NCBI GenBank assembly: GCA_944323925.1
Contig: CALUUI010000004.1
Coordinates: 62,001 to 126,000, forward strand
DNA from: Candidatus Gastranaerophilales bacterium
GTDB taxonomy: Bacteria; Cyanobacteriota; Vampirovibrionia; Gastranaerophilales; Gastranaerophilaceae
DNA: 64,000 nucleotides
Direction: 5' to 3'
Below the pieces are notes generated by a model, which saw only the letters and a program-made list of their open reading frames with translations, searched no databases and was not told the DNA's origin. The position numbers were made by a program, and so were the translations under genes. Each line of letters begins with the position of its first letter. The first letter of the stretch is position 1. This document shows, in pieces, positions 1 through 64,000 of this stretch.

Positions 1-1
1 C

Positions 2-487
2 TTGCTAATGATTGCTAAAAATAATCGTGCTCACGAATTTTTAGCCGAGCAGATTAAACAAAAAACAGCTATAAGAAAATATTTGGCGCTTGTCAAAGGT
101 GTAATAAAAGATGATTTTATGATAATTGATAAGCCAATTGGCAGGACATTTACTGATACTTGTAAGATGTGTATATCAGAAGATGGTAAACCTTCTATTA
201 CAGAATTAACAGTTCTTGAACGCTTTTCAGATGCTACATTTGTTGAACTTAAACTTTTCACCGGCAGAACTCATCAAATTAGGGTTCATTTATCAAGTAT
301 TAATCATCCGGTTTATAATGATACATTGTATGGTTTTGGAAAGATGAAAATAAAAACTCAGGAGCAAGTTTTGCAAGCATATAAATTAGAGTTTGATAAA
401 CCGTTTAGTAATGAACGCTGTATTGTTGAAATTCCGAAGGATGATAAAATATGTAAAGTTTTAAAATTTTTAGGAGGTAAAATTTAA
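2..487 (+). CDS. RluA-family pseudouridine synthase, C-terminal part
   Basis: This is the 3' part of a pseudouridine synthase gene cut by the window edge. The reading frame is already open at base 2 and begins in the LLMIAKN segment that follows the catalytic HRLDxxTSG motif in RluA/RluC/RluD proteins. About 161 residues remain. The segment FTGRTHQIRVHL (near residues 87-98) is a family hallmark, followed by HPVYNDTLYG. The enzyme would isomerise uridines in rRNA or tRNA in the cytoplasm. The catalytic Asp lies outside the window, and which RluA subgroup it belongs to cannot be decided. The next gene starts 2 bases after the stop, so the two are probably cotranscribed. Confidence 0.88.
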   Translation: MLMIAKNNRAHEFLAEQIKQKTAIRKYLALVKGVIKDDFMIIDKPIGRTFTDTCKMCISEDGKPSITELTVLERFSDATFVELKLFTGRTHQIRVHLSSINHPVYNDTLYGFGKMKIKTQEQVLQAYKLEFDKPFSNERCIVEIPKDDKICKVLKFLGGKI

Positions 488-489
488 CT

Positions 490-807
490 ATGAAAAATAA
501 TTTTGTAAAAATAATTTTGTTTTTAATATTAGTATTGTTTGTTGCTGGCATGTATTATACTCACCCTGCAAAAAATATTCTTTTTGAAAATTACATTTTT
601 AATATTTTATTATTTGTTTCTGGAATTACTTTGGGTGTATTTATAATGCAATTTTTCTTAGATAAGTCTTCAAACGCTCTAAAGGCTTATAAGCGAGAAT
701 TAGAAAAAGAATCGATATCAAGTACCGAATCTTCATCTCAAATAAAGGTTTTGGAATCAAAAATTGAAGTATTGGAAAAGGCTTTAAAACAAGCACTTGG
801 TAAGTAA
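490..807 (+). CDS. Small LapA-like inner-membrane protein with coiled coil
   Basis: A 105-residue protein with two hydrophobic segments (about residues 6-23 and 36-58) followed by a charged, probably coiled-coil tail (about 66-103, rich in K, E and L). This layout resembles LapA/DUF1049-type small membrane proteins, but the resemblance is architectural only. An AGGAGG sequence lies at 472-477, within the end of the preceding pseudouridine synthase gene, suggesting cotranscription. Its stop abuts the stop of the convergent GntR-like gene at 808 with no spare bases. No catalytic motif is visible and the function is unknown. Confidence 0.7.
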   Translation: MKNNFVKIILFLILVLFVAGMYYTHPAKNILFENYIFNILLFVSGITLGVFIMQFFLDKSSNALKAYKRELEKESISSTESSSQIKVLESKIEVLEKALKQALGK

Positions 808-1908
808 TTATTTAGAAACAAAATCTGAACTTACAGCAAGCCATTGATATGATGGTTCTTGTTCAGCCGGTCTTGCTATAACAAAGGTTCCGCCCCATCT
901 GCCCGGAGAGGATGTTAAAATTCCTTCTTTTGTGAGCTCTTTTATTGCCCTGCGAATTGTATTTGGACTTAAGTCCAGTTGTTTAGAAAGTGCTGCAATA
1001 GGCGGAAGTTTAGAGCCCGGGTAGTAATTTTCAGCTATCATATTTTTTATTCTTTGTTGTGTTTTTTCATAGTAATAATATGCTGTAACTGATGCAGGTG
1101 CAAAAATTGAAGTTTCTCTTTGAGGCTCATAAGTGTGCTCTGTAGGAATTTTTGAAACAATTGTTCCGTATCTGCCTCTGAGTGTTACAAGTATTCCTTC
1201 TTCAACGAGTAGGTTTATTGCATCATTTATTGTCTTTAAGCCTACATTGAATTTTTTTGCCAATTCTTTGTTAGCAGGTAGTTTGTCTGATACTTTGCAA
1301 TTTTCGGTGATGTATTTTTTAAGTTCTTTTTTTATCTTCTCAACAAGAGTTTCAAAAGCAGTGTCTGATATTTCAAAATCAGTCTTTGCTATTACAAAAT
1401 CTTGCCTGCCCTCTTTTTTTATTATGTTTTCCGATACCAAACCTTGAAGCGCACTCCTTACTGTGTTTAAAGGAATGTCTGTTATTTGTGACAACTTTCT
1501 TGTCGCTGGAATTGTTTCACCAATTTTAAAGTTATTATCTTTTAAATATTTTTTTATATATTCTATTGCTGTATCTCGCTTAGAGGTCAATTTTAAGTTG
1601 TTGGTATCATTCTTATTTGCATTTATAAATGTACCTTTTTTCTGCTTTGAGGTCAGATAGCCCCTATCTTCAATGTTTCGTATAGCGTTCTGTACTGTTC
1701 CTACGCTTACTCCCAAGTGGTATGCCAAGTCTGTTTTTGATGGAATTAGATCATTATGCTTTATTTTGTTTTGCTTGAGAGCACCCTCTATCCAGTTTAT
1801 TAACCACTCTGATATTGTTGTCGTTTTATCTGTGTTCTTTAAACTGGGACAAGGTAAATCTATATCTTTAATATTTATAACTCTTGTTGCGTAATTTTTA
1901 TTATCCAT
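808..1908 (-). CDS. Transcription regulator with four tandem GntR-type winged helices
   Basis: A 366-residue protein made almost entirely of four GntR-like winged helix-turn-helix units, at about residues 31-96, 110-174, 188-252 and 281-345. Each has the same pattern: an amphipathic first helix, a LP/IP-x-x-x-x-L turn (IPSKTDLA, IPATRKLS, LPANKELA, LPPIAALS), a recognition helix of the type S-x-x-T-V/I-x-x-A-I, then EEGIL/EDRGYL and a G-T/F wing. No UTRA, FCD or aminotransferase effector domain follows. Ordinary GntR proteins have one such unit, so this looks like internal duplication giving a multi-site DNA binder. Target genes and ligand cannot be inferred. A sigma-70-like promoter lies just upstream. 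Confidence 0.85.
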   Translation of the reverse strand: MDNKNYATRVINIKDIDLPCPSLKNTDKTTTISEWLINWIEGALKQNKIKHNDLIPSKTDLAYHLGVSVGTVQNAIRNIEDRGYLTSKQKKGTFINANKNDTNNLKLTSKRDTAIEYIKKYLKDNNFKIGETIPATRKLSQITDIPLNTVRSALQGLVSENIIKKEGRQDFVIAKTDFEISDTAFETLVEKIKKELKKYITENCKVSDKLPANKELAKKFNVGLKTINDAINLLVEEGILVTLRGRYGTIVSKIPTEHTYEPQRETSIFAPASVTAYYYYEKTQQRIKNMIAENYYPGSKLPPIAALSKQLDLSPNTIRRAIKELTKEGILTSSPGRWGGTFVIARPAEQEPSYQWLAVSSDFVSK

Positions 1909-1936
1909 AATCTCACCTTTTTAATTTTATACATAA

Positions 1937-1966
1937 ATTATAAAAACAAACAGAAGCCCTTGTCTA
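1937..1966 (-). promoter_or_regulatory. Probable sigma-70 promoter of the four-winged-helix regulator
   Basis: On the minus strand TAGACA (1961-1966) and TATAAT (1937-1942) are separated by 18 bases, about 30 bases before the ATG at 1908. A GGTGA ribosome site lies between. Read by eye only. Confidence 0.5.
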
Positions 1967-2063
1967 TAAATATTAAAAATTATTAAGAAAAAGCAATTTT
2001 TTTAAAGCAAAATACTTTATTAATATGTAGGGTTTATAAATTAAAAAGGTTATGGAGGTTACT

Positions 2064-2219
2064 ATGAGTTTATCATCAATTAAATTAGAATTATTAAGAA
2101 AGTCTCAAGAAGAAAAAATTCAACAAATTCGTTCATTAGGTTATCAAACAGTACCAATAAGTGATTTAACATTAAGACAAATTACAATGTATTTGGCAAA
2201 TAATACCCCAAGATACTAA
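2064..2219 (+). CDS. Small 51-residue protein of unknown function
   Basis: An ORF of 51 codons plus stop, starting at an ATG 5 bases after a strong GGAGG (2054-2058). The product begins MSLSSIKLELL and is basic and amphipathic, with a helical first half (residues 5-24) and the segment LTLRQITMYLANN near the C-terminus. It has no signal peptide or membrane segment. It sits alone between the divergent regulator gene and the convergent spmB, whose stop codon overlaps its own by 4 bases. The good ribosome site and full use of the available space argue that it is real. I do not recognise the family. Confidence 0.6.
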   Translation: MSLSSIKLELLRKSQEEKIQQIRSLGYQTVPISDLTLRQITMYLANNTPRY

Positions 2220-2737
2220 AAAAATAATTGAGCAACAAATATTGCAGAAATAATACCTATAATATCTGCGAGAATGCCTGTAAGCAAAGCATAGCGGAAT
2301 TTAACAATTCCAACGGAGCCAAAATAAACAGACAGCACATAAAAAGTTGTTTCGGAGCTTCCTACGATTATAGCTGCAAGTTTTACAGTGTATGAATTGG
2401 GGTCAAGTTTAGCCGCCAGTTCAGAAAAAAGTCCAAGAGCAGCAGATCCTGATAATGGTCTTGTAAAAATTATGGGTAAAACATCAGTCGGTAATCCAAT
2501 ATTATTTGTCAATAGAGCCAAAGGTTTTGCAATAAAATCCATTAGTCCTGAGGCTCTGAAAATTGTTACTGCAAAAATTATAGCAACAAGGTAAGGAATA
2601 ATCTTTATAGATACTCCAAATCCTTCTTTAGCGCCATCTACAAAATGTTCATAGATTGGCTGCTTTTTAACTATTCCCCAGGTAAGGATAGTGAGTATAA
2701 GTATTGGAAGTATTAAGTTTGAAATAGTTTCATACAT
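2216..2737 (-). CDS. spmB: SpmB-like spore-maturation/nucleoside-recognition membrane protein
   Basis: A 173-residue polytopic protein with hydrophobic segments across its length and the features of SpmB (nucleoside-recognition/Gate domain): an SIKIIPYLVAIIFAV segment, the central RPLSGSAALGLFSE motif and GSSETTFYVLSVYFGSVG near residues 127-144. In Bacillus, SpmA and SpmB affect spore core dehydration. They are widespread in non-sporulating bacteria, where their role is unclear and transport is suspected. Nothing here points to sporulation. It is the last gene of spmA-small ORF-spmB; its ATG overlaps the stop of the small upstream ORF (TAATG), implying translational coupling. Confidence 0.88.
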   Translation of the reverse strand: MYETISNLILPILILTILTWGIVKKQPIYEHFVDGAKEGFGVSIKIIPYLVAIIFAVTIFRASGLMDFIAKPLALLTNNIGLPTDVLPIIFTRPLSGSAALGLFSELAAKLDPNSYTVKLAAIIVGSSETTFYVLSVYFGSVGIVKFRYALLTGILADIIGIISAIFVAQLFF

Positions 2738-2895
2738 TAGATATTCCTTATACTATTGTGTGTCAAATTATTAAATGAAATAAAAGTTCTGTTTAACAAA
2801 TCACCTTTTAAGTAATTTTTTTGCTTTTTTACAAGAGCTGAAAAAATACGTTTCTTTTGTAGTTCATTATTTCTTTTAGAAAGTTTAACAATCAT
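2737..2895 (-). CDS. Small basic protein encoded between spmA and spmB
   Basis: A 52-residue ORF beginning MIVKLSKRNNELQKKR. It starts inside the last codons of spmA (11-base overlap) behind GGAG with about 7 bases spacing, and ends in a TAATG overlap with the spmB start. The product is strongly basic in its first 30 residues and has no membrane segment or cysteine. The precise overlap at both ends is typical of translationally coupled genes and is the main reason to call it. Alternatively the frame only carries ribosomes from spmA to spmB. Function unknown. Confidence 0.55.
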   Translation of the reverse strand: MIVKLSKRNNELQKKRIFSALVKKQKNYLKGDLLNRTFISFNNLTHNSIRNI

Positions 2896-3493
2896 TTTTT
2901 TCTCCATTTAAATTTTGTGGTAGCCAAATTCTTTCCAAAATTTTAGCAATAATAATTGCTGAAATAAAAGCAATACTTGTTACAATAAGTGTTGGTAAAA
3001 CAATATCAGTAGGATTTTTTGCTCCGCATCCGACAAGAATTGCAAGTACGGTAGTCGGAATAATTTGGAAACCTGCTGTATTCATACCTAAAAACATGCA
3101 CATTGAATTAGATGCCGAATTTTTATCCTTGTTAATATCTTGTAATTCTTGCATAACTTTTAATCCAATAGGAGTGGCAGCATTTGTTAATCCAAGAGCA
3201 TTTGCCGTTACACTCAAAGCGATATCTGCATTTGCAGGATTATCTTTTGGGATATCTTTAAAAATTAATTTCATTACAGGATTAAGTATTTTGGCAAAAA
3301 ACTGTACCAAACCTGATTTTTCTGCTATTTTCATTATTCCAAGCCAAAAACTCATTATACCGATGAGTGAAAATGCAATCTTAACAGCAAGATTAACTCC
3401 GTCAAAAAGTCCTGTTATTGTCTCCTCTACCCTGTTATTAATTATTGCATATATTATTGAACAACTTACCAAAAAATAGAATATATAATTCAT
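2885..3493 (-). CDS. spmA: SpmA-like spore-maturation/nucleoside-recognition membrane protein
   Basis: A 202-residue membrane protein matching SpmA: an FDGVNLAVKIAFSLIG segment, the conserved MSFWLGIMKIAEKSG block, LNPVMKLIFKDIPKDNPA, and SVTANALGLTNAATPIGLK near residues 93-112, followed by NTAGFQIIPTTVLAI. Several transmembrane helices are evident and the length is normal. It is the promoter-proximal gene of the spmA-small ORF-spmB cluster and lies downstream of, and in the same direction as, the flagellin gene, but a terminator at 3547-3575 separates them. Role outside spore formers is uncertain. Confidence 0.88.
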   Translation of the reverse strand: MNYIFYFLVSCSIIYAIINNRVEETITGLFDGVNLAVKIAFSLIGIMSFWLGIMKIAEKSGLVQFFAKILNPVMKLIFKDIPKDNPANADIALSVTANALGLTNAATPIGLKVMQELQDINKDKNSASNSMCMFLGMNTAGFQIIPTTVLAILVGCGAKNPTDIVLPTLIVTSIAFISAIIIAKILERIWLPQNLNGEKNDC

Positions 3494-3546
3494 ACCTTGA
3501 TTATCTCACTCAATATACTTTATAACAAGTTAATTTTTGTGTACAT

Positions 3547-3575
3547 AAAAAAAAGACAAACATTGCTGCTTGTCT
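3547..3575 (-). terminator. Intrinsic terminator of the flagellin gene
   Basis: Read on the minus strand, AGACAA pairs with TTGTCT (3570-3575 with 3554-3559), with a further two inner pairs, followed by a run of eight T (A run at 3547-3554 on the plus strand). It lies about 70 bases after the flagellin stop. Confidence 0.6.
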
Positions 3576-3647
3576 GAAAGTACATATCCATATCAACAAC
3601 TATGACAATAAAAGTTGTGTGTTTTTTATCATAATTTTTCCTTTATC

Positions 3648-4508
3648 TTATAGAAGATCTAATGCTATACTTGGTGTAGAGTTAGCTGTTACAAGAAGCG
3701 TAGATGCCGCTTGTTGTAAAATCTGTGCTTGTATATAGTTAGTTGACTCGGTAGAAATATCCGCATCTCTGATAGTTGAAACAGATGATGTTAAATTTTG
3801 AGAGGCAACGTCAATAGCTGAAATAGCTGATTCTAAACGGTTTTGAATAGCACCAATTTGCGTAACTCTATTTGCAACGTTTGTAATAGCTAAGTCAATT
3901 ATAGAAAGCATATCATAAGCCTTTGAGCCTCCATCTAATCCGGCACATTCAGTCGCTAGTGCATCAATATCATTACGACCAAATAATGCACTTGTCGTGG
4001 CATCTTCAAATAGAAATGCTTCCATTGTAATTCTGCTGGTTGGATCTCCATAAATTCCGGCTTGTAGACCTAAATCCGTTGTAATTGAGCCATCCATTAA
4101 ATAAAACCCGTTATATTCACAAGAGTTTGCTACACGGCTTATTTCTTGATATCTTGCAAGAATTTCTGCTTCTATGGCTTCCTTTGAATCTGTACTATAC
4201 GTATCGTTTGCTGCTTGCATTGTTAATTCCCTGATACGTTCCAAGTGGTCGTTAATTAAATCAAAGTTTTCTTCTAATGTGGATAGTAAATCGGCTCCTA
4301 TTTGAGTATTGTTTGAAGCAACATCATAAGAACTTAGTTTTGTTCCCATTGATGCGGCAATGGTATAGCCAGCTGCGTCATCCTTTGCGGTGTTAATTCT
4401 GTATCCGCTTGCCATCCTGTTCATTGCTGTTTCTAAGCTGGAGGTTGAAGCGTCAAGATACGTCCGGCATTTCATTGCCATTGTGTTGGTTACAATTGAT
4501 AATGGCAT
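3648..4508 (-). CDS. fliC: Flagellin
   Basis: A 286-residue flagellin, the filament subunit exported through the flagellar type III apparatus. The N-terminal D0/D1 part shows the family block SGYRINTAKDDAAGYTIA (about residues 34-51), then ERIRELTMQAAN and the Y-Q-EISRVANSCEYNG segment. The C-terminal D1/D0 part has NRLESAISAI (about 222-231) and AQILQQAASTLLVTANSTP close to the end. The variable middle is very short, so D2/D3 are essentially absent. The usual terminal LLR is replaced by LDLL. No other flagellar gene lies in the window. The start is supported by AAGGAAG before the ATG. Confidence 0.92.
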   Translation of the reverse strand: MPLSIVTNTMAMKCRTYLDASTSSLETAMNRMASGYRINTAKDDAAGYTIAASMGTKLSSYDVASNNTQIGADLLSTLEENFDLINDHLERIRELTMQAANDTYSTDSKEAIEAEILARYQEISRVANSCEYNGFYLMDGSITTDLGLQAGIYGDPTSRITMEAFLFEDATTSALFGRNDIDALATECAGLDGGSKAYDMLSIIDLAITNVANRVTQIGAIQNRLESAISAIDVASQNLTSSVSTIRDADISTESTNYIQAQILQQAASTLLVTANSTPSIALDLL

Positions 4509-5017
4509 ACAATCTTCCTTTCATAGTTGTTAATTGGGTAAGCACATTTACTTAGAGCAATTAATTACTCAACTGCTTTTCTTTTTTTTCTTCTTTGGAT
4601 ATGTATTTTGATAGTTGATTTGAATAAATTGCTTATAACAATTTATCCGTTTTCCTTTCATCACGTTTTGGATATGTATAACGTACTTACAACTTTAGTA
4701 TGACATAAATATATAATTTTTAAACCTTTTTTATATAAAAATGTTACAATTCTTAAAAAAATATTGGATTTATTTTTGATTTTTAGTTTCTTTAAATCTT
4801 GTGATAGCGCGCTTTTGGGGTTTGTTTAAAAGGTTTAAAAAATGAATAATTTTTGTATCTTTTTTTGTAAAAAAATAGTAAAAATTTGTGTCCAACTAAA
4901 GTATAAAGCATGCAAAAATGTAAAGATTTGTAAATTATATGTATGAAAAATTAAAGTTTTAGAAAAAAGTGCCGTTAATGTGTGTATAAGAAAAAGCAAA
5001 AAGGAGAAAAAGGAACA
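4509..5017. other. Long divergent intergenic region between flagellin and a sigma-28-type gene
   Basis: About 509 very AT-rich bases with no convincing gene. The region must hold the flagellin promoter (minus strand) and the promoter of the gene at 5018. A 13-base word TTTGGATATGTAT occurs at 4594-4606 and again at 4667-4679 in the flagellin leader. On the minus strand TAAAGTTG occurs near 4688-4695 but lacks a good sigma-28 -10 partner, so I do not call the flagellin promoter. The sigma-28-like promoter on the plus strand is listed separately. Confidence 0.6.
4952..4978 (+). promoter_or_regulatory. Sigma-28 (FliA)-type promoter
   Basis: TAAAGTTT (4952-4959), an 11-base spacer, then GCCGTTAA (4971-4978). 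This matches the flagellar sigma-28 consensus TAAAGTTT-N11-GCCGATAA at 15 of 16 positions. It lies about 40 bases before the ATG at 5018. Confidence 0.65.
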
Positions 5018-5380
5018 ATGGCAAACAATATTAATGGAATTTTTGGTTATGGTTATGGCGTACGTTATTTAAATAACGGTCAGCAAAACAAGGAATTAAC
5101 AGAAAAGCCTCAAACAGAAGAAAAGGCTTCAGAGCAACCACAACAAACAGTAAATGTTGATCCAAATGAAGTTTTAAATTTCTTGGCATCATCATCAGTA
5201 AAAGTTGAAGCACCTCAACCTGTGGCAGTAGGAACCGGAAATGCTGAAACAACAGAAAGAGTTGAAGGTTATATTCAAAATTTTGAGATGATATATTCTA
5301 TTGTTTCAGAAGAATTTGGAGATGAAGTAGCAAATACGCTATTAAATGATGATAGATTTGTAGATGCACTTATGGTATAG
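5018..5380 (+). CDS. Unknown protein under a sigma-28-type promoter
   Basis: A 120-residue protein starting MANNINGIFGYGYGVRYLNN. The ATG at 5018 is preferred over an in-frame start at 4982 because AAGGAG (5001-5006) precedes it and the sigma-28-like promoter would leave only a few leader bases before 4982. The middle (about residues 20-75) is Q, E, P and T rich and looks disordered. The C-terminal part, with ERVEGYIQNFEMIYSIVSEE, is helical and acidic. There are no cysteines, membrane segments or signal peptide. Its promoter and its position divergent to flagellin suggest a motility or late-flagellar role, which is inference. I do not recognise the family. Confidence 0.75.
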   Translation: MANNINGIFGYGYGVRYLNNGQQNKELTEKPQTEEKASEQPQQTVNVDPNEVLNFLASSSVKVEAPQPVAVGTGNAETTERVEGYIQNFEMIYSIVSEEFGDEVANTLLNDDRFVDALMV

Positions 5381-5413
5381 AATTTAGTTAAATGTTTCTT
5401 TTTCTTATGTAAG

Positions 5414-5436
5414 GCAGCTTTAAAAAGCTGCTTTTT
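5414..5436 (+). terminator. Intrinsic terminator after the gene at 5018
   Basis: GCAGCTTT pairs with AAAGCTGC (5414-5421 with 5424-5431), followed by TTTTT (5432-5436). Confidence 0.75.
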
Positions 5437-5447
5437 ATTAGTAAACT

Positions 5448-5483
5448 AAAAAAGAAGAACCAGAGAAATTGGTTCTTCTTTTT
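5448..5483. terminator. Bidirectional terminator between convergent genes, serving rpmB
   Basis: AAAAGAAGAACC (ending 5461) pairs with GGTTCTTCTTTT (from 5471) across a 9-base loop. A-rich and T-rich flanks allow termination in both directions. It lies just downstream of rpmB on the minus strand. Confidence 0.7.
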
Positions 5484-5508
5484 ATTCACATAATCAAATT
5501 CAAAAAAA

Positions 5509-5700
5509 TTAGACAGCTTTTTGAATCTTACCAGCTCTAAGGCAAGAAGTACAAACTTTAACTTTTTTAACAACACCGTTAACAACGGCCTTAACTTCTT
5601 GAAGGTTAGGGTTTTGGCGTTTAACGATTTGTTTATGAGAGAAAGTTAACTTCGCTGCTTTAAGGGGAGCTTTCCCGCATACTTCACATTGTTTAGACAT
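5509..5700 (-). CDS. rpmB: 50S ribosomal protein L28
   Basis: A 63-residue basic protein beginning MSKQCEVCGKAP, as in L28 of the large ribosomal subunit. It has the characteristic KLTFSHKQIVKRQNPNLQEV segment (near residues 17-36) and VKVCTSCLRAGKI at the end. The two CxxC pairs (C5/C8 and C50/C53) form the zinc-binding type found in many bacteria. The length is normal. It lies 71 bases after rpoD on the same strand, is probably cotranscribed with dnaG-rpoD or has its own promoter, and ends before a strong bidirectional terminator. Confidence 0.95.
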   Translation of the reverse strand: MSKQCEVCGKAPLKAAKLTFSHKQIVKRQNPNLQEVKAVVNGVVKKVKVCTSCLRAGKIQKAV

Positions 5701-5771
5701 AATTTATTTCCTTTTCTAGTTATATTTCAGTGTAAAACTAATACCTGAAAGACATTGTAAAACAAACAGGA

Positions 5772-6854
5772 TTAATTTTCAACATATTCTTTAAGACGTT
5801 TGCTACGATTAGGGTGACGTAGTTTTCTAAGAGCTTTAGCTTCAATTTGTCTAATACGTTCTCTTGTAACGCCAAAAAGTTGACCGACTTCTTCAAGAGT
5901 TCTTTGTCTTCCATCATCCATGCCAAATCTTAGTCTAAGAACATCACGTTCTCTTGGAGATAGAGTGCATAAAATTTCAGCCAAATCTTCTCTAAGAAGT
6001 TCCGAAGCAACAGTTTTAATAGGAGCATCGGCTTCCCTATCTTCAATAAAATCACCTAATCTTGAATCTTCTTCTTTTCCGATTGGCGTTTCAAGAGAAA
6101 GAGGTTCTTGAGCGATTTTAATAATTTCTCTTAATTTAGGAATAGAAACACCCATTTCTGCCGCTAGTTCATCTTCGGTTGGTTTTCTTGAAAGTTCTTG
6201 AGCAAGTCTTCTTGTAACTTTTTTCAATTTGTTAATCGTTTCAACCATGTGAACAGGTATACGAATTGTTCTTGCTTGGTCTGCGATTGCTCTGGTGATT
6301 GCTTGTCTAATCCACCAAGTTGCATAAGTAGAGAATTTGAATCCTCTTTCGTGGTCAAATTTTTCTGCTGCACGAATTAAGCCTAAGTTTCCTTCTTGTA
6401 TTAAATCAAGAAATAGCATACCGCGACCTACATATTTTTTTGCAATACTAACAACAAGTCTTAGGTTCGCTTGAACTAGCTTACGTTTAGCTATTGCACC
6501 AGGTGTTCCGCCTTGGATAATTTTTCTTGCCAGTTCAATTTCTTCGCTGGTCGAAAGTAATTTTATGCGTCCGATTTCTCTTAAATATAGTCTTACAGGG
6601 TCTTCTACTGCTATACCTTTTGGGGCTTCTATAGAGAAGTCTTCTTCTCTTGAGTCATCACTCATATAGAAATCATCTGATTTTATACCTAATTTGTTTG
6701 AGGTGATAATATCTTCAATATCATCAGTCCCTAAATCGGTTTCAATATAATCAGCTTCACTGTCTTTGTCTGCATCAAAGTCCAACATATCTAAATTTTC
6801 GTCGGCATCTACTAACCCGACAATAGATGATTCAGGTTCACGTTTTCTACTCAT
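5772..6854 (-). CDS. rpoD: Primary RNA polymerase sigma factor (SigA/RpoD)
   Basis: A 360-residue housekeeping sigma-70 factor. After an acidic N-terminal extension of about 80 residues come region 1.2 ([16 protein letters not shown]), region 2 with [17 protein letters not shown] and the -10-reading helix [19 protein letters not shown], region 3 ([13 protein letters not shown]) and region 4 with [17 protein letters not shown] and [20 protein letters not shown], the -35-binding helix-turn-helix. The length matches SigA proteins that lack the large non-conserved insert of E. coli RpoD. Its ATG overlaps the dnaG stop by one base (TAATG), giving the dnaG-rpoD order of the classic macromolecular-synthesis operon. 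Confidence 0.96.
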
Positions 6855-8731
6855 TAATTATCTCCAATTCTTGATTTGATTTCGTCACGCAGTTGCATTT
6901 GCACCTTGAGGGCTTCTATTTCGTCACTGTTTACTGTTTTATATATTTTTCTTATTTCTTCCATTTCTAATTCCCTGTTTAAGCGCTTTAGTCTTGTTAT
7001 ATTTTCTGTTACGGTCATTCGAAAATCATTTTCTGACAATCCCTTAAACGCTTCTGACATATATACTAAATCAGTTACAGTGTTTGTTAATACATCATCG
7101 CCTATAAAACTTGTAAATAATTGTTCTTTTAATTCTCTAACATTATTTATTGTACATGTTATTTTGTCAATTGTATTTTTTACAATTATTAACGTTTCAT
7201 CTGTAATAATGTCTTGGGGTATTATCTCCTTAAGTTCTGTTAAACTTATTGGAGCTTCTTCTGTTAAATAAACGCTCAATAAATTTTTTTGCGCTTTTAT
7301 TGAAAATTGTAAATTTTTTGTTACAATAGTCGGACTTACTACAGGCATGCTTGAGTTTAATTCTGAATTCCGTGTGTGCTTAAGTTCAGAAAGTATTGCA
7401 TTTTCATTTATATCTAAAGCTGAAGATACCATTTTTACATATTCGGATTGAATAATTTTATTATCGATATCTTTTAGAATATTGATTGCTTCAGAAGCCA
7501 GTTCTGCTTTTTCTTGTGGGGTTTTGATATTTGAATTTTTTTTGAGAACATTTCCTAATATATAATCAATTAAGAGAGGTGCATTTTTTACGCAATTTAG
7601 AAATTCCTCTCCGCCTATTGTTCTGATAAATTCATCAGGATCTTTACCGTTTGGTGGCGCAACAACTCTTATTTCGCAAGAATATCTATCATCACTTTTT
7701 CCTAAATATCCTTCATCATATTGTTTTATGTTTCCAAGCCCTTTAAATGCTTCTTTTATTATATCGGCACCTTTTTTTGTTGCGTTTTGACCTGCTATAT
7801 CTGTATCAAAGGATAGATAAATTCTTCTTGATTTCGTATATCTAGAAAGAAGTTTTATATGTTCAGGGGTTAGTGCCGTTCCGCAGGAGGCGACACAATT
7901 TTTGACGCCGTGAGTTTGGGCGGATATTACATCAAAGTAACCTTCCATTATTACTACACCGTCGTTTTCAGATATAGAGTTCTTTGCGTTGTATAGTCCG
8001 TATAGGATTTTACTTTTGTTATAGATTAGGGAGTCTGACGAATTTAAGTATTTGGGATTTTGTCCTTCTTCTAATGCTCTTGCGCCAAAAGCTACGTAGT
8101 CACCGTTTTCGTTTCTTATAGGAATTATTATTCTGTTTCTGAATCGGTCAATCCAGTCGTTATTTTTACCTTGTAAGATTAATCCAGCTTTTTCTAAAAC
8201 CTCATTTGAAAATTCTGATTTTAACGTATTATAAAGTTCAGTATATTTATTAGGTGCACATCCGAGCCCGTATTCTTGGATTATTTCATCTGTTATTCCT
8301 CTTGATTTTAGATAGGCTCTTGCATTTGTTGCATTTTCAGAAGTTAGAAGATATTTTGAATAGAATTTTACGGCTTTTGTACAGGCATTAACCATGCTTT
8401 CTTTTAAGGGCTTTAACTGAGTTGTACCTGCAAATTTTTTAGGAAGTTCTATTCCGAATTTTTCTGCCAGTTCTTCTATTACTTCTTTAAATTCTTTGCC
8501 TTCAATTTTTATAATAAAGGATAGAGCATCTCCGCCAGCGCCACAGCTAAAGCATTTAAAAATCCCTTTTTGAGGGTTTACATGCATTGATGGGTGTTTG
8601 TCTTGGTGAAATGGACACAAACCAACATAGCTTGCTCCTGTTTTTTTTAGTACTACGTATTTTGATACGACTTCTACTATATCCAGACGGTCTTTTATTT
8701 CTGCGACTGCTTCTTCATACGTTCTTGCCAT
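6854..8731 (-). CDS. dnaG: DNA primase
   Basis: A 625-residue DnaG primase that makes RNA primers for DNA replication. The N-terminal CHC2 zinc finger is visible at about residues 40-65 ([15 protein letters not shown], then [13 protein letters not shown]). The catalytic TOPRIM core follows with [13 protein letters not shown] (about 260-272) and the acidic pair in [12 protein letters not shown], plus [11 protein letters not shown]. The C-terminal 200 residues match the helicase-interacting domain only loosely. The length is normal. It is the first gene of dnaG-rpoD-rpmB and diverges from the tolC-like gene across about 95 bases. Confidence 0.96.
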
Positions 8732-8826
8732 ATTCCCATTGTAGCATTAAAAATTTTTGATTTGCATAACTTTTTTATCTCTCCTCTTTTTATGATATAT
8801 TACATTGAGGGAGGCTGTAATTAGTT

Positions 8827-10116
8827 TTGAAAAAGAAGCTAGCTTTAATTTTGGGTTTATTTTTATTCACACCAGCGGTATTGGCAGTGGAACTTACCGA
8901 AATAACATTACCTGCGGCTATTGAGTATGTACAAAATTATAGTCCAAGACTTAAAATTCGTGAAATGGATGTTGAGTATTCAAAAAACAAAGTCGATATT
9001 GCAAACCGACTTCAAAATCCTACGATTGGTTCTTTTATTAATATTGGTAAAGCTGGTGAAAGTGATCCTCAATTTTTAGGTGCTACTCAGCTTATTGAAA
9101 TTGCAAAAAGACATCCGCGAAAAAAATTCGCTGAAAGTGAGTATAATTTATCTAAAGAAAGATTCGCCAGATATAGGTTTGACTTAGGTATGGATGTAAG
9201 AGATGCTTATATTGATGTTGTTGGGGCTAAAACGATTAGAAAACTTATTGATGATCAATATGAACTAATATCAGAACTTAATAATATAGCCAGAGACAAG
9301 TATAAAAACGGATTAGCGTCTGAAATGGATGTGTTTCAAACGGAATTAGCTCTTAACCAATTAAAAATTCAAAAGAATTCTGCTCAAGTAAATGTTGATA
9401 ATGCTATAAGTGAGCTTAATAGTATTATGTACAGTAAGGAAGATGAATTTGATTCTTCTTCAGAAATATACGCAAATAATTTTGCAGAGTTACTTGTTCC
9501 AACTCCTGATATTGAGCTTCCTGATTTAGAAACGCTTCTTGATAAATATTTAAAAAATTGTTTTTATGTAAGAATAGCTCGTCAAGAGATTGATGTTGCA
9601 GAAAAAAATCTTACTACCGTAATAAGAAAACGAGTACCTGATTTGGAAGTTTCTGCGGGCTGGGCATATAATGAAAAGTTTAGAAATCCCGAAGGTTCGT
9701 TTTATGGAGGCGCTTATGTTGGAGTAAATTTGGTTAACATTCCACTATTTTACACATTTACTCCTGAAATTAAAAATGCTAAAATTGCTTTAGAACAAGC
9801 AAATTTAAAGTATAATTCTGTTGTTGATGAATTGGTTAAAGATATAGCTTCCGCATATAGTAGTTTTAATACTGCCAAGACCAATCTTAATGAGTATAAT
9901 ACAAATGTTGTTGGTGATTCTTATATTCTTATGAATTATGCGAAAGAAAATTATAAGCGGGATAAATCGGATTTAATTTCACTAATAGTTATGGAAAGAT
10001 CATATAAAGAGATAATAATAGGATACACAAATGCATTAGTTGATTATTGTAAAAGTTGGACATCACTATTAAGAGCATTGGATGTAGACGAGTTGGCAAA
10101 ATCAGAGGTTTTATAG
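8827..10116 (+). CDS. TolC-like outer membrane efflux protein
   Basis: A 429-residue protein with a signal peptide (MKKKLALILGLFLFTPAVLA, cleavage probably after VLA near residue 20). The mature part has the repeated long-helix pattern of the outer membrane efflux protein family: LPAAIEYVQNYSPRLKIREM at the start, a first coiled-coil hairpin with KYKNGLASEMDVFQTELALNQ (about 156-176), and the second structural repeat from about residue 230 ending in ENYKRDKSDLISLIVMERSY. It would form a trimeric channel for type I secretion or efflux. The start is TTG behind GAGGGAGG at 8807-8814. No matching transporter gene is adjacent; the following genes are metabolic. Confidence 0.88.
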   Translation: MKKKLALILGLFLFTPAVLAVELTEITLPAAIEYVQNYSPRLKIREMDVEYSKNKVDIANRLQNPTIGSFINIGKAGESDPQFLGATQLIEIAKRHPRKKFAESEYNLSKERFARYRFDLGMDVRDAYIDVVGAKTIRKLIDDQYELISELNNIARDKYKNGLASEMDVFQTELALNQLKIQKNSAQVNVDNAISELNSIMYSKEDEFDSSSEIYANNFAELLVPTPDIELPDLETLLDKYLKNCFYVRIARQEIDVAEKNLTTVIRKRVPDLEVSAGWAYNEKFRNPEGSFYGGAYVGVNLVNIPLFYTFTPEIKNAKIALEQANLKYNSVVDELVKDIASAYSSFNTAKTNLNEYNTNVVGDSYILMNYAKENYKRDKSDLISLIVMERSYKEIIIGYTNALVDYCKSWTSLLRALDVDELAKSEVL

Positions 10117-10118
10117 TA

Positions 10119-11258
10119 ATGAAGAGAAAGATAAGTATAATAGGTTCCACAGGTTCAATAGGAGTTCAGGCTCTTGAGGTATTAGAACAATTAGATGACA
10201 AATTTGAAATCTATGGCTTGGCGGCAGGGAATAATATAGAGTTATTAAATTCTCAAATTGAAAAATACAAGCCTAAAAAAGTTTGTGTAGCAAAGAATAC
10301 TACTGGTGTTAATTTTGCACAGGTTATGTCAGGTGAGGCTGGCATGATAGAGTTAGCTTCGGATAAAGAAAATGATATAGTTTTAATGGCAGTATCCGGC
10401 AGGTATGGGCTTAAACCTACACTTGCCGCAATAAAAAACGGTATTGATATTGCACTTGCTAACAAAGAAACTCTTGTTATGGCTGGTGAAATAGTGATGA
10501 GTGAAGCTAAAAAATATGGAGTAAATATTCTTCCTGTTGATAGTGAACATAGCGCAATTCATCAATGTATAAAAAATATAAATGATGTTTCTAAGTTAAT
10601 AATAACGGCATCAGGCGGACCTTTTTTGAACAAATCTGCTGATGAGATGGAGCATTCGGATATTAAGCAAGTTTTAAATCACCCCAGATGGAAAATGGGT
10701 AAAAAAATTACTGTTGATAGTGCGACACTAATGAATAAAGGATTAGAGGTAATTGAGGCCCATCATTTGTTTGGCATGGCGTATGATGATATAGAAGTTG
10801 TAATACATCCTCAAAGTGTTGTTCATTCGGCTGTCGAGTATAAGGATGGAAGTGTTATAGCTCAATTAGGCTTACCGAGTATGCATATTCCTATTCAGTA
10901 TGCTATTACATACCCTGAAAGAGTTGAGGGGATAAAGTCAAAGAGTTTTAGTTTTGCTGAAGTTGCCAGACTTGATTTTGAAAAGCCTGATTTTGATAAA
11001 TTCCCTTGTCTAAAATTGGCATTAGAGGTCGGGCGTGTTGGGTATAGCGCTCCTGTCATCATGAATGCTGCTAATGAGGAAGCTGTTTATGCGTTCTTAA
11101 ATGGCTTGATTAATTATAATGACATTTATTCGGTAGTTCAGAAAATTTATGATAAATTTTCACCATCAAAATTAGATGACATTGATTCGATTTTTGAACT
11201 GGATAATGAAGTAAGATGTGTTACGAAAGAATATTTAGCTAAAATTGGTGTTGTATGA
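10119..11258 (+). CDS. dxr: 1-deoxy-D-xylulose-5-phosphate reductoisomerase
   Basis: A 379-residue enzyme of the MEP isoprenoid pathway, converting DXP to MEP with NADPH. The N-terminal Rossmann motif ISIIGSTGSIGVQALEVL is intact. ANKETLVMAGE, LPVDSEHSAIHQ with the metal-binding Asp and Glu, ITASGGPF, HPRWKMGKKITVDSATLMNKG and IHPQSVVHSAVEY are all present in order. The start at 10119, two bases after the tolC-like stop, is chosen because the family begins at MKRKISIIG; an upstream in-frame ATG at 10056 would lie inside the previous gene. The 3' end overlaps the HAD gene by ATGA. Confidence 0.97.
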   Translation: MKRKISIIGSTGSIGVQALEVLEQLDDKFEIYGLAAGNNIELLNSQIEKYKPKKVCVAKNTTGVNFAQVMSGEAGMIELASDKENDIVLMAVSGRYGLKPTLAAIKNGIDIALANKETLVMAGEIVMSEAKKYGVNILPVDSEHSAIHQCIKNINDVSKLIITASGGPFLNKSADEMEHSDIKQVLNHPRWKMGKKITVDSATLMNKGLEVIEAHHLFGMAYDDIEVVIHPQSVVHSAVEYKDGSVIAQLGLPSMHIPIQYAITYPERVEGIKSKSFSFAEVARLDFEKPDFDKFPCLKLALEVGRVGYSAPVIMNAANEEAVYAFLNGLINYNDIYSVVQKIYDKFSPSKLDDIDSIFELDNEVRCVTKEYLAKIGVV

Positions 11259-12049
11259 TAAAACTAGTCTGTACTGATATTGACGGAACAATATTAAAGG
11301 ATGATTTTACTTTTTCTGATAAAGTAAAGGATTGTATTTTTAAATTGAAAAAAAATGGAGTGAAGGTTGTACTTGTAACAGGGCGAATGCATTCTGCTGC
11401 AAGGTTAATAGCGGATGATTTAGGTATTGATACTCCGATTGTTTCTTATCAAGGCGGGTTAATTATTGATAAAGGTGAAGTTTTGTATGAGCGTTGTCTT
11501 GATCCTGAATATGCTTATGAAATTATATCTTGGGCAAGAGAGAATAATATTCATCTAAACTTATATACAAATGATAAATTATATGTCGAAAGTGACGACT
11601 ATATAGTAAAAAGATACGCAGGAGAACGTTATACGACATATCAGGTAAAATCTTTTGATGAGATTCCTTTAGACGGAATACATAAATTGCTAGCGATAAA
11701 TTTTGAGGATGCAAATCTTGTAACAAAATGGCAAGAAGAAATGGCGGAAAGGTATCCTGAGCTTTATATAGTCAAGTCGACTCCTTATTTTTGTGAATTT
11801 TCTAACATAGAGGCTTCCAAGTATTGTGCCGTAAAATTTCTCCAAGAGTATTGGGGCCTAAGAGATGATGAGATTTTGGCAATTGGTGATCAAGATAATG
11901 ATATAAAGCTATTAGAATCAGCAGGGGTTAAGGTTTCAATGGGTAACGGAACTCCAAAGTTAAAAGAGGTTGCAGATTATATTACAGACAGTGTTGACAA
12001 TGACGGTTTTGTAAAAGCAATGGAAATATTTGTATTAGAGGGGTGTTAG
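11255..12049 (+). CDS. Cof-type HAD-superfamily hydrolase
   Basis: A 264-residue haloacid-dehalogenase-like phosphatase of the Cof/IIB subfamily. Motif I CTDIDGTIL with the nucleophile Asp lies at residues 6-14, motif II VLVTGR near 39-44, and motif IV IGDQDNDIKLLESAG near 208-222, followed by KVSMGNGTPKLKEVADY. The C2-type cap domain fills the middle. Such enzymes dephosphorylate sugar phosphates, FMN or PLP, and the substrate cannot be read from sequence. It overlaps dxr by ATGA and sits two bases before ispF. A MEP-pathway role is possible from context but unproven. Confidence 0.93.
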   Translation: MIKLVCTDIDGTILKDDFTFSDKVKDCIFKLKKNGVKVVLVTGRMHSAARLIADDLGIDTPIVSYQGGLIIDKGEVLYERCLDPEYAYEIISWARENNIHLNLYTNDKLYVESDDYIVKRYAGERYTTYQVKSFDEIPLDGIHKLLAINFEDANLVTKWQEEMAERYPELYIVKSTPYFCEFSNIEASKYCAVKFLQEYWGLRDDEILAIGDQDNDIKLLESAGVKVSMGNGTPKLKEVADYITDSVDNDGFVKAMEIFVLEGC

Positions 12050-12051
12050 TT

Positions 12052-12522
12052 ATGAGAGTTGGTATAGGTTATGATATACATAGATTAACAGAAGGCAGAG
12101 ATTTAATAATTGGCGGCGTAAAGATAACAAATGAAAAAGGTTTGTTGGGACATTCAGACGCTGATGTTTTAATCCATGCAATTATTGATGCACTTCTAGG
12201 CGCTACTGGGCTTGATGATATAGGAACGATTTTCCCTGATACTGATCCCAAATATAAGGATGCTGATAGTACAAAATTACTAAAATTTGTGATTGACGAA
12301 ATTGAAAGAAAAGAATATAGAATCGTAAATATTGATAGCAACATTATAGCTCAAGCGCCTAAAATGATGCCTTATATTCCTAAAATGAAATCAGTATTAT
12401 CTAAGGTCTTAGGGATAGCACCTTCTCAAATTTCAATTAAGGCAAAAACAAAAGAAAAACTTGATTCGGTAGGTGAAGGTTTGGCTATTGAGGCTAATGC
12501 CGTTGTTCTTTTATCAGATTAA
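12052..12522 (+). CDS. ispF: 2-C-methyl-D-erythritol 2,4-cyclodiphosphate synthase
   Basis: A 156-residue IspF, the MEP-pathway enzyme that cyclises CDP-ME-2-phosphate. The zinc-binding DxH motif is in RVGIGYDIHRL at the very N-terminus. HSDADVLIHAIIDALLGA with the third ligand His follows, then FPDTDPKYKDADS, and the C-terminal IKAKTKEKLDSVGEG block is intact. The ATG at 12052 is chosen over 12043 because GAGGGG precedes it at good distance and the family starts at this position. It forms a run with dxr and the HAD gene. Its stop is one base from the stop of the convergent PHP gene. Confidence 0.97.
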   Translation: MRVGIGYDIHRLTEGRDLIIGGVKITNEKGLLGHSDADVLIHAIIDALLGATGLDDIGTIFPDTDPKYKDADSTKLLKFVIDEIERKEYRIVNIDSNIIAQAPKMMPYIPKMKSVLSKVLGIAPSQISIKAKTKEKLDSVGEGLAIEANAVVLLSD

Positions 12523-12523
12523 A

Positions 12524-13369
12524 CTATTTTATATTTAGATATTCTAGTAAAGTTAATTTTTCAGAGCTTATCGGGGTATCATTTATGTTTAGCCTGCAAA
12601 GCGGTATATCTTTATTTGTTCCGTGGTAATCACTACCGCCTGTTATTAATAGATTGTTATCGCTTGCACATTTGATAAGAAATTCTATTTCAGGTTTAGA
12701 ATATCTTGAATAATAACATTCTAATCCCATAATTCCGCAAGATTTTAGTATATCCAGTTTAGGCAAAAATTCATCGGGTGTAAGGTGTCTTTCACCTTCT
12801 CCGCCAAGCGGATGTGCCCAAACGGGAATTCCTGATGATTCTTTTATTACTTGGATTGCCTCTTCTCCGTCAAATCTGGTATTGCCGGTTTTACAGGCAT
12901 CCAAGTATTTTTTCATTGCTTTGATATTGTTTTTTGCAAGTTTTCTTTTCACAAGTATATTGGCTAGGTGGGTTTTCACAACGCTTTTTCTAGTATTCAA
13001 CCAGTTAAGCTCTTCGTCTGTAAGCTCTATATTCCATACCTCTTTTAAGTATTTTATTCTTGTTTCCAGTTTTTGATGACGAAGTTTTTTCCCTCGTTCT
13101 ATAAGGTTGTGTAGAGCCTTGGAATTGGGGTTGTAATTGTAACAAAGTACATGGCATTTTTGTTCTTTAGCTTTGCAGGTTAATTCACAGCCTTTTATAA
13201 AGGTGATATTATCAGGTAGATAGTTTTTTATTTCTTCACAACCGTCTATTGTGTCATGGTCGGTTAATGCAAAAATATTTATTCTTGCTTTGATAATTTT
13301 TTCTGCAAGTTCTTGTGTTGTGTCACTACCGTCAGAGTTGTTGCTGTGTATGTGTAAATCTGCCTTCAT
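12524..13369 (-). CDS. PHP-domain phosphoesterase (RNase AM/YciV-like)
   Basis: A 281-residue protein with the PHP metal-dependent phosphoesterase fold: MKADLHIHSNNSDGSDT at the N-terminus with the HxH motif, ALTDHDTIDGCEE (about residues 34-46), a Glu in KGCELTC, PVWAHPLGGEG (about 181-191) and LITGGSDYHGTNKD near the C-terminus. The length and motif order fit the YciV/TrpH branch, which includes 5'-nucleotidase/exoribonuclease activity on 3',5'-bisphosphonucleotides and short RNAs. The exact substrate is inferred from the family only. It is monocistronic and convergent with ispF. Confidence 0.9.
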   Translation of the reverse strand: MKADLHIHSNNSDGSDTTQELAEKIIKARINIFALTDHDTIDGCEEIKNYLPDNITFIKGCELTCKAKEQKCHVLCYNYNPNSKALHNLIERGKKLRHQKLETRIKYLKEVWNIELTDEELNWLNTRKSVVKTHLANILVKRKLAKNNIKAMKKYLDACKTGNTRFDGEEAIQVIKESSGIPVWAHPLGGEGERHLTPDEFLPKLDILKSCGIMGLECYYSRYSKPEIEFLIKCASDNNLLITGGSDYHGTNKDIPLCRLNINDTPISSEKLTLLEYLNIK

Positions 13370-13462
13370 ATCTATAGTATAGAATAAAAATATTTTGCAG
13401 TGTATTTGCTTATATTTAGTTTTCCTGTAATAATTATTTTATTATTTTAAGAGAGGGCGGTT

Positions 13463-14209
13463 TTGTTAAATTCATTACTTGAAAAATTACCTGTTTGGCA
13501 GCAAAATCATATTAATGTTTGTAAAGAGTCAGGATTATTTCAGAATGCCAAGGTCTTAGAGGTCGGAGGGTGTACTGATTTTGAAATTACAAGAGCGCTT
13601 GGCACTAAATCCTGGTATTGCGTTGACCCTGTTCGGTGTATAAATAAAGTTTCAGTTGATGAAGATTATAAATATTTTTCGGAATCTATTTTAACTTTTA
13701 ATTCAGATATGAAATTTGATTTGATATTTGCTACCAACTCTTTTGAACATATAAAAGGCTTGGATATGGGGTTAGCAAATATGTATTCGCTGCTAAAAAA
13801 CGGGGGAAAACTTTCTGCTTTGCTTGGCCCTATTTGGTCGTCATACAAAGGTCATCATCTGTGGTATAAGAAAACTGATGGTGAGTTGATAAATTTTAAT
13901 AATGTAAAATTAACGAATTGGGCTCATTTGTTGTACACAGAAGATGAAATTGCTGAAATGCTTTTACCGATATATGGTAAAGAAGATTCGCAACAGATTA
14001 GTAATTTGATTTTTCACGCTTCTGGGATTAACAGGTTATTTTATGATGATTATAAAGAAATTGTAGAGAATTCAAAGTTTAATATTTTGGAATTTAGAGA
14101 TTGGCATAAGTCTGAATATCCTCCAGAAGATTTGCAAAAAATATTAGAAGAAAAACATAGCAGAAAGAACTTTTCTACTGTTAGTATAAAGTTATTACTT
14201 GAGAAATAA
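13463..14209 (+). CDS. Class I SAM-dependent methyltransferase
   Basis: A 248-residue protein with a class I methyltransferase core. AKVLEVGGCTDFEITRALG (about residues 29-47) is motif I, CVDPV follows as the acidic loop, FDLIFATNSFEHIKGL (about 89-104) is the motif IV region of the Methyltransf_11 type, and LLKNGGKLSALLGPIWSS comes next. The C-terminal 100 residues, including GHHLWYKK and NWAHLLYTEDEI, resemble methyltransferases found near polysaccharide genes, but no such genes are adjacent. The start is TTG behind AGAGAGGGCGG. The substrate is unknown. A terminator follows directly. Confidence 0.85.
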   Translation: MLNSLLEKLPVWQQNHINVCKESGLFQNAKVLEVGGCTDFEITRALGTKSWYCVDPVRCINKVSVDEDYKYFSESILTFNSDMKFDLIFATNSFEHIKGLDMGLANMYSLLKNGGKLSALLGPIWSSYKGHHLWYKKTDGELINFNNVKLTNWAHLLYTEDEIAEMLLPIYGKEDSQQISNLIFHASGINRLFYDDYKEIVENSKFNILEFRDWHKSEYPPEDLQKILEEKHSRKNFSTVSIKLLLEK

Positions 14210-14210
14210 A

Positions 14211-14241
14211 AAATCCGTTAATTTTAAATTAACGGATTTTT
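14211..14241. terminator. Bidirectional terminator between methyltransferase and hydrogenase genes
   Basis: AAATCCGTTAATTT (14211-14224) is the exact reverse complement of AAATTAACGGATTT (14226-14239), with A-rich and T-rich flanks. It serves the convergent genes on both sides. Confidence 0.8.
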
Positions 14242-14259
14242 ATAAGTTTTAGATTTATC

Positions 14260-16020
14260 TTACTTCTTTAAATCTTTGTAAGAGTTTTCAAAAAGGTTTT
14301 TATAATGAGTATGAAGTAAATCGTGAGCGATATGAGAGCCGGGATTTTCTAAAAACTCAGCATAGAGTTTTTTGATATCAGGATTTTCGTGAGATTTTCT
14401 CAGCGGAAGTTCTCTGTCTTCTTTGTATAACCCTTCAGCCCTTTCTTCTTTGATTTTAGAATCATTACAGCTTCTTGGTTGCCCGCCGCCATTGATACAG
14501 CCTCCGGGGCAAGCCATTACTTCCAGCAACTGAAACTCAGCTTTGCCCGCAAGAATTTCTTTTAATGATTTTTCTGCCTCTTTGAGTGTAGAAACAACTC
14601 TTACCTTAACTTGAGTACCTTTAATGTCAACAGTAGCATCTTTTGTTCTTGAATTTTTATCAACTCCTCTAAGCGGTTTGAAATCAATATTTTCAAGAGT
14701 TTCACCCGTAACAAATTCGTAAGCGGTTCTAACTGCAGCTTCTGCAACTCCGCCTGATGCGCCAAAAATTGTTGCTGCACCAGTGTATTGACCAAATGGT
14801 GAATTGTTTGGTTCAGGTTCTAATGTTGCTAAATCTAGTCCTGCACTCTTTATCATTCTTGCAATTTCTTGAGTTGTAAGAACAAAATCAGTTTCAGGTC
14901 GTCCGTCTCTTGTTAGTTGAGGACGTTTTGCCTCTGCTTTTTTAGCAGTACAAGGCATAATAGAGATTACATATAAGTTTTCTTTTGTAAAGCCTTGAAA
15001 ATACTTAGGAACAAGCTCTTTAATAACAGGAGATAACATTCCTTGCGGGGATTTACAGCTTGATAGATGCTTTAAAAGCTCAGGATGTTGAGTTTCTAAG
15101 TATCTAATCCACGCAGGACAGCAAGATGTAAATAGCGGTAGATTTTCTCCCGATTTGAGTCGGCCGATAAATTCTGTAGCTTCTTCCATAATTGTTAAGT
15201 CAGCAGAAAAGTTTGTATCGAAAATTAAATCAAATCCGATTTTTCTTAATGCTGCATTAAGTTTTCCAATTACGTTTTCACCCGGTTTAAGTCCGAATTC
15301 CTCACCTAAAGCAACCCTAACCGATGGTGCCATTTGTACTGCTGTTTTCTTATTTTTGTCAGTAACAATTTCCCAAACTTTATCAATATCGTTTTTTATT
15401 GTTAAAGCCCCTGTCGGGCATACTGCTTGGCATTGACCGCAATATACACAATCAACTTCGGATAAGTGTTTACCGGCAATTGGCTGTACAACGGTTTTTG
15501 AACCTCTGTTTGCAAATCCTAATACGCTATGACCTTGAAATTCGCTGCAAGCTCTTACGCAGGCACCGCATAATATACATTTATTTGGATCTCTAACAAT
15601 AGAGGGGTTTTCGTTATCTATCGGAAGGTAATCTGATTCTTTTTTCTTTGCAAATCTGATATTTTTTATACCATATTCTTCCGCATATTTTTGAAGTTCG
15701 CATTTCCCGGATTTGTCACAAGTTGTGCATTCTCTGTCGTGGTTAGCAAGCAGAAGCTCAAGAACAATCTTTCTTACACGTCTTGTTTTTTCAGTGTTCG
15801 TGTAAATTCTAAGCCCTGCTTCAGGCGGCATCGTACAAGATGATTGTAATCCTCTGCCTTCTATTTCTACAACGCACATTCTGCAAGCGCCAAATTGTGT
15901 TAAATCAGGGCAATAACAAAATGTTGGTACATTAAATCCGTTTTTGCGGATTACTTCAAGTAAATTCGGTTCATCGGTAAATTCACATTCTTTTCCGTTT
16001 ATAAATAAAGTATTTGCCAT
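14260..16020 (-). CDS. hndD: [FeFe]-hydrogenase catalytic subunit (HndD/HydA type)
   Basis: A 586-residue catalytic subunit that reduces protons to H2. It has an N-terminal 2Fe-2S ferredoxin domain (C35, C46, C49, C62), a His-Cys 4Fe-4S motif (HDRECTTCDKSGKCELQ, about 94-110), two 4Fe-4S clusters (CILCGACVRACSE and CVYCGQCQAVCP) and the H-cluster domain with L1 TSCCPAW (298-304), L2 MPCTAKKAE (355-363) and L3 MACPGGCINGGGQP (502-515). L1 retains the proton-transfer Cys. The length equals HndD-type subunits lacking the extra C-terminal ferredoxin domain of Thermotoga HydA. The start is MANTLFINGK at 16020, behind AAAGGATTAAC. Last gene of the operon. Confidence 0.96.
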   Translation of the reverse strand: MANTLFINGKECEFTDEPNLLEVIRKNGFNVPTFCYCPDLTQFGACRMCVVEIEGRGLQSSCTMPPEAGLRIYTNTEKTRRVRKIVLELLLANHDRECTTCDKSGKCELQKYAEEYGIKNIRFAKKKESDYLPIDNENPSIVRDPNKCILCGACVRACSEFQGHSVLGFANRGSKTVVQPIAGKHLSEVDCVYCGQCQAVCPTGALTIKNDIDKVWEIVTDKNKKTAVQMAPSVRVALGEEFGLKPGENVIGKLNAALRKIGFDLIFDTNFSADLTIMEEATEFIGRLKSGENLPLFTSCCPAWIRYLETQHPELLKHLSSCKSPQGMLSPVIKELVPKYFQGFTKENLYVISIMPCTAKKAEAKRPQLTRDGRPETDFVLTTQEIARMIKSAGLDLATLEPEPNNSPFGQYTGAATIFGASGGVAEAAVRTAYEFVTGETLENIDFKPLRGVDKNSRTKDATVDIKGTQVKVRVVSTLKEAEKSLKEILAGKAEFQLLEVMACPGGCINGGGQPRSCNDSKIKEERAEGLYKEDRELPLRKSHENPDIKKLYAEFLENPGSHIAHDLLHTHYKNLFENSYKDLKK

Positions 16021-16033
16021 TGTTAATCCTTTC

Positions 16034-17893
16034 TTAAGCCTGTTTAATTGCCTTAAACGGGCAAGCTGCAACACAAGCACCGCATTTAATACATTTTGAT
16101 TGGTCAATCTTATGCGGATTTTTAACTGTTCCGCTTATTGCGCCAACAGGACAGGTTCTTGCACATTTTGTACAGCCTTTACATAGAGTTTCGTCTATTT
16201 TTATAGTCTTTAATGCCGTACAAACACCTGCTGGGCAGCGTTTGTCTTTTATGTGCGCAATATATTCATCTCTGAAATATTTTAAAGTTGAAAGTACAGG
16301 GTTTGGAGCTGTTTTTCCAAGTCCGCATAAAGATCCTTCTTTAACCGCGTATGCCAATTCTTCTAATGTATCCAGGTCTTTCATTTCACCTTGGCCTCTT
16401 ACTATTTTTTCAAGAATTTTAAGCATATTCTTAGTACCTTCTCTACACGGTACACATTTACCGCAGCTTTCATTTTGGGTAAAGTGCATAAAGAATCTTG
16501 CAACTTCAACGATACAAGTGTCTTCGTTCATAACAACCAGACCACCTGAACCAACCATCGCACCTGCTTTGATAAGGTTGTCATAATCCATAGGTAAGTC
16601 CAAATGCTCTTCTGTTAAACATCCGCCTGATGGCCCGCCGATTTGCGCGGCTTTGAATTTTTTTCCGTTTCTTATTCCACCGCCTATATCGAAGATTATT
16701 TCTCTTAAGGTAGTTCCCATTGGAACTTCAATAAGACCTGTGTTATTGACTTCCCCTGTAAGAGCAAATGTTTTTGTTCCTTTAGAAGTTTCTGTTCCGA
16801 AAGAGCTAAACCAGTCAGCACCTTTTCTTATTATTACAGGGACGTTGGCAAGTGTTTCAACGTTGTTAATAAGAGTAGGTCTTCCAAATAACCCTTTGTT
16901 AGCAGGAAATGGTGGTTTGGGACGTGGCATACCTCGTTCGCCTTCGATTGAGGCTATTAATGCGGTTTCTTCTCCGCAGACAAATGCTCCTGCACCTTCC
17001 TTTATGTGGATTTCAAAATTAAAATCCGTACCCATTATATTTTTACCTAAGAATCCACGTTCTTCTGCTTGCTTGATAGCAATTTTTAAACGTTTTATAG
17101 CAAGAGGGTATTCCGCTCTAACATAGATGTATGCTTCATCAGCGCCTATTGCAAATCCTGCAATGGCCATTCCTTCAAGAAGTTTATGCGGGTCACCTTC
17201 CATTACGCTTCTATCCATAAATGCACCAGGGTCGCCCTCGTCTCCGTTACAAACTACATAAGATTTTCCGCCTCTGTTTGCTGCTGTAAATCTCCATTTC
17301 CTTCCGGTTGGAAATCCGCCGCCACCTCTGCCTCTTAAGCCTGATTTTTCAATCTCTTGAATTACGGCATCGGGATTGTTCGCTTCAAGAACTTTAGCTA
17401 GGGCTTCATAAGCGTGTTTTGCTATCGCTTCATCTATACATTCAGCATTGATTTCTCCGCAATTTGCAAGTGAGGTTCTTGACTGCTTTGAATAAAATTC
17501 TATATCTTCATTTTTATGAACTTTTTCTCCTGTTCTTGGGGAAGTGTATAAAAGCCTTTCAACCGGTTTCCCCTGTTTTATATGGCTTTCTACTATTTCT
17601 TCTACATCCTCAGGTTTTACTTTTACATAAGTTATATTTAAGTCCGGAATAATAACCAAAACCCCTTGTTCACAAAATCCGTGACATCCTGTTGGAACGA
17701 TTGTTACTTTATCTTGGTGTGTTAATATTCCTACATCTGCGCCTAGTTCTTTGAACTTTGCAATAACTTCGTTTGAACCGTTTGCTATACATCCTGTTCC
17801 GTTACAGACCATTACTCGTAAGCCTTGTGCTTTTATGCTTTCTTCGGCTTTCCTTTGTTCCTCTTGTATATTTATATTTAGTGTGTTTCCCAT
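16034..17893 (-). CDS. hndC: Bifurcating hydrogenase flavoprotein subunit (HydB/HndC, NuoF-like)
   Basis: A 619-residue NuoF-like subunit that binds FMN and NAD(P)H. An N-terminal thioredoxin-like 2Fe-2S domain is visible (CNGTGC and TGCHGFC). The NuoF core has GLRGRGGGGFPTGRKW (about residues 187-202) and CNGDEGDPGAF for FMN/NADH, GEETALIASIEG, and the 4Fe-4S motif ESCGKCVPCREG. A C-terminal ferredoxin domain carries CKGCTKCARTCPVGAI and CIKCGACVAACPFKAI. This domain set is diagnostic of electron-bifurcating hydrogenases, coupling NADH and reduced ferredoxin oxidation to H2 release. It lies 13 bases before the catalytic gene and 24 bases after the NuoE-like gene. Confidence 0.95.
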   Translation of the reverse strand: MGNTLNINIQEEQRKAEESIKAQGLRVMVCNGTGCIANGSNEVIAKFKELGADVGILTHQDKVTIVPTGCHGFCEQGVLVIIPDLNITYVKVKPEDVEEIVESHIKQGKPVERLLYTSPRTGEKVHKNEDIEFYSKQSRTSLANCGEINAECIDEAIAKHAYEALAKVLEANNPDAVIQEIEKSGLRGRGGGGFPTGRKWRFTAANRGGKSYVVCNGDEGDPGAFMDRSVMEGDPHKLLEGMAIAGFAIGADEAYIYVRAEYPLAIKRLKIAIKQAEERGFLGKNIMGTDFNFEIHIKEGAGAFVCGEETALIASIEGERGMPRPKPPFPANKGLFGRPTLINNVETLANVPVIIRKGADWFSSFGTETSKGTKTFALTGEVNNTGLIEVPMGTTLREIIFDIGGGIRNGKKFKAAQIGGPSGGCLTEEHLDLPMDYDNLIKAGAMVGSGGLVVMNEDTCIVEVARFFMHFTQNESCGKCVPCREGTKNMLKILEKIVRGQGEMKDLDTLEELAYAVKEGSLCGLGKTAPNPVLSTLKYFRDEYIAHIKDKRCPAGVCTALKTIKIDETLCKGCTKCARTCPVGAISGTVKNPHKIDQSKCIKCGACVAACPFKAIKQA

Positions 17894-17917
17894 TCTGTTA
17901 TCCTTTATTTAAACTTG

Positions 17918-18418
17918 TTATGCACTGTGTTCTTCTTCAAGAATTGTATCAATAATAATTTTCATCGCATCTGTTGTCATTTGCGGATATACTTTGTCAT
18001 TAATAACAACAACAGGAGCAAGCCCGCAAGCCCCAAGACAACTAACTGTTTCAAGCGTAAATAATCCGTCTTTAGAAGTGAATGTTCCGTCTTCTAAACC
18101 GAATCTTTGCTTTAATGAAGTGTAAACAGGCATTGAACCTCTAACGTGGCAGGCTGTTCCGTCACAACATTTAATAATGTACTTACCCTTGGGTTCTAAT
18201 GAGAATTGTGCATAAAAAGTTGCAACCCCATAAACAGTGGCGGGTGATAGATCTTCTATTTTCGTTCCGACATAGGTTAAAATGTCCTCCGGCAAGTATC
18301 TGAACTCCTCTTGTACACTTTGCAAAATTGCTATGAGATTTGATTTCTTTGCCTCATATTTTTCGATAATGCCGTCTACTTTTTGCCAGTCGGATGCATC
18401 TCGTGTTTGTGTGACCAT
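17918..18418 (-). CDS. hndA: Bifurcating hydrogenase NuoE-like subunit (HydC/HndA)
   Basis: A 166-residue NuoE-family protein with a helical N-terminal part (QSVQEEFRYLPEDILTYVG) and a thioredoxin-fold 2Fe-2S domain. The ligands are in CCDGTACHVRG (first pair) and SCLGACGLAP (second pair). It completes the HydA-HydB-HydC set and is first in the minus-strand operon. GGAG precedes the ATG, and a plausible promoter lies at 18456-18484. The subunit relays electrons to the flavin subunit. Confidence 0.94.
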   Translation of the reverse strand: MVTQTRDASDWQKVDGIIEKYEAKKSNLIAILQSVQEEFRYLPEDILTYVGTKIEDLSPATVYGVATFYAQFSLEPKGKYIIKCCDGTACHVRGSMPVYTSLKQRFGLEDGTFTSKDGLFTLETVSCLGACGLAPVVVINDKVYPQMTTDAMKIIIDTILEEEHSA

Positions 18419-18455
18419 ATATTCTCCTTTTTTTATAACACCGAATGATAGTTCG

Positions 18456-18484
18456 ATTATGTCATATTTTTAGCCTAAAATCAA
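18456..18484 (-). promoter_or_regulatory. Probable promoter of the catalytic hydrogenase operon
   Basis: On the minus strand TTGATT (18479-18484) and CATAAT (18456-18461) are 17 bases apart. A small dyad CGAA-N6-TTCG at 18442-18455 overlaps the likely transcription start. Confidence 0.45.
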
Positions 18485-18541
18485 TTTCTTTTCATTTTGA
18501 TTCTATTTTTTCATTTATATATACTAAAATTTTTTATTATG

Positions 18542-18570
18542 TTGCAATTCCTGAAAATATACTCTATACT
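18542..18570 (+). promoter_or_regulatory. Probable promoter of the sensory-hydrogenase operon
   Basis: TTGCAA (18542-18547) and TATACT (18565-18570) with a 17-base spacer, 31 bases before the ATG at 18602. It forms a divergent pair with the catalytic hydrogenase promoter. Confidence 0.55.
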
Positions 18571-18601
18571 TAAAATATTAGTATATGGTATGGTTATTTA
18601 G

Positions 18602-18871
18602 ATGAGTAAAGAAATAAATATTACAGTATGTTTAGGAAGTGCTTGCTATGCAAGGGGTAATGAAGATCATTTGAATTATATCGAAGATTATGTCCGATTG
18701 AATAATTTGGATGCCAAAATTGAAATAAGCGGTTCCAGATGTGAAGGAAAATGTTCTGATGGCCCTAATATTATTATTAATGGTACTGTTTATAATCATG
18801 TAAATGCTGTTATGCTAAAAGAAATTCTTGATGGCATAAAAGATGGTCTTGCAGTTAGTGAAAAGAAGTAA
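18602..18871 (+). CDS. Small thioredoxin-like 2Fe-2S ferredoxin of the sensory hydrogenase operon
   Basis: An 89-residue protein with the C-terminal half of a NuoE-like 2Fe-2S fold: CLGSACYARG near residues 10-19 and SRCEGKCSDGPNIIING near 45-61 give the four-cysteine pattern (C10, C15, C47, C51). There is no N-terminal helical NuoE domain. It is the first gene of a three-gene operon with a HydS-like protein (28 bases downstream) and a SpoIIE phosphatase. A role in electron relay to the sensory hydrogenase is inferred from order only. No strong ribosome site is seen before the ATG. Confidence 0.88.
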   Translation: MSKEINITVCLGSACYARGNEDHLNYIEDYVRLNNLDAKIEISGSRCEGKCSDGPNIIINGTVYNHVNAVMLKEILDGIKDGLAVSEKK

Positions 18872-18899
18872 TTTTGATTACTAAATAAGGGGTTAATAT

Positions 18900-20618
18900 A
18901 TGGATAAATTGTATCCTGTATATACGTTAAATAATGAGTGTCACGATTGTTACAAATGTGTAAGAGAGTGCCATGTAAAAGCAATAAAAATTCAGGACGG
19001 TCACGCATCAGTAATGCCTGAAAAGTGTATTGCTTGCGGACATTGTGTAAAAACGTGCCCAAGTAATGCAAAACGTGTAAGAAATGATATTGAACGTGTA
19101 AAAAATTTATTTAGAGCACAGAAAGAAGTATTTGTTTCTCTAGCGCCAAGTTGGGCAGGAATTTTTGAGCACAGTCCTGAAAAAATGATTTCTATACTTA
19201 AAAAGCTAGGATTTTCACATGTAAGTGAAACAGCGTTAGGCGCACAAGAAGTATCGATTGAAACTAACAGGATAATGCAATCAAAAGAGAGCGGATTATT
19301 TATTTCCTCTGCCTGCCCTGTTGTTGTTGATTATATAAGAATGTATAATCCAAAATTTATTGATAATATTGTTCCAATAGCATCTCCGGCACTTACGCAT
19401 GCAAAGTTATTGAAGGAAATGTATGGAAACCAAATATCGGTTGTCTTTATAGGACCGTGTATTGCAAAGAAAAATGAATCAGATAGACATCCCGAATTAA
19501 TAGATGTAGCGCTAACTTTTGAGGAATTAAAATTATGGGTGACCGAAGAATTTGGCTCTACTCAATCAATAGAATTCAACAGTGATGAATATTTTGTGCC
19601 AGAGGCTGCGTGTGAAGGTACTCTATATGCTGTTGAGGGCGGAATGAATGAAACTATTAAAAAGGGTGGAATCCCAGATGATGTGCAGTTACTTAATATA
19701 AGTTCGATAGAAAATCTTGAAAAAGCTTTAGCAGGACTTAATCCAAATAATATGAATAAAAAAATATTTATTGAAGCTCTTTCTTGTAATGGCGGATGTT
19801 TAGCAGGCCCTTGCAGTTCTTCTAAAAAATCAGAAGTATTAAGAGTTTCGGATATATTATCTAAAGTTAAACTAAGAAATGATATCCCTAAGGAACCAAA
19901 AACCGTTGCAGAAGAAGTATATAAGTTAAAGAAGCTGGAACATCATACTTTTAGTACAGAACAAATAGTCGATACATTAAAGAAAATAGGAAAGCATAAT
20001 GAAGAAGATGAATTAAATTGCGGTGGTTGCGGTTATAATACTTGTCGTGAGCTTGCGGCAGCAATGCTTGCGGGTGATGCGGAACCTTCAATGTGTGTTT
20101 CATATATGCGTAAGATTGCAATGCGTAAGGCTGCTGCAATGTTGAGATGTATGCCATCTGCTATTGTTATGGTTGACAGTGATTTGAAAATAGTTGAGTC
20201 AAATGATTCATTTATGAAAATGTTTTGCGGCGAAATGTATGAAGTATTTAAAGAACGTCCAGAAGGTGTTAATGGTGCGTGTATTGACCGAATAGTGGAT
20301 TTTGCTGATGTATTCAAGCAAACTTTAAAAACTTCTCAAGATATGCATAAGGAAAGATATCCTGTAGGTGATAAGTTGTATGATATAACGGCATTTTCTA
20401 TAGAAAAAAATGAACTTGTAGGCGCTGTCATAACAGATGTTACTCAAACAGAGATGGGCAGAGAGCAGATTGCACATAAGGCTCAAGAAGTCATTTCAAA
20501 AAATATAGCTATTGTTCAAGAAATAGCATCACTTCTTGGTGAGCATATGGTAGAAACGGAATTGCTTTTAAATACTATAGCCGAAGGTTATGATTCTTCC
20601 GCTGATAAGGAGTCATAA
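18900..20618 (+). CDS. Sensory [FeFe]-hydrogenase with PAS domain (HydS-like)
   Basis: A 572-residue hydrogenase-like sensor. Two 4Fe-4S motifs (CHDCYKCVRECH, CIACGHCVKTCP) precede an H-cluster domain in which L1 is SSACP (136-140), L2 GPCIAKKNE (185-193) and L3 SCNGGCLAG (295-303). The first L1 Cys, the proton-transfer residue of catalytic enzymes, is Ala, as in known sensory groups, so turnover should be slow. A further Fe-S motif CGGCGYNTCRELAAAML (374-390) and a PAS domain (about 415-515) follow, with a helical tail. It probably senses H2 or redox state. The stop overlaps the phosphatase start (TAATG). Confidence 0.92.
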   Translation: MDKLYPVYTLNNECHDCYKCVRECHVKAIKIQDGHASVMPEKCIACGHCVKTCPSNAKRVRNDIERVKNLFRAQKEVFVSLAPSWAGIFEHSPEKMISILKKLGFSHVSETALGAQEVSIETNRIMQSKESGLFISSACPVVVDYIRMYNPKFIDNIVPIASPALTHAKLLKEMYGNQISVVFIGPCIAKKNESDRHPELIDVALTFEELKLWVTEEFGSTQSIEFNSDEYFVPEAACEGTLYAVEGGMNETIKKGGIPDDVQLLNISSIENLEKALAGLNPNNMNKKIFIEALSCNGGCLAGPCSSSKKSEVLRVSDILSKVKLRNDIPKEPKTVAEEVYKLKKLEHHTFSTEQIVDTLKKIGKHNEEDELNCGGCGYNTCRELAAAMLAGDAEPSMCVSYMRKIAMRKAAAMLRCMPSAIVMVDSDLKIVESNDSFMKMFCGEMYEVFKERPEGVNGACIDRIVDFADVFKQTLKTSQDMHKERYPVGDKLYDITAFSIEKNELVGAVITDVTQTEMGREQIAHKAQEVISKNIAIVQEIASLLGEHMVETELLLNTIAEGYDSSADKES

Positions 20619-21781
20619 TGTTTATAGATATTGATTGCTCTCAAGAAAAAAAATACGGTCAAAATGCTTATGGCGATTGTTTTATGTCAAAGCGCTATCC
20701 TGAACGTAAAGAATTAATTGCAGTATTGTCAGATGGGTTAGGAAGTGGAGTAAAAGCTAATATTCTTGCATCAATGACTGCAACAATGCTTTTAAAATTT
20801 GTAGAAGCGGGTAGGGATATAAAAAGTACTTGTGAAGTAGTAATGAATGCACTTCCTGTTTGTAAGGTCAGGAAAATAAGCTATTCAACTTTTTCACTTG
20901 CTGTTTGCGGTGAAGATGGTGAAGTAAAGATTGTTGAAGAAGGAAATCCGCAATTTGTTTATATTAGTGATGGACAGGTTGTAGAACCTGAGTTTACTGT
21001 TATTGATTCGGAAACTTTTAAAAATCGTCATATGCATGTTTATAAACTTAATCTTAAATTAGGCGACAGATTGATTTTTTGCTCTGACGGCGTAACTCAG
21101 GCAGGGCTAGGTAATCCGGATTTAAAATTGGGACTTAGAAGAAATGGTTTGATAAAATGTTTGCTTGAGAGGATAAAAGAAAATCCGGATATCACAAGCA
21201 GTGAGTTATCTAAATCTATTGTAAGATTAGCAAGAAATTTAGAAGTAGACAGGCATGCAAAGGATGATATTTCATGCTGTGTAATCCATTATCGTAATCC
21301 GAGGAAAGCACTTATTTTTACAGGACCTCCATATCATATGGAAAAGGATAGAGAGTATGCTCTTGAGTTCTGGAATTCAAAAAGTAAAAAAGCAATTTGC
21401 GGCGGTACAACTGCAAATCTTATATCAAGAGAGCTTGGAATTCCCGTTAAAACAGATATAACAAGCAGCGTTGGAAAACTTCCTGCTGTTTCGTATATGG
21501 AAGGTGTTGATTTAGTTACTGAGGGAATTTTAACGCTTACTCGTACTGTTGAATATTTGGAAAATGGATTTAATGAAAAACAGTCAAATGCCGCTTATGA
21601 GTTAATGGAATTTCTGCTAAACAGTGATTATATAGAGTTTATGGTTGGTGCAAAATTGAATCAGGCTCATTATGATCCAAATTTGCCGATTGAAATTGAA
21701 ATTAGAAAAAATATAATTAAGAAAATGGCTGAAATTCTTGAAAATAAATACTTTAAACGAGTTATTGTAAGATATTTATAA
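20618..21781 (+). CDS. SpoIIE-type PP2C serine phosphatase
   Basis: A 387-residue PP2C/SpoIIE-family phosphatase. The metal-binding motif LIAVLSDGLGSGVKANILAS appears at about residues 34-53, LIFCSDGVTQAG at about 147-158, and HAKDDISCCVIHYR at about 213-226 supplies the last Asp. The C-terminal 150 residues (after FTGPPYH) are conserved-looking but not a known output domain to me. There is no membrane segment. Directly coupled to the HydS-like gene, it is the likely output of the hydrogenase sensor, dephosphorylating an unknown partner. A kinase or anti-sigma partner is not in the window. Confidence 0.9.
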   Translation: MFIDIDCSQEKKYGQNAYGDCFMSKRYPERKELIAVLSDGLGSGVKANILASMTATMLLKFVEAGRDIKSTCEVVMNALPVCKVRKISYSTFSLAVCGEDGEVKIVEEGNPQFVYISDGQVVEPEFTVIDSETFKNRHMHVYKLNLKLGDRLIFCSDGVTQAGLGNPDLKLGLRRNGLIKCLLERIKENPDITSSELSKSIVRLARNLEVDRHAKDDISCCVIHYRNPRKALIFTGPPYHMEKDREYALEFWNSKSKKAICGGTTANLISRELGIPVKTDITSSVGKLPAVSYMEGVDLVTEGILTLTRTVEYLENGFNEKQSNAAYELMEFLLNSDYIEFMVGAKLNQAHYDPNLPIEIEIRKNIIKKMAEILENKYFKRVIVRYL

Positions 21782-21782
21782 A

Positions 21783-21808
21783 AAAAGGAACTCTTATGAG
21801 TTCCTTTT
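21783..21808 (+). terminator. Intrinsic terminator of the sensory-hydrogenase operon
   Basis: AAAAGGAACTC and GAGTTCCTTTT form an 11-base stem around TTAT just after the phosphatase stop. It can also serve the convergent hsp20 gene. Confidence 0.7.
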
Positions 21809-21835
21809 CGGTAATTATAGAATGTGAGTTAAGAA

Positions 21836-22291
21836 TTATTCTACGGTTAATTTTTTAGTACCTTCTTTTTCTGCTAAAAGTTTAGGCGCTTCGATTGATA
21901 AAATACCGTGTTCAAGTTTCGCTTTTGTTTTTTCAATATCAATTTCTTGAGGGAAATAAACAGTTCTAGAATATTCGCCATATCTGAATTCTGATTTTCT
22001 GAATCCCTTAGTATCTTCTTTATGTTCTTCGTGACGTTTAGCATTGATGGTTATATAATTTTTGTCAATGTCAATATCTAGGTCTTCTTTTTTTACTCCC
22101 GGAAGCTCTGCTTTTACGCTATACTCATTGTCTTTTTCGTGTAGTTCTACTGGCATAGCATATTTGTCGGTTTCTTCGTTTAATATATATTCTGGGAAGA
22201 AGCTGTCAAAGTTTCTGTTTAAAATAGAACTGATTTCATCATTAATAGACTTAATAAATCCGTCCGGTGATTTTTTAATTAAGAATTTCAT
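21836..22291 (-). CDS. Hsp20/alpha-crystallin small heat-shock protein
   Basis: A 151-residue holdase-type chaperone. A short N-terminal arm (MKFLIKKSPDGF) precedes the alpha-crystallin domain from about residue 45: PVELHEKDNEYSVKAELPGV, KEDLDIDIDKNYITINAKR, and GEYSRTVYFPQEIDIEKTKA with the final A-x-L-x-N/H-G-I-L block (AKLEHGILSIEAPK), then a C-terminal tail. The ATG at 22291 is chosen over 22318 because GGAG sits 6 bases before it. No CIRCE element is seen upstream. Confidence 0.93.
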   Translation of the reverse strand: MKFLIKKSPDGFIKSINDEISSILNRNFDSFFPEYILNEETDKYAMPVELHEKDNEYSVKAELPGVKKEDLDIDIDKNYITINAKRHEEHKEDTKGFRKSEFRYGEYSRTVYFPQEIDIEKTKAKLEHGILSIEAPKLLAEKEGTKKLTVE

Positions 22292-22435
22292 AATGTTCTC
22301 CTTTCGTATTTCATACATTTACTTTCTACACTTATATTATTGCTCTCTTATTCTAAAAACTTTATTTTTTTAACCAAAATTTAACAATTAATTTGAACCA
22401 GCTAAAAAATTAGTAATAGAAAAAATAAATAATTT

Positions 22436-22479
22436 ATCGGTTGATTTTATATACCGATATATACTATTTTAAAAATAGT
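22436..22479. repeat. Two small dyads upstream of a strong promoter
   Basis: ATCGGT (22436-22441) is inverted as ACCGAT (22453-22458), and ACTATTTT (22463-22470) is inverted as AAAATAGT (22472-22479). Both lie directly upstream of the TTGACA box at 22491 and could be operator sites. Short AT-rich dyads are also expected by chance. Confidence 0.3.
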
Positions 22480-22490
22480 TAATATAATTA

Positions 22491-22520
22491 TTGACAAGAA
22501 TAAACGCTTAGCATTATACT
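22491..22520 (+). promoter_or_regulatory. Strong sigma-70 consensus promoter
   Basis: TTGACA (22491-22496), 18-base spacer, TATACT (22515-22520). It is the best promoter match in the window, with expected start near 22527. Confidence 0.75.
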
Positions 22521-22539
22521 GATTTTGAAAGGGAAATAA

Positions 22540-22626
22540 ATGAATCTATACATCATAAAGAATACAAATTCATCATCCTCATCATGCTCCAAGACCAAAT
22601 GGGACTTGATGAATTTTGATGTGTAG
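22540..22626 (+). CDS. Putative 28-residue serine-rich leader peptide
   Basis: An ATG at 22540 preceded by AGGGA opens a 28-codon frame ending in TAG at 22624-22626. Residues 11-17 are Ser-Ser-Ser-Ser-Ser-Cys-Ser (TCA, TCA, TCC, TCA, TCA, TGC, TCC). These codons overlap the left arm and loop of the leader hairpin, as in amino-acid attenuators where ribosome stalling frees the partner strand. The downstream gene is not a recognised serine gene, so the meaning of the Ser codons is open. Translation is unproven. Confidence 0.4.
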   Translation: MNLYIIKNTNSSSSSCSKTKWDLMNFDV

Positions 22627-22650
22627 TTTTTTATAAGCAGATTAAATTTC

Positions 22651-22681
22651 AAAAGGGTCCCGAATTAATCGGGGCCTTTTT
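22651..22681 (+). terminator. Intrinsic terminator or attenuator before the gene at 22709
   Basis: AAAAGGGTCCCGA (22651-22663) pairs with TCGGGGCCTTTT (from 22669) around the loop ATTAA, followed by TTTTT to 22681. It lies between the strong promoter and the ribosome site of the next gene with no other promoter visible, so read-through must matter. Confidence 0.8.
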
Positions 22682-22708
22682 AGTATGAATGCAAGGAGAA
22701 GGAAAATA

Positions 22709-24244
22709 GTGGTAGCAGTAAACAGGATTCAAGTAAATAATCAACCAAATTTTAAGGGCGTTTTAGACGGTACATTTACCAATGTAATGAGATGTTTAGA
22801 TACAAATGAGATGATAAATGCAGTAGTGCTTGATGTTGGTCCAATGTCATTGCCGAGAGCATATATAGATGCAAAGCATAGAAATAAATATGCAGGAATA
22901 GAGACTCTATCAAGAGAATTGGAAGGGACATTTATAAACTGTTTATCAGCCGGCGTTTTTGCAAGTGGTATATCATATTTTGCTTCTAAGTGGGTTAATC
23001 CTGATGTACAGATTAATTCTAACAGTTGGTATTCAAAAGATTCATTAAAAACATTGCAGGCCGCTTGGGATGAAGGAGGTCAAAATGTAAAAGGGTATGT
23101 TGAAGCTGTTTTTAATAACCTTTCAGGTGTTGATGGACATAAAGTTAACCAATTTAAAGATATTGATTGGGCTAATATTGAGTGGGTTGATAGAGATAAA
23201 TGGGCAAAGATTAAGTGGCGTAACCCTGAATATAAAGGAATTCAAAACCAGATGAAAACGCCAGAAGGCTTTGTTAATTCAATGGTTAAAATTATTAATG
23301 ATAAAAATATTGTAAGGGATGACAAAAGTAATATTCTTAGAATAATGGAGCTTCGTTTAACAAACGCTTTGGGCGCAGGTCGTGATACGGCTATAACTAT
23401 CGGAAACAATAAACTTGCGGATAAATTAGAAAATATTTTACGTGATACGTATAATATGGGGAATGATATTTATACCAATAAAAATGTAAAAACCGCCGCT
23501 GCGTTTGAGAAGTTAGCTAAAATAAATAAGATGAAGATATTTGGAGCTTTAGCACTTTCATCAATTTTAGGACTGTCAAATCAGTATATAAATAGAAAAA
23601 TAACAGAAAAACGTACAGGAAGAAAAGGTTTTGTAGGAGATGTAGATTATACAACCAGAGGAAAGGATGCCAAGCAAGAGAAAGATAAATATTTGCTAGC
23701 AAAGAAAATAGCTGCGAGTGCAGGAATGGTTGCAATGGTTCTGACGGTCATGCGTGTAAAAAATTGGAAGGATTTTGTTAAAAAATTAGAGTTTACGGGT
23801 CCTGTAACAAGCGGTAATGCTATAAAAACTGTTTATGCAACAAACATAGTTGGGCGTTTTATGGCATCAGATAACAGTACGGAGCTAAGAGAGTCAATGA
23901 CCAGAGATTATTTTGGATTTCTTAACTGGCTTGTATTTGGTGGCTTTGCGGCTAAAGGCGTTGGAAACTTGCTTGATAAAACTGGTCAAAATTTATTTAA
24001 TTATCAAAAAGAGGGAAAGGGGTTAAAGCACTGGTTAAATGATATGAGTTTAAAAACTCATAATGAATTGGCCGCTAAAGGAGCAACGTTTGCAAAGAAA
24101 AATATCTGGAAACTAAATTTAGCTCACGCTGTTGGAATTACTTATTCAGCATTAACTCTAGGTTGTGCTCTCCCCTTGATTAATGCTGGTTGGACGAAAC
24201 ATAATGCCAAGAAAAAAGCTAAATTTGCAGCGCAGCAAGTATAA
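22709..24244 (+). CDS. Membrane-associated protein of unknown function downstream of the leader RNA
   Basis: A protein of 511 residues from the GTG at 22709 (519 from the ATG at 22685). The GTG is preferred because AAGGAG (22693-22698) precedes it, while the ATG has only the terminator T-run before it. The N-terminus contains NNQPNFKG, a motif echoed in other unknown proteins here. Hydrophobic stretches occur near INCLSAGVFASGISYFASKW, KIFGALALSSILGLSNQYI, AASAGMVAMVLTVM, FGFLNWLVFGGFAAKGVG and VGITYSALTLGCALPLI, suggesting several membrane segments. The rest is basic and charged. Its expression probably depends on read-through of the 22651-22681 terminator. No known domain is recognised. Confidence 0.8.
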   Translation: MVAVNRIQVNNQPNFKGVLDGTFTNVMRCLDTNEMINAVVLDVGPMSLPRAYIDAKHRNKYAGIETLSRELEGTFINCLSAGVFASGISYFASKWVNPDVQINSNSWYSKDSLKTLQAAWDEGGQNVKGYVEAVFNNLSGVDGHKVNQFKDIDWANIEWVDRDKWAKIKWRNPEYKGIQNQMKTPEGFVNSMVKIINDKNIVRDDKSNILRIMELRLTNALGAGRDTAITIGNNKLADKLENILRDTYNMGNDIYTNKNVKTAAAFEKLAKINKMKIFGALALSSILGLSNQYINRKITEKRTGRKGFVGDVDYTTRGKDAKQEKDKYLLAKKIAASAGMVAMVLTVMRVKNWKDFVKKLEFTGPVTSGNAIKTVYATNIVGRFMASDNSTELRESMTRDYFGFLNWLVFGGFAAKGVGNLLDKTGQNLFNYQKEGKGLKHWLNDMSLKTHNELAAKGATFAKKNIWKLNLAHAVGITYSALTLGCALPLINAGWTKHNAKKKAKFAAQQV

Positions 24245-24305
24245 CTTTTAAAACTCTAATTTGTATGATATAATACCTTTGACGAGTTAGTAGAGGAGTT
24301 TTATT

Positions 24306-26123
24306 ATGCGAATTAAGAAAATAGCATCTATGATGGGTGTATTGTTTGTCTTATCAGTGGGATTAATGGCTGTTAATGCAAAAGAAACAGTTGTAGCTGA
24401 TGGTGCAAGCAATAATGCTCAAACGTCAGAAAGAGCACAATATCATCCAATTTCTGATGTTCGACACGTAATTGATGAAAATACATCAAATGAAATGAAT
24501 ATTGATGTTGATAAAGTTAGACCTGCAGCACATAAGGCGGTAATTAAAGAACAAAAAGACAATGCTAAACCGGTAAATGAATTATTGCCAAAGAAAGAAG
24601 ATAAAAACGGACGTGATTTAGAATCTAGTAGTGAAAATATAAAACTAGCTTGGTTTGGTTCTAAAAAATCACCAGAAAAGGTTGAAACTACAGAGGAGGT
24701 TACTCCCACGCCCTTGGAAGAAACCAAATCTGCGGTTGAAGAAGCAAAACCCGCAATTGAAGAAACCAAACCAACGGTTGAAGAAAACAAACCTGCGGTT
24801 GAAGAAACCAAGCCTGCGGTTGAAGAAACCAAACCTGCAGTTGAAGAAACCAAATCTGCGGCTGAAGAAGCAAAACCCGCAATTGAAGAAACAAAACCAA
24901 CGGTTGAAGAAGCCAAACCTGCGGTTGAAGAAAACAAGCCTGCGGTTGAAGAAACCAAACCAACGGTTGAAGAAAACAAACCTGCGGTTGAAGAAACCAA
25001 ACCTGCGGTAGAAGAAAACAAACCAACGGTTGAAGAAAACAAACCTGCGGTTGAAGAAACCAAACCTGCGGTAGAAGAAAACAAACCTGCGGTTGAAGAA
25101 AACAAGTCAGCAGCAGAAGAAAGCAAAGCTGTAGTTGAAGAGAAACCAGTTAATAACGAAGTTGTAACACCTTCTGATGATAAACCAGTGACAGAACAGC
25201 AAGCAGTTGGCGGTTATGAGGCAATAAAAAATAAATTATGGTGTGTTACATTCCAATTGGTATGGAATACTTTCATGGATAAAGTTATACATGGTCCAGT
25301 TTTATTAGCAGGTGGAAATCCTCCTATAGCAAATGAGTTGAATAAAAAATTATATACATCTGATATTATTAATCCAGATTCTTATTATTCTACATATGGT
25401 AAGATAAGCAAAAAATTAAAAAAACAAATAGAAAAGAATATTGCCAAAAAATTCAATGAAAAAAGTGATATTTTAGATACTATTAATTGGGGTGCAAAAA
25501 ATTCTTATTTATTTTATGCAATGTTAAAGAAGGATTTTAATTTTACAACTCCTTTTGATATGCTAAAATCAGCGCCATTTGCAGGTAGCGAAGCCAATGT
25601 AAAATATTTTGGTGTAAATAAAGAAAGTGATAGAAAACTAAGAAAAAATGTTCATGTATTATTCTATAAATCACCAGATGAGTATGCTGTAAAACTTACA
25701 ACAAAAGAAAAAGAAGATGTGATATTATATCGCACAGATAAAAAAGATAGTTTTGAAGATTTATATGCATATGTTGTTCAACAAGATGCATCAGAAAGAT
25801 TTACGAAGGATGATAGTTTGATGGTTCCTAATTTTAAAATTGATAAAACAATTTCTTACGATGAATTGTGCGGAAAGAAGATAAAAGGAACTAATATGGT
25901 GATAACCCAAGCGCTTCAATCTATAAAGTTTAATATGGATAATAAAGGTGGAACCTTGAAGAGCGAAGCAGCATTAGCGATTATGAGAATGTCTTTAGCT
26001 CCAGAAATTGGACGTAAGTACCATTTTGATAAAGAATTTGTAATGTTTTTACAAGAAGAAGGAAAAGATAAGCCATATTTTGCAGTAAGGGTTGATAATA
26101 TTGAATTCCTTGTAAAAGAGTAG
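24306..26123 (+). CDS. Secreted protein with 20 heptad repeats and a C-terminal serpin-like domain
   Basis: A 605-residue protein. A signal peptide covers about residues 1-25 (IASMMGVLFVLSVGLMAVNA). Residues 141-279 are 20 units of K-P-A-V-E-E-T/N, an extended acidic spacer. From about residue 300 a globular domain follows whose end reads like a serpin: PNFKIDKTISYDEL, KFNMDNKGGTLKSEAAL at the hinge position, RMSLAPE (561-567) where the reactive loop would be, and FDKEFVMFLQEEGKDKPYFA, like the serpin FxxPFxFxI signature. The hinge has Lys and Glu where inhibitory serpins have small residues, so inhibition is uncertain. The N-terminal serpin helices are not clearly seen. A serpin-like fold is inference. 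Confidence 0.7.
   Translation: MRIKKIASMMGVLFVLSVGLMAVNAKETVVADGASNNAQTSERAQYHPISDVRHVIDENTSNEMNIDVDKVRPAAHKAVIKEQKDNAKPVNELLPKKEDKNGRDLESSSENIKLAWFGSKKSPEKVETTEEVTPTPLEETKSAVEEAKPAIEETKPTVEENKPAVEETKPAVEETKPAVEETKSAAEEAKPAIEETKPTVEEAKPAVEENKPAVEETKPTVEENKPAVEETKPAVEENKPTVEENKPAVEETKPAVEENKPAVEENKSAAEESKAVVEEKPVNNEVVTPSDDKPVTEQQAVGGYEAIKNKLWCVTFQLVWNTFMDKVIHGPVLLAGGNPPIANELNKKLYTSDIINPDSYYSTYGKISKKLKKQIEKNIAKKFNEKSDILDTINWGAKNSYLFYAMLKKDFNFTTPFDMLKSAPFAGSEANVKYFGVNKESDRKLRKNVHVLFYKSPDEYAVKLTTKEKEDVILYRTDKKDSFEDLYAYVVQQDASERFTKDDSLMVPNFKIDKTISYDELCGKKIKGTNMVITQALQSIKFNMDNKGGTLKSEAALAIMRMSLAPEIGRKYHFDKEFVMFLQEEGKDKPYFAVRVDNIEFLVKE
24726..25142 (+). repeat. Twenty tandem 21-base units encoding heptads KPAVEE(T/N/A)
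   Basis: Twenty units of 21 bases in frame, with variants KSAVEEA, KPAIEET, KPTVEEN and KSAAEES at scattered positions. Higher-order duplication is visible, since blocks of units recur nearly unchanged. The repeat leaves the antisense frame open (24443-25126), which is an artefact of composition. Confidence 0.95.
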
Positions 26124-26144
26124 TTCCTTTGACTAAAATAGTAG

Positions 26145-26178
26145 AAAACGCGGATTATAGGTAAATAATCCGCGTTTT
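26145..26178. terminator. Bidirectional terminator after the serpin-like gene
   Basis: AAAACGCGGATTAT (26145-26158) pairs with ATAATCCGCGTTTT (26165-26178) around a 6-base loop, followed by T runs. It also faces the convergent CoA-transferase operon. Confidence 0.85.
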
Positions 26179-26199
26179 TATGTTTTTTTTGTTTTTAGA

Positions 26200-26877
26200 T
26201 TAATTAATATCCATATATTTCAGGTTATCAGCAACAGTGAAATCTGCGGTTACTGATTCTTTAATATCATCAAGTGTAAACATAGGGTTTATTTCAGTTA
26301 ATAAAAGAATTCCTTGTGATAAATCAAAAACGCATCTTTCGGTTATAATTAAGTCTACTTCTTTATAAGCAGTTAAAGGTAATGTACATTTTTTTACTAT
26401 TTTAACAGCACCTTTGTTTGTATGCTCCATTGCAACGATTACTCTTTTAGAGCCGATAACAAGGTCCATGGCTCCTCCCATCCCTGGGACAAATTTATTA
26501 GGAATCATCCAACTTGCTATACTGCCTTCTTCATCAACTTGAAGAGCACCAAGTACAGTCGCATCAATATGTCCACCTCTCATCATTGTAAGGGCTGTCG
26601 CTGCATCATAAAAAGAAGCACCTTTTTTGGCTTCTACACAAATTCCGCCGGCATTGATGATTCTTGGATCCATATTTTCACCACTGATAGTTTTACCAAT
26701 GCCAAGCAATCCGTTTTCTGATTGAAATATAACATTCATATTATCGGGAATATAATCTGCTACAGCTGTTGGTAATCCAATGCCCAGAGTTACTACATCT
26801 CCGTTTTTAAACTCTTTAGCTGCTCTTTTGGCTATGATTTCTCTTGTCTTTTCCTTTGATAGTAATGTTAATTCCAT
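26200..26877 (-). CDS. 3-oxoacid CoA-transferase, subunit B
   Basis: A 225-residue beta subunit of a family I CoA-transferase. The catalytic-Glu motif QSENGLLGIG appears at about residues 51-60 (SENG signature), preceded by DVVTLGIGLPTAVADYIP, and followed by GGHIDATVLGALQVDEEGSIASWMIP and PGMGGAMDLVIGSKRVIVAMEHT, all characteristic. It forms a heterodimer with the subunit encoded 15 bases upstream and moves CoA between an acyl-CoA and a short-chain acid (succinate, acetate or butyrate types cannot be separated here). In a fermenter it would recycle acetyl/acetoacetyl-CoA or make short-chain acids. Confidence 0.94.
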   Translation of the reverse strand: MELTLLSKEKTREIIAKRAAKEFKNGDVVTLGIGLPTAVADYIPDNMNVIFQSENGLLGIGKTISGENMDPRIINAGGICVEAKKGASFYDAATALTMMRGGHIDATVLGALQVDEEGSIASWMIPNKFVPGMGGAMDLVIGSKRVIVAMEHTNKGAVKIVKKCTLPLTAYKEVDLIITERCVFDLSQGILLLTEINPMFTLDDIKESVTADFTVADNLKYMDIN

Positions 26878-26892
26878 TTATTCACCTAAATA

Positions 26893-27555
26893 TTATACGT
26901 TTTGAACTTCTTTTTCTTTTTTTACAATACAGTCAACGAAGATTCCTGGGATTACAACTTCATTTGGATTGATTTCATCGACTATTTCATCAGCTTGTAC
27001 AATTACTTTGTCAGCGGCTGTTGCCATTACTGTATTTACATTCCGAGTTGTTCCATAATATGAAACATTACCATATTTATCAACTTTTGTTCCGTAAATT
27101 AGGGCATAATCGGCACCAAGTGGTTTTTCAAAAATATATTTTTTGCCATCTACTTCCATTGTCTTTTTGCCCTGCTCTATGATTGTTCCAACTCCTGTTG
27201 GAGCAAGTACACCGCCCAAACCTGCACCTTTCGCTCTGATTCGTTCAACAAGAGTTCCCATTGGATTTAATTCAACATCAATTTCGCCTGAGTTCATTTG
27301 TTTACCGGTCTCAGGATTCGTTCCAATGTGGGTTGTTACAAGTTTTTTTACTTGATGATTGACAATTAATTTCCCTTTATCGGTATTGGGATATGATGTA
27401 TCGTTGCATATCATTGTAAGATTTTTGGTGTTTTGTTCTACAAGTGCATCGATTAATTCATCTGGAACTCCGCAGCTCAAAAATCCTCCGACCATTATAC
27501 TGGAACCATCTTTTATTTCTGATATTGCTTCTTTTGCCGATACTATTCTTTTCAT
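26893..27555 (-). CDS. 3-oxoacid CoA-transferase, subunit A
   Basis: A 220-residue alpha subunit. MKRIVSAKEAISEIKDGSSI starts the family domain, and IMVGGFLSCGVPDELIDAL matches the conserved GGFGxxGxPxxLIxAL glycine motif, with Ser-Cys in place of the usual small residues. LNPMGTLVERIRAKGAGLGG, FLTPTGVGT-like LAPTGVGT and GADYALIYGTKVDKYGNVSYYGTTRNVN follow. The start at 27555 is chosen over 27588 because AGGGG sits just before it and the family begins here. First gene of the pair, cotranscribed with subunit B. Confidence 0.93.
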   Translation of the reverse strand: MKRIVSAKEAISEIKDGSSIMVGGFLSCGVPDELIDALVEQNTKNLTMICNDTSYPNTDKGKLIVNHQVKKLVTTHIGTNPETGKQMNSGEIDVELNPMGTLVERIRAKGAGLGGVLAPTGVGTIIEQGKKTMEVDGKKYIFEKPLGADYALIYGTKVDKYGNVSYYGTTRNVNTVMATAADKVIVQADEIVDEINPNEVVIPGIFVDCIVKKEKEVQNV

Positions 27556-27622
27556 TCCCCTGTTTCCCTTCTCTTTTGATTCTAGCATAAACTTTTACTG
27601 TTGTATAGCTTTTAATCTAAAA

Positions 27623-27653
27623 AAGGGACTGAAAACTTTGTTTTCAGTCCCTT
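27623..27653 (-). terminator. Intrinsic terminator of the ycf23-like gene
   Basis: AAGGGACTGAAAAC (27623-27636) is the reverse complement of GTTTTCAGTCCCTT (27640-27653). On the minus strand it is followed by TTTTTAG, 22 bases after the stop of the gene at 27676. Confidence 0.8.
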
Positions 27654-27675
27654 CAGTGTATATATGTTCAACAAA

Positions 27676-28434
27676 TTATACAAGTTGCAATGTTTTTACT
27701 GAATTTCTTTCAGCAATTTCCATAAGATTTTTAATAACTGCAATCATTGCGATTTCAGAAGATAATTTGTTTATGCAAGAACCGCAACCAATTGCAGAAG
27801 CTCCTGAAGCAAAAGCTAAAGGTGCAGTTGTCGGGTTGATTCCTGTAGCTGTCATTACAGGAATTTCAACGTTTCTAACTAATTCCATTGTGTTAGAAAG
27901 AGTTAATTCTGCTCTTTCAACAAGACCTCTAATACCGTTTGATGGTTCTTCGTTTGTGAAGTGACCTTCAGTTTGGATTAGATCGATACCCATTTCTTCC
28001 AATTCTCTTGCTAAATTGATTTGTTCATTAATATCAATGCTTCCAGGAATTGTTACTGAGAAGAATACTTCATCTTTGTTAATCATTGATAAAGTTTGTT
28101 TTGTTAATTCAAGTACTTCACTAGCTGAGAATGATTGTCCTTTTGCGTATAAAGCATCAAAGTTGCCTAATTCGATTGCATCCGCGCCCATGGAAACAGC
28201 CATAGCTAATTCTTCAGGTTTTACTGATGATACGAAAATCGGTAAGTTAGTCATTTCTCTTGCCATTTTGATTATTTCAGCATCTGCACAGATATCAATT
28301 GCAGTTGCACCTGCTTTATCAGCTGATGCTACAACTTTTCTTACAGAGTCTTTATCAAAGTTGTTGATGCCTGCAATAACTTTTACTGCTCTCTTTTCTG
28401 TTAATGCTCTCTTAAAGTTTTCAATTCTTGTCAT
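27676..28434 (-). CDS. ycf23: Ycf23/DUF561 family protein
   Basis: A 252-residue TIM-barrel-like protein of the Ycf23 (DUF561) family, otherwise known from cyanobacteria and red-algal or plant plastids. Typical segments are KRALTEKRAVKVIAGINNFD at the start, ATAIDICADAEIIKMA, LPIFVSSVKPEELAMAVSMG, GADAIELGNFDALYA, and MTATGINPTTAPLAFASGAS ahead of AIGCGSCINKL. No biochemical function is established; older annotations compare it to inosine-monophosphate dehydrogenase-like barrels. The start at 28434 (MTRIENFKRAL) is chosen over 28524 because AGGAGAG lies just before it. Single gene with its own terminator. A strong lineage marker. Confidence 0.9.
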   Translation of the reverse strand: MTRIENFKRALTEKRAVKVIAGINNFDKDSVRKVVASADKAGATAIDICADAEIIKMAREMTNLPIFVSSVKPEELAMAVSMGADAIELGNFDALYAKGQSFSASEVLELTKQTLSMINKDEVFFSVTIPGSIDINEQINLARELEEMGIDLIQTEGHFTNEEPSNGIRGLVERAELTLSNTMELVRNVEIPVMTATGINPTTAPLAFASGASAIGCGSCINKLSSEIAMIAVIKNLMEIAERNSVKTLQLV

Positions 28435-28586
28435 AATGTACTCTCCTATTTCAATGTAAATATGTACTCTGAATTCTTTTCTATTATATATTAGAACTTT
28501 AATCCTTGCAATACACACCTTCAATAAAAATCGATTGTATATAGTAAAGTTTTCTTACAAGTGTAATTATATTACCGGTGATTGAT

Positions 28587-29246
28587 ATGAAGAAAAAGCT
28601 ACTTACAATTTTATTTTGCCTGTCTTTGGCGCTTCCGTCATTTGCGTATGATAGAGAAGAAATGATTAATATTGACGTATATGAAAAAATAAATCCTGCT
28701 ATTGTATCTATTGATACACAAATAAAATACGGTTTATCCTGCGGCACGGGGTGTGTTGTATCTAATGATGGGGTTATATTAACCAGTTCTCACGTTATAG
28801 AGGACGGAGATGATATAACAGTAACTATATATAACGGTAAAACGTATAAGGCGCAGGTATTGAAGAAAGTTGGTCGGAATAACGACTTGGCATTGTTGAA
28901 AATAAAAACAGATAAACCTATGCAGACCGTTAAACTTGGTGATTCAGAACAAATTAAGGTCGGACAAAAGGTTTTGGCGATTGGAAATCCGTTTGGTTTT
29001 AACGGAACACTTACCCAAGGGATTATTTCAAGAATTGATTATGCTAAAAACAAAATACAAACTGATGCAGCTATTAATCCAGGGTCTTCCGGCGGACCGC
29101 TTTTAAATACTAATGGCGAGGTTATCGGAATTAATCAGTCGATTTATAACCCCGATAATAATATTTCTAATATTGGTATAGGTTTTGCTATCCCTGTTAA
29201 TGTTGTAAAAGAGTTTTTGAAATCTACTACTGTCGCAATTAAATAA
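28587..29246 (+). CDS. Short secreted HtrA-like trypsin-type serine protease without PDZ domain
   Basis: A 219-residue protein with a signal peptide (KLLTILFCLSLALPSFA) and a chymotrypsin-fold protease domain. The catalytic triad is visible: His in LTSSHVIEDGD, Asp in NNDLALLKI, Ser in NPGSSGGPLL. The GNPFGF and TDAAINPGSSGGP blocks are those of the HtrA/DegP family. The protein ends at the domain boundary (AIPVNVVKEFL), so the PDZ domains that regulate and oligomerise HtrA are missing. It probably acts in the periplasm. The ATG at 28587 is preferred to a GTG at 28578 because GGTGA precedes it. Confidence 0.9.
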   Translation: MKKKLLTILFCLSLALPSFAYDREEMINIDVYEKINPAIVSIDTQIKYGLSCGTGCVVSNDGVILTSSHVIEDGDDITVTIYNGKTYKAQVLKKVGRNNDLALLKIKTDKPMQTVKLGDSEQIKVGQKVLAIGNPFGFNGTLTQGIISRIDYAKNKIQTDAAINPGSSGGPLLNTNGEVIGINQSIYNPDNNISNIGIGFAIPVNVVKEFLKSTTVAIK

Positions 29247-29262
29247 TCTTTCCGCCTGCTTT

Positions 29263-29290
29263 TTGCAACGTTTATTTTATGTGTTAAAAT
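29263..29290 (+). promoter_or_regulatory. Promoter placing the rarA start codon at or near the transcript 5' end
   Basis: TTGCAA (29263-29268), 16-base spacer, TAAAAT (29285-29290). The ATG follows 6 bases later with no Shine-Dalgarno, so the mRNA is probably leaderless. Confidence 0.5.
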
Positions 29291-29296
29291 TCAGTT

Positions 29297-30526
29297 ATGG
29301 ATTTATTTACACAGTTAGAAAATTCTAATAAACAAGTACCTCTTGCAGAACTGTTGCGTCCAAAAGACTTGGATGAATTCTTAGGACAGTCAAATATTAT
29401 TGCGCCTAATTCGCCATTGCTAAATTTAATCAAGTCGCAGCGCTTGTTTTCGCTAATATTTTGGGGTACCCCCGGATGCGGTAAAACAACTTTAGCAAGG
29501 CTGATTGCTCAAAAAGTTCAGGCTCAGTTTATTGAATTGTCCGCTGTAGCTTCCGGTATTAAGGATATAAAAGAAACTGTTGACAGGTCAAAAGAAGCCT
29601 TAAGGGCAGGTCAAAAGACTATTCTTTTTATTGATGAAATCCACAGATATTCTAAAACTCAACAGGATGTTCTGCTTCCGTATTTAGAGGATGGAACCTT
29701 GTTCCTTATTGGTTCAACAACTGAAAATCCTTCATTCCAAGTTGTTCCAGCACTTCTTTCGAGAGTTCAGGTTATAAGGTTAAATCCTATCAGTGATGAG
29801 TCAATGGAGAATATTATTGATAGAGGATTTGCGTATTTAGAGAAAAATTACCAGCCGATAGAGTATGAGGATGATGTTAAAAAGTTTATTATAATGTATA
29901 GCCGCGGAGATGCAAGATGTGCTTTAAATATGGTTGAAAACTCTTATTTCGCAAGTAATTATTCCGGCGGTACAAGGCAGCTTACTATAGAAATCTTAGA
30001 AAGTATTACCCAAAAACATAATACCAGATATTCAAGACAAGAGCACTATGATTGTGCAAGCGCTTTCCAAAAGAGCTTGAGGGGCTCGGATCCTGATGCT
30101 GCGATTTATTATTTGGCAAAAATGATTGAAGCAGGTGAAGACCCGAGATTTATAGCCAGAAGATTGATTGTTTGCGCGGCAGAGGATGTCGGTAATGCCG
30201 ATCCTATGGCATTAAATATTGCGATTAACGCTCATAGAGCCTCTGAAATATTAGGTTTCCCTGAAGCCAGAATTCCTCTTGCACAAGCTGTTATTTATGT
30301 TGCAAAGGCGCCAAAATCTAATGCAACTATAACGGCTATAGATATGGCTTTAAACGATATTCAATCGGGGAAAGATTATCCCCCGCCTATGCATTTAAGA
30401 GATGCGCATTACAAAGATGCAAAAAAATACGGTTTTGGTGAGGGGTATATTTACTCTCATTCTGCACCTGACGTGTATCAGCAATTTTTGCCGGATGAGT
30501 TGCTCGGAAGAAAATATTTAAGTTGA
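29297..30526 (+). CDS. rarA: Replication-associated recombination ATPase RarA/MgsA
   Basis: A 409-residue clamp-loader-like AAA+ ATPase. LAELLRPKDLDEFLGQSNI starts the family domain, Walker A is WGTPGCGKTTLARLIA (about residues 56-71), Walker B is TILFIDEIHRYSKTQQD (near 112-128), and sensor 1 is LIGSTTENPSF. The MgsA C-terminal domain follows with HYDCASAFQKSLRGSDPDAA and AAEDVGNADPMAL. It acts at stalled forks with SSB. The length is normal. The gene stands alone and appears to be transcribed without a leader. Confidence 0.95.
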   Translation: MDLFTQLENSNKQVPLAELLRPKDLDEFLGQSNIIAPNSPLLNLIKSQRLFSLIFWGTPGCGKTTLARLIAQKVQAQFIELSAVASGIKDIKETVDRSKEALRAGQKTILFIDEIHRYSKTQQDVLLPYLEDGTLFLIGSTTENPSFQVVPALLSRVQVIRLNPISDESMENIIDRGFAYLEKNYQPIEYEDDVKKFIIMYSRGDARCALNMVENSYFASNYSGGTRQLTIEILESITQKHNTRYSRQEHYDCASAFQKSLRGSDPDAAIYYLAKMIEAGEDPRFIARRLIVCAAEDVGNADPMALNIAINAHRASEILGFPEARIPLAQAVIYVAKAPKSNATITAIDMALNDIQSGKDYPPPMHLRDAHYKDAKKYGFGEGYIYSHSAPDVYQQFLPDELLGRKYLS

Positions 30527-30643
30527 TTTTTTAATAAATATTATGAAATGTAAATATTTATTTAAAAGTTAGTTTTAGTTTAGCAATTAATTTTTTGTTG
30601 ATGTTTAATATAAATATAGAAATTATAATAAGGTGTAAAAGAG

Positions 30644-30856
30644 ATGATAAAACCGATTCAACCAAATTTATTTACAAAAAAAATAGAATATTCAACAGAA
30701 AATCAAACCCAAAATAAAAATTTGTCTAAAGCAGCTGAAAATAACGAAACAAGTTTAGTAAATGCGTATTATGTCCCGCTTAATATAACTTTTAAGCACC
30801 GAAAGGCAGAAAATTCTTCAAAGCCTGTAGAAACTACTGCAAATTATTTAAACGGA
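30644..30856 (+). repeat. 213-base direct repeat, copy 1
   Basis: Every base from the ATG at 30644 to 30856 equals 32066-32278 in the next gene. Similarity continues with scattered changes to about 30912 and extends a few bases upstream (AAGGTGTAAAA), then stops abruptly. Confidence 0.98.
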
Positions 30857-32026
30857 ATCAATAAAACCGATTTCGAAAATTCTGAAATACATGTATTTGA
30901 GTACCCTGATACAAAATTAAGGGTACTTGTTAATATTGATAAATCATTAGATAAAGCTGCATCTCCAACATTGTTTATGTTGTTAAATCAAGTAGATACA
31001 AATAATTATAACTTGTTATATGAAAAATTGCTGCAAGTTATTATCGAGAACCGATTGGATGATTTAGAAAAAATGAATTTTGCAGGAACACCTTTTTCTG
31101 TTTCATTTAATGCCGGTGATTTTACTCAACCGGATGTTGAAGCTAAAAGAGTTAATAATATTTTGTTTAATACACCGATTGATGAGCGTGAATTTAAGAT
31201 TGCAAAGAATCAATTAATTAATAGTATAAAGAATAATAGGCTAAATGACTCCTTAGCAGAAAATGTTAAGATATTTTTTGATAAGGATAACTTAAAAACT
31301 GATGAAGAAATGATTGATGAATTAAGTAATCTTTCAATTAAAGATTTTAAAGAGTATGTAGATAATTATAAAAGTAATCTTTCAATGGATATTACAATAA
31401 TTACATCAGAGGATTATTTTAAGCAAAATAAAGATAAATTGTTTTTTAACATAAATCAAGGTATTTCCAATAAACTTAAATCTGTAGGAGAATCCCAAGA
31501 TAGAGAAGTTTCTGACAAAGATATTAAAAATGTTTCGGCGAAAAGAGTTGGCAAAGCCTATCATTCGTTGAATTATCCGATTTCAGATTTAGAGCCAAAA
31601 GATTTTTTAATCTCTAATATGGCAGTAAGAATGCTTTATCCTTATTTTGAAAAAGAAGGATATATATTAAAGGTTGATAATGCTCCGCTGCCTATAGAGT
31701 TAAAAAATACTAATCGTAATGTATTTGACGGGAAATATCTTACGATACAAAAAAACAACAAGTCTAATTTTGATAAATCAGATATAGAGAAGGTTAATGA
31801 TATTGTGTCAAAATTTGTATCCGCTGATTTGCAAGAAGATTTGCAAGAAGAAAAAAATTACTATAAATCTATGGTTAATAATTTTATGACTGGTTCAACT
31901 CTTCCAATTGGCAGGGTGTTAATATTTGCGGACTACTCAGATAAGTTGTTGACTATCTCAAATGATATAGACTCAATAACAGAAAATGAGTTAAAAAACT
32001 ATATTAAAGACAATATTTTAAGCTAG
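30644..32026 (+). CDS. M16-like protein A with shared N-terminal module
   Basis: A 460-residue protein. Residues 1-71 are encoded by DNA identical to the start of the next gene. After this polar, probably disordered module, residues from about 84 (IHVFEYPDTKLRVLVNID) resemble the start of M16 (insulinase/processing) peptidase domains, and DEREFKIAKNQLINSIKNN, LSNLSIKDFKEYVDNY and MDITIITSEDYF follow the order of a typical M16 half-domain. The zinc motif HxxEH is absent, so it is probably a non-catalytic M16-like protein. There is no signal peptide or membrane segment. The RBS is AAGGTG before the ATG. The family call is tentative. Confidence 0.75.
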   Translation: MIKPIQPNLFTKKIEYSTENQTQNKNLSKAAENNETSLVNAYYVPLNITFKHRKAENSSKPVETTANYLNGINKTDFENSEIHVFEYPDTKLRVLVNIDKSLDKAASPTLFMLLNQVDTNNYNLLYEKLLQVIIENRLDDLEKMNFAGTPFSVSFNAGDFTQPDVEAKRVNNILFNTPIDEREFKIAKNQLINSIKNNRLNDSLAENVKIFFDKDNLKTDEEMIDELSNLSIKDFKEYVDNYKSNLSMDITIITSEDYFKQNKDKLFFNINQGISNKLKSVGESQDREVSDKDIKNVSAKRVGKAYHSLNYPISDLEPKDFLISNMAVRMLYPYFEKEGYILKVDNAPLPIELKNTNRNVFDGKYLTIQKNNKSNFDKSDIEKVNDIVSKFVSADLQEDLQEEKNYYKSMVNNFMTGSTLPIGRVLIFADYSDKLLTISNDIDSITENELKNYIKDNILS

Positions 32027-32065
32027 TTTCTAATAAAGAAGTAAAAAATCATAAGGTGTAAAAAA

Positions 32066-32278
32066 ATGATAAAACCGATTCAACCAAATTTATTTACAAA
32101 AAAAATAGAATATTCAACAGAAAATCAAACCCAAAATAAAAATTTGTCTAAAGCAGCTGAAAATAACGAAACAAGTTTAGTAAATGCGTATTATGTCCCG
32201 CTTAATATAACTTTTAAGCACCGAAAGGCAGAAAATTCTTCAAAGCCTGTAGAAACTACTGCAAATTATTTAAACGGA
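32066..32278 (+). repeat. 213-base direct repeat, copy 2
   Basis: Identical over 213 bases to 30644-30856, at an offset of 1422 bases. See copy 1. Confidence 0.98.
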
Positions 32279-33406
32279 GTCAATAAAACCGATTTCGAAA
32301 AATCTGAAATACATGTATTTGAGTATCCTGATACTAAGTTACAGTTGTTTTTGAATTCTAATGATGTTGATAATTCAGGTGTTAATAAAGTTGCTGTTAA
32401 ATTATTTTTGTCTAAAAATCATAAAGACTATGATGACAAAAAAAGTTTTATTTTAGCTGATATGCTTAATAAAGAACTCAAAAGTCAGAACTCAAAATTC
32501 AAATTAGTCCAAGACAGTCAAGGTTATGTATTTGATGGAAACATTGATAAATCTGAACTTGATGAAATCAAAGATTTAAATAAATTTATTTCCGATCCAA
32601 AATTTAGTGAGCAAGAGTTTGAAGCCTCAAAAAATGCTTTGAAGTCATTAATAGGAGATGATAAGAAATTAGCTGAAATTAATTTAGAAAGTATCAAAAA
32701 ATATTATAATGAAACTCTTACAGCGGCAGAAGCACAGTATTTTGTAACCCTTGATGAGAGTGTATATGAAAATAATAAGACAAGTTTATTTAAATATATA
32801 AATGAGGATTTATCAGTTGAGTTTACCCCTCACTCAGAGGTTAGCTCAAAAGATTTTATTCCAAATGCAGAATTAAAAATTATCCATATCAATTCTAATG
32901 ATAAAAACATAGAAATGTTATATCCTATAAAAACGGATACAGCAAAAGATTTTCTGACAGCATTATTTTCAACGTTAGTTTTAACAATGAGTCGAAACAG
33001 TGATTTTGAATGTGATGCAGAAATTATCGAGTCGGACATGTATGAGAATGCAGCTATTCCGTCAAATACATATTATATTAAGACTCAAATATCTCCTAAA
33101 CCTGAAGAGGATGTATTAAATCTAAAAAATGAGATGGAATTGCAAAAAGCGTATTTAGGTCGTTATAAGGAAGATAATGAGGCAATATCATATATATTAG
33201 ATGCTACGAAGCCTTATTTAAAGAAGCTAATTCAAGAGGATTTGAATTCGTCCGATTTTGAAAAATCGAATGAGGTTTTATACAGGTATAAATATGATAT
33301 TTATAATCTGGGTGAAAAAATAGACTCTATAGAGTCAAAAGATATAGCTCAATATATAAAAAAATATCTTTCAGACCAGCAGCCAGTTGTAAAAGAGGGT
33401 TTTTAG
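32066..33406 (+). CDS. M16-like protein B with shared N-terminal module
   Basis: A 446-residue paralogue of the preceding gene, 39 bases downstream. The first 92 residues are almost identical to it (71 of 71, then a few changes), but the bodies are clearly diverged. Here KLQLFLNSNDVDNSGVNKVAV follows, then FSEQEFEASKNALKSL and YYNETLTAAEAQYFVTLDE, again with M16-like order. A second half-domain with IHINSNDKNIEMLYPI and YYIKTQISPKPEEDV follows. No HxxEH is present. It has no signal peptide. A terminator lies 28 bases beyond the stop. Function unknown; the contrast between an identical head and divergent body is the striking feature. Confidence 0.75.
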   Translation: MIKPIQPNLFTKKIEYSTENQTQNKNLSKAAENNETSLVNAYYVPLNITFKHRKAENSSKPVETTANYLNGVNKTDFEKSEIHVFEYPDTKLQLFLNSNDVDNSGVNKVAVKLFLSKNHKDYDDKKSFILADMLNKELKSQNSKFKLVQDSQGYVFDGNIDKSELDEIKDLNKFISDPKFSEQEFEASKNALKSLIGDDKKLAEINLESIKKYYNETLTAAEAQYFVTLDESVYENNKTSLFKYINEDLSVEFTPHSEVSSKDFIPNAELKIIHINSNDKNIEMLYPIKTDTAKDFLTALFSTLVLTMSRNSDFECDAEIIESDMYENAAIPSNTYYIKTQISPKPEEDVLNLKNEMELQKAYLGRYKEDNEAISYILDATKPYLKKLIQEDLNSSDFEKSNEVLYRYKYDIYNLGEKIDSIESKDIAQYIKKYLSDQQPVVKEGF

Positions 33407-33434
33407 CAGCTTGTCATTTGTAAAAAAGAGCAAT

Positions 33435-33463
33435 AAAAAAGCACCTTATAAAGATGCTTTTTT
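33435..33463. terminator. Bidirectional terminator between the M16-like genes and tRNA-Gly
   Basis: AAAAAAGCA (33435-33443) pairs with TGCTTTTTT (33455-33463). It serves the plus-strand pair and, read the other way, the tRNA gene. Confidence 0.65.
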
Positions 33464-33466
33464 AAA

Positions 33467-33542
33467 TGGAGCGGAAGACGGGACTCAAACCCGCGACACT
33501 CTGCTTGGAAGGCAGATACTCTATCAACTGAGCTACTTCCGC
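33467..33542 (-). tRNA. tRNA-Gly (anticodon UCC)
   Basis: Reading the minus strand, the acceptor arm GCGGAAG pairs with CTTCCGC. The D arm has GCTCAGTTGATAGAG, the anticodon arm is TCTGC-CTTCCAA-GCAGA with anticodon TCC, and the T arm has GGGTTTGAGTCCC. The 3' CCA is encoded (33467-33469 on the complement). Length 76 including CCA. Confidence 0.96.
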
Positions 33543-33648
33543 AGTCACATCTATAGTTTATAATAACCATTAAAATAAATCAATATATATTTTTAAATTT
33601 GTTTAGAAGGAGTATTGATATTTTATCAGGCTTCATTAATATACTAAT

Positions 33649-34683
33649 ATGCAAACAAAAGACTATTACAAAATTCTTGATATCTCCGAAAGAGCAACAG
33701 AGTCTGATATTAAATCTGCCTATAGAAAAATGGCAAGAAAATTTCACCCCGATGTAGTTGGCAGTTCTCCTGAAAATGTAGCTAGGTTTAAAGATATTAA
33801 TGAAGCCTATGATACACTTATGGATCGTAGAAAAAGATATGATTATGATGCTCTTAGAAGGCTCTATTCTTATGCTAACAATCCTAATGATGAAGCTGAA
33901 AAAAGAGAAAAACAACCTGATTTTAATGTAAAGAATGAGTTTCATTCAAAAAACGAGTTTAAGACAAAATATCAGTCTAAAAATTATTTTTCCGGCATGT
34001 GGGAAGAATTTTTAAACGCACAATATCAACAAAAAGAGTATAAAAAACAACAGCAAAATTTACAACCGGAAAACGGTTCTGATATTACAACAGAAGTAGT
34101 TATCTCTATGGAAGAAGCCATTAATGGCACATCTAAAAAAATTAATGTACTTCACACTAATAAATGTTCGGTATGTAACGGAAGAAAGTTTACAAACGGT
34201 ACTGTTTGCCAGCATTGTAAGGGCTCAGGCATGGAATCTGAACATAAAAAATTTACTGTAAAAATCCCTGCAAACGTTAAAAACGGATATAAAATCAGGA
34301 TAGCAGGAGAAGGCAATCCCGGGGTTAATGGCGGGAAAAACGGTGATTTGTATTTGCTTATAAAAATTGAAAATAATTCTAATTTTAAGTATGATGGTAA
34401 TAACGTTTTGAGAACAATTCCTATAACACCTTATGAGGCTGTTTTGGGTGCAGATATTGAAATTCCGGTTGCGGATGGGAAAATCACGATGAAAATTCTA
34501 CCCAACACCAATTCCGGTCAAAAATTCAGACTTCAAGGTCAAGGAATTTCTAAAAACGGGGTAAAAGGCGACTTGATTATTACTGTAGAAATTAAAATTC
34601 CTGAAAACCTATCAGCTGAGGAAATTGATTTATATAGAAAACTCGCTAAGTTGGATTCAAATAATTTAAGAAAGAGTATTTGA
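33649..34683 (+). CDS. DnaJ-family co-chaperone with a halved zinc finger
   Basis: A 344-residue J-protein that would stimulate DnaK ATPase. The J domain spans residues 1-65, with DYYKILDISERATESDIKSA and the HPD motif in KFHPDVVG. A charged K/Q/N-rich linker (about 80-145) replaces the G/F region. Only two of the four CxxCxGxG repeats remain: CSVCNGRKF (near 169) and CQHCKGSG (near 184). The C-terminal client-binding domains follow (TVKIPANVKNGYKIRIAGEG and DLYLLIKIE...FKYDGNNV). It lies between DnaJ and CbpA in type. TATACT lies 3 bases before the ATG. The stop overlaps the queE ATG (TGATG). Confidence 0.92.
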   Translation: MQTKDYYKILDISERATESDIKSAYRKMARKFHPDVVGSSPENVARFKDINEAYDTLMDRRKRYDYDALRRLYSYANNPNDEAEKREKQPDFNVKNEFHSKNEFKTKYQSKNYFSGMWEEFLNAQYQQKEYKKQQQNLQPENGSDITTEVVISMEEAINGTSKKINVLHTNKCSVCNGRKFTNGTVCQHCKGSGMESEHKKFTVKIPANVKNGYKIRIAGEGNPGVNGGKNGDLYLLIKIENNSNFKYDGNNVLRTIPITPYEAVLGADIEIPVADGKITMKILPNTNSGQKFRLQGQGISKNGVKGDLIITVEIKIPENLSAEEIDLYRKLAKLDSNNLRKSI

Positions 34684-35375
34684 TGGAAAGTGAAATAGCA
34701 AGAATAAAGGAAATGTTTGTTTCAACCCAAGGCGAAGGTCCTTATGTTGGAGTAAGACAGTTATTTATAAGATTTTGCGCTTGTAACCTCATGTGCAAGT
34801 ATTGTGATACGGATTATATGTATGAAAATGCCAATTTTGTATATTCTCCTGAGGAATTGTTGGAATATATAAAAAAAGAGTTCGATTTGGCATCTATTCA
34901 TTCAATATCCTTAACAGGCGGTGAGCCCTTGTTGCATGCAGATTTTCTAAAATGTTTTATTCCGCTTGTGGATGCTAAGTTTTATCTGGAAACGAATGCT
35001 ACTCTTTCAGATGAGCTTTATAAAATACTTGATTATGTTGATATTATTTCTGCTGATATCAAGCTGCCATCTGCTACAGGAATTGGGAATACTTTTGAAA
35101 AGCACGATAAATTTTTCCAAATAGCGAGAGAAAATAAGAAGATATATTTGTTTGCCAAAGCTGTTTTTAATGAAGACGTAACAGAAGAAGAAATAATAGC
35201 AACTGTAAACCTCGCAAAAAAATATGATTTTGAACTTATACTCCAACCGCAAATGCAAAATGAAACGATGCTTCCTTCAATAAATTTCGCTGATGAAGTG
35301 TTCTCAAAATGCTTAAAACGCTATAATAAGGTACGTTTAATACCGCAGGTTCATAAATTTTTGGACATTAGATAA
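34683..35375 (+). CDS. queE: 7-carboxy-7-deazaguanine synthase (QueE)
   Basis: A 230-residue radical-SAM enzyme of queuosine/7-deazapurine synthesis, converting carboxytetrahydropterin to CDG. IKEMFVSTQGEGPYVGVRQLFIRF at the start is diagnostic of QueE, and the cluster motif C-NLM-C-KY-C (CNLMCKYCDTDY, about residues 38-49) gives the CxxxCxxC pattern. SLTGGEPLLHADFL is the SAM-binding GGEP block. The ATG at 34683 is taken because it overlaps the dnaJ stop and fits the family start. No other que genes are in the window. Confidence 0.94.
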   Translation: MESEIARIKEMFVSTQGEGPYVGVRQLFIRFCACNLMCKYCDTDYMYENANFVYSPEELLEYIKKEFDLASIHSISLTGGEPLLHADFLKCFIPLVDAKFYLETNATLSDELYKILDYVDIISADIKLPSATGIGNTFEKHDKFFQIARENKKIYLFAKAVFNEDVTEEEIIATVNLAKKYDFELILQPQMQNETMLPSINFADEVFSKCLKRYNKVRLIPQVHKFLDIR

Positions 35376-35421
35376 AACAGATTATATAATGATTATTATG
35401 TAGAGTTTTAGAGGAAGTATT

Positions 35422-36090
35422 ATGAAAAAGTTTTTGGTAGCATTAATATTTGCAGGGCTTGTTGGTCAAGGCGCATTTGCTGCTAAATATGAGCCGGTAC
35501 CGCATAAAGTTGTAATGCCTGAGAAGTATACCCAAGAGTATATTGATGAAATATCGGCTGTTTATAAGAAAAATTCTGAGCAGCAAATAATATTTGTAGC
35601 ACTTGATATGCTAAAAGGTACGACAGGAGAATTCTCAAGAAATGCAATCTTAGGTGACAATTTGACTGGTAAACCTGTAAAAATAGAGTTTAAGAACTTG
35701 GCAGAAATTAATCAAAATTATGAAAAGTTTGATGCTGTCGGATGGAAAAGAAAAGGCACTTTGTATATCTATATCAATCCAAAGCACAAAGAAGCCCCAC
35801 CTGCTGCATTAGCGGCTCTATTATCTCACGAAGCACTGCATCAGGATGAGTATAATTCGCTTTCTGAAGAAACCTATGCTTGGACAATGGAAGCAACCGT
35901 TTGGTATGAGATGTTGCAAAAATATCCTGAACTGGAAAATGTTGATTCTTCACTCGTGCGTAGAGAAAATATACTTAAAAATTTATTCGAAAAAGGCCAA
36001 TATACTAACAAATATATAAAGAAGAATGTGTATTCAAACAAAGGCTATAAAGGTCTACCTATATCTTCTCCAGGTTTTGAAGATATTTAG
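35422..36090 (+). CDS. Predicted secreted zinc metallopeptidase (HExxH)
   Basis: A 222-residue protein with a signal peptide (MKKFLVALIFAGLVGQGAFA, cleavage near AFA-AK). A HEALH zinc motif sits at residues 136-140 within LAALLSHEALHQDEYNSLSEE, and Glu149 or Glu150 nine or ten residues on could be the third ligand. The preceding strand is GTLYIYINPKH. This pattern suggests a small gluzincin-like peptidase in the periplasm or outside the cell, but I cannot name a family. AGAGGAAG precedes the ATG. Its stop is two bases from that of the convergent gene. Confidence 0.8.
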   Translation: MKKFLVALIFAGLVGQGAFAAKYEPVPHKVVMPEKYTQEYIDEISAVYKKNSEQQIIFVALDMLKGTTGEFSRNAILGDNLTGKPVKIEFKNLAEINQNYEKFDAVGWKRKGTLYIYINPKHKEAPPAALAALLSHEALHQDEYNSLSEETYAWTMEATVWYEMLQKYPELENVDSSLVRRENILKNLFEKGQYTNKYIKKNVYSNKGYKGLPISSPGFEDI

Positions 36091-36092
36091 AG

Positions 36093-36671
36093 CTATTCTT
36101 CAAAAAATCTCTTTTCAAGTGGCTCAAGCATAGCTAAACGTGGTTTATCTTCTAAGTTACAGAGAATATCCATGTATGTGAATTTCTGTAAGAAATATGC
36201 AAGATTTTCTTCTGCTCCTGTTAGGGAATCATCACCATACATGCCTATGTAATAATATTTAGGTTGTTCCATTTTAAATTTTAATTTTGATTGCATGCTG
36301 TTATCTTGTGGTAATTTTTTTGCTTCCAGAAGCATTGTACAAATTGATGCAAAATAATCCTTAGATTTTTTAAATGGATAATTAGGATGTTCTTTTAACC
36401 AATCAGTGAAAAATGTTGCTTTCACTTCGTAATTCTTAAATAGAGAATTTGTTGCGTATGCGGATAAAAAACTCTTATATAATTCATAAGCCGAAGCGCT
36501 TTTTGTAGGATCAAATCTCCCTTTGTATATGATAGGCATTTTTAGTGCTGAAAAAGATGTTTTATCCGCTATAGATGCAGTTCTTGTTTGACTAATAGAA
36601 TCTTTTTTAGGTTTTGCTTGTGTAGTGTAGTTTGTATAATTTTTAATACCTGTGCAGCCGTGTACTATCAT
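36093..36671 (-). CDS. Lineage-specific protein of unknown function (T-S-F-S-A motif)
   Basis: A 192-residue protein. The first 40 residues (MIVHGCTGIKNYTNYTTQAK onward) are rich in Thr, Lys, Asn and Ser and end in DKTSFSALK, like the F-K-A motif of neighbouring unknown proteins. The rest is helical with aromatic residues (AYELYKSFLSAYATNSLF, PKYYYIGMYGDDSLTGAEEN) and no catalytic pattern, signal peptide or membrane segment. GGAGAAG precedes the ATG. Function unknown. Confidence 0.72.
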   Translation of the reverse strand: MIVHGCTGIKNYTNYTTQAKPKKDSISQTRTASIADKTSFSALKMPIIYKGRFDPTKSASAYELYKSFLSAYATNSLFKNYEVKATFFTDWLKEHPNYPFKKSKDYFASICTMLLEAKKLPQDNSMQSKLKFKMEQPKYYYIGMYGDDSLTGAEENLAYFLQKFTYMDILCNLEDKPRLAMLEPLEKRFFEE

Positions 36672-36759
36672 ATACTTCTCCTTTTGTCATTGTAAAATTG
36701 CTAAAAAAATTTTTTTGCTTTATTTTTTAACTTTTTTTACAAATTGTTACATCAATGTA

Positions 36760-37194
36760 TTAGGTTATATTTGTAGGTTTAGAGGAGATCATTTCCTCAA
36801 GTGTATTTTCTTGTATGTTTTCAATCATATTTTGAAATGCTTTTGAATGTTCTGTAGAGGTTTCATTTGATTTGTATATAATATTTAATTCTTTTTTAGG
36901 AGTTAGCATATTTTTAATTCTTGATTTAAAATCTTTTGCTATTTTTTTATAGGTTAAAATTAATTTAGAGGTGTATTCTCCACATTCACAATCTTTGCTT
37001 AAAAATATAGTTACGCTTTTGTCTTTGCAGAAACGAGTTATGGCTTTCGATTCTTGGACGGCTTTTAATACTTCTAGGTCATTTTTCTTTATACCGGGGC
37101 TAAATGTCCCTAAATATTCTACAGCTCTTAGGGCTTTAAAATTTGTTTGATTTTGTTTATTTGATTGTGTATATGGTGTTACTTTTTGAATCAT
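36760..37194 (-). CDS. Lineage-specific protein of unknown function (T-N-F-K-A motif)
   Basis: A 144-residue protein beginning MIQKVTPYTQSNKQNQTNFK, a polar Gln/Asn-rich head of about 18 residues ending in TNFKA. The globular part has EYLGTFSPGIKKNDLEVLKA and FLSKDCECGEYTSKLILTYK, with a CxC. The C-terminal part is Lys/Glu rich. There is no signal peptide or membrane helix. GGAG lies before the ATG. It is adjacent to two other proteins with the same kind of N-terminal head. Function unknown. Confidence 0.72.
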   Translation of the reverse strand: MIQKVTPYTQSNKQNQTNFKALRAVEYLGTFSPGIKKNDLEVLKAVQESKAITRFCKDKSVTIFLSKDCECGEYTSKLILTYKKIAKDFKSRIKNMLTPKKELNIIYKSNETSTEHSKAFQNMIENIQENTLEEMISSKPTNIT

Positions 37195-37270
37195 TTTTTA
37201 CTCCTTAATTTTAGTATGTCATAAATATAGATTTAATAAAAATAAGATGTTAATTTTTGTGAATAAAGGA

Positions 37271-37299
37271 TAGACAAAAGTTTATATTAGAGTTAGAAT
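37271..37299 (+). promoter_or_regulatory. Probable promoter of the 63-residue protein gene
   Basis: TAGACA (37271-37276), 17-base spacer, TAGAAT (37294-37299), followed by GGAGG and the ATG at 37323. Confidence 0.5.
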
Positions 37300-37322
37300 G
37301 CGACTGGAATGGAGGTATATGT

Positions 37323-37514
37323 ATGAAACTGGATGCTATATCAAGATTAAACAGTATCACACCGATGTTTCGTGCAAATAAAATGTCCAATCAACCATCA
37401 TCAGCAACAGAAAATACTGAAGTAAAACCAGGATTTGCAATTGGATGTGATGGGGATGTTCATCCTGAATCTCGTACGGCAACTAAAGGGCAAAAACTTT
37501 ATTTATTGGCGTAA
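37323..37514 (+). CDS. Small protein of unknown function (P-M-F-R-A motif)
   Basis: A 63-residue protein beginning MKLDAISRLNSITPMFRANK, again with a short polar head ending in an aromatic-basic-Ala step. It continues NQPSSATENTEVKPGFAIGC and ends GQKLYLLA. It has one Cys and no membrane segment. GGAGG stands before the ATG, a plausible promoter lies upstream and a terminator downstream, so it is a complete single-gene unit. Function unknown. Confidence 0.65.
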   Translation: MKLDAISRLNSITPMFRANKMSNQPSSATENTEVKPGFAIGCDGDVHPESRTATKGQKLYLLA

Positions 37515-37544
37515 TGGTTTAGTGAAAATTTGTATGAACAAAAA

Positions 37545-37571
37545 ACGGCTATATAAAATATAGCCGCTTTT
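37545..37571. terminator. Terminator between the 63-residue gene and ilvC
   Basis: CGGCTATA (37545-37552) pairs with TATAGCCG (37558-37565), followed by CTTTTT. It can work for both convergent genes. Confidence 0.75.
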
Positions 37572-37584
37572 TATGTTTATATTG

Positions 37585-38604
37585 TTAGTTCTTTGAACGG
37601 TCAATAAGTTTATTGGACTTTTCCCATTTAAAGATAGAACGTAATTCTTTCCCGATTTTTTCAATTGGATGATTTTCGGATTTTTCTCTTAGTTTTTTGA
37701 AGTTTTCACTACCGCTGTTCATTTCCTTCATAAACTCAGTAGCATATTTCCCGCTTTGTATATCTTCTAAGATTTTTTTCATTTTTGCTTTTACGTTTTC
37801 GTCGATGAGGAAAGTACCTCTTGTCAAATCTCCATATTCGGCGTTATTTGAAATAGAATAGTGCATATCGGAAATTCCGCCTTGGTAGATTAAGTCAACA
37901 ATTAACTTAAGCTCGTGGCAAACTTCAAAATATGCCATATATGGAGAATAACCGGCTTCTACTAGAGTTTCAAATCCTGCTTTTATTAAAGCGGAACATC
38001 CCCCACATAAAACGGCTTGTTCACCAAACAAGTCAGTTTCTGTTTCTTCCCTGAAGGTTGTTTCAATAATTCCTGTGTAACCTGACCCAATAGCCGCCGC
38101 ATAAGATAGTGCCACATCAAGTGAGTTGCCGCTAGAATCTTTTTGAACTGCAACAAGTGACGGAACTCCTCTGCCTGCTGAGTATTCACTTCTAACAGTA
38201 TGCCCTGGTGCTTTAGGCGCTACCATTATTACATTTATTCCTTCTGGCGGAACTATTAAACCGTAATGGATATTGAAGCCGTGTGAAAACATTAAGTATT
38301 TCCCTTGTGCTAAATGTGGCGCAATTTGTTCTTTATAAACTTTAGCTTGAATTTCATCAGGGATTAAAATTTGAATAATATCAGCCCATTCAACTGCTTC
38401 TTCTATTGGCATAGTTTTGAACCCGTAATCACGAGCTTTTATGTCGGAAGCCCCTTCCGGACGTAAGCCTAAAACGACATTACAGCCCGAATCTCTTAAA
38501 TTCATAGCCTGACCGTAGCCTTGAGAACCAAAACCGATTATGGCAATTTTGTAGTTCTTAATCAAATCTCTGTTAATGTCAGCATTAGTGTAAACTTTTA
38601 ACAT
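37585..38604 (-). CDS. ilvC: Ketol-acid reductoisomerase
   Basis: A 339-residue class I (short) enzyme of branched-chain amino acid synthesis, using NADPH and Mg2+. IAIIGFGSQGYGQAMNLRDSG is the Rossmann motif (about residues 21-41), and GLRPEGAS carries the Arg/Ser that select NADPH. VAPKAPGHTVRSEY is the conserved block, and the metal ligands are in FREETETDLFGEQAVLCGG and EVCHELKLIVDLIYQGG. The length fits class I. It is 3 bases after pyrG and so likely cotranscribed. No ilvB, ilvN or ilvD is nearby. Confidence 0.96.
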   Translation of the reverse strand: MLKVYTNADINRDLIKNYKIAIIGFGSQGYGQAMNLRDSGCNVVLGLRPEGASDIKARDYGFKTMPIEEAVEWADIIQILIPDEIQAKVYKEQIAPHLAQGKYLMFSHGFNIHYGLIVPPEGINVIMVAPKAPGHTVRSEYSAGRGVPSLVAVQKDSSGNSLDVALSYAAAIGSGYTGIIETTFREETETDLFGEQAVLCGGCSALIKAGFETLVEAGYSPYMAYFEVCHELKLIVDLIYQGGISDMHYSISNNAEYGDLTRGTFLIDENVKAKMKKILEDIQSGKYATEFMKEMNSGSENFKKLREKSENHPIEKIGKELRSIFKWEKSNKLIDRSKN

Positions 38605-38607
38605 AAT

Positions 38608-40212
38608 TTATCCTTTCTGTTTGCAGGCAGCGTTTATAAGTCCCAGAAATAAAGGATGTGGTCTCTCCGGTCTTGATTTAAATTCAGGATGGAATTGTGA
38701 GGCTACAAACCAGTCATTTTGAGGAAGTTCTACCACTTCGGCGAGCATTCCGTCAGGTGACATGCCGGAAAATACTAGTCCTGCATTTTGTATTCTCTCT
38801 AAATATTCACTATTTACTTCATATCTATGTCTGTGACGTTCTGAAATTTTTGTTGTTCCGTAGGCTGTTGCAGCAACAGAACCTTTCTTTAAGTGGCATT
38901 CGTATGCTCCTAGTCGCATGGTTCCGCCGTAACCTTTTACATCTTTTTGTTCTTGCATTAAATCGATAACAGGATATTCGGCGTTCTCATTAAATTCTGT
39001 AGAGTTAGCATTTTTCAACCCTGCTACGTTCCTTGCATATTCAATAACAGCGCACTGCATACCAAGGCATAAACCTAAGAATGGAAGATTATTAGTTCTT
39101 GCATATTTTATAACGTTTAACTTTCCTTCAATGCCTCTTATTCCAAAACCACCCGGAACTACTACTGCATCGATATCTTTAAGTAGTTTTTTGCAATTTT
39201 CATCATCGACACATTCTTCAGAATTAATCCATTTTATTTCAACCCTTGCATCGTTTGCATATCCTGCGTGCTTCAGAGATTCTACTACAGAAATATAAGC
39301 ATCAGATAACTTTGTATATTTCCCTGCAATGCCTACTTTTAATGTTCTTTTGGGATTCCGGATTTTTTCAACAAGTGCTTCCCAATTTGTTAAATCAGCT
39401 TTTCGGCCATCGACTCTCAGTAGGTCTAAAATTACAGACGCCATGTTTTGTTCTTCTAGAGCGAGAGGAACTTCGTATATACTTTTCATATCTCTGCATT
39501 CGATAACTGCTTCTTTAGGAACTGAGCAGAATAGTGCAAGTTTTTCTTTTTCAGTTTTTGGTATAGGTTTGGAAGTCCTGCAAACGAGTACTTCCGGTTG
39601 TAATCCATAACTTCTTAAAACTTGTACACTGTGTTGAGAAGGTTTTGTCTTTAATTCTCCTGATGTTGGAAGATAAGGCAAAAGTGTACAGTGGATGTTA
39701 ATAGCGTTACCATAGCCGACCTCTGTTTTAAATTGTCTGATGGCTTCAATAAATGGCAACCCTTCAATGTCACCAATTGTACCGCCAATTTCTATTATCT
39801 GGAAGTCAGCTTTAAAATGCTTTTGAGCTTTGGTAATTCTTGATTTGATTTCATTTGTTATATGTGGAATAGTTTGAACGGTTGCTCCTAAATAGTCCCC
39901 GCGGCGTTCTTTTTTAATGACTGTAGAATAAACGCTTCCTGAGGTTACATTACTTAATTTGCAGAAAGGCGTGTCAATAAATCTTTCATAATGTCCTAGG
40001 TCTAAGTCTGTTTCAGCTCCATCATCAGTAACAAAAACTTCACCGTGTTGAAATGGGCTCATTGTTCCGGGGTCAACATTAATATAAGGATCAAATTTTT
40101 GGATACATACGCTAAACCCTCTTGAACGTAAAAGTTTACCTAGAGAAGCTCCAATGATTCCTTTTCCGAGTGAGCTTACAACACCGCCTGTAATAAATAT
40201 ATATTTGGTCAT
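38608..40212 (-). CDS. pyrG: CTP synthase
   Basis: A 534-residue enzyme that aminates UTP to CTP using glutamine. The N-terminal synthetase domain begins YIFITGGVVSSLGKGIIGAS and has the CTP/UTP-binding DPYINVDPGTMSPFQHGEV block. The C-terminal class I amidotransferase has VVPGGFGIRGIEGK and the nucleophile Cys in FLGLCLGMQCAVIEYAR, with His-Glu in SQFHPEFKSRPERP. The length is normal. First gene of pyrG-ilvC. Confidence 0.97.
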   Translation of the reverse strand: MTKYIFITGGVVSSLGKGIIGASLGKLLRSRGFSVCIQKFDPYINVDPGTMSPFQHGEVFVTDDGAETDLDLGHYERFIDTPFCKLSNVTSGSVYSTVIKKERRGDYLGATVQTIPHITNEIKSRITKAQKHFKADFQIIEIGGTIGDIEGLPFIEAIRQFKTEVGYGNAINIHCTLLPYLPTSGELKTKPSQHSVQVLRSYGLQPEVLVCRTSKPIPKTEKEKLALFCSVPKEAVIECRDMKSIYEVPLALEEQNMASVILDLLRVDGRKADLTNWEALVEKIRNPKRTLKVGIAGKYTKLSDAYISVVESLKHAGYANDARVEIKWINSEECVDDENCKKLLKDIDAVVVPGGFGIRGIEGKLNVIKYARTNNLPFLGLCLGMQCAVIEYARNVAGLKNANSTEFNENAEYPVIDLMQEQKDVKGYGGTMRLGAYECHLKKGSVAATAYGTTKISERHRHRYEVNSEYLERIQNAGLVFSGMSPDGMLAEVVELPQNDWFVASQFHPEFKSRPERPHPLFLGLINAACKQKG

Positions 40213-40261
40213 TAATCTACCTTTCCTAGCATATTGTTTGTGACATTTTATTTATAAAAGT

Positions 40262-40283
40262 ATTCCCATCAGAGGATGGGAAT
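40262..40283 (-). terminator. Probable terminator of gatC
   Basis: ATTCCCATC (40262-40270) pairs with GATGGGAAT (40275-40283) around a 4-base loop 13 bases beyond the gatC stop. The T tract on the minus strand (ACTTTTAT) is short. Confidence 0.5.
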
Positions 40284-40295
40284 GCTTTGTGGTAT

Positions 40296-40577
40296 TTAGT
40301 TGATTTTAGGGACTCTAAAGAAGCCGTTTTCTTCCCAAGGGGCATTTGACATTAGTGCTTCTTTAGTTTGTTCGTAGACTACCTCGTCATCCCTCATTAC
40401 ATTGCAAAAATCTATTGCGTGCGCCATTGGTTCGACATTTGAAGTATCTACTTCGTTCATTTGGTTTACATATTCTAATACTGCACCCAATTGTCCTGTA
40501 AATTTTTCTTTCTCTTCTTCTGTTAATTCCAATCTGGCAAGTTTTGCAACGTGTTCTACATCTTTAATAGTTATCAT
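40296..40577 (-). CDS. gatC: Asp/Glu-tRNA(Asn/Gln) amidotransferase subunit C
   Basis: A 93-residue GatC, the small subunit that stabilises GatA in the GatCAB complex making Gln-tRNA(Gln) and Asn-tRNA(Asn). MITIKDVEHVAKLARLELTE at the start and LGAVLEYVNQMNEVDTSNVE are diagnostic. The C-terminal end has MRDDEVVYEQTKEALMSNAP and NGFFRVPKI. Two in-frame ATGs (40583 and 40577) follow GGAG; the second has better spacing (9 bases) and matches the family start. gatA and gatB are elsewhere. Confidence 0.94.
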   Translation of the reverse strand: MITIKDVEHVAKLARLELTEEEKEKFTGQLGAVLEYVNQMNEVDTSNVEPMAHAIDFCNVMRDDEVVYEQTKEALMSNAPWEENGFFRVPKIN

Positions 40578-40720
40578 ATTCATCTTCTCCAGTATATTAA
40601 TTATGTTAACATAAACATATTTTCTATTAACCATATATGAAGTAAATGTTACAGATTTTGTATATAAATTGAAAGCTGCTAAATTTTAATATATCATTTA
40701 TATAAAAAGGAGGATAAAAT

Positions 40721-41869
40721 ATGCTCAAATCGTTATTAAAAGGGTTGTTGGTTCTGTTATTGACAGTGACCGGAGTGCAATCTGCATTCGCTTTTTATTC
40801 CGATATGGATGAAACTCATTGGGCTTATAAGCAAATTAAAATTTTGTCTGACTCAGGAGTTTTAGTCGGATATCCTGACGGCTCATTCAAGCCGGATGAA
40901 AATGTTACCAGAGCTGAATTTGCGTCTATGGCTATTAAGGCTTTGGGACAAGAACACACTAATATTGCTCAACCAATTAACTTTAATGATATTAACGTTA
41001 ATTATTGGGCGTATGATGCTATCCAAAAGGCTGTTTATTTTGATTTAATCTCAAATGAAAAGGATTCTGAATTGTTCAGACCTGAGGATTCTGTTTCAAG
41101 AGCCGAGACAATTACTATTGCTGTTAATGCTTTAACCACTGAGCAAATAAGTGAGCAAAAGGCACGTGACATTTTAAAGATGTATAAGGATTATTCAGAT
41201 GTTCCTGCAAATTTCTTAATCCCGGCAGGAAAAGCTGAAATCCTTAATATGATAACAATTGAGCCGTCAAGAAAAGGATATTTGGATGCAAATCGTCCTG
41301 CAACAAGGGCTGAAGTGGCTGCAATCCTTTATAATATGACAGAGCAAGCTAAACTTAATCCTAATGCGAAGTTAGCTGAAGCTATGCGTAAGAAAACAGG
41401 AAACGGCTATGTTATTGATAAAGCGTATGTTCAAGGTTCACTTGGCGTTATTCCGGCAGGTTCTATTGTTCCGGTTAAGTTAGGTACTGTTTTAGGTTCT
41501 CAGATTTCCGTGCCGGGAGATTTGTTTATTGCAAAAGCTCCTCAAAACTATGTTACAAAGGATAAATTCATTCTTATTTATAAAGATAGTGACATTAAAG
41601 GACAAGTAAAAATAGTTGAACCTGGTAAATTGTTCTTTAGAAATGGTGTGTTACTATTAGATAGTAACATTCTTGTTACACCAAATGATCAAGCGGTTGT
41701 ATTCAAAGGTGTAAGTAATGTTGAAAATCAAAAATCTAAATTTATGGAATTTATCAGAAAAATATTTAAAGGTGATAAAGTAACAGTACTTCCTGACAGT
41801 ATAATTTATGTTAAGTTATTACAACCTATCAGGGTAGACTTGACCAACGGTTGGATTTACGAAAATTAA
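40721..41869 (+). CDS. SLH-domain envelope protein
   Basis: A 382-residue protein with a signal peptide (LLKGLLVLLLTVTGVQSAFA). Three S-layer-homology units follow: FYSDMDETHWAYKQIKILSD with YPDGSFKPDENVTRAEFASM (about residues 26-75), FNDINVNYWAYDAIQKAV with FRPEDSVSRAETITIA (about 86-140), and a weaker third with YSDVPANFLIPAGKAEILN and DANRPATRAEVAAILYNM. SLH domains bind peptidoglycan or its secondary polymers. The C-terminal 160 residues are beta-rich (VIPAGSIVPVKLGTVLGSQI) without the porin barrel seen in cyanobacterial SLH porins. AAGGAGG precedes the ATG. A terminator follows. Confidence 0.92.
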   Translation: MLKSLLKGLLVLLLTVTGVQSAFAFYSDMDETHWAYKQIKILSDSGVLVGYPDGSFKPDENVTRAEFASMAIKALGQEHTNIAQPINFNDINVNYWAYDAIQKAVYFDLISNEKDSELFRPEDSVSRAETITIAVNALTTEQISEQKARDILKMYKDYSDVPANFLIPAGKAEILNMITIEPSRKGYLDANRPATRAEVAAILYNMTEQAKLNPNAKLAEAMRKKTGNGYVIDKAYVQGSLGVIPAGSIVPVKLGTVLGSQISVPGDLFIAKAPQNYVTKDKFILIYKDSDIKGQVKIVEPGKLFFRNGVLLLDSNILVTPNDQAVVFKGVSNVENQKSKFMEFIRKIFKGDKVTVLPDSIIYVKLLQPIRVDLTNGWIYEN

Positions 41870-41883
41870 ATTTGATTTTGAAT

Positions 41884-41915
41884 AAACAGGGGCGAGCGGA
41901 AGCCCCTGTTTTTTA
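41884..41915 (+). terminator. Intrinsic terminator of the SLH-protein gene
   Basis: AAACAGGGGC (41884-41893) pairs with GCCCCTGTTT (41902-41911), followed by TTTT. Confidence 0.85.
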
Positions 41916-41929
41916 TGTAAAGAGGAAAA

Positions 41930-42475
41930 ATGTCATTATTCAGATTGTTTTTATTATTTGTTAAAATTGGTGCTATTTTGCTTGGCGGCGGGTATGTTAT
42001 TTTACCTGTTATGAAGTCTGAATTTGTAGAAAAAAACAATCTTATTTCTGAAGACGAGTTGATTGATTACTTTGCTATAAGTCAATCATTACCTGGAATT
42101 ATAGCTGCAAATATTTCTATTTTTGTAGGATATAAGCTAAGACGGACATTAGGTGCATTGGTTGCTGTAATAGGAGTTACGTTTGCTCCGTTTTGGTCTA
42201 TTATTTTGCTTGCAGCAATTATTAGTAAGTATTTGCAAACGGATTTTATGCAGGGATTGTTTTGGGGTGTTGGTGTTGGTGTAATGGTGCTTATGATTTC
42301 AGCATCTCGTGAAATGTGGGCAAAGGCGTTTTCTGACAAGTTTGCTTATGTGTTGTTTATTTTAGCGTTATGTTGTATTTTGTTTTTTAATATTTCACCT
42401 GCATTAATTGTTATTTCATCAGCTTTGTTAGCTATTATTTATAAAAGTATTATTTGTAAAAGGGAGAACTTATGA
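41930..42475 (+). CDS. Chromate transporter family protein, N-terminal-type half
   Basis: A 181-residue CHR-family membrane protein. LFLLFVKIGAILLGGGYVILPVM is the conserved start, with FVEKNNLISEDELIDYFAIS and SLPGIIAANISIFVGYKLR carrying the PG(P/I)xAxN motif. About six hydrophobic segments are seen. This is a half-size CHR protein; with the next gene it makes the paired short-chain form of ChrA-like transporter. Chromate, sulfate or another oxyanion may be the substrate. Its stop overlaps the next ATG by 4 bases (ATGA). Confidence 0.9.
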   Translation: MSLFRLFLLFVKIGAILLGGGYVILPVMKSEFVEKNNLISEDELIDYFAISQSLPGIIAANISIFVGYKLRRTLGALVAVIGVTFAPFWSIILLAAIISKYLQTDFMQGLFWGVGVGVMVLMISASREMWAKAFSDKFAYVLFILALCCILFFNISPALIVISSALLAIIYKSIICKRENL

Positions 42476-43002
42476 TTTATTTATATCTCTTTTATGAATT
42501 TTTTAAAATAGGTCTATTTTCTTTTGGTGGCGGATATGCAACAATTCCTTTCCTTTACCATATATCTGAAGTCTATGGTTGGTTTTCAGGTCTTGATTTA
42601 GAAAGAATGATAGCAATATCTTCAGTTACACCTGGGCCTGTTGGTGTAAATATGGCTACTTTTACCGGCTTAAAATCAGGTGGAATTTTTGGTGCTGCTC
42701 TTGCTACTTTAGCTATTACAATTCCTTCCTTTGTTATCATTGTTATTATTTCTAAAATTCTTAAAAAGTTTAAAGAAAATTTTTATGTTAAAGCTATAAT
42801 TTATGGTTTAAAGCCTGCAAGTTGTGCTTTGCTCGTTTCGGTTGCTATTGAAATGATTTATTCTAAAGTTCACGATAAATTTGCGATGGGGCTGTTTATA
42901 ATATTTCTGACAATTAGTTTTATTATTAAAAAAGACCCGCTATTTTACTTGGGAATAACAGGTATTATTGGTTTAGTTTTAAAACTTTTACATTTTATAT
43001 AA
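42472..43002 (+). CDS. Chromate transporter family protein, second half
   Basis: A 176-residue CHR-family protein, partner of the preceding gene. FYEFFKIGLFSFGGGYATIPFLY is the family start, and MIAISSVTPGPVGVNMATFTG carries the conserved TPGPxxxN motif. Hydrophobic segments span the rest. Both halves start with their own CHR domain and use an ATGA overlap, so this is the natural two-gene form and not a frameshifted long gene. Stop faces infC 9 bases away. Confidence 0.9.
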   Translation: MIYLYLFYEFFKIGLFSFGGGYATIPFLYHISEVYGWFSGLDLERMIAISSVTPGPVGVNMATFTGLKSGGIFGAALATLAITIPSFVIIVIISKILKKFKENFYVKAIIYGLKPASCALLVSVAIEMIYSKVHDKFAMGLFIIFLTISFIIKKDPLFYLGITGIIGLVLKLLHFI

Positions 43003-43011
43003 TATAAAAAT

Positions 43012-43551
43012 CTAAGATTTTGGAGCAACCCAGAAAGTAACATTCCTTCCTTCAAGAGCAGGAGCTTTTTCAACTGTTACATCGTTTGCTAAATCTTCGA
43101 TAAATCTGTTTGTTAATTCAAACGCAAGGTTTGAGTGCTGCATTTCACGACCTCTAAGCATAACAACGATTTTTACTTTGTTGCCTTGAGAAATAAACTT
43201 TCTTATATTTTTAAGTCTTACTTCATAGTCGTGAGTATCAATTTTATAACGAACTTTAATTTCTTTAATTTCTATAATGTGTTGTTTTTTCTTAGCTTCT
43301 TTAGCCTTTTTATCAAGTTCATATTTGTATTTCCCGTAGTCAAGAATTTTTGCTACCGGAGGCTCTTGGTTGGGGCTAACTAATACTAAATCTAAATTGG
43401 CATCTTCTGCCATTCTTAAAGCATCTCTTGTTGATACTATACCGTGATTTGTACCATTTTCATCAATTAATCTTACTTCTCTTGAACGAATTTTTTCGTT
43501 AAATATTACCTTATCTTTGGCGCCTTTTCCGCCCTTGTCATCAGTTGCTAT
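43012..43551 (-). CDS. infC: Translation initiation factor IF-3 with non-AUG start
   Basis: A protein of 179 residues if started at the ATA at 43551. From the first in-frame ATG (43413) only 133 residues result, losing conserved N-terminal sequence. The extended frame reads NEKIRSREVRLIDENGTNHG, the classic IF-3 N-domain, before the DALRMAEDANLDLVLVSPNQ block, PPVAKILDYGKYKYELDKK, and the C-domain KEIKVRYKIDTHDYEVRLKN. No ATG, GTG or TTG is available at the family start, but AAAGGAG stands 7 bases before ATA (4 before ATC at 43554). infC is known to use AUU/AUC/AUA for IF-3 autoregulation, so this is expected. Confidence 0.88.
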   Translation of the reverse strand: MATDDKGGKGAKDKVIFNEKIRSREVRLIDENGTNHGIVSTRDALRMAEDANLDLVLVSPNQEPPVAKILDYGKYKYELDKKAKEAKKKQHIIEIKEIKVRYKIDTHDYEVRLKNIRKFISQGNKVKIVVMLRGREMQHSNLAFELTNRFIEDLANDVTVEKAPALEGRNVTFWVAPKS

Positions 43552-43649
43552 GATATGTCTCCTTTTATTTTGTATTACAATTACAATTTTAATAATAACA
43601 TAAACTGTTCTATTTTCAAGTACTGGCTTTTATAGCGGGAGTTTAGCGG

Positions 43650-44822
43650 TTATTTGTTAAGTAAATTCTTAAATCTTTTCATAGCTTCAATAGTATTTTC
43701 TTTGCTGCCAAAAGATGTTAAGCGGAAATACCCTTCTCCGTTTCTACCAAAACCTTCCCCTGGGGTTCCGACTACTTGGATGTTTGTTAACAGGTAATCA
43801 AAAAATTCCCAAGAGGTCATATTATTTGGACATTTTAGCCAAATGTATGGTGAAAACTTTCCGCCATAGTATTTAATACCGCATTCATCTAATGTGTCGG
43901 ATATTATTTTAGCGTTTTCTCTATAATATTCAAGGTTTTCTTCTATCTCCTTTCTTCCTTCTTTTGTGAATACTGCTGCAGCACCTCTTTGTACAATATA
44001 TGGTACCCCGTTGAATTTTGTAGTTTGACGTCTTAGCCACATTTTATTTAGTTTGCCAAGGTTAAACGGTACTACTGTATATCCGCATCTTGTACCCGTA
44101 AATCCTGCTATTTTAGAAAAACTGCAAAATTCTATTGCACAATCTTTTCCGCCTTCTATTTCATAGATTGAATGTGGCAGGTTAGCGTCCGTAATAAATG
44201 ACTCATAGGCAGCATCATAGATTATTACCGCATTATTTTTTAGCGCATAGTCAACCCATTTTTTAAGTCCTTCTTTTGTATAAACAGCCCCTGTCGGGTT
44301 ATTTGGTGAACAAATATAAATGATGTCAGCTTTAATATTTTCATCTGGTTCAGGTAAAAAGTCATTTGCTTCATTTGCATTTATGTAAATAATGTTTCTT
44401 CCGTCCATTATATTTGTATCAACATATACAGGATAAACAGGATCAGGAACTAGTACAGTGTTATCTGTATCAAATAAGTCAAGGATGTTTCCAAGGTCAC
44501 TTTTTGCGCCGTCTGATATAAAAATCTCGTTTGGATCAAGCTCTACATCTCTTTCTTTGTAATAATCTTTTATGGCATTTTTAAGGAAATCGTAGCCTTG
44601 TTCTGGACCATATCCTCTAAAGGTTGTTTGTACTCCCATTTCTGCTACTGCTTTTTGAAGAGCATCAATAACTGCTTTACAGAGCGGAAGTGTAACATCT
44701 CCTATTCCTAAGCGGATTATTTTTTTATCAGGGTTATTGTGGCTAAATTCATTTACTTTTTTTGCAATAGTTGAAAATAGGTAACTTTCTTTTAAGTTAG
44801 AATAATTTTCGTTTAATTTCAT
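43650..44822 (-). CDS. dapL: LL-diaminopimelate aminotransferase
   Basis: A 390-residue PLP enzyme making LL-diaminopimelate directly from tetrahydrodipicolinate, bypassing the succinylase/acetylase steps. It begins KLNENYSNLKESYLFSTIAK as DapL does, with RLGIGDVTLPLCKAVIDAL, FRGYGPEQGYDFLKNAI, FISDGAKSDLGNILDLF, ICSPNNPTGAVYTKEGL, and the PLP lysine in FCSFSKIAGFTGTRCG. DapL is typical of cyanobacteria, plants, chlamydiae and some others. With lysA (50717) it supplies lysine and meso-DAP. No other dap genes are in the window. Confidence 0.96.
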   Translation of the reverse strand: MKLNENYSNLKESYLFSTIAKKVNEFSHNNPDKKIIRLGIGDVTLPLCKAVIDALQKAVAEMGVQTTFRGYGPEQGYDFLKNAIKDYYKERDVELDPNEIFISDGAKSDLGNILDLFDTDNTVLVPDPVYPVYVDTNIMDGRNIIYINANEANDFLPEPDENIKADIIYICSPNNPTGAVYTKEGLKKWVDYALKNNAVIIYDAAYESFITDANLPHSIYEIEGGKDCAIEFCSFSKIAGFTGTRCGYTVVPFNLGKLNKMWLRRQTTKFNGVPYIVQRGAAAVFTKEGRKEIEENLEYYRENAKIISDTLDECGIKYYGGKFSPYIWLKCPNNMTSWEFFDYLLTNIQVVGTPGEGFGRNGEGYFRLTSFGSKENTIEAMKRFKNLLNK

Positions 44823-44886
44823 ATCTTCCTCTCTGTTTATCTTAGATTTATGGGTTTATTATAGCATATATTATCAAGTAATGTGA

Positions 44887-44892
44887 TATAAT
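44887..44892 (+). promoter_or_regulatory. Extended -10 promoter immediately before uvrC
   Basis: TGATATAAT gives an extended -10 (TATAAT at 44887-44892). The ATG follows 8 bases later with no Shine-Dalgarno, suggesting a leaderless mRNA. Confidence 0.45.
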
Positions 44893-44900
44893 TTTGTTGT

Positions 44901-46556
44901 ATGAATGAGAAATTGGCTGAAACCTTAAAGATAGTACCAGAGCTTCCGGGGTGTTATATGTATTATGACAAAACGGGAGAAATTATTTATGTCGGGAAGG
45001 CAAAATCATTAAAACGAAGGGTTTACAGCTATTTTCATAAGCATCATGATAGTGCCAAGCTAAGAGTTATGGTGCCGCAAATTGAAAAACTGGAATATAT
45101 AATTACTGATTCGGAAGTCGAAGCATTAATATTGGAATCTCATTTAATAAAGAAGCACAAGCCAAAGTATAATGTATTATTAAAAGATGATAAAAAATAT
45201 CCGTATTTTCTGATTACAGATGAAGATTTCCCGAGGATAACGGTTGTTCGTAAAAAAAATATGAACCCTGAACACGGTAAATATTATGGGCCTTATACAG
45301 ATGTAAGAGCTATGTATTCGACATTAGAATTTTTAAAAAGAATTTTCCCTCTAAAGCAGTGCAAGACACCAAAGTTTAAGTCAAGGCCTTGTCTTTATTA
45401 TCATATAGGAAGGTGCCTTGCACCTTGTATGAAAAAAGTTACATCTGAGGAGTATAAGGAATTAATCTCCAAGGTCGAGTTGTTTTTAACAGGTAGACAG
45501 TCAGAGTTAATCAAAGCGCTTAAAGAGCAGATGGAAAAGTATTCCGAGGCAGAACAGTATGAAAAGGCGGCAAGGCTTCGTGACAGTTATTTGGATTTGC
45601 AAAAAACTCTTGAACGTCAAAAAGTTGTTTATGAAAATACAGGAAAGAACGAAGATATACTTTCGTTTGTATATGAAGATGGGATTTTTGCCCTTGTTAT
45701 TCTGCTTATAAGAGAAGGTCGTTTGATAGATAAAAAAGATTTTGTATATTTTGAAGAAGGCGATGCAGTTACGGAATATTTTGAAGCGTTCTTTAGAGAG
45801 TACTATGGAAACTTAAGACAAGAGTTCCCTGATAAGGTGGTTGCAGATGAGTTGGAAAACTTAGGTGATAAGGAGCTCTACCAGGATTGGTTAAAACTCC
45901 TTGCGGGTAAGAACGTAAAAATAAGTTACGGTAAAACGAAGAACGGAAAAGAGTTGTTAGAGTTAGCTAAAAAGAATGCTAATCATCTCTTAGAAAAAGC
46001 TAAACTTGAAAAGTTGTCAAAAATTAGAAATGATTTTAATGAGGTAGGAAGCTACTTAAAAGAAAAGCTGCAATTATCAAATTTCCCAAGACGCATAGAG
46101 TGTTATGATATATCTCATATTCAAGGAACTAATACTGTTGCATCAATGGTAGTTTTTCAAGACGGAATGAGTAAAAAATCAGCCTATAAAAAATTTAAAA
46201 TCAAAACAACTGAAGGTAAACCTGATGATTTTATGTCAATGAAAGAAGTTCTAACAAGAAGGCTGGCAAGGTTAGGCGATAAAGGTTGGGAAAAACCCGA
46301 TTTAATAATCATAGATGGGGGCAAAGGACAGTTATCATCAGTTATGGAAGTTGTAGAAAAGATGGGAATTTCAGGGATTGATTTTGTTAGTCTTGCAAAA
46401 CGTGAAGAAGAAGTTTTTTTGCCTCAAAAATCGTCTTCTATACTTCTTCCAAGGCAATCAGAAGCACTGTATTTAATACAACGTGTGCGTGATGAGGCTC
46501 ATAGGTTTGCGATTACTTATCATCGACTTCTAAGAAATAAAGCTATAAAAAAGTAA
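44901..46556 (+). CDS. uvrC: UvrABC system protein C lacking the C-terminal HhH domain
   Basis: A 551-residue excinuclease subunit that cuts both sides of DNA lesions with UvrB. The GIY-YIG nuclease is intact at the N-terminus (ELPGCYMYYDKTGEIIYVGK and LKRRVYSYF), followed by CKTPKFKSRPCLYYHIGRCL-type Cys region, the UvrB-binding coiled coil (EQYEKAARLRDSYLDLQKTL, about 216-235), and the RNase H-like endonuclease domain with IECYDISHIQGTNTVASMVV and LIIIDGGKGQL. The protein stops right after HRFAITYHRLLRNKAIKK, where most UvrC proteins continue with a helix-hairpin-helix pair. No HhH coding is found in any frame downstream. The missing domain normally aids DNA binding at the 5' cut. Confidence 0.93.
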   Translation: MNEKLAETLKIVPELPGCYMYYDKTGEIIYVGKAKSLKRRVYSYFHKHHDSAKLRVMVPQIEKLEYIITDSEVEALILESHLIKKHKPKYNVLLKDDKKYPYFLITDEDFPRITVVRKKNMNPEHGKYYGPYTDVRAMYSTLEFLKRIFPLKQCKTPKFKSRPCLYYHIGRCLAPCMKKVTSEEYKELISKVELFLTGRQSELIKALKEQMEKYSEAEQYEKAARLRDSYLDLQKTLERQKVVYENTGKNEDILSFVYEDGIFALVILLIREGRLIDKKDFVYFEEGDAVTEYFEAFFREYYGNLRQEFPDKVVADELENLGDKELYQDWLKLLAGKNVKISYGKTKNGKELLELAKKNANHLLEKAKLEKLSKIRNDFNEVGSYLKEKLQLSNFPRRIECYDISHIQGTNTVASMVVFQDGMSKKSAYKKFKIKTTEGKPDDFMSMKEVLTRRLARLGDKGWEKPDLIIIDGGKGQLSSVMEVVEKMGISGIDFVSLAKREEEVFLPQKSSSILLPRQSEALYLIQRVRDEAHRFAITYHRLLRNKAIKK

Positions 46557-46575
46557 AATTTGTATTAATATTCAC

Positions 46576-46604
46576 TTGCCCCAAAATGTTATTTATAATA
46601 TAAT
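46576..46604 (+). promoter_or_regulatory. Promoter placing the amidase start codon at the transcript 5' end
   Basis: TTGCCC (46576-46581), 17-base spacer, TATAAT (46599-46604). The ATG at 46612 follows 7 bases later without a ribosome site. Confidence 0.6.
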
Positions 46605-46611
46605 CCAAATT

Positions 46612-48537
46612 ATGAAGAAGATATTGGCTTTATTGGGAATTACAGCATTTAGCTGCGGTTGCGTTTATGCTCTTGATATGGTTTGCCCTGTTAGCAAGTA
46701 CAATAAAACGACTCATGATAATGTATATTTCATGGGAACCCTTGCTAAAGGGGAGACGCTTTATTATCAGAGTGAAAAAGTGAATGCGGCTGCAAATGGT
46801 GCGTTTGCTATTAATATCCCTGTTAAATCAGGGAAAAATCAGGTATTTTTGAAAGTTTGTAAGGATGGTAGTTGTTCTTTTAGACAATACTATATAACGA
46901 AGCTCCAACAGCCTGTGGCTATTGAAAAATCTAATCCGCTAATTCCGATAGGTAATGCTTTGTTTGTTACCTCAAAGCCAAAAGTTATTTTGAGAAGTAC
47001 CCCAGAAAATAAATCAATTAACGGCATTTCATATTTATCCGCAGAAACGATGCTTATTGTTGATGCAAAGCAGGGAGATTATTTCAGAGTAAGATTAACT
47101 CCAACTCGATATGCTTGGGTTAGTAAGGCTGATGTTACAATGGTAAATGCAAAACCTTCATTAGCAGAATTTTATAATGTTGATGATAAAACGGCATCGG
47201 ATATTTCATTATATCGTGTAGCCTTTTCAAGAAATTTGCCATACGAAATTATTGATAATCCAGACGAGCTTGTTATTAATATATTTAATGTTGCAGGCAT
47301 GAATGATGAAACCCTTATCCTAAGAGTTTCAAAAAATGAATTAATAAAATATGGTACAGGCTTTTCAAATGGTGATTTCACTTTGATGATGAAAAATATG
47401 CCTAAAATTCAAGGTCAGCCGCTAACAGGAGTTAAAGTTGTATTAGATGCTGGTCATGGTGGGCAAGATAAAGGTGCTTCCGGCATGTTCCGTGACACTG
47501 AAAAAGATTATAACTTACAAGTTGCTCTTAAGTTAAAGGATGAATTGGAAAATCAAGGTGCTGAAGTCTATTTAACACGTACGGATGATTATGATTTGGA
47601 TGTCAATGATAGAGTTAAAATTGCAATTGCAAATGATGCTAATATCTTTGTTAGTATTCACATGAGTGCTGTTTCGCAAGGTGATAACCCTGTTAATAAT
47701 TCCGGAACTACGGTTTCGTATTATAATAATAGCGCATTAAATCTGGCTCAGAGTGTTCAAAAGTCTGTTGTTACTGAATTATTAACCAAGGATAACGGTT
47801 TGATTAAGTCTGATAATGAAATTTTAAGACCATCAGAGTATCTTGGCGTTAATGTTGATTTATGTTATCTAACAAATCCCAAAGACTCTGAAATTTATAG
47901 AGCGGATGCTTTTGCACAAAAAGCTGCAAAGGGAATCTCTGATGGAATTGTAAAGTATATTTCGCTGAAAAGAGGTATTAATCAAAATGAAATAACTTCA
48001 GGCTCTGTTTCTAATAATATTTCAGAATCAAACCTCAGAGCGAAAAAGAATTTTAAATTTTGGGAAAAGTTTAAGAAAGACAAGGCCAATACCCGTAAAC
48101 CTGTTAAGGTAAAGGCTCAAAAACCAATTGAACAAACCGATTCAAGTCTAAAAAATGAAAGTAATATTTTTACAAATTGGTTTAAAAATTTTAAAAAATC
48201 CACATTAGATAATACTTCTAATGCTAATTCTTATAATAAAGAATTTAATGAAGAAAAACCATTTCTTGATACGTCTGTAAGAGAACAATATAAGCAAGAA
48301 GCAATTTATACTATAGATGAAAATGATAAGAAGTGGTATCGGCCAAACGGAAAGAAAAAACGTGTAAAACGTCCGCCAAGAGAAATCAAAAATGATATTT
48401 CTTATCAAGAACCGGTTAATATTTTTGCTTCGGGGGATTATGAAGAACCTGTTGTTTATAATAAGCCATTTAAAGAACGTTGTCGTGACTTCTTTTCTAA
48501 GCTAGTTAGTTATTTTTATAATGGTGCAAAAAATTAA
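46612..48537 (+). CDS. N-acetylmuramoyl-L-alanine amidase (Amidase_3) with SH3-like and basic tail regions
   Basis: A 641-residue cell-wall hydrolase. A signal peptide (KKILALLGITAFSCGCVYA; CGC could hint at lipidation but the lipobox is poor) precedes an SH3b-like unit (PKVILRSTPENKSINGISYL, about 121-170). The zinc amidase domain follows: VVLDAGHGGQDKGASG with the first His, a Glu in DTEKDYN, YLTRTDDYDLDVNDRVKIAI, and FVSIHMSAV with the second His. It ends at DGIVKYISL. The last 190 residues are Lys-rich and disordered. It cleaves the amide between MurNAc and the stem peptide. The ATG at 46612 is chosen because the signal peptide starts there. Confidence 0.92.
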   Translation: MKKILALLGITAFSCGCVYALDMVCPVSKYNKTTHDNVYFMGTLAKGETLYYQSEKVNAAANGAFAINIPVKSGKNQVFLKVCKDGSCSFRQYYITKLQQPVAIEKSNPLIPIGNALFVTSKPKVILRSTPENKSINGISYLSAETMLIVDAKQGDYFRVRLTPTRYAWVSKADVTMVNAKPSLAEFYNVDDKTASDISLYRVAFSRNLPYEIIDNPDELVINIFNVAGMNDETLILRVSKNELIKYGTGFSNGDFTLMMKNMPKIQGQPLTGVKVVLDAGHGGQDKGASGMFRDTEKDYNLQVALKLKDELENQGAEVYLTRTDDYDLDVNDRVKIAIANDANIFVSIHMSAVSQGDNPVNNSGTTVSYYNNSALNLAQSVQKSVVTELLTKDNGLIKSDNEILRPSEYLGVNVDLCYLTNPKDSEIYRADAFAQKAAKGISDGIVKYISLKRGINQNEITSGSVSNNISESNLRAKKNFKFWEKFKKDKANTRKPVKVKAQKPIEQTDSSLKNESNIFTNWFKNFKKSTLDNTSNANSYNKEFNEEKPFLDTSVREQYKQEAIYTIDENDKKWYRPNGKKKRVKRPPREIKNDISYQEPVNIFASGDYEEPVVYNKPFKERCRDFFSKLVSYFYNGAKN

Positions 48538-48552
48538 AAAATAATTCTTTGA

Positions 48553-48696
48553 GTTTGCGAAAAATTGACATTTTTCTCGCAAACTGCGGGGAACGGTTTT
48601 GCATCAGGTTGTGTGCTATCCCGCACCCGACCTGATGCACACACACCTAAGGTCGGATTTGAAAAATCTCAAAAATTTGTCAATTTTTGAATTTTT
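48553..48696 (+). ncRNA. Candidate structured RNA in an intergenic region
   Basis: The gap 48538-48815 holds no gene but strong structure. Hairpin 1 pairs GTTTGCG (48553-48559) with CGCAAAC (48578-48584) plus six A-T pairs inside. Hairpin 2 pairs 48600-48616 with 48623-48639 (17 pairs, one mismatch, one G-U) around TATCCC, in a GC-rich island unusual for this genome. CCGACC (48627-48632) can instead pair with GGTCGG (48651-48656). Hairpin 3, CAAAAATT with AATTTTTG (48670-48689), is followed by a T tract, like a terminator. Strand is uncertain and no clear promoter is seen. It is not recognisable as SRP, 6S, tmRNA or RNase P RNA. Confidence 0.45.
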
Positions 48697-48760
48697 CCGC
48701 ATCCTCCTTTTGTAAACTTTTGTAAATATTGTATATATTGTATATGCAAAAAAAGCAATT

Positions 48761-48789
48761 TTGCCATAGACATATACTTTATATATATA
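48761..48789 (+). promoter_or_regulatory. Possible promoter of the gene at 48816
   Basis: TTGCCA (48761-48766), 17-base spacer, TATATA (48784-48789), in an AT-rich stretch. Confidence 0.4.
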
Positions 48790-48815
48790 AGGATATTTAT
48801 AAAGAGGAAGATTAT

Positions 48816-50261
48816 ATGGCTCCATTATTTACCGGAAATTTTTTCATCAGACCAAATTATATAGATAATTATTGGATAAAGGATCAGACCTTTTTCTCAG
48901 ATATGAATTTGAGATTAAATAATGCGGCATTAGGTATGGAATTGAGTGCTCTACATAACTGGTCATTTGCGCCTGTAAATTTGTATTCAAATATGGATAT
49001 GGGGACAATGTTATCCAATTTTTGGAGTATAGCTCAAAATAATGCGAATGCACAAATGTCTTCTTGGATGACGAACATGCCTCAAGTTGGCGGAGGTACT
49101 ACTGCAGGTATATTACCATGGAGTCAACAAATTAAAACAGATGGTGCAAAGACACACAAACCAAAAGATGATTTAACAGACGAGGAAAAAGAAGAATTTG
49201 AAGAATATACAGATGATTTTAATAGTTTATATGAAAAATTAGACAAAATTGATTCTGAGACTGCAAAGAAATTGGGATTAACTGAGATCTTAGAAGATGT
49301 AAAAGGCAAATTTGATAAAGCAGATACTCCTGAAAAAGTTTTGGCATGTATAAAGGCACTAGAAGAAAAAATATCTCAAATTAAGGATGAATCATTGAAA
49401 AAAATCCTTGTAAACAAAATGCCTAGTACAATGGCGAGAGATGAAAAGGTATCTGGTTTGTATACTACAGATACCAGCAAGGAGTCTGTAGAGGCGCTTA
49501 TGAATGGTGCAGCCGCAATTACAAAAGAAAATATAATTAATGAATTGGATATAAGATTGTGTAATGAAAATTCATCATCGCCAATTGAAGTTTTAACAAA
49601 CAGAGAAGATGCGGATGAGGATAAAATTAAGAATACAGTAGAAAAAATTGTTAATGTACTATTACAACGTGCAGCTGATAATGAGGTAAAAGATGATCCA
49701 ACGGTAAAATTGGCAAAAGATAAATTAGCAGAAGTTCGCGATAAATATATGAAAGAAGATGGCGAAGATAAAGAAAAGGTAAATTTAAACAATGCATTTA
49801 TTGACTTATACAAGGCTATCAAAATGAAAGAAGCAAAGAATATGGATGAAAAGAATAAAGAAATTATTGATGAGCTTCCTAATATTTTGAAAGAAAAATA
49901 TCTTGATAATGATGGAAAACTAAAACCTGAATACAGAATAAATGAAAATAATGTAGCCGATTTAATGAAATCAGTTAAAGGTGGAACTCAGGTTCAAGCA
50001 CCAAGCAGAACCGTAAATTATGCAGCAGCATCTACCCAATATACTACGCAAACCGTAACATTAAATGGCAAAAAAGTTGAGGTTGATGGTATAACTGGTG
50101 CAGCAGTTCCGGCAGCGGCTGTATCTGCAGGAGTTCAAGTAGGTACAGTAACTGCTTCAACGGAAAATGATAAGAATGATAGATCAAACATTTTAAGAAA
50201 AAGCCTAAGACAAGGTGTATATGCTAATGTACCAGCTGGAGTTAGTATTAGACCTCAATAA
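48816..50261 (+). CDS. Large helical protein of unknown function
   Basis: A 481-residue protein starting MAPLFTGNFFIRPNYIDNYW. The ATG at 48816 is chosen because GAGGAAG precedes it; the frame upstream to 48729 lacks a ribosome site and is Tyr/Ile-rich. The first 100 residues are Asn/Met-rich and aromatic (NMDMGTMLSNFWSIAQNNAN). Residues from about 120 to 390 are charged and helical, with probable coiled coils (DLTDEEKEEFEEYTDDFNSL, KLAKDKLAEVRDKYMKEDGE). The tail is Ala/Val/Thr-rich. There is no signal peptide or membrane segment. The 3' end overlaps the convergent gene by 14 bases. Family not recognised. Confidence 0.8.
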   Translation: MAPLFTGNFFIRPNYIDNYWIKDQTFFSDMNLRLNNAALGMELSALHNWSFAPVNLYSNMDMGTMLSNFWSIAQNNANAQMSSWMTNMPQVGGGTTAGILPWSQQIKTDGAKTHKPKDDLTDEEKEEFEEYTDDFNSLYEKLDKIDSETAKKLGLTEILEDVKGKFDKADTPEKVLACIKALEEKISQIKDESLKKILVNKMPSTMARDEKVSGLYTTDTSKESVEALMNGAAAITKENIINELDIRLCNENSSSPIEVLTNREDADEDKIKNTVEKIVNVLLQRAADNEVKDDPTVKLAKDKLAEVRDKYMKEDGEDKEKVNLNNAFIDLYKAIKMKEAKNMDEKNKEIIDELPNILKEKYLDNDGKLKPEYRINENNVADLMKSVKGGTQVQAPSRTVNYAAASTQYTTQTVTLNGKKVEVDGITGAAVPAAAVSAGVQVGTVTASTENDKNDRSNILRKSLRQGVYANVPAGVSIRPQ

Positions 50262-50505
50262 ACAGTCTTTGACCGACAATATTAGGTTTGTTATTATAAT
50301 AACCGGCAAAATACCCGCCTTGAACAGGGCGGTTTTGTCCGTAAGAACGGAAAGGGTTTGAGCTGTCAGCAGAGCTTACAAATGGATTTGAAAAATCACC
50401 CGCAAAAGGGTTTGAGGATTTCCTTTGTACTGTTTGTGTACGTTGGATTTCGTACATCTTAGGTTTTATTAGCGCTTGTGCTAATATGCTTACAAGTCCT
50501 GCCAT
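50248..50505 (-). CDS. Small protein with three N-P-F motifs
   Basis: An 85-residue protein beginning MAGLVSILAQALIKPKMYEI. The first 14 residues are hydrophobic but short. The middle is polar with three Asn-Pro-Phe motifs (SSNPFAG, FSNPFVSS, SSNPFRSYG), and the tail is Gly/Tyr/Asn-rich. GAAAGG lies before the ATG. It overlaps the 3' end of the convergent gene at 48816 by 14 bases. NPF motifs bind EH domains in eukaryotes, but three in a low-complexity stretch may mean nothing. Unknown function. Confidence 0.6.
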   Translation of the reverse strand: MAGLVSILAQALIKPKMYEIQRTQTVQRKSSNPFAGDFSNPFVSSADSSNPFRSYGQNRPVQGGYFAGYYNNKPNIVGQRLFIEV

Positions 50506-50716
50506 TTCGTTACCTTTCGTTATCGTTAAACTCTTACATTTATTTTATTAATGATTATTTTTATTTTGTCAATAAATTAAACGATTGTTGTTATTATGAC
50601 TTTAATTATTTGTTAAAAAATCATTCGTTTGGATTATATTTGCCTAGTAGTGTTCTTTACGGAAGTATGTTTTTTATGTAAAATTTTTAAGGCTGTATAT
50701 ATGTCGAGGATAAAAA

Positions 50717-52033
50717 ATGAGTGTAAATCAGAGAATAAAACCAATAACAACAGAGATTAAAGAGAATTTAACCATAGGCGGCTGTGATACGCTTGAGCTA
50801 GTGAAAAAGTACGGTTCTCCTCTATATGTTATTGATGAATTGACATTGAGAACAATTTGCAGGGAGTATATTGATGCGTTTAAAAATTATCCGAATATAA
50901 CAGTTTTGTATGCATCAAAAGCACTTGCGACCTCTGCAATATTTAAAATAGTTACCTCTGAAGGGCTGGGGCTTGACGTTGTTTCCGGCGGTGAAATTTA
51001 TACAGCATATAAGGCCGGAATTCCAATGGATAAACTTATGTTTAACGGAAATAATAAACAAGAGTGGGAGTTGGAAACGGCTGTAGATGTTGGAGTGGGT
51101 AGATTCTCTGTTGATAATTTTAATGATATAAATTTATTGGGTAAGATTACAGAAAGCCGAAATAAGATGGTGGAGGTACTTTTAAGAATTACCCCAGGAA
51201 TTGATTGCCATACACATGAGTATATTCAGACAGGACATTTAGACTCAAAGTTTGGTTTTGATTTGACGCAGATTGATGAAGCCGTCAGTTTAATTTTATC
51301 AAAGTACCCTAAGATTAGTATAAGAGGTTTACACGCGCATATCGGTTCGCAAATTTTTGACTCGGCAGGTTATGTTGATGAGGCTAAAATCCTTGTTAGT
51401 GAGCTTGTCAGAATAAATAAAAAATATAATCTAAGTATGGATGAACTTAATCTTGGCGGCGGACTTGGTGTTAAATATACAGAAAATGATACACCGCCTG
51501 ATGTTAAAGATATTGCTGAAATAGTTATAAACACATTAAATCAAGAGTTTGATAAAAATAAGTTAAAGGATATTAAATTATATATAGAGCCGGGGAGAAG
51601 TATCATTTCTACAAGTGGCGTAACTTTATATACTGTAGGTGCAATAAAACAGGTTCCTAAAGGAACAAAATACGTTTCTGTGGATGGTGGAATGGCGGAC
51701 AATCCAAGGCCTGCAATGTATCAAGCGGAATATGTTTGCGATGTCGCTAACAAAATGAACTTTGAGGATAAAGAAATCGTTACTATTGCAGGAAGATATT
51801 GTGAATCAGGTGATATTTTGATTAAGGATATTTTATTACCGAAACTACAAGCAGGTGATGTCATTTGCGTATATAATACAGGCGCTTATAATTATTCTAT
51901 GGCAAGTAATTATAATCGAGTACAAAAAATTGGCATGGTACTTGTAAATAATTCACAATCTGATATTATTGTATATAGAGAGACATTAGATGATTTAATA
52001 TCTCACGATAATATCCCGGATAGGTTAAACTGA
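50717..52033 (+). CDS. lysA: Diaminopimelate decarboxylase
   Basis: A 438-residue PLP-dependent enzyme making L-lysine from meso-diaminopimelate. YGSPLYVIDELTLRTICREY starts the fold-III barrel, and the PLP lysine is in VLYASKALATSAIF. GLGLDVVSGGEIYTA, HAHIGSQIFDS, LNLGGGLGVKYT, EPGRSIISTSG and the catalytic Cys in IAGRYCESGDIL follow, with YNYSMASNYNR at the end. First gene of lysA-cdaA-yitT, coupled to cdaA by a TGATG overlap. Confidence 0.96.
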   Translation: MSVNQRIKPITTEIKENLTIGGCDTLELVKKYGSPLYVIDELTLRTICREYIDAFKNYPNITVLYASKALATSAIFKIVTSEGLGLDVVSGGEIYTAYKAGIPMDKLMFNGNNKQEWELETAVDVGVGRFSVDNFNDINLLGKITESRNKMVEVLLRITPGIDCHTHEYIQTGHLDSKFGFDLTQIDEAVSLILSKYPKISIRGLHAHIGSQIFDSAGYVDEAKILVSELVRINKKYNLSMDELNLGGGLGVKYTENDTPPDVKDIAEIVINTLNQEFDKNKLKDIKLYIEPGRSIISTSGVTLYTVGAIKQVPKGTKYVSVDGGMADNPRPAMYQAEYVCDVANKMNFEDKEIVTIAGRYCESGDILIKDILLPKLQAGDVICVYNTGAYNYSMASNYNRVQKIGMVLVNNSQSDIIVYRETLDDLISHDNIPDRLN

Positions 52034-52947
52034 TGTTAGAGCAACTTTTAATTATTCTAAAAAATTCTTTGGAAGAAACTTTCAGATCTCTTAGTTGGGT
52101 GAATGTTTTTGAGATTTTTGTTATTGCTTTAACATTGTTATTTATGTATCAAAGATTTATTAGAAATACTCAATCTGAAAAGTTGGTAAAGGGATTATTC
52201 TTTTTAGCTGCTGCTTGGATTTTTTCTCAAATACTAATTTATTTGAATATAAAAATTATTGGCGGTTTTATTCAATTAATGGTTCTGGTAATTACGTTGA
52301 GCTTAATTGTTATATTTCAGCCTGAGTTGCGTAGATTCCTTGGTTATTTGGGGCAGCCAGGGTTTATAAGTCGTTTGTTCTTTGGCCAAAATCCTCATAA
52401 TCCAAGGGTTGGCAAGGATGTTGATATAATAAAAGAAATAATAGAGGCTATTAAATATTTATCCAAGACTAGAACAGGCGCACTAATCGTTTTTCAGAAA
52501 GATATGACCGATACTGTATTTTCTGATGTCGGAACAAAGTTGAACGCTGATATCTCTACGGAACTCATATTAACTATATTTCATCCAAATACGCCTTTAC
52601 ACGATGGAGCTTTAGTTATTAGAGATAACAAAATTATATCTGCTGGAGTTTTGTTACCTTTAACTGAAGATCCCAAATTGAGTTGGAAATATGGTACAAG
52701 ACATCGTGCGGCAATTGGAATGTCTGAGTGTAGCGACTCTGCTTGTCTTGTTGTATCAGAGGAAACTGGTGACATTTCTATTGCTTTAGATGGTGCATTG
52801 AGAAAATATGATGATATTCATGCTCTAAAAAGCGATTTGGCTGCAATCCTTGGGCTAAAAGATGAGGATTCGGATTCTGAGATTGGAAGAGATAGAACCT
52901 TCTTTGATTTTAGCAAAATACTTCCTAAGTCAAAGGAGAATAATTAA
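52033..52947 (+). CDS. cdaA: Diadenylate cyclase (CdaA/DacA type)
   Basis: A 304-residue membrane-bound c-di-AMP synthase. Three hydrophobic segments occupy about residues 20-95 (VFEIFVIALTLLFMYQRF, GLFFLAAAWIFSQILIYL, LMVLVITLSLIVIFQPELRR). The DAC domain follows with KTRTGALIVFQ, the DGA motif in PLHDGALVIRDN and the RHR motif in YGTRHRAAIGMSE, then DISIALDGALRKYD. c-di-AMP controls potassium and osmolyte balance and cell-wall stability. The usual partners cdaR and glmM are not adjacent; here it sits between lysA and a YitT gene. The start overlaps the lysA stop. Confidence 0.95.
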   Translation: MLEQLLIILKNSLEETFRSLSWVNVFEIFVIALTLLFMYQRFIRNTQSEKLVKGLFFLAAAWIFSQILIYLNIKIIGGFIQLMVLVITLSLIVIFQPELRRFLGYLGQPGFISRLFFGQNPHNPRVGKDVDIIKEIIEAIKYLSKTRTGALIVFQKDMTDTVFSDVGTKLNADISTELILTIFHPNTPLHDGALVIRDNKIISAGVLLPLTEDPKLSWKYGTRHRAAIGMSECSDSACLVVSEETGDISIALDGALRKYDDIHALKSDLAAILGLKDEDSDSEIGRDRTFFDFSKILPKSKENN

Positions 52948-53828
52948 TGTTTGGTAGAAAAGCTCCTCCAATAGTTAAGAAAACAAAAAAACAGTTATTT
53001 GTTGAATATCTTTTAAGATATATAGCTCTGACGGTTGGAGCTTTTATTACTGCGGCTGCCTTGGAATGCTTTTTAGTTCCCAATAACGTTATTGACGGCG
53101 GTGTTATTGGGTGTTCAATGATTATAAGTTCATTTACTAAATTTAATTTAGGTATTTTAATTTTTATAATCAATATTCCTTTTATTATTTTGGCTCTGAC
53201 TAAGTTGCAAAAATCCTTTGTACTGCAAACTTTTTATTCCGTTGCGGTATTGGCTTTTGCTACTAATTTATTCCATTCACATAATTTTACTCACGACTTA
53301 CTGCTAACAACAGTTTTTGGCGGTATGTTTTTAGGGTTAGGTGTTGGTATTATTTTACGGAATAATGCTTCCTTAGATGGTACTGAAATTTTATCTATAA
53401 TTTTGTTTCAAAAATATAAATTATTCTCTGTTGGTCAAATGCTAATGGGAATAAATCTTTTAGTATATACTGTTGCCGGTATTTCGTTTGGCTGGGATAA
53501 AGCCATGTATTCAATTATGACGTATTTTATTGCTTCAAGAGTCATTGATATGGTTATTGAAGGCTTTAATAAAATGAAATCGGTTAGAATTTTTTCGCCA
53601 TATTATAAAGAAATAGGTTCTTCTATTATGAAAGAGCTTGATATTAGCGTTACATATATGAGAGGGTTGGGCGGTTACTCAAGAGAAGAAAAAATTATTA
53701 CTTATTGTATTGTTTCCAGATTTGATCTTCCTAAACTTAAAGAAGTTGTAAATCAAATTGATCCGTCTGCATTTATAGCAATTGGCGAAGTGTTTGAAGT
53801 CCAAGGCGGTAGGTTTAAAAGTAAGTAA
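52947..53828 (+). CDS. YitT family membrane protein (DUF161/DUF2179)
   Basis: A 293-residue protein with about five transmembrane segments of the YitT type: LRYIALTVGAFITAAALECF, FLVPNNVIDGGVIGCSMIIS, FNLGILIFIINIPFIILALT, FGGMFLGLGVGIILRNNASL with the DGTEILSI motif, and YSIMTYFIASRVIDMVIEGF. The C-terminal soluble DUF2179 domain has RVIDMVIEGF and YCIVSRFDLPKLKEVVNQID with ALIAIGEVFEVQGG-type ending (FIAIGEVFEVQGGRFK). Function is unknown. It is translationally coupled to cdaA (TAATG). Confidence 0.92.
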   Translation: MFGRKAPPIVKKTKKQLFVEYLLRYIALTVGAFITAAALECFLVPNNVIDGGVIGCSMIISSFTKFNLGILIFIINIPFIILALTKLQKSFVLQTFYSVAVLAFATNLFHSHNFTHDLLLTTVFGGMFLGLGVGIILRNNASLDGTEILSIILFQKYKLFSVGQMLMGINLLVYTVAGISFGWDKAMYSIMTYFIASRVIDMVIEGFNKMKSVRIFSPYYKEIGSSIMKELDISVTYMRGLGGYSREEKIITYCIVSRFDLPKLKEVVNQIDPSAFIAIGEVFEVQGGRFKSK

Positions 53829-53886
53829 TTGTTAATTTAAGAAAAATATTATACAATTAATATAGTTAATGAAAGGATTATATTTT

Positions 53887-54237
53887 ATGGCAAAGAATAA
53901 CGATACTATTCCAATAGAAGTATGTATTTTAACACAAGACCACGACATTAAAGGTGTCGTTCACGTTTCAAAGTACACTAATACTAATAGAGAGCTCACT
54001 GATTTATTAAATGATCACGAACGTCGTTTTCTTGCTGTTACTAATGTTGAAATATACACTAGGAATTCTAATCAGCCACCTAAAAGATACAATTTCCTAG
54101 AAATTCATATGGATTATATTTTGATGGTTCATCCTACTTCTCAGGCTTTATTTAAAGAAATTGGTAATAAAGCTCAGGAGGATATTAATAGATTCCAAGA
54201 ATTAAGGCGAAAATTAGGGCAAACAAAACCCTTTTAG
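53887..54237 (+). CDS. Conserved-looking cytoplasmic protein of unknown function
   Basis: A 116-residue protein beginning MAKNNDTIPIEVCILTQDHD. The ATG at 53887 is chosen because AAAGGA precedes it; an ATG at 53869 has no ribosome site. The fold looks beta-rich at first (IKGVVHVSKYTNTNRELTDL, FLAVTNVEIYTRNS, YNFLEIHMDYILMVHPTS) and then has a charged C-terminal helix (KEIGNKAQEDINRFQELRRK). There are no catalytic motifs, membrane segments or signal peptide. It sits between yitT and the rimP leader and is probably a single gene. Confidence 0.75.
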   Translation: MAKNNDTIPIEVCILTQDHDIKGVVHVSKYTNTNRELTDLLNDHERRFLAVTNVEIYTRNSNQPPKRYNFLEIHMDYILMVHPTSQALFKEIGNKAQEDINRFQELRRKLGQTKPF

Positions 54238-54267
54238 TTTATATTTCTTAATATTGTTTTTTTATTA

Positions 54268-54296
54268 TTTACATCTATATTTATCTTGTGTATAAT
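54268..54296 (+). promoter_or_regulatory. Sigma-70 promoter of rimP-nusA
   Basis: TTTACA (54268-54273), 17-base spacer, TATAAT (54291-54296); expected start near 54303. Confidence 0.7.
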
Positions 54297-54319
54297 GTTA
54301 GTGTAAAGGTTTCTTAAAG

Positions 54320-54346
54320 AAAGAACGGTTATCCCGTTCTTTTTTT
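54320..54346 (+). terminator. Terminator or attenuator in the rimP-nusA leader
   Basis: AAAGAACGG (54320-54328) pairs with CCGTTCTTT (54334-54342), followed by T to 54346. It lies between the promoter and the GGAGG of rimP, so it would end the transcript about 40 bases after its start unless read through. It could also be the distal terminator of the preceding gene. Confidence 0.7.
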
Positions 54347-54360
54347 GTCAATGGAGGCTT

Positions 54361-54843
54361 ATGAAACAGGAAATTAATCGTCACGAAATACTTGAAAAAG
54401 TAACACCGCTTATTGAAAATACAGCGATGAGGTTTAATCTCATACCTATAGAGATAGAGTTTGTCAAAGAAAATCATCGTTGGTTTTTACGGATTTTTCT
54501 TTATTCTCCGGAACACGACATTACTATAAATGACTGTGAGAATGTAACAAGAAGTTTAAATGAGTTTTTGGATGATTTGATTCCTGTTAAGTATTCACTT
54601 GAGGTTTCCTCTCCTGGTTTAGAGAGAAAATTTAAGTCCGAAAAGGAATTTTTAATATTTAAAGGTCGTAGGGTTAGTATTAAACTAAAACAGCCGTTAG
54701 AAGGAGAAACCGAAAAAATATTTAAAGGTGAAATAGTTGATTGGGATGATAGGGAAGGCTTAACCTTTTTCAGATTTGAGGATGCGCAAGAACTGGTTAT
54801 TCCAAAAGAGAATATACAATCAGCGAAATTATATATAGATTAA
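54361..54843 (+). CDS. rimP: Ribosome maturation factor RimP
   Basis: A 160-residue 30S-assembly factor. The N-terminal domain begins EILEKVTPLIENTAMRFNLI with IEIEFVKENHRWFLRIFLY (conserved G-L/I-x-V/I-D-x-x-F region), and INDCENVTRSLNEFLDDLIP leads to YSLEVSSPGLERKFKSEKEF, the family signature. The C-terminal SH3-like domain follows (GRRVSIKLKQPLEGE). GGAGG precedes the ATG. The gene is 15 bases before nusA's first possible start, the standard rimP-nusA arrangement. Confidence 0.95.
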   Translation: MKQEINRHEILEKVTPLIENTAMRFNLIPIEIEFVKENHRWFLRIFLYSPEHDITINDCENVTRSLNEFLDDLIPVKYSLEVSSPGLERKFKSEKEFLIFKGRRVSIKLKQPLEGETEKIFKGEIVDWDDREGLTFFRFEDAQELVIPKENIQSAKLYID

Positions 54844-54876
54844 AAACACTAAAGCCGAATGGCAGAAAGGTATGAA

Positions 54877-56127
54877 ATGATAAAAATCGGAACAGCATTA
54901 TTTGAGGCTTGTGAAGAGCTGGAAAGAGAAAGAGGAATTGCAAAGGATGTATTAATAGCTTCATTATGTGATGCTATGGTTGCAGCGTATAAAAGACATA
55001 TGCACGTTAAGGAAGCGACTAATATAGAAGCAATTCTTGACGAGCAAGCAGGTGAAATCGGAGTTTTTTCAACAAAATTAGTTGTAAAAGAAGTTGAGGA
55101 TCCTGAAACTCAAATTTCATTAAAAGATGCAAAAGAAATTGATGAAGATGTTGAATTGGATGATGAAGTAAAAATCGAAGTTACACCGGAACAATTTGGC
55201 AGAATAGCTGCTCAAACAGCAAAACAAGTCATCACACAACGTATAAGAGATGCTGAACGAAACAACATATTAAACGAATTTTTGGAAAAGAAAGGAACTC
55301 TTGTAACAGGTATTATTCAAAGAGTTGAAAATAGAAATGTTATTGTAAATATAGGTAAGACTGATGCAATAATGCCTCAGAGAGAACAAATACCAAGGGA
55401 ATACTACAAACCAGGAAACAGAATAAGAGTATTCGTATTAAATGTAAAAGAAACAAACAGACTTCCTCAAGTTATAGTCTCTCATGCGCATGCAGAAATT
55501 GTTAGAGAGTTATTCGACTTAGAAGTTCCTGAAATAGAAGACGGAATAGTGGAAATTAAGTCAATAGCAAGAGAAGCTGGGTATAGAACCAAATTAGCTG
55601 TTTGGTCAAATGACCCAGAAGTTGATAGTGTAGGAGCTTGTATCGGACCAAGAGGAAGCAGAATTCAGACTATTGTTGGTGAATTAAAGAATGAAAAAAT
55701 TGATATAGTAAGATGGTCTCCTGATCCTGTTGAATATATTGTTAACGCAATTTCACCTGCGAGAGTTGTATCGGTTGATATAATGACTGATGATGAAGAT
55801 ACAAAAGATGCTTTGGTAGTTGTACCAGATGATCAATTATCGTTAGCAATAGGTCGTGAAGGTCAAAATGTAAGACTTGCTCACAAATTAACAGGTTGGA
55901 AAATTGATATTAAGAGTGTTTCTCAAATGGAAAGAGAAGAAGCAAGTGCTTCTACACGTCCTGTTTATCAGTATGATGAGCAAGCTGATGCAGATTATGA
56001 AGCTCAAATTGATGAAGATGAGCTTCAACAAGAAATTGAAGAAGAAATGAATCAACAGGCTATTGATGATGAGGACTTTGCACAAGAGGCAGAAGAATCA
56101 GTTGAAGAAGAGCAAGTTGAAGAGTAG
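54877..56127 (+). CDS. nusA: Transcription elongation/termination factor NusA
   Basis: A 416-residue NusA. The N-terminal RNA-polymerase-binding domain starts IKIGTALFEACEELERERGI, followed by an S1 domain (GTLVTGIIQRVENRNVIVNI), KH1 with VPEIEDGIVEIKSIAREAGYR-type block and GACIGPRGSRIQTIVGELKN, and KH2 with LSLAIGREGQNVRLAHKLTG. The C-terminal 70 residues are acidic and Gln/Glu-rich, without the AR repeats of E. coli NusA. The start at 54877 is preferred over 54859 because AGAAAGG precedes it and the family begins here. NusA also modulates leader terminators such as the one before rimP. Confidence 0.95.
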   Translation: MIKIGTALFEACEELERERGIAKDVLIASLCDAMVAAYKRHMHVKEATNIEAILDEQAGEIGVFSTKLVVKEVEDPETQISLKDAKEIDEDVELDDEVKIEVTPEQFGRIAAQTAKQVITQRIRDAERNNILNEFLEKKGTLVTGIIQRVENRNVIVNIGKTDAIMPQREQIPREYYKPGNRIRVFVLNVKETNRLPQVIVSHAHAEIVRELFDLEVPEIEDGIVEIKSIAREAGYRTKLAVWSNDPEVDSVGACIGPRGSRIQTIVGELKNEKIDIVRWSPDPVEYIVNAISPARVVSVDIMTDDEDTKDALVVVPDDQLSLAIGREGQNVRLAHKLTGWKIDIKSVSQMEREEASASTRPVYQYDEQADADYEAQIDEDELQQEIEEEMNQQAIDDEDFAQEAEESVEEEQVEE

Positions 56128-56143
56128 TTTACTTAATCAATTA

Positions 56144-56183
56144 AATAGTAATGCGACTGTTATACAGTTGCATTACTATTTTT
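56144..56183 (+). terminator. Strong intrinsic terminator after nusA
   Basis: AATAGTAATGCGACTG (56144-56159) pairs with CAGTTGCATTACTATT (56165-56180), 16 pairs with one G-U, a 5-base loop and a T tract. Confidence 0.9.
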
Positions 56184-56350
56184 ATGTATAAAATTTAAAA
56201 AAAAATCATATACTCCATAAAGTTATTCTTATTGGGCTTAAATATTACATATATTCTTAATAATTTTAAATATACACTTTTATAAGTAGAGATTTTCTTG
56301 TAAAATATACTCAGGTGTAGATTTAGGGTAGTGTATATAGAGAGGCATAA

Positions 56351-56704
56351 TTGAAGGAACTATATTTTATTCTTGTTTTTCTTGTTTTGTCGGCTATATT
56401 TGCTGTACTAATGCTTATTGCCGGAGTTATTTGTCAGTATAAGAAAAATGATTTTATCAAAAAAACTCCATACGAGTGTGGTGTGAATATATTTTCAGAT
56501 GCTCGAGCTAAATATGATGTAAGATTTTTTAATTATGCGATATTATTTTTGATTTTTGATGTTGAAACAATTTTTTTATTTCCTTTTGCTAAGAATTTTG
56601 CTCAGCTAGGTTTATTGGCTGTAATTGAGGGATTGTTTTTTATTGCCATACTAATCTTGGCACTTGTATATGTCATTAAAAAGAATGTGTTGAGGTTTAG
56701 ATGA
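56351..56704 (+). CDS. nuoA: Complex I subunit NuoA (NdhC)
   Basis: A 117-residue membrane subunit with three transmembrane segments. [20 protein letters not shown] (about residues 41-60) is the conserved loop, with the Glu-Cys-Gly and the ND3 loop signature, and [18 protein letters not shown] follows. The start is TTG behind AGAGAGG; no ATG is available. First gene of the complex I operon, about 220 bases after the nusA terminator region. Its stop overlaps the nuoBC start (ATGA). Confidence 0.94.
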
Positions 56705-57678
56705 ATTTAATTGTTACGACGGTTGATTATATTCTTAATTGGAGTAGGGCAAATTCTTTATGGCCGCTTACATTTGCGACCTCTTGTTGCGGAATAGAGA
56801 TGATGCAAACAACTGCTAGTAATAACGATATAGCCAGATTTGGCTCAGAGGTTTTTAGAAATTCACCAAGACAGGCCGATTTGCTAATTTGTGCGGGAAC
56901 AATAAATCATAAGATGGCTCCGGTACTGTTAAAGTTGTATCAACAAATGGCAGAGCCTAAGTATGTTATAGCTATGGGTGCTTGTGCGTGTGGTGGGGGA
57001 ATGTTTTGCAACAATACTTATTCGGTAGTGAATGGGATTGATAAAATTATTCCTGTTGATGTTTATTTACCTATGTGTCCGCCAAGACCTGAATCGCTTT
57101 TAGATGCGGTAAGAAAATTACAGGCAAAAATAAAAAAAGAATCTATCACGAAACGTAAAGAGTTTATGGAGTGTCATCGTTCTAAGCTATCAGAAAAGGC
57201 TGAAATTTTAGTTCAGGCTCCCGATTTAAAAATTGTTAAAACTGATGAATGTTATTTGGATTTTTCTTTAGAGTTTGAATGTAAAGATTATATCCAAACT
57301 CCTGAAATTAATTATATTCCCGATTATAATAGTGAATTATTGAACAATCTGGCAAATTTAAAAGCCTCAGGATTTAATATTTTGACAGCAATTATAGCGA
57401 CCGATTATAGGGATTGTATAGAGCTTAATTATCGGTTATACTCAACATTTCAAAGCAGATTTTTTGACTACAAGATATATGTACAATCAGAAGCTGATTC
57501 AGTTATAAGTCTTTATCCGAGCGCATATTATGATGAATGTGAAATATATGATATGTTTGGGATAACATTTAAAGGCAATTCTAATTTAAAACGGCTACTA
57601 AATCCAAAGAGTTGGGTTGGACATCCGTTGAAAAAAGATTATGAATTGAAGGATGAAAGGTTGGTTTGGAATGAGTAG
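56701..57678 (+). CDS. nuoBC: Fused complex I subunit NuoB-NuoC
   Basis: A 325-residue in-frame fusion. Residues 1-145 are NuoB, which holds the N2 4Fe-4S cluster: C29 and C30 in [13 protein letters not shown]95 in [11 protein letters not shown] and C126 in [15 protein letters not shown] linker of about 60 residues follows. Residues 210-325 are Nuo[40 protein letters not shown] and [17 protein letters not shown]. Separate nuoB and nuoC, or nuoC-nuoD fusions, are more usual. No internal stop or frameshift is seen. It overlaps nuoA (ATGA) and nuoD (8 bases). Confidence 0.93.
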
Positions 57679-58756
57679 AATGAAACTTAATCTTGGACCT
57701 CAACATCCTTCAACGCATGGCGTTTTACGCTTGATTTTAGATGTTGACGGAGAAAAAATTCTTGGTTGTGAGCCTGTTATAGGTTATCTTCATAGAGGAA
57801 TGGAGAAAATGGCGGAGGGGATGACTTATCTTCAATATTTGCCAACGGTTGATAGGGTTGATTATTTGAGCGGATTTTTTAATTCTTACGCATATGTTGC
57901 GGCTGTAGAAAAGCTCTTAGGTATTCAAATACCCCAAAAAGCTGCAATAATTCGAGTTATGCTTATGGAATTGAATAGAATTGCTTCTCATTTGTTGTGG
58001 TTAGGTACATATCTGTTGGATTTGGGCGCTGTATCACCGTTTTTCTATACATTTAGGGAACGTGAGTTGATTTTGAATTTCTTTGAAAAAATCTCAGGTC
58101 AGCGTATGATGTACAATTATTTTATATTTGGTGGAGTCCGTTCTGAAATTGATTGCTTAGAAGAAGTTGAACCTATTTGTAAAACTGTTTTAGCTAAATT
58201 AGAGGACTATGAAAAAATCTTAACAGAGAATCCGATTTTTATTTCAAGAACTAAAAATCTCGGAATTATGGATAGAGAGACTGCATTTGCTTATTCTATA
58301 ACCGGTCCGAATTTAAGAGCTTCAAATTCCCATTTAGATTTTAGAAAACTGTCAGACTTGTATAAGGATTTTGAGTTCAAAATCGCAAAAGCAGAAGATG
58401 GTGATTGCTTTGCACGGTACAAAGTAAGGTTAGATGAAATCCGTGAATCAGTTAAAATAGTTTTGCAGGCTGTAGAGAAGTTAAAAGTTGCGGGCGGAAA
58501 TATAAATACGGGATTAAAGCCTTTAAACTTAAAAATAGACACAGGCGAAGCAATAGCGGATGTAGAAACGCCAAGGGGGTTGACTTCCTGTTGTGTAAAA
58601 GCTGATGGCTCAGATAAACCTTATAGGGTAAAATGGCGTACCGGATCTTTTTATGCTGTTCAAATTCTTCCAAAGTTGCTTACGGGACATATGATTTCTG
58701 ACGTTATGGCAATATATGGTTCATTGGATGTTATGCTTCCGGAGGTGGACAGATGA
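57671..58756 (+). CDS. nuoD: Complex I subunit NuoD
   Basis: A 361-residue 49-kDa-type subunit lining the quinone site. [20 protein letters not shown] at the start, [52 protein letters not shown] and [14 protein letters not shown] follow the family order, and the C-terminus has [21 protein letters not shown]-type sequence and the PSF-like DVMLPEVDR ending. The quinone-site His is in the HPSTHG motif. The ATG at 57671 is preferred over 57653 because AAAGG precedes it. It overlaps nuoBC and nuoH. Confidence 0.96.
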
Positions 58757-59847
58757 ATTATTTATATTGTGCATTTATTGAATTTCTCGCTAAGTTTAAT
58801 TTACCTGAGAGTATAGCTTTAATAATATTTCCAGTACTTCCTTTTTGTATAGTGGCAGCAGGAATGTTAGTTATGGTTCTTGTACTTGTGCTTGCTGAAA
58901 GAAAAATTTTAGGTTTTTTAACTCAAAGAAAAGGTCCTAACAGGGTAGGATATTGGGGACTTTTGCAGACGGTTGCTGATGGTTTAAAATTGCTCTGTAA
59001 GGAAAATATAACTCCAACTTCTGCTGATAAGTTTTTATTTACGCTTGCGCCAATAATTGCGTTTACTCCTGTTTTAGTTGTTTGGGGCATTTTACCTTAT
59101 AACTCAGAGTTTGATTTAATGTCAACGCCTGCTAATTTAATTATATATTTGTTTTTAGCAATAATCCCGGTTTTGGGAATCTTTTTAGCTGGGTACGCAA
59201 GTAACAGTAAATATTCAATTATAGGCGGAATGAGAGTAATAGCACAAGCAATCAGTTATGAACTTCCGATTGTATTTTCATTGCTTGGTGTTGTAGTTTT
59301 GTCGTCATCTCTTAACCTTACTCAAATAACTCTTTCACAGTCATCTGTTTACGGCGTTTTAGGTTGGTATATTATTCCGTCATTTATTGGTTTTATAGTT
59401 GTCTTCGTTTCTATTCTTGCAGAACTTAACCGCTGTCCGTTTGATTTGCCGGAGGCTGAAAGTGAGCTGGTTGCAGGGTATAATACAGAATATTCCGGTA
59501 TGAGGTTTGCGCTGTTTTATATAACTGAATATGCCATGATGTTTGCAAATGCGGCATTTATTTCAGTTATATTTTTAGGCGGGTATCTTTCACCTTTTGG
59601 TAGTTATATTTCAAATATAGTTTTTGGCGATAGCTTGTTTGCAAATATTTTAGTCTATTTTGAGCAGACGTTCTGGTTATTGTTAAAGACAGGTATAATA
59701 ATTTTCTTATTTATGCTTGTAAGGGCGACAATGCCAAGGTTGCAATCCGATAAGTTGCTAAAATTTTCTTGGAATATTATGCTTCCATTGGCTATTTTAA
59801 ACCTTTTTATTTGTATGGTAATTAAGGGTTTAGGAGGTTTGTTATGA
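58753..59847 (+). CDS. nuoH: Complex I subunit NuoH (NdhA)
   Basis: A 364-residue polytopic subunit at the quinone-site/membrane-arm junction. AERKILGFLTQRKGPNRVGY, WGLLQTVADGLKLLCKENI, MRVIAQAISYELPIVFSLLG and NRCPFDLPEAESELVAGYNT with EYSGMRFALFYITEYAMMFA are diagnostic. About eight transmembrane helices are seen. The start overlaps nuoD by ATGA and its stop overlaps nuoI by ATGA. Confidence 0.97.
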   Translation: MNYLYCAFIEFLAKFNLPESIALIIFPVLPFCIVAAGMLVMVLVLVLAERKILGFLTQRKGPNRVGYWGLLQTVADGLKLLCKENITPTSADKFLFTLAPIIAFTPVLVVWGILPYNSEFDLMSTPANLIIYLFLAIIPVLGIFLAGYASNSKYSIIGGMRVIAQAISYELPIVFSLLGVVVLSSSLNLTQITLSQSSVYGVLGWYIIPSFIGFIVVFVSILAELNRCPFDLPEAESELVAGYNTEYSGMRFALFYITEYAMMFANAAFISVIFLGGYLSPFGSYISNIVFGDSLFANILVYFEQTFWLLLKTGIIIFLFMLVRATMPRLQSDKLLKFSWNIMLPLAILNLFICMVIKGLGGLL

Positions 59848-60239
59848 AGCTGCTTAAATTCTTAAAAGGTATAATACTGCCTCTGCTAACGGTTTTAAAA
59901 CATCTGTTTAAACCGGCAGTGACATTACAATATCCTGAAGAGAAGCCGATATTACCTGAAAAATTCAGGGGTTGCCATACATTAGAAAATTGTATCGGCT
60001 GCGGAGTATGTGTTCAATCGTGTCCTTGTCAGGCAATATCTATTAAAAAAGATGGTAATAAAGTCGTTTCATACAAAATTGACTTAGGGCGTTGTATGTT
60101 TTGCGGAAATTGTGAGTATTATTGTCCTGTCAGTGCAATTAAGATGGGCAAGGATTTTGAACTTGCAAAGGAAAATCGTTCGGATCTGATAATTGAGCTT
60201 ATTGATGAATCACAATCCGAGGGGAGGGCAGATAATTGA
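59844..60239 (+). CDS. nuoI: Complex I subunit NuoI, ferredoxin-like
   Basis: A 131-residue subunit with two 4Fe-4S motifs: CIGCGVCVQSCPCQAI (about residues 49-64) and CMFCGNCEYYCPVSAI (about 89-104). FRGCHTLENCIGCGVC is typical of NuoI/NdhI. It is short compared with many NuoI proteins, lacking long ends. In this NuoEFG-less complex it is the likely entry point for electrons from ferredoxin. It overlaps nuoH (ATGA) and nuoJ (TTGA). Confidence 0.95.
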   Translation: MKLLKFLKGIILPLLTVLKHLFKPAVTLQYPEEKPILPEKFRGCHTLENCIGCGVCVQSCPCQAISIKKDGNKVVSYKIDLGRCMFCGNCEYYCPVSAIKMGKDFELAKENRSDLIIELIDESQSEGRADN

Positions 60240-60739
60240 GTGCATTAATATTTTATCCTACAGCTTTAATAATTTTGGTATTTGCGTTAATAACGATTTT
60301 TTCTAAAAAAATTGTGTATGCTCTTCTTGCTAGTGTAATGGTATTCATGGGCGCCGGACTTATATTTTATATTTTAGGTGCTGAGTATAACGCTGTAATA
60401 CAGTTAACGATTTATGTTGTAGCAGTTCCGATTCTTCTTGCTATGGCAATAATGTTTACCAATGTTAGAAATGAAAAAAATCAAATTGTTACTGGGGCAA
60501 GAAAGTATGCGATTTACATTGCTGCAGGGTTAATATTAATGTCATTTGTTTATTTAGTTGCAATAGCAATAAATGTTACACCTACAGCAATATTTCCAAA
60601 TCAGATTGCAGATGTTAACAGTTTCAGGATGTTTGATGCTATAACAGATGGATTCTTTACTTCTTATATAGTTGCATTTGAGTTGTTTTCAGTATTGTTA
60701 CTTACTGTAGTTGCGGGGGTGTCTGATAATGCTAAGTAA
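60236..60739 (+). CDS. nuoJ: Complex I subunit NuoJ
   Basis: A 167-residue membrane subunit with about five helices: PTALIILVFALITIFSKKIV, YALLASVMVFMGAGLIFYIL with the pi-bulge-type YILGAEYNAVIQLTIYVVAV segment, and the VAFELFSVLLLTVVAGV ending. It starts at a TTG overlapping the nuoI stop (TTGA). The ribosome site is GAGGGG within nuoI. The family call rests on the conserved LGAEYxAxxQxxIYVGAV-like block and gene order. Confidence 0.93.
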   Translation: MSALIFYPTALIILVFALITIFSKKIVYALLASVMVFMGAGLIFYILGAEYNAVIQLTIYVVAVPILLAMAIMFTNVRNEKNQIVTGARKYAIYIAAGLILMSFVYLVAIAINVTPTAIFPNQIADVNSFRMFDAITDGFFTSYIVAFELFSVLLLTVVAGVSDNAK

Positions 60740-61040
60740 TATTGGAATTTACCATTATTTAATTTTAGCGCTTTTCTTATTCTTAATAGGACTGTGCGGT
60801 ACTGTAATTTCAAAAAATGTGATAAAAATACTTATTTCAATAGAGTTTATGCTTACTGCTGTAAATATTAATTTGACTACTTTCGGTTTATATTGTAAAA
60901 ATTTGGCCTTTGATGGTTTTATATTTGCCTTATTTTATATAGCAGTTGGAGCGGTAGAGTTGGCGATAGCCGTTTATATATTCTATGCAATGTATAGACA
61001 GAAGCAGACTTCTGATATAGAGGAGTATGATAACGTATGA
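60729..61040 (+). CDS. nuoK: Complex I subunit NuoK
   Basis: A 103-residue subunit with three helices: LILALFLFLIGLCGTVISKN, IKILISIEFMLTAVNINLTT with the conserved Glu in ISIEFML, and FIFALFYIAVGAVELAIAVY with the second conserved Glu. The ATG at 60729 is chosen over 60711 because GCGGGGGTG precedes it. It overlaps nuoJ by 11 bases and nuoL by ATGA. Confidence 0.95.
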   Translation: MLSNIGIYHYLILALFLFLIGLCGTVISKNVIKILISIEFMLTAVNINLTTFGLYCKNLAFDGFIFALFYIAVGAVELAIAVYIFYAMYRQKQTSDIEEYDNV

Positions 61041-62902
61041 GTGAATTTTTTGCAGCAAATTTAGTTTGGGTGTTATTATATCCTTTTTGGGCATTTATTC
61101 TAATAGGAATCGGACGATTTCTAGGGGTAAGAATGTCTAAGCCCTTATTAACAGGCATTACATTATTCGGCTCCGGTTTAGGACTAGTTTTTTCTTTGGG
61201 GGCTTTAGTTAACGTTTTCATAAATGGAGCTTCTGAGTATCTTTGTTCGTTTATAAAGATTCAAAAATTTTTATTACAGCTTGGTGTTGGCGTTGACTTG
61301 TTGTCGATGATTTGTTTATCATTGTTGTTTTTTATATCATTTTTTATACAGTTATATTCCTCATCATATATGGGTAGTGAGCCAAAATATTATCGATATT
61401 TTGGTTATATGAATTTGTTTAATTTTTCAATGGCTTTACTTCTTGTTTCACCGAACTTGTTTCAAATTTATATAGGCTGGGAATTGGTTGGTGTTGTTTC
61501 TTACCTTTTAATTGGGTTTAAGTATTCAAATCCAATTAAATCTATTTCTGCGGTAAAGGCGTTTATAATAAATAAAATAGGTGATACGATGCTTCTTGGC
61601 GGGGTTGTAAGTTTAATTTATATAATGTATGCTTATTCAACCTCACAGTTTGTGACTTTAGATTTTTCAGATTTTAATTTGATATCGTCTGTAGCTTATG
61701 CTCATACAAATAATTTTACCTTTATAGTGTTATGTATGTTGTTATTTGCGGGAGTAATGACAAAATCAGCGCAGTTTCCATTCCATACTTGGCTACAAGA
61801 TGCAATGAGTGCACCAACTCCTGTAAGTGCTTTAATTCACTCTGCAACAATGGTTGCAGCCGGTGTGTTTTTGACAATAAGATTGCTACCATTATTTACG
61901 ATGTCAAAGGATATGCTAATTTTTATTGTAATGCTTGGGATGTTTACTGCATTATTTTGTTCTCTTTGCGCAATTTGTCAGAAAAATATTAAATCTGTCC
62001 TTGCATATTCAACGTCTGCTAATTTGGGATTGATGCTTGCTGCTGTTGGTTTTGGAAATGTTAATTTAGCAGTCTTATTTCTAATTGTTCACGGATTGAT
62101 AAAAGCTGCGTTATTCTTAAGTTACGGTTTATCTAATAATGAGTATTTTAAAAATAATACTGAAGAGCAAACGATATCCCCATCTTTTATAATAGGGGCA
62201 TTTGCACTTTCGGGTTTGGCTTTTGCTGGGCTAAATTGTAAGGAGCAGTTCTTTTTAACGTTTAAGCCAAATATATTTTTAACAATAGAATTTTTATTGG
62301 TATCATTTATGTGTGCAGTTTATATATTTAGGCTTTGTTGCTTGTATCCGTTATCTTCAAATAAGCGAAAAAATGTACCTGAGCAGTTGTCAGTTTGGAT
62401 ATTTTTAACAGTAGTAATAGTAAGTACATTCATGGTAAATGGTTCTATTTTAGGAGCTCCGTTTTGGATTGCATTTGTTGGTGCTATAGTTGCAATTGTT
62501 TTAACATTAAGGACAAAGTATACAAAATCAGGTTGTGTTTCAATTGTTTGTGAGAAAGGTTTTTATATAGATAGATTTTATTCCAGGGTAGTATTTAATT
62601 TATATGAAAGGTTTACGTCAATTTTTAGCAGAATTGATATCTGGATATCTGATAATAAGTTGTTGTTTTATATCGCACGTTATTTCGTAAGGTGTGCAGA
62701 GTGGGTAGAAAAGAATATTTTTGAGTTACCAGTAAAGCTGATAGTTTTATGCCTACGATTTGCTTCAAAAGAGGTTGAGCATGCACAAATTCGGAATATT
62801 CAAACTTATATAACCTATGGTGCATTAATTTTAGGTATAATATTTTCAGCAATACTGTTGATGTATTCATTTATAATAAATTCATTAGGGGGGATAGGAT
62901 AA
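61037..62902 (+). CDS. nuoL: Complex I subunit NuoL
   Basis: A 621-residue antiporter-like proton-pumping subunit. YMNLFNFSMALLLVSPNLFQ and YIGWELVGVVSYLLIGFKY carry the conserved Glu, MTKSAQFPFHTWLQDAMSAP and TPVSALIHSATMVAAGVFL carry the Lys/His signature, and SAVKAFIINKIGDTMLLGG matches the family. The long C-terminal amphipathic helix region is represented by residues about 500-621. About 14-16 membrane segments are seen. It overlaps nuoK by ATGA and is directly followed by nuoM. Confidence 0.96.
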   Translation: MSEFFAANLVWVLLYPFWAFILIGIGRFLGVRMSKPLLTGITLFGSGLGLVFSLGALVNVFINGASEYLCSFIKIQKFLLQLGVGVDLLSMICLSLLFFISFFIQLYSSSYMGSEPKYYRYFGYMNLFNFSMALLLVSPNLFQIYIGWELVGVVSYLLIGFKYSNPIKSISAVKAFIINKIGDTMLLGGVVSLIYIMYAYSTSQFVTLDFSDFNLISSVAYAHTNNFTFIVLCMLLFAGVMTKSAQFPFHTWLQDAMSAPTPVSALIHSATMVAAGVFLTIRLLPLFTMSKDMLIFIVMLGMFTALFCSLCAICQKNIKSVLAYSTSANLGLMLAAVGFGNVNLAVLFLIVHGLIKAALFLSYGLSNNEYFKNNTEEQTISPSFIIGAFALSGLAFAGLNCKEQFFLTFKPNIFLTIEFLLVSFMCAVYIFRLCCLYPLSSNKRKNVPEQLSVWIFLTVVIVSTFMVNGSILGAPFWIAFVGAIVAIVLTLRTKYTKSGCVSIVCEKGFYIDRFYSRVVFNLYERFTSIFSRIDIWISDNKLLFYIARYFVRCAEWVEKNIFELPVKLIVLCLRFASKEVEHAQIRNIQTYITYGALILGIIFSAILLMYSFIINSLGGIG

Positions 62903-64000
62903 ATGTTTTTGAGTAATATATTATCTTTGCCGATTTTAATATTTTTACCGCTAATATTGGGGTTAGTAATATTGCTTCCGATATTTTCAAAGAATGACAT
63001 ATACATAAGACGATATGCAAAGGTTTGTTTTGTAATACATTTATTATATTCATTGCTCTTTTGGATGTTCTATAGTAATGGGTATATAACATTGTATGCC
63101 CCTGATTGGATAAAGCCACTTGGTGTAAAATTTGGATTTGCGATGGATGAGTTGTCATTGTTAATGACAATTCTAACAAGTTTAATATTTACGTTAGGAG
63201 CGATAGCAAGTAAGTTGCATATCAGATACGGGCAGAAATATTATTACGCATTATTGTTGTTTTTTGAGACGACAATATTAGGAATTTTTAATGCTGCAGA
63301 TATATTTACATTTTTCTTATTCTGGGAATTAGAACTAATCCCTGCATATTTCTTGATAGGTTATTGGGGCGAGGGTGCAAATTCCAGAAAATCAGCGATG
63401 AAGTTTGTACTATATACCTTTTTAGGAAGTTTGTTTATGTTGGTGGGTTTGATAATGCTACATTATTTTAGTTATCTTGCCGCAAATACATTAAACGGAC
63501 AAATTTCAATGTATGATTTAAGCAAAGTAGGAGTAGGACTTCAAATATTAATTTCGATGTTATTGTTAATAGGTTTTGGTGTGAAACTACCTATAGTTCC
63601 TATTCATAGCTGGTTGCCGGATGCTCATACAGATGCTGCTACGCCGATTAGTATGATATTAGCAGGTGTGTTGTTAAAGACGGGAGCTTATGCGATTATA
63701 AGGTTTAATTTTCAAATATTACCGGAGGCTTTTCAATATTTGGCACCAATAGTTGCAGCCTTTGCATTAATAAATATTATATATGCGGCGCTTGTTGCTT
63801 ATTCTCAAACAGATATAAAACGAATAGTAGCATATTCAAGTATTTCTAATATGGGATTGATATTGTTAGGCATCTGTGCAATGAATGTTATCGGTTTGAC
63901 CGGTTCAATATTCCATATGATAGCTCACGGTTTAATAGCCGCAGGTTTATTTATGGTTTGTGGGATAGTACTGCTAAGATGTAAAGAGCGCGATATAAAT
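62903..64000 (+). CDS. nuoM: Complex I subunit NuoM, cut by the window end
   Basis: An open frame of 366 codons from the ATG at 62903, with no stop before base 64000. FWELELIPAYFLIGYWG carries the conserved Glu, KLPIVPIHSWLPDAHTDAAT and PISMILAGVLLKTGAYAIIR are the NuoM signature, and YSQTDIKRIVAYSSISNMGL and HMIAHGLIAAGLFMVCG follow. The ATG is contiguous with the nuoL stop (TAA at 62900-62902) behind GGGGGGATAGG. About 130 C-terminal residues and, presumably, nuoN lie beyond the window. Confidence 0.95.
   Translation, partial: MFLSNILSLPILIFLPLILGLVILLPIFSKNDIYIRRYAKVCFVIHLLYSLLFWMFYSNGYITLYAPDWIKPLGVKFGFAMDELSLLMTILTSLIFTLGAIASKLHIRYGQKYYYALLLFFETTILGIFNAADIFTFFLFWELELIPAYFLIGYWGEGANSRKSAMKFVLYTFLGSLFMLVGLIMLHYFSYLAANTLNGQISMYDLSKVGVGLQILISMLLLIGFGVKLPIVPIHSWLPDAHTDAATPISMILAGVLLKTGAYAIIRFNFQILPEAFQYLAPIVAAFALINIIYAALVAYSQTDIKRIVAYSSISNMGLILLGICAMNVIGLTGSIFHMIAHGLIAAGLFMVCGIVLLRCKERDIN

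Follow-up and report, generated by a model that had tools for sequence, protein, structure and literature searches.

A predicted serine-codon transcription attenuator, derived from cysteine-codon leaders, precedes an orphan gene family in Gastranaerophilales

In a 64,000-nucleotide stretch of Gastranaerophilales DNA (hereafter, the window), we found that the leader of an orphan gene is very probably a cis-acting, ribosome-mediated transcription attenuator of the trp/his type, in which the regulatory codons are Ser (UCN) codons here and Cys codons in ancestral clades. Comparison of related sequences supports the parts of the leader, their conservation, their covariation and the codon bias, as well as a single Cys-to-Ser change; we infer the sensing step, i.e. 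a regulatory response to shortage of Ser- or Cys-tRNA. A first-pass annotation of this DNA had read the layout as translation-coupled attenuation, a reading that a lack of conservation of the ORF or stem and a lack of covariation would count against. The opposite was found, in that the mini-ORF, its Ser/Cys run, the 2:3 pairing and the terminator are kept among relatives and covary.

In the proposed mechanism, the promoter would drive synthesis of the leader RNA, and the mini-ORF would be translated at once. With ample charged Ser-tRNA, the ribosome would pass the Ser codons, and region 2 would be covered or paired back to region 1; with region 2 unavailable, the 3:4 terminator would form and transcription would end at ~22681. 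When charged Ser-tRNA is short, above all that of the UCC reader tRNA-Ser-GGA, along with that of the UCA reader, the ribosome would stall on the codon run, which is region 1. The stalled ribosome would free region 2 for pairing with region 3, no terminator would form, and the downstream gene would be transcribed. In leaders with poly-Cys runs, shortage of Cys-tRNA would play the same part.

Structural features expected of such an attenuator are present at the window locus (Table 1). A promoter precedes a short ORF with tandem regulatory codons, which was found at 86 loci and the translation of which is predicted; an intrinsic terminator with covarying arms lies between the leader ORF and the gene; and a segment of the ORF can form an antiterminator pairing with the 5' arm of this terminator, which excludes the terminator itself. 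The promoter and the 28-codon ORF had been placed correctly in the first-pass annotation, as had the terminator and the GTG start, and the promoter matches consensus at 11 of 12 positions. The two-part stem described there also holds, one half (22546-22555 with 22617-22626) containing one G-U pair and the other (22566-22575 with 22607-22616) being perfect, and GGGAC at 22601-22605 is able to pair with GTCCC at 22657-22661. GAAAGG(G/T) precedes the mini-ORF ATG in same-genus relatives. The terminator, AAAAGGGTCCCGA-ATTAA-TCGGGGCCTTTTT, was absent from a simple terminator scan, yet it is evident in the RNA fold and in relatives. For the predicted leader RNA (22527-22681), the folding energy is -43.1 kcal/mol, with z = -4.0 relative to dinucleotide shuffles. 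The earlier statement that no RNA family has this layout is true for Rfam: tRNA was the sole match in a search of the window, and none of the Thr, His, Leu, Trp and Phe leader families reached its gathering threshold (Thr_leader, 15.8 bits vs 55). A T-box riboswitch was considered and rejected, there being no Rfam match and the codon run lying in an ORF instead.

Table 1. Predicted features of the leader and the gene that follows it (window coordinates)
Feature	Position	Strand	Basis and remarks
Sigma-70-type promoter, TTGACA-N18-TATACT	22491..22520	+	Promoter scan; also before the leader in relatives
Transcript start (~22527) and, for the mini-ORF, Shine-Dalgarno-like GAAAGGGA	22527..22534	+	Predicted from sequence
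Leader-peptide ORF, 28 codons, MNLYIIKNTNSSSSSCSKTKWDLMNFDV	22540..22626	+	Counterpart ORF 5' of 79/80 fetched orthologues
Region 1, regulatory codon run UCA UCA UCC UCA UCA UGC UCC (Ser5-Cys-Ser)	22570..22590	+	Ser or Cys run kept in 86 loci
Region 2, TGGGACTTG, partner of region 1 or alternatively region 3	22600..22608	+	Covaries with region 3
Conserved TTTTGATGTGTAG, possible RNA-polymerase pause element	22614..22626	+	Column counts; pause role inferred
Region 3, terminator 5' arm, AAAAGGGTCCCGA	22651..22663	+	Fold, relatives, covariation
Region 4, terminator 3' arm with U tract, TCGGGGCCTTTTT	22669..22681	+	Fold, relatives, covariation with region 3
Controlled gene, orphan protein of 511 aa	22709..24244	+	GTG start; in-frame ATG at 22685

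The controlled gene has orthologues outside its genus as well as in each of the six same-genus genomes. All six same-genus loci (L010-L015) have the same promoter, Ser-run mini-ORF and terminator directly 5' of the gene. The same layout was found in other genera, with a poly-Ser run at one locus (L016) and Cys runs at seven others: CCCCK (L017, L018), CCC (L019), CCCC (L020), CCAC (L021), CCCS (L022) and CCCK (L023). A scan of GTDB contigs yielded 80 orthologue loci (L039-L118), and the leader, consisting of promoter, mini-ORF and intrinsic terminator, precedes the gene in 79 of these 80 fetched Gastranaerophilales orthologues; adding the window locus and 6 loci that are more distant gives the 86 leaders analyzed here. 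The lone exception, L056, has lost the ORF with its run and the terminator while keeping the promoter and a pause-like remnant. This locus is a putative natural attenuator loss, and it offers a ready comparison for constitutive expression. In a sample of 192 genomes from the order, partly of the same species, 23 loci extended far enough upstream, and all 23 carried the leader.

Poly-Cys leaders also precede a second subfamily of the gene, represented by 17 loci; 14 of these were recognized by script and one (L305) by eye. At L304 the end of the contig cuts the locus, yet its sequence starts with a Cys run, and L302 carries a reduced CC run. The order of elements in the leaders is codon run, region 2, stop codon, a spacer of ~18-47 nt, terminator and gene, and the terminator lies 16-106 nt from the gene. 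Neighboring genes are not conserved across loci; what moves together is the leader with its gene. In the genus, tandem paralogues from this broad gene family have no Ser/Cys leader. Elsewhere in the order, the mini-ORF upstream of a more distant homologue from another family (L029/L132, genome G042) contains six codons for Gln and a CC pair, and TTGCTTGCG is complementary to the arm of the terminator at this locus; the attenuator may thus have a third specificity.

The pairings that the mechanism requires were examined across the leaders. Region 2 matched the terminator 5' arm of its own leader with a mean complementarity of 19.5, compared with 15.7 (sd 0.27) when partners were permuted, and none of 10,000 permutations reached the matched value. 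When 57 non-redundant Ser-type leaders were aligned, the 2:3 pairs were 96% canonical in register and 37-56% canonical when slid by one or two positions, and they showed 17 double changes, while shuffles gave a mean of 3.0 (0/500). Examples of these pairs are CGGGACTT:AAGTCCCG, CGGAACTT:AAGTTCCG, TCAGAGCTT:GAGCTCTGA and CGAGACTT:AGGTCTCG. The 3:4 pairs were 98% canonical, with 27 double changes vs 4.8 in shuffles (0/500). The 1:2 hairpin covaries weakly (4 double changes vs 1.6, 24/500 shuffles).

Folding in silico was consistent with a switch between these structures. The 1:2 hairpin formed in free RNA of 85 of the 86 leaders, the terminator formed in 79 of 86 full leaders, and with a ribosome placed on the last codon of the run the 2:3 pairing formed in 75 of 86, compared with 56% in the shuffled control, an excess that is moderate because the leaders are AU-rich. 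For a stalled ribosome acting against hairpin 1:2, the geometry fits and the predicted fold switches, against a weak 1:2 covariation and a high shuffled control.

3' of hairpin 1:2, a pause-like element, TTTTGATGTGT, is strongly conserved, with column counts (n=57) of T 52-56, G 51, T 54, G 47 and T 51. In the window's genus it forms part of the ORF, and many other relatives have it past the stop codon; it therefore appears to be kept as nucleic acid. The his and trp leaders have pause sites that resemble TTTTGATGTGT in their place and TGTG core. By analogy, and with reference to the consensus RNA-polymerase pause discussed in PMC6336406, a role for TTTTGATGTGT as an RNA-polymerase pause element is possible.

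The leader peptides vary freely except for the Ser or Cys run, which stands at a fixed place beside the hairpin, and the residues that flank the run differ freely between genera. The choice of Ser codons in the runs is strongly biased: we counted 212 UCC, 136 UCA, 20 UCU, 4 AGC, 3 UCG and 1 AGU. UCC thus accounts for 56% of run Ser codons vs 5.6% in the window's genome, the latter from 820 long ORFs with 24,260 Ser codons. In the window, UCC supplies only 2 of the 6 Ser codons of the run. As the last two codons of the run are possibly bound by the hairpin, a control omitted them; UCC still made up 134 of 257 codons (52%), compared with 12 of the 130 Ser codons that these peptides have outside the run, and AGY codons numbered 1 of 257, vs 27% in the genome. 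The genome has a single tRNA-Ser gene for each of GGA, UGA, CGA and GCU and one tRNA-Cys gene. In known attenuators, both theory and data indicate that leaders favor the isoacceptor most sensitive to starvation (PMC1183508). In serine-starved B. subtilis, ribosomes were slowed at UCN Ser codons and at Cys codons, and not at AGC/AGU, and the authors pointed out that cysteine is made from serine (PMC3862929). This slowing provides a ready reason for an exchange of Cys and Ser as sensor codons, and by analogy the B. subtilis pattern fits both the UCN choice and the Cys/Ser exchange seen here.

To follow the history of the sensed codon, a tree of 57 downstream proteins was rooted on the most distant orthologues. 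Leader type changes once on this tree, and the poly-Ser members form one clade (SH-aLRT 99) within poly-Cys lineages. As reconstructed from the tree, poly-Cys is ancestral and poly-Ser is derived in a single change. Some Ser runs retain a Cys, including the window's SSSSSCS, as would be expected if the change was stepwise. At least two genomes carry two paralogues of the target under different runs. In G134, L255 is under a Cys run and L306 under a Ser run, and the peptides of these loci are those of the MAG RGIG4827 records L116 and L100, respectively; in G178, L276 is under a Ser run and L296 under a Cys run.

The controlled protein had no significant match in Pfam, NCBIfam or PDB. Its AlphaFold model (pLDDT 85, pTM 0.84) had no counterpart in a fold search of PDB and viral structures; the best PDB fold match, GltPh, was meaningless (E = 0.075, TM 0.10), and a Pfam DUF711 match (E = 0.064) did not pass the cut-off and was disregarded. 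The first-pass label of a membrane-protein gene is plausible but not firm, because the protein has just three strongly hydrophobic segments. With respect to genes of known function, its remark that no serine gene follows the leader holds; the target is not among the known genes of serine or cysteine. Genes under such attenuators typically serve synthesis, import or tRNA charging of the sensed amino acid, though this does not strictly define the class. The position of the target under this leader would suggest a role in serine/cysteine supply. An N-terminal motif, (N/A/S)F(K/R/G/T/N)G, e.g. PNFKG, PAFKG, TNFTG and RFRG, recurs in the target and in otherwise diverged paralogues. The ORF that follows the controlled gene (24306-26123, +) has a signal-peptide-like start, a long array of KP-x-VEE-type repeats and, in its C-terminal part, a weak serpin signal (PF00079, E = 0.11, last 70 model positions); its position next to the controlled gene is conserved within the genus only. 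Upstream, at 18900-21781 (+), the window encodes an iron-only hydrogenase-like protein with a PAS region and then a SpoIIE-type phosphatase, with a one-base overlap.

Further leaders of this kind were sought in 1.65 of the 1.94 Mb (85%) of the window's genome, a 42-contig assembly, using a run, an ORF, a terminator and 2:3 complementarity as criteria. The window locus was the sole convincing case among 3 gene-adjacent matches, two of which had no Ser/Cys run; when adjacency to a gene was not required, there were 7 matches vs 2 in simulated sequence. In the scanned 85% of the genome, the cysE-cysK pair, located elsewhere in it, had no such leader, and no full-length PGDH (serA) above the cut-off was found in the window's genome. 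In Cys-type genomes, eight contexts of poly-Cys sites were read besides the known leaders L285 and L288 and gave no wider regulon; all eight were rejected as leaders, being out-of-frame coincidences in coding DNA or having no comparable gene after them.

Other explanations of the leader were considered. It might be a stand-alone small RNA, as the first-pass annotation had offered as an alternative, with a UCCUC/CUCC loop acting on other mRNAs and a terminator that is merely its 3' end. Its own promoter and terminator, which predict a discrete transcript of ~155 nt, agree with this idea. However, the leader always stands directly 5' of the same gene family (16-106 nt) in unrelated neighborhoods, its reading frame is conserved, and the loop is UCC-rich in Ser types and UGU-rich at the same place in Cys types; codon content is therefore what is kept, and we consider a stand-alone small RNA very unlikely, although the leader RNA may have an additional function in trans. 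Still less credible, indeed hardly tenable, is that the run is a by-product of base-pairing in the hairpin and has no translational role. Part of the window's run does pair in region 1, but at the same hairpin position one clade has UGU/UGC and the other UCN, these codons always share the frame of a start and a stop codon, and the codon bias persists without the last two run codons.

Two further explanations keep translation of the mini-ORF and change what it senses. Conservation of an ORF and run beside a terminator is also seen in ribosome-arrest systems, and the peptide could be an arrest peptide of the TnaC/ErmCL type that responds to a small molecule in the exit tunnel, giving attenuation without a tRNA-charging signal. 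This we regard as quite unlikely, if marginally less so than the small RNA: the Ser/Cys run alone is kept, the flanks vary freely, Ser has replaced Cys, and a peptide sequence leaves the bias toward rare UCC and against AGY unexplained. A somewhat stronger contender, though still an improbable one, is that the regulatory codons are a general sensor of slowed translation, as caused by antibiotics, tRNA-cleaving toxins or stress, and that the orphan protein answers translation stress. Rare codons slow ribosomes generally, no connection of the target with serine or cysteine is known, and cysE-cysK lacks such a leader, all of which would be in keeping with such a sensor. A general sensor would need no restriction to Ser and Cys, however, and the run is confined to these two metabolically linked amino acids in the 86 leaders and in the further ones from the 192-genome sample and the second subfamily. 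Returning to attenuation by Ser- or Cys-tRNA shortage, a fuller proposal is that the attenuator switched its sensed codon once, from Cys to Ser, with architecture and target retained, that both versions report the serine/cysteine pool, and that the target is an unrecognized, Gastranaerophilales-specific family for serine/cysteine uptake or homeostasis; this proposal is tentative, and we would not yet favor it.

The proposed mechanism is classic. What is new is the amino acid sensed, the lineage in which it occurs, the orphan nature of the target and the documented shift in specificity. To our knowledge, there is no earlier serine-codon switch of the classic attenuator type. With the trp, his, leu, thr and phe attenuators (Rfam Thr_leader RF00506 and its kin), the leaders share a promoter, a short ORF with tandem regulatory codons, mutually exclusive 1:2, 2:3 and 3:4 pairings, an intrinsic terminator, a bias toward starvation-sensitive synonymous codons and a pause-like element after 1:2. 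Unlike those, they have serine (ancestrally cysteine) as the regulatory residue, an orphan target in place of a biosynthetic operon, and a Melainabacteria host. The uORFC-8-2 motif upstream of cysS in Rhodobacterales (PMC8632094) has a candidate Cys-codon uORF in its first stem followed by an intrinsic terminator, and its proposed logic is that of the poly-Cys members here; as described, it is set apart by two tandem Cys codons, the cysS target and another phylum, and that paper contains no serine version. Mycobacterial poly-Cys uORFs (PMC1262725, PMC4633059; see also Canestrari 2020, as cited in PMC13236596) likewise have Cys-codon runs in a small upstream ORF that controls downstream genes. 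They differ in having no conserved terminator hairpins, cys-gene targets, leaderless ORFs and control at the level of translation, whereas the leaders described here have intrinsic terminators, an orphan target and, at the window ORF, an SD-like sequence. In B. subtilis sinR, UCN serine codons also sense serine depletion and AGC/AGU codons are insensitive, but the sensor lies inside the coding sequence of the repressor, with no attenuator or leader (PMC3862929). The literature that we searched, which lay mostly outside subscription journals, contained no report of a serine-codon transcription attenuator and none of a leader-peptide attenuator in Melainabacteria.

We know of no well-studied member of the target's protein family. 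The leader is the first functional hint for this widespread family of gut-bacterial orphan proteins, which would be expected to be required under a shortage of serine or cysteine. Because the change of sensed amino acid has been caught on one branch, a change in the specificity of the sensor would be directly testable.
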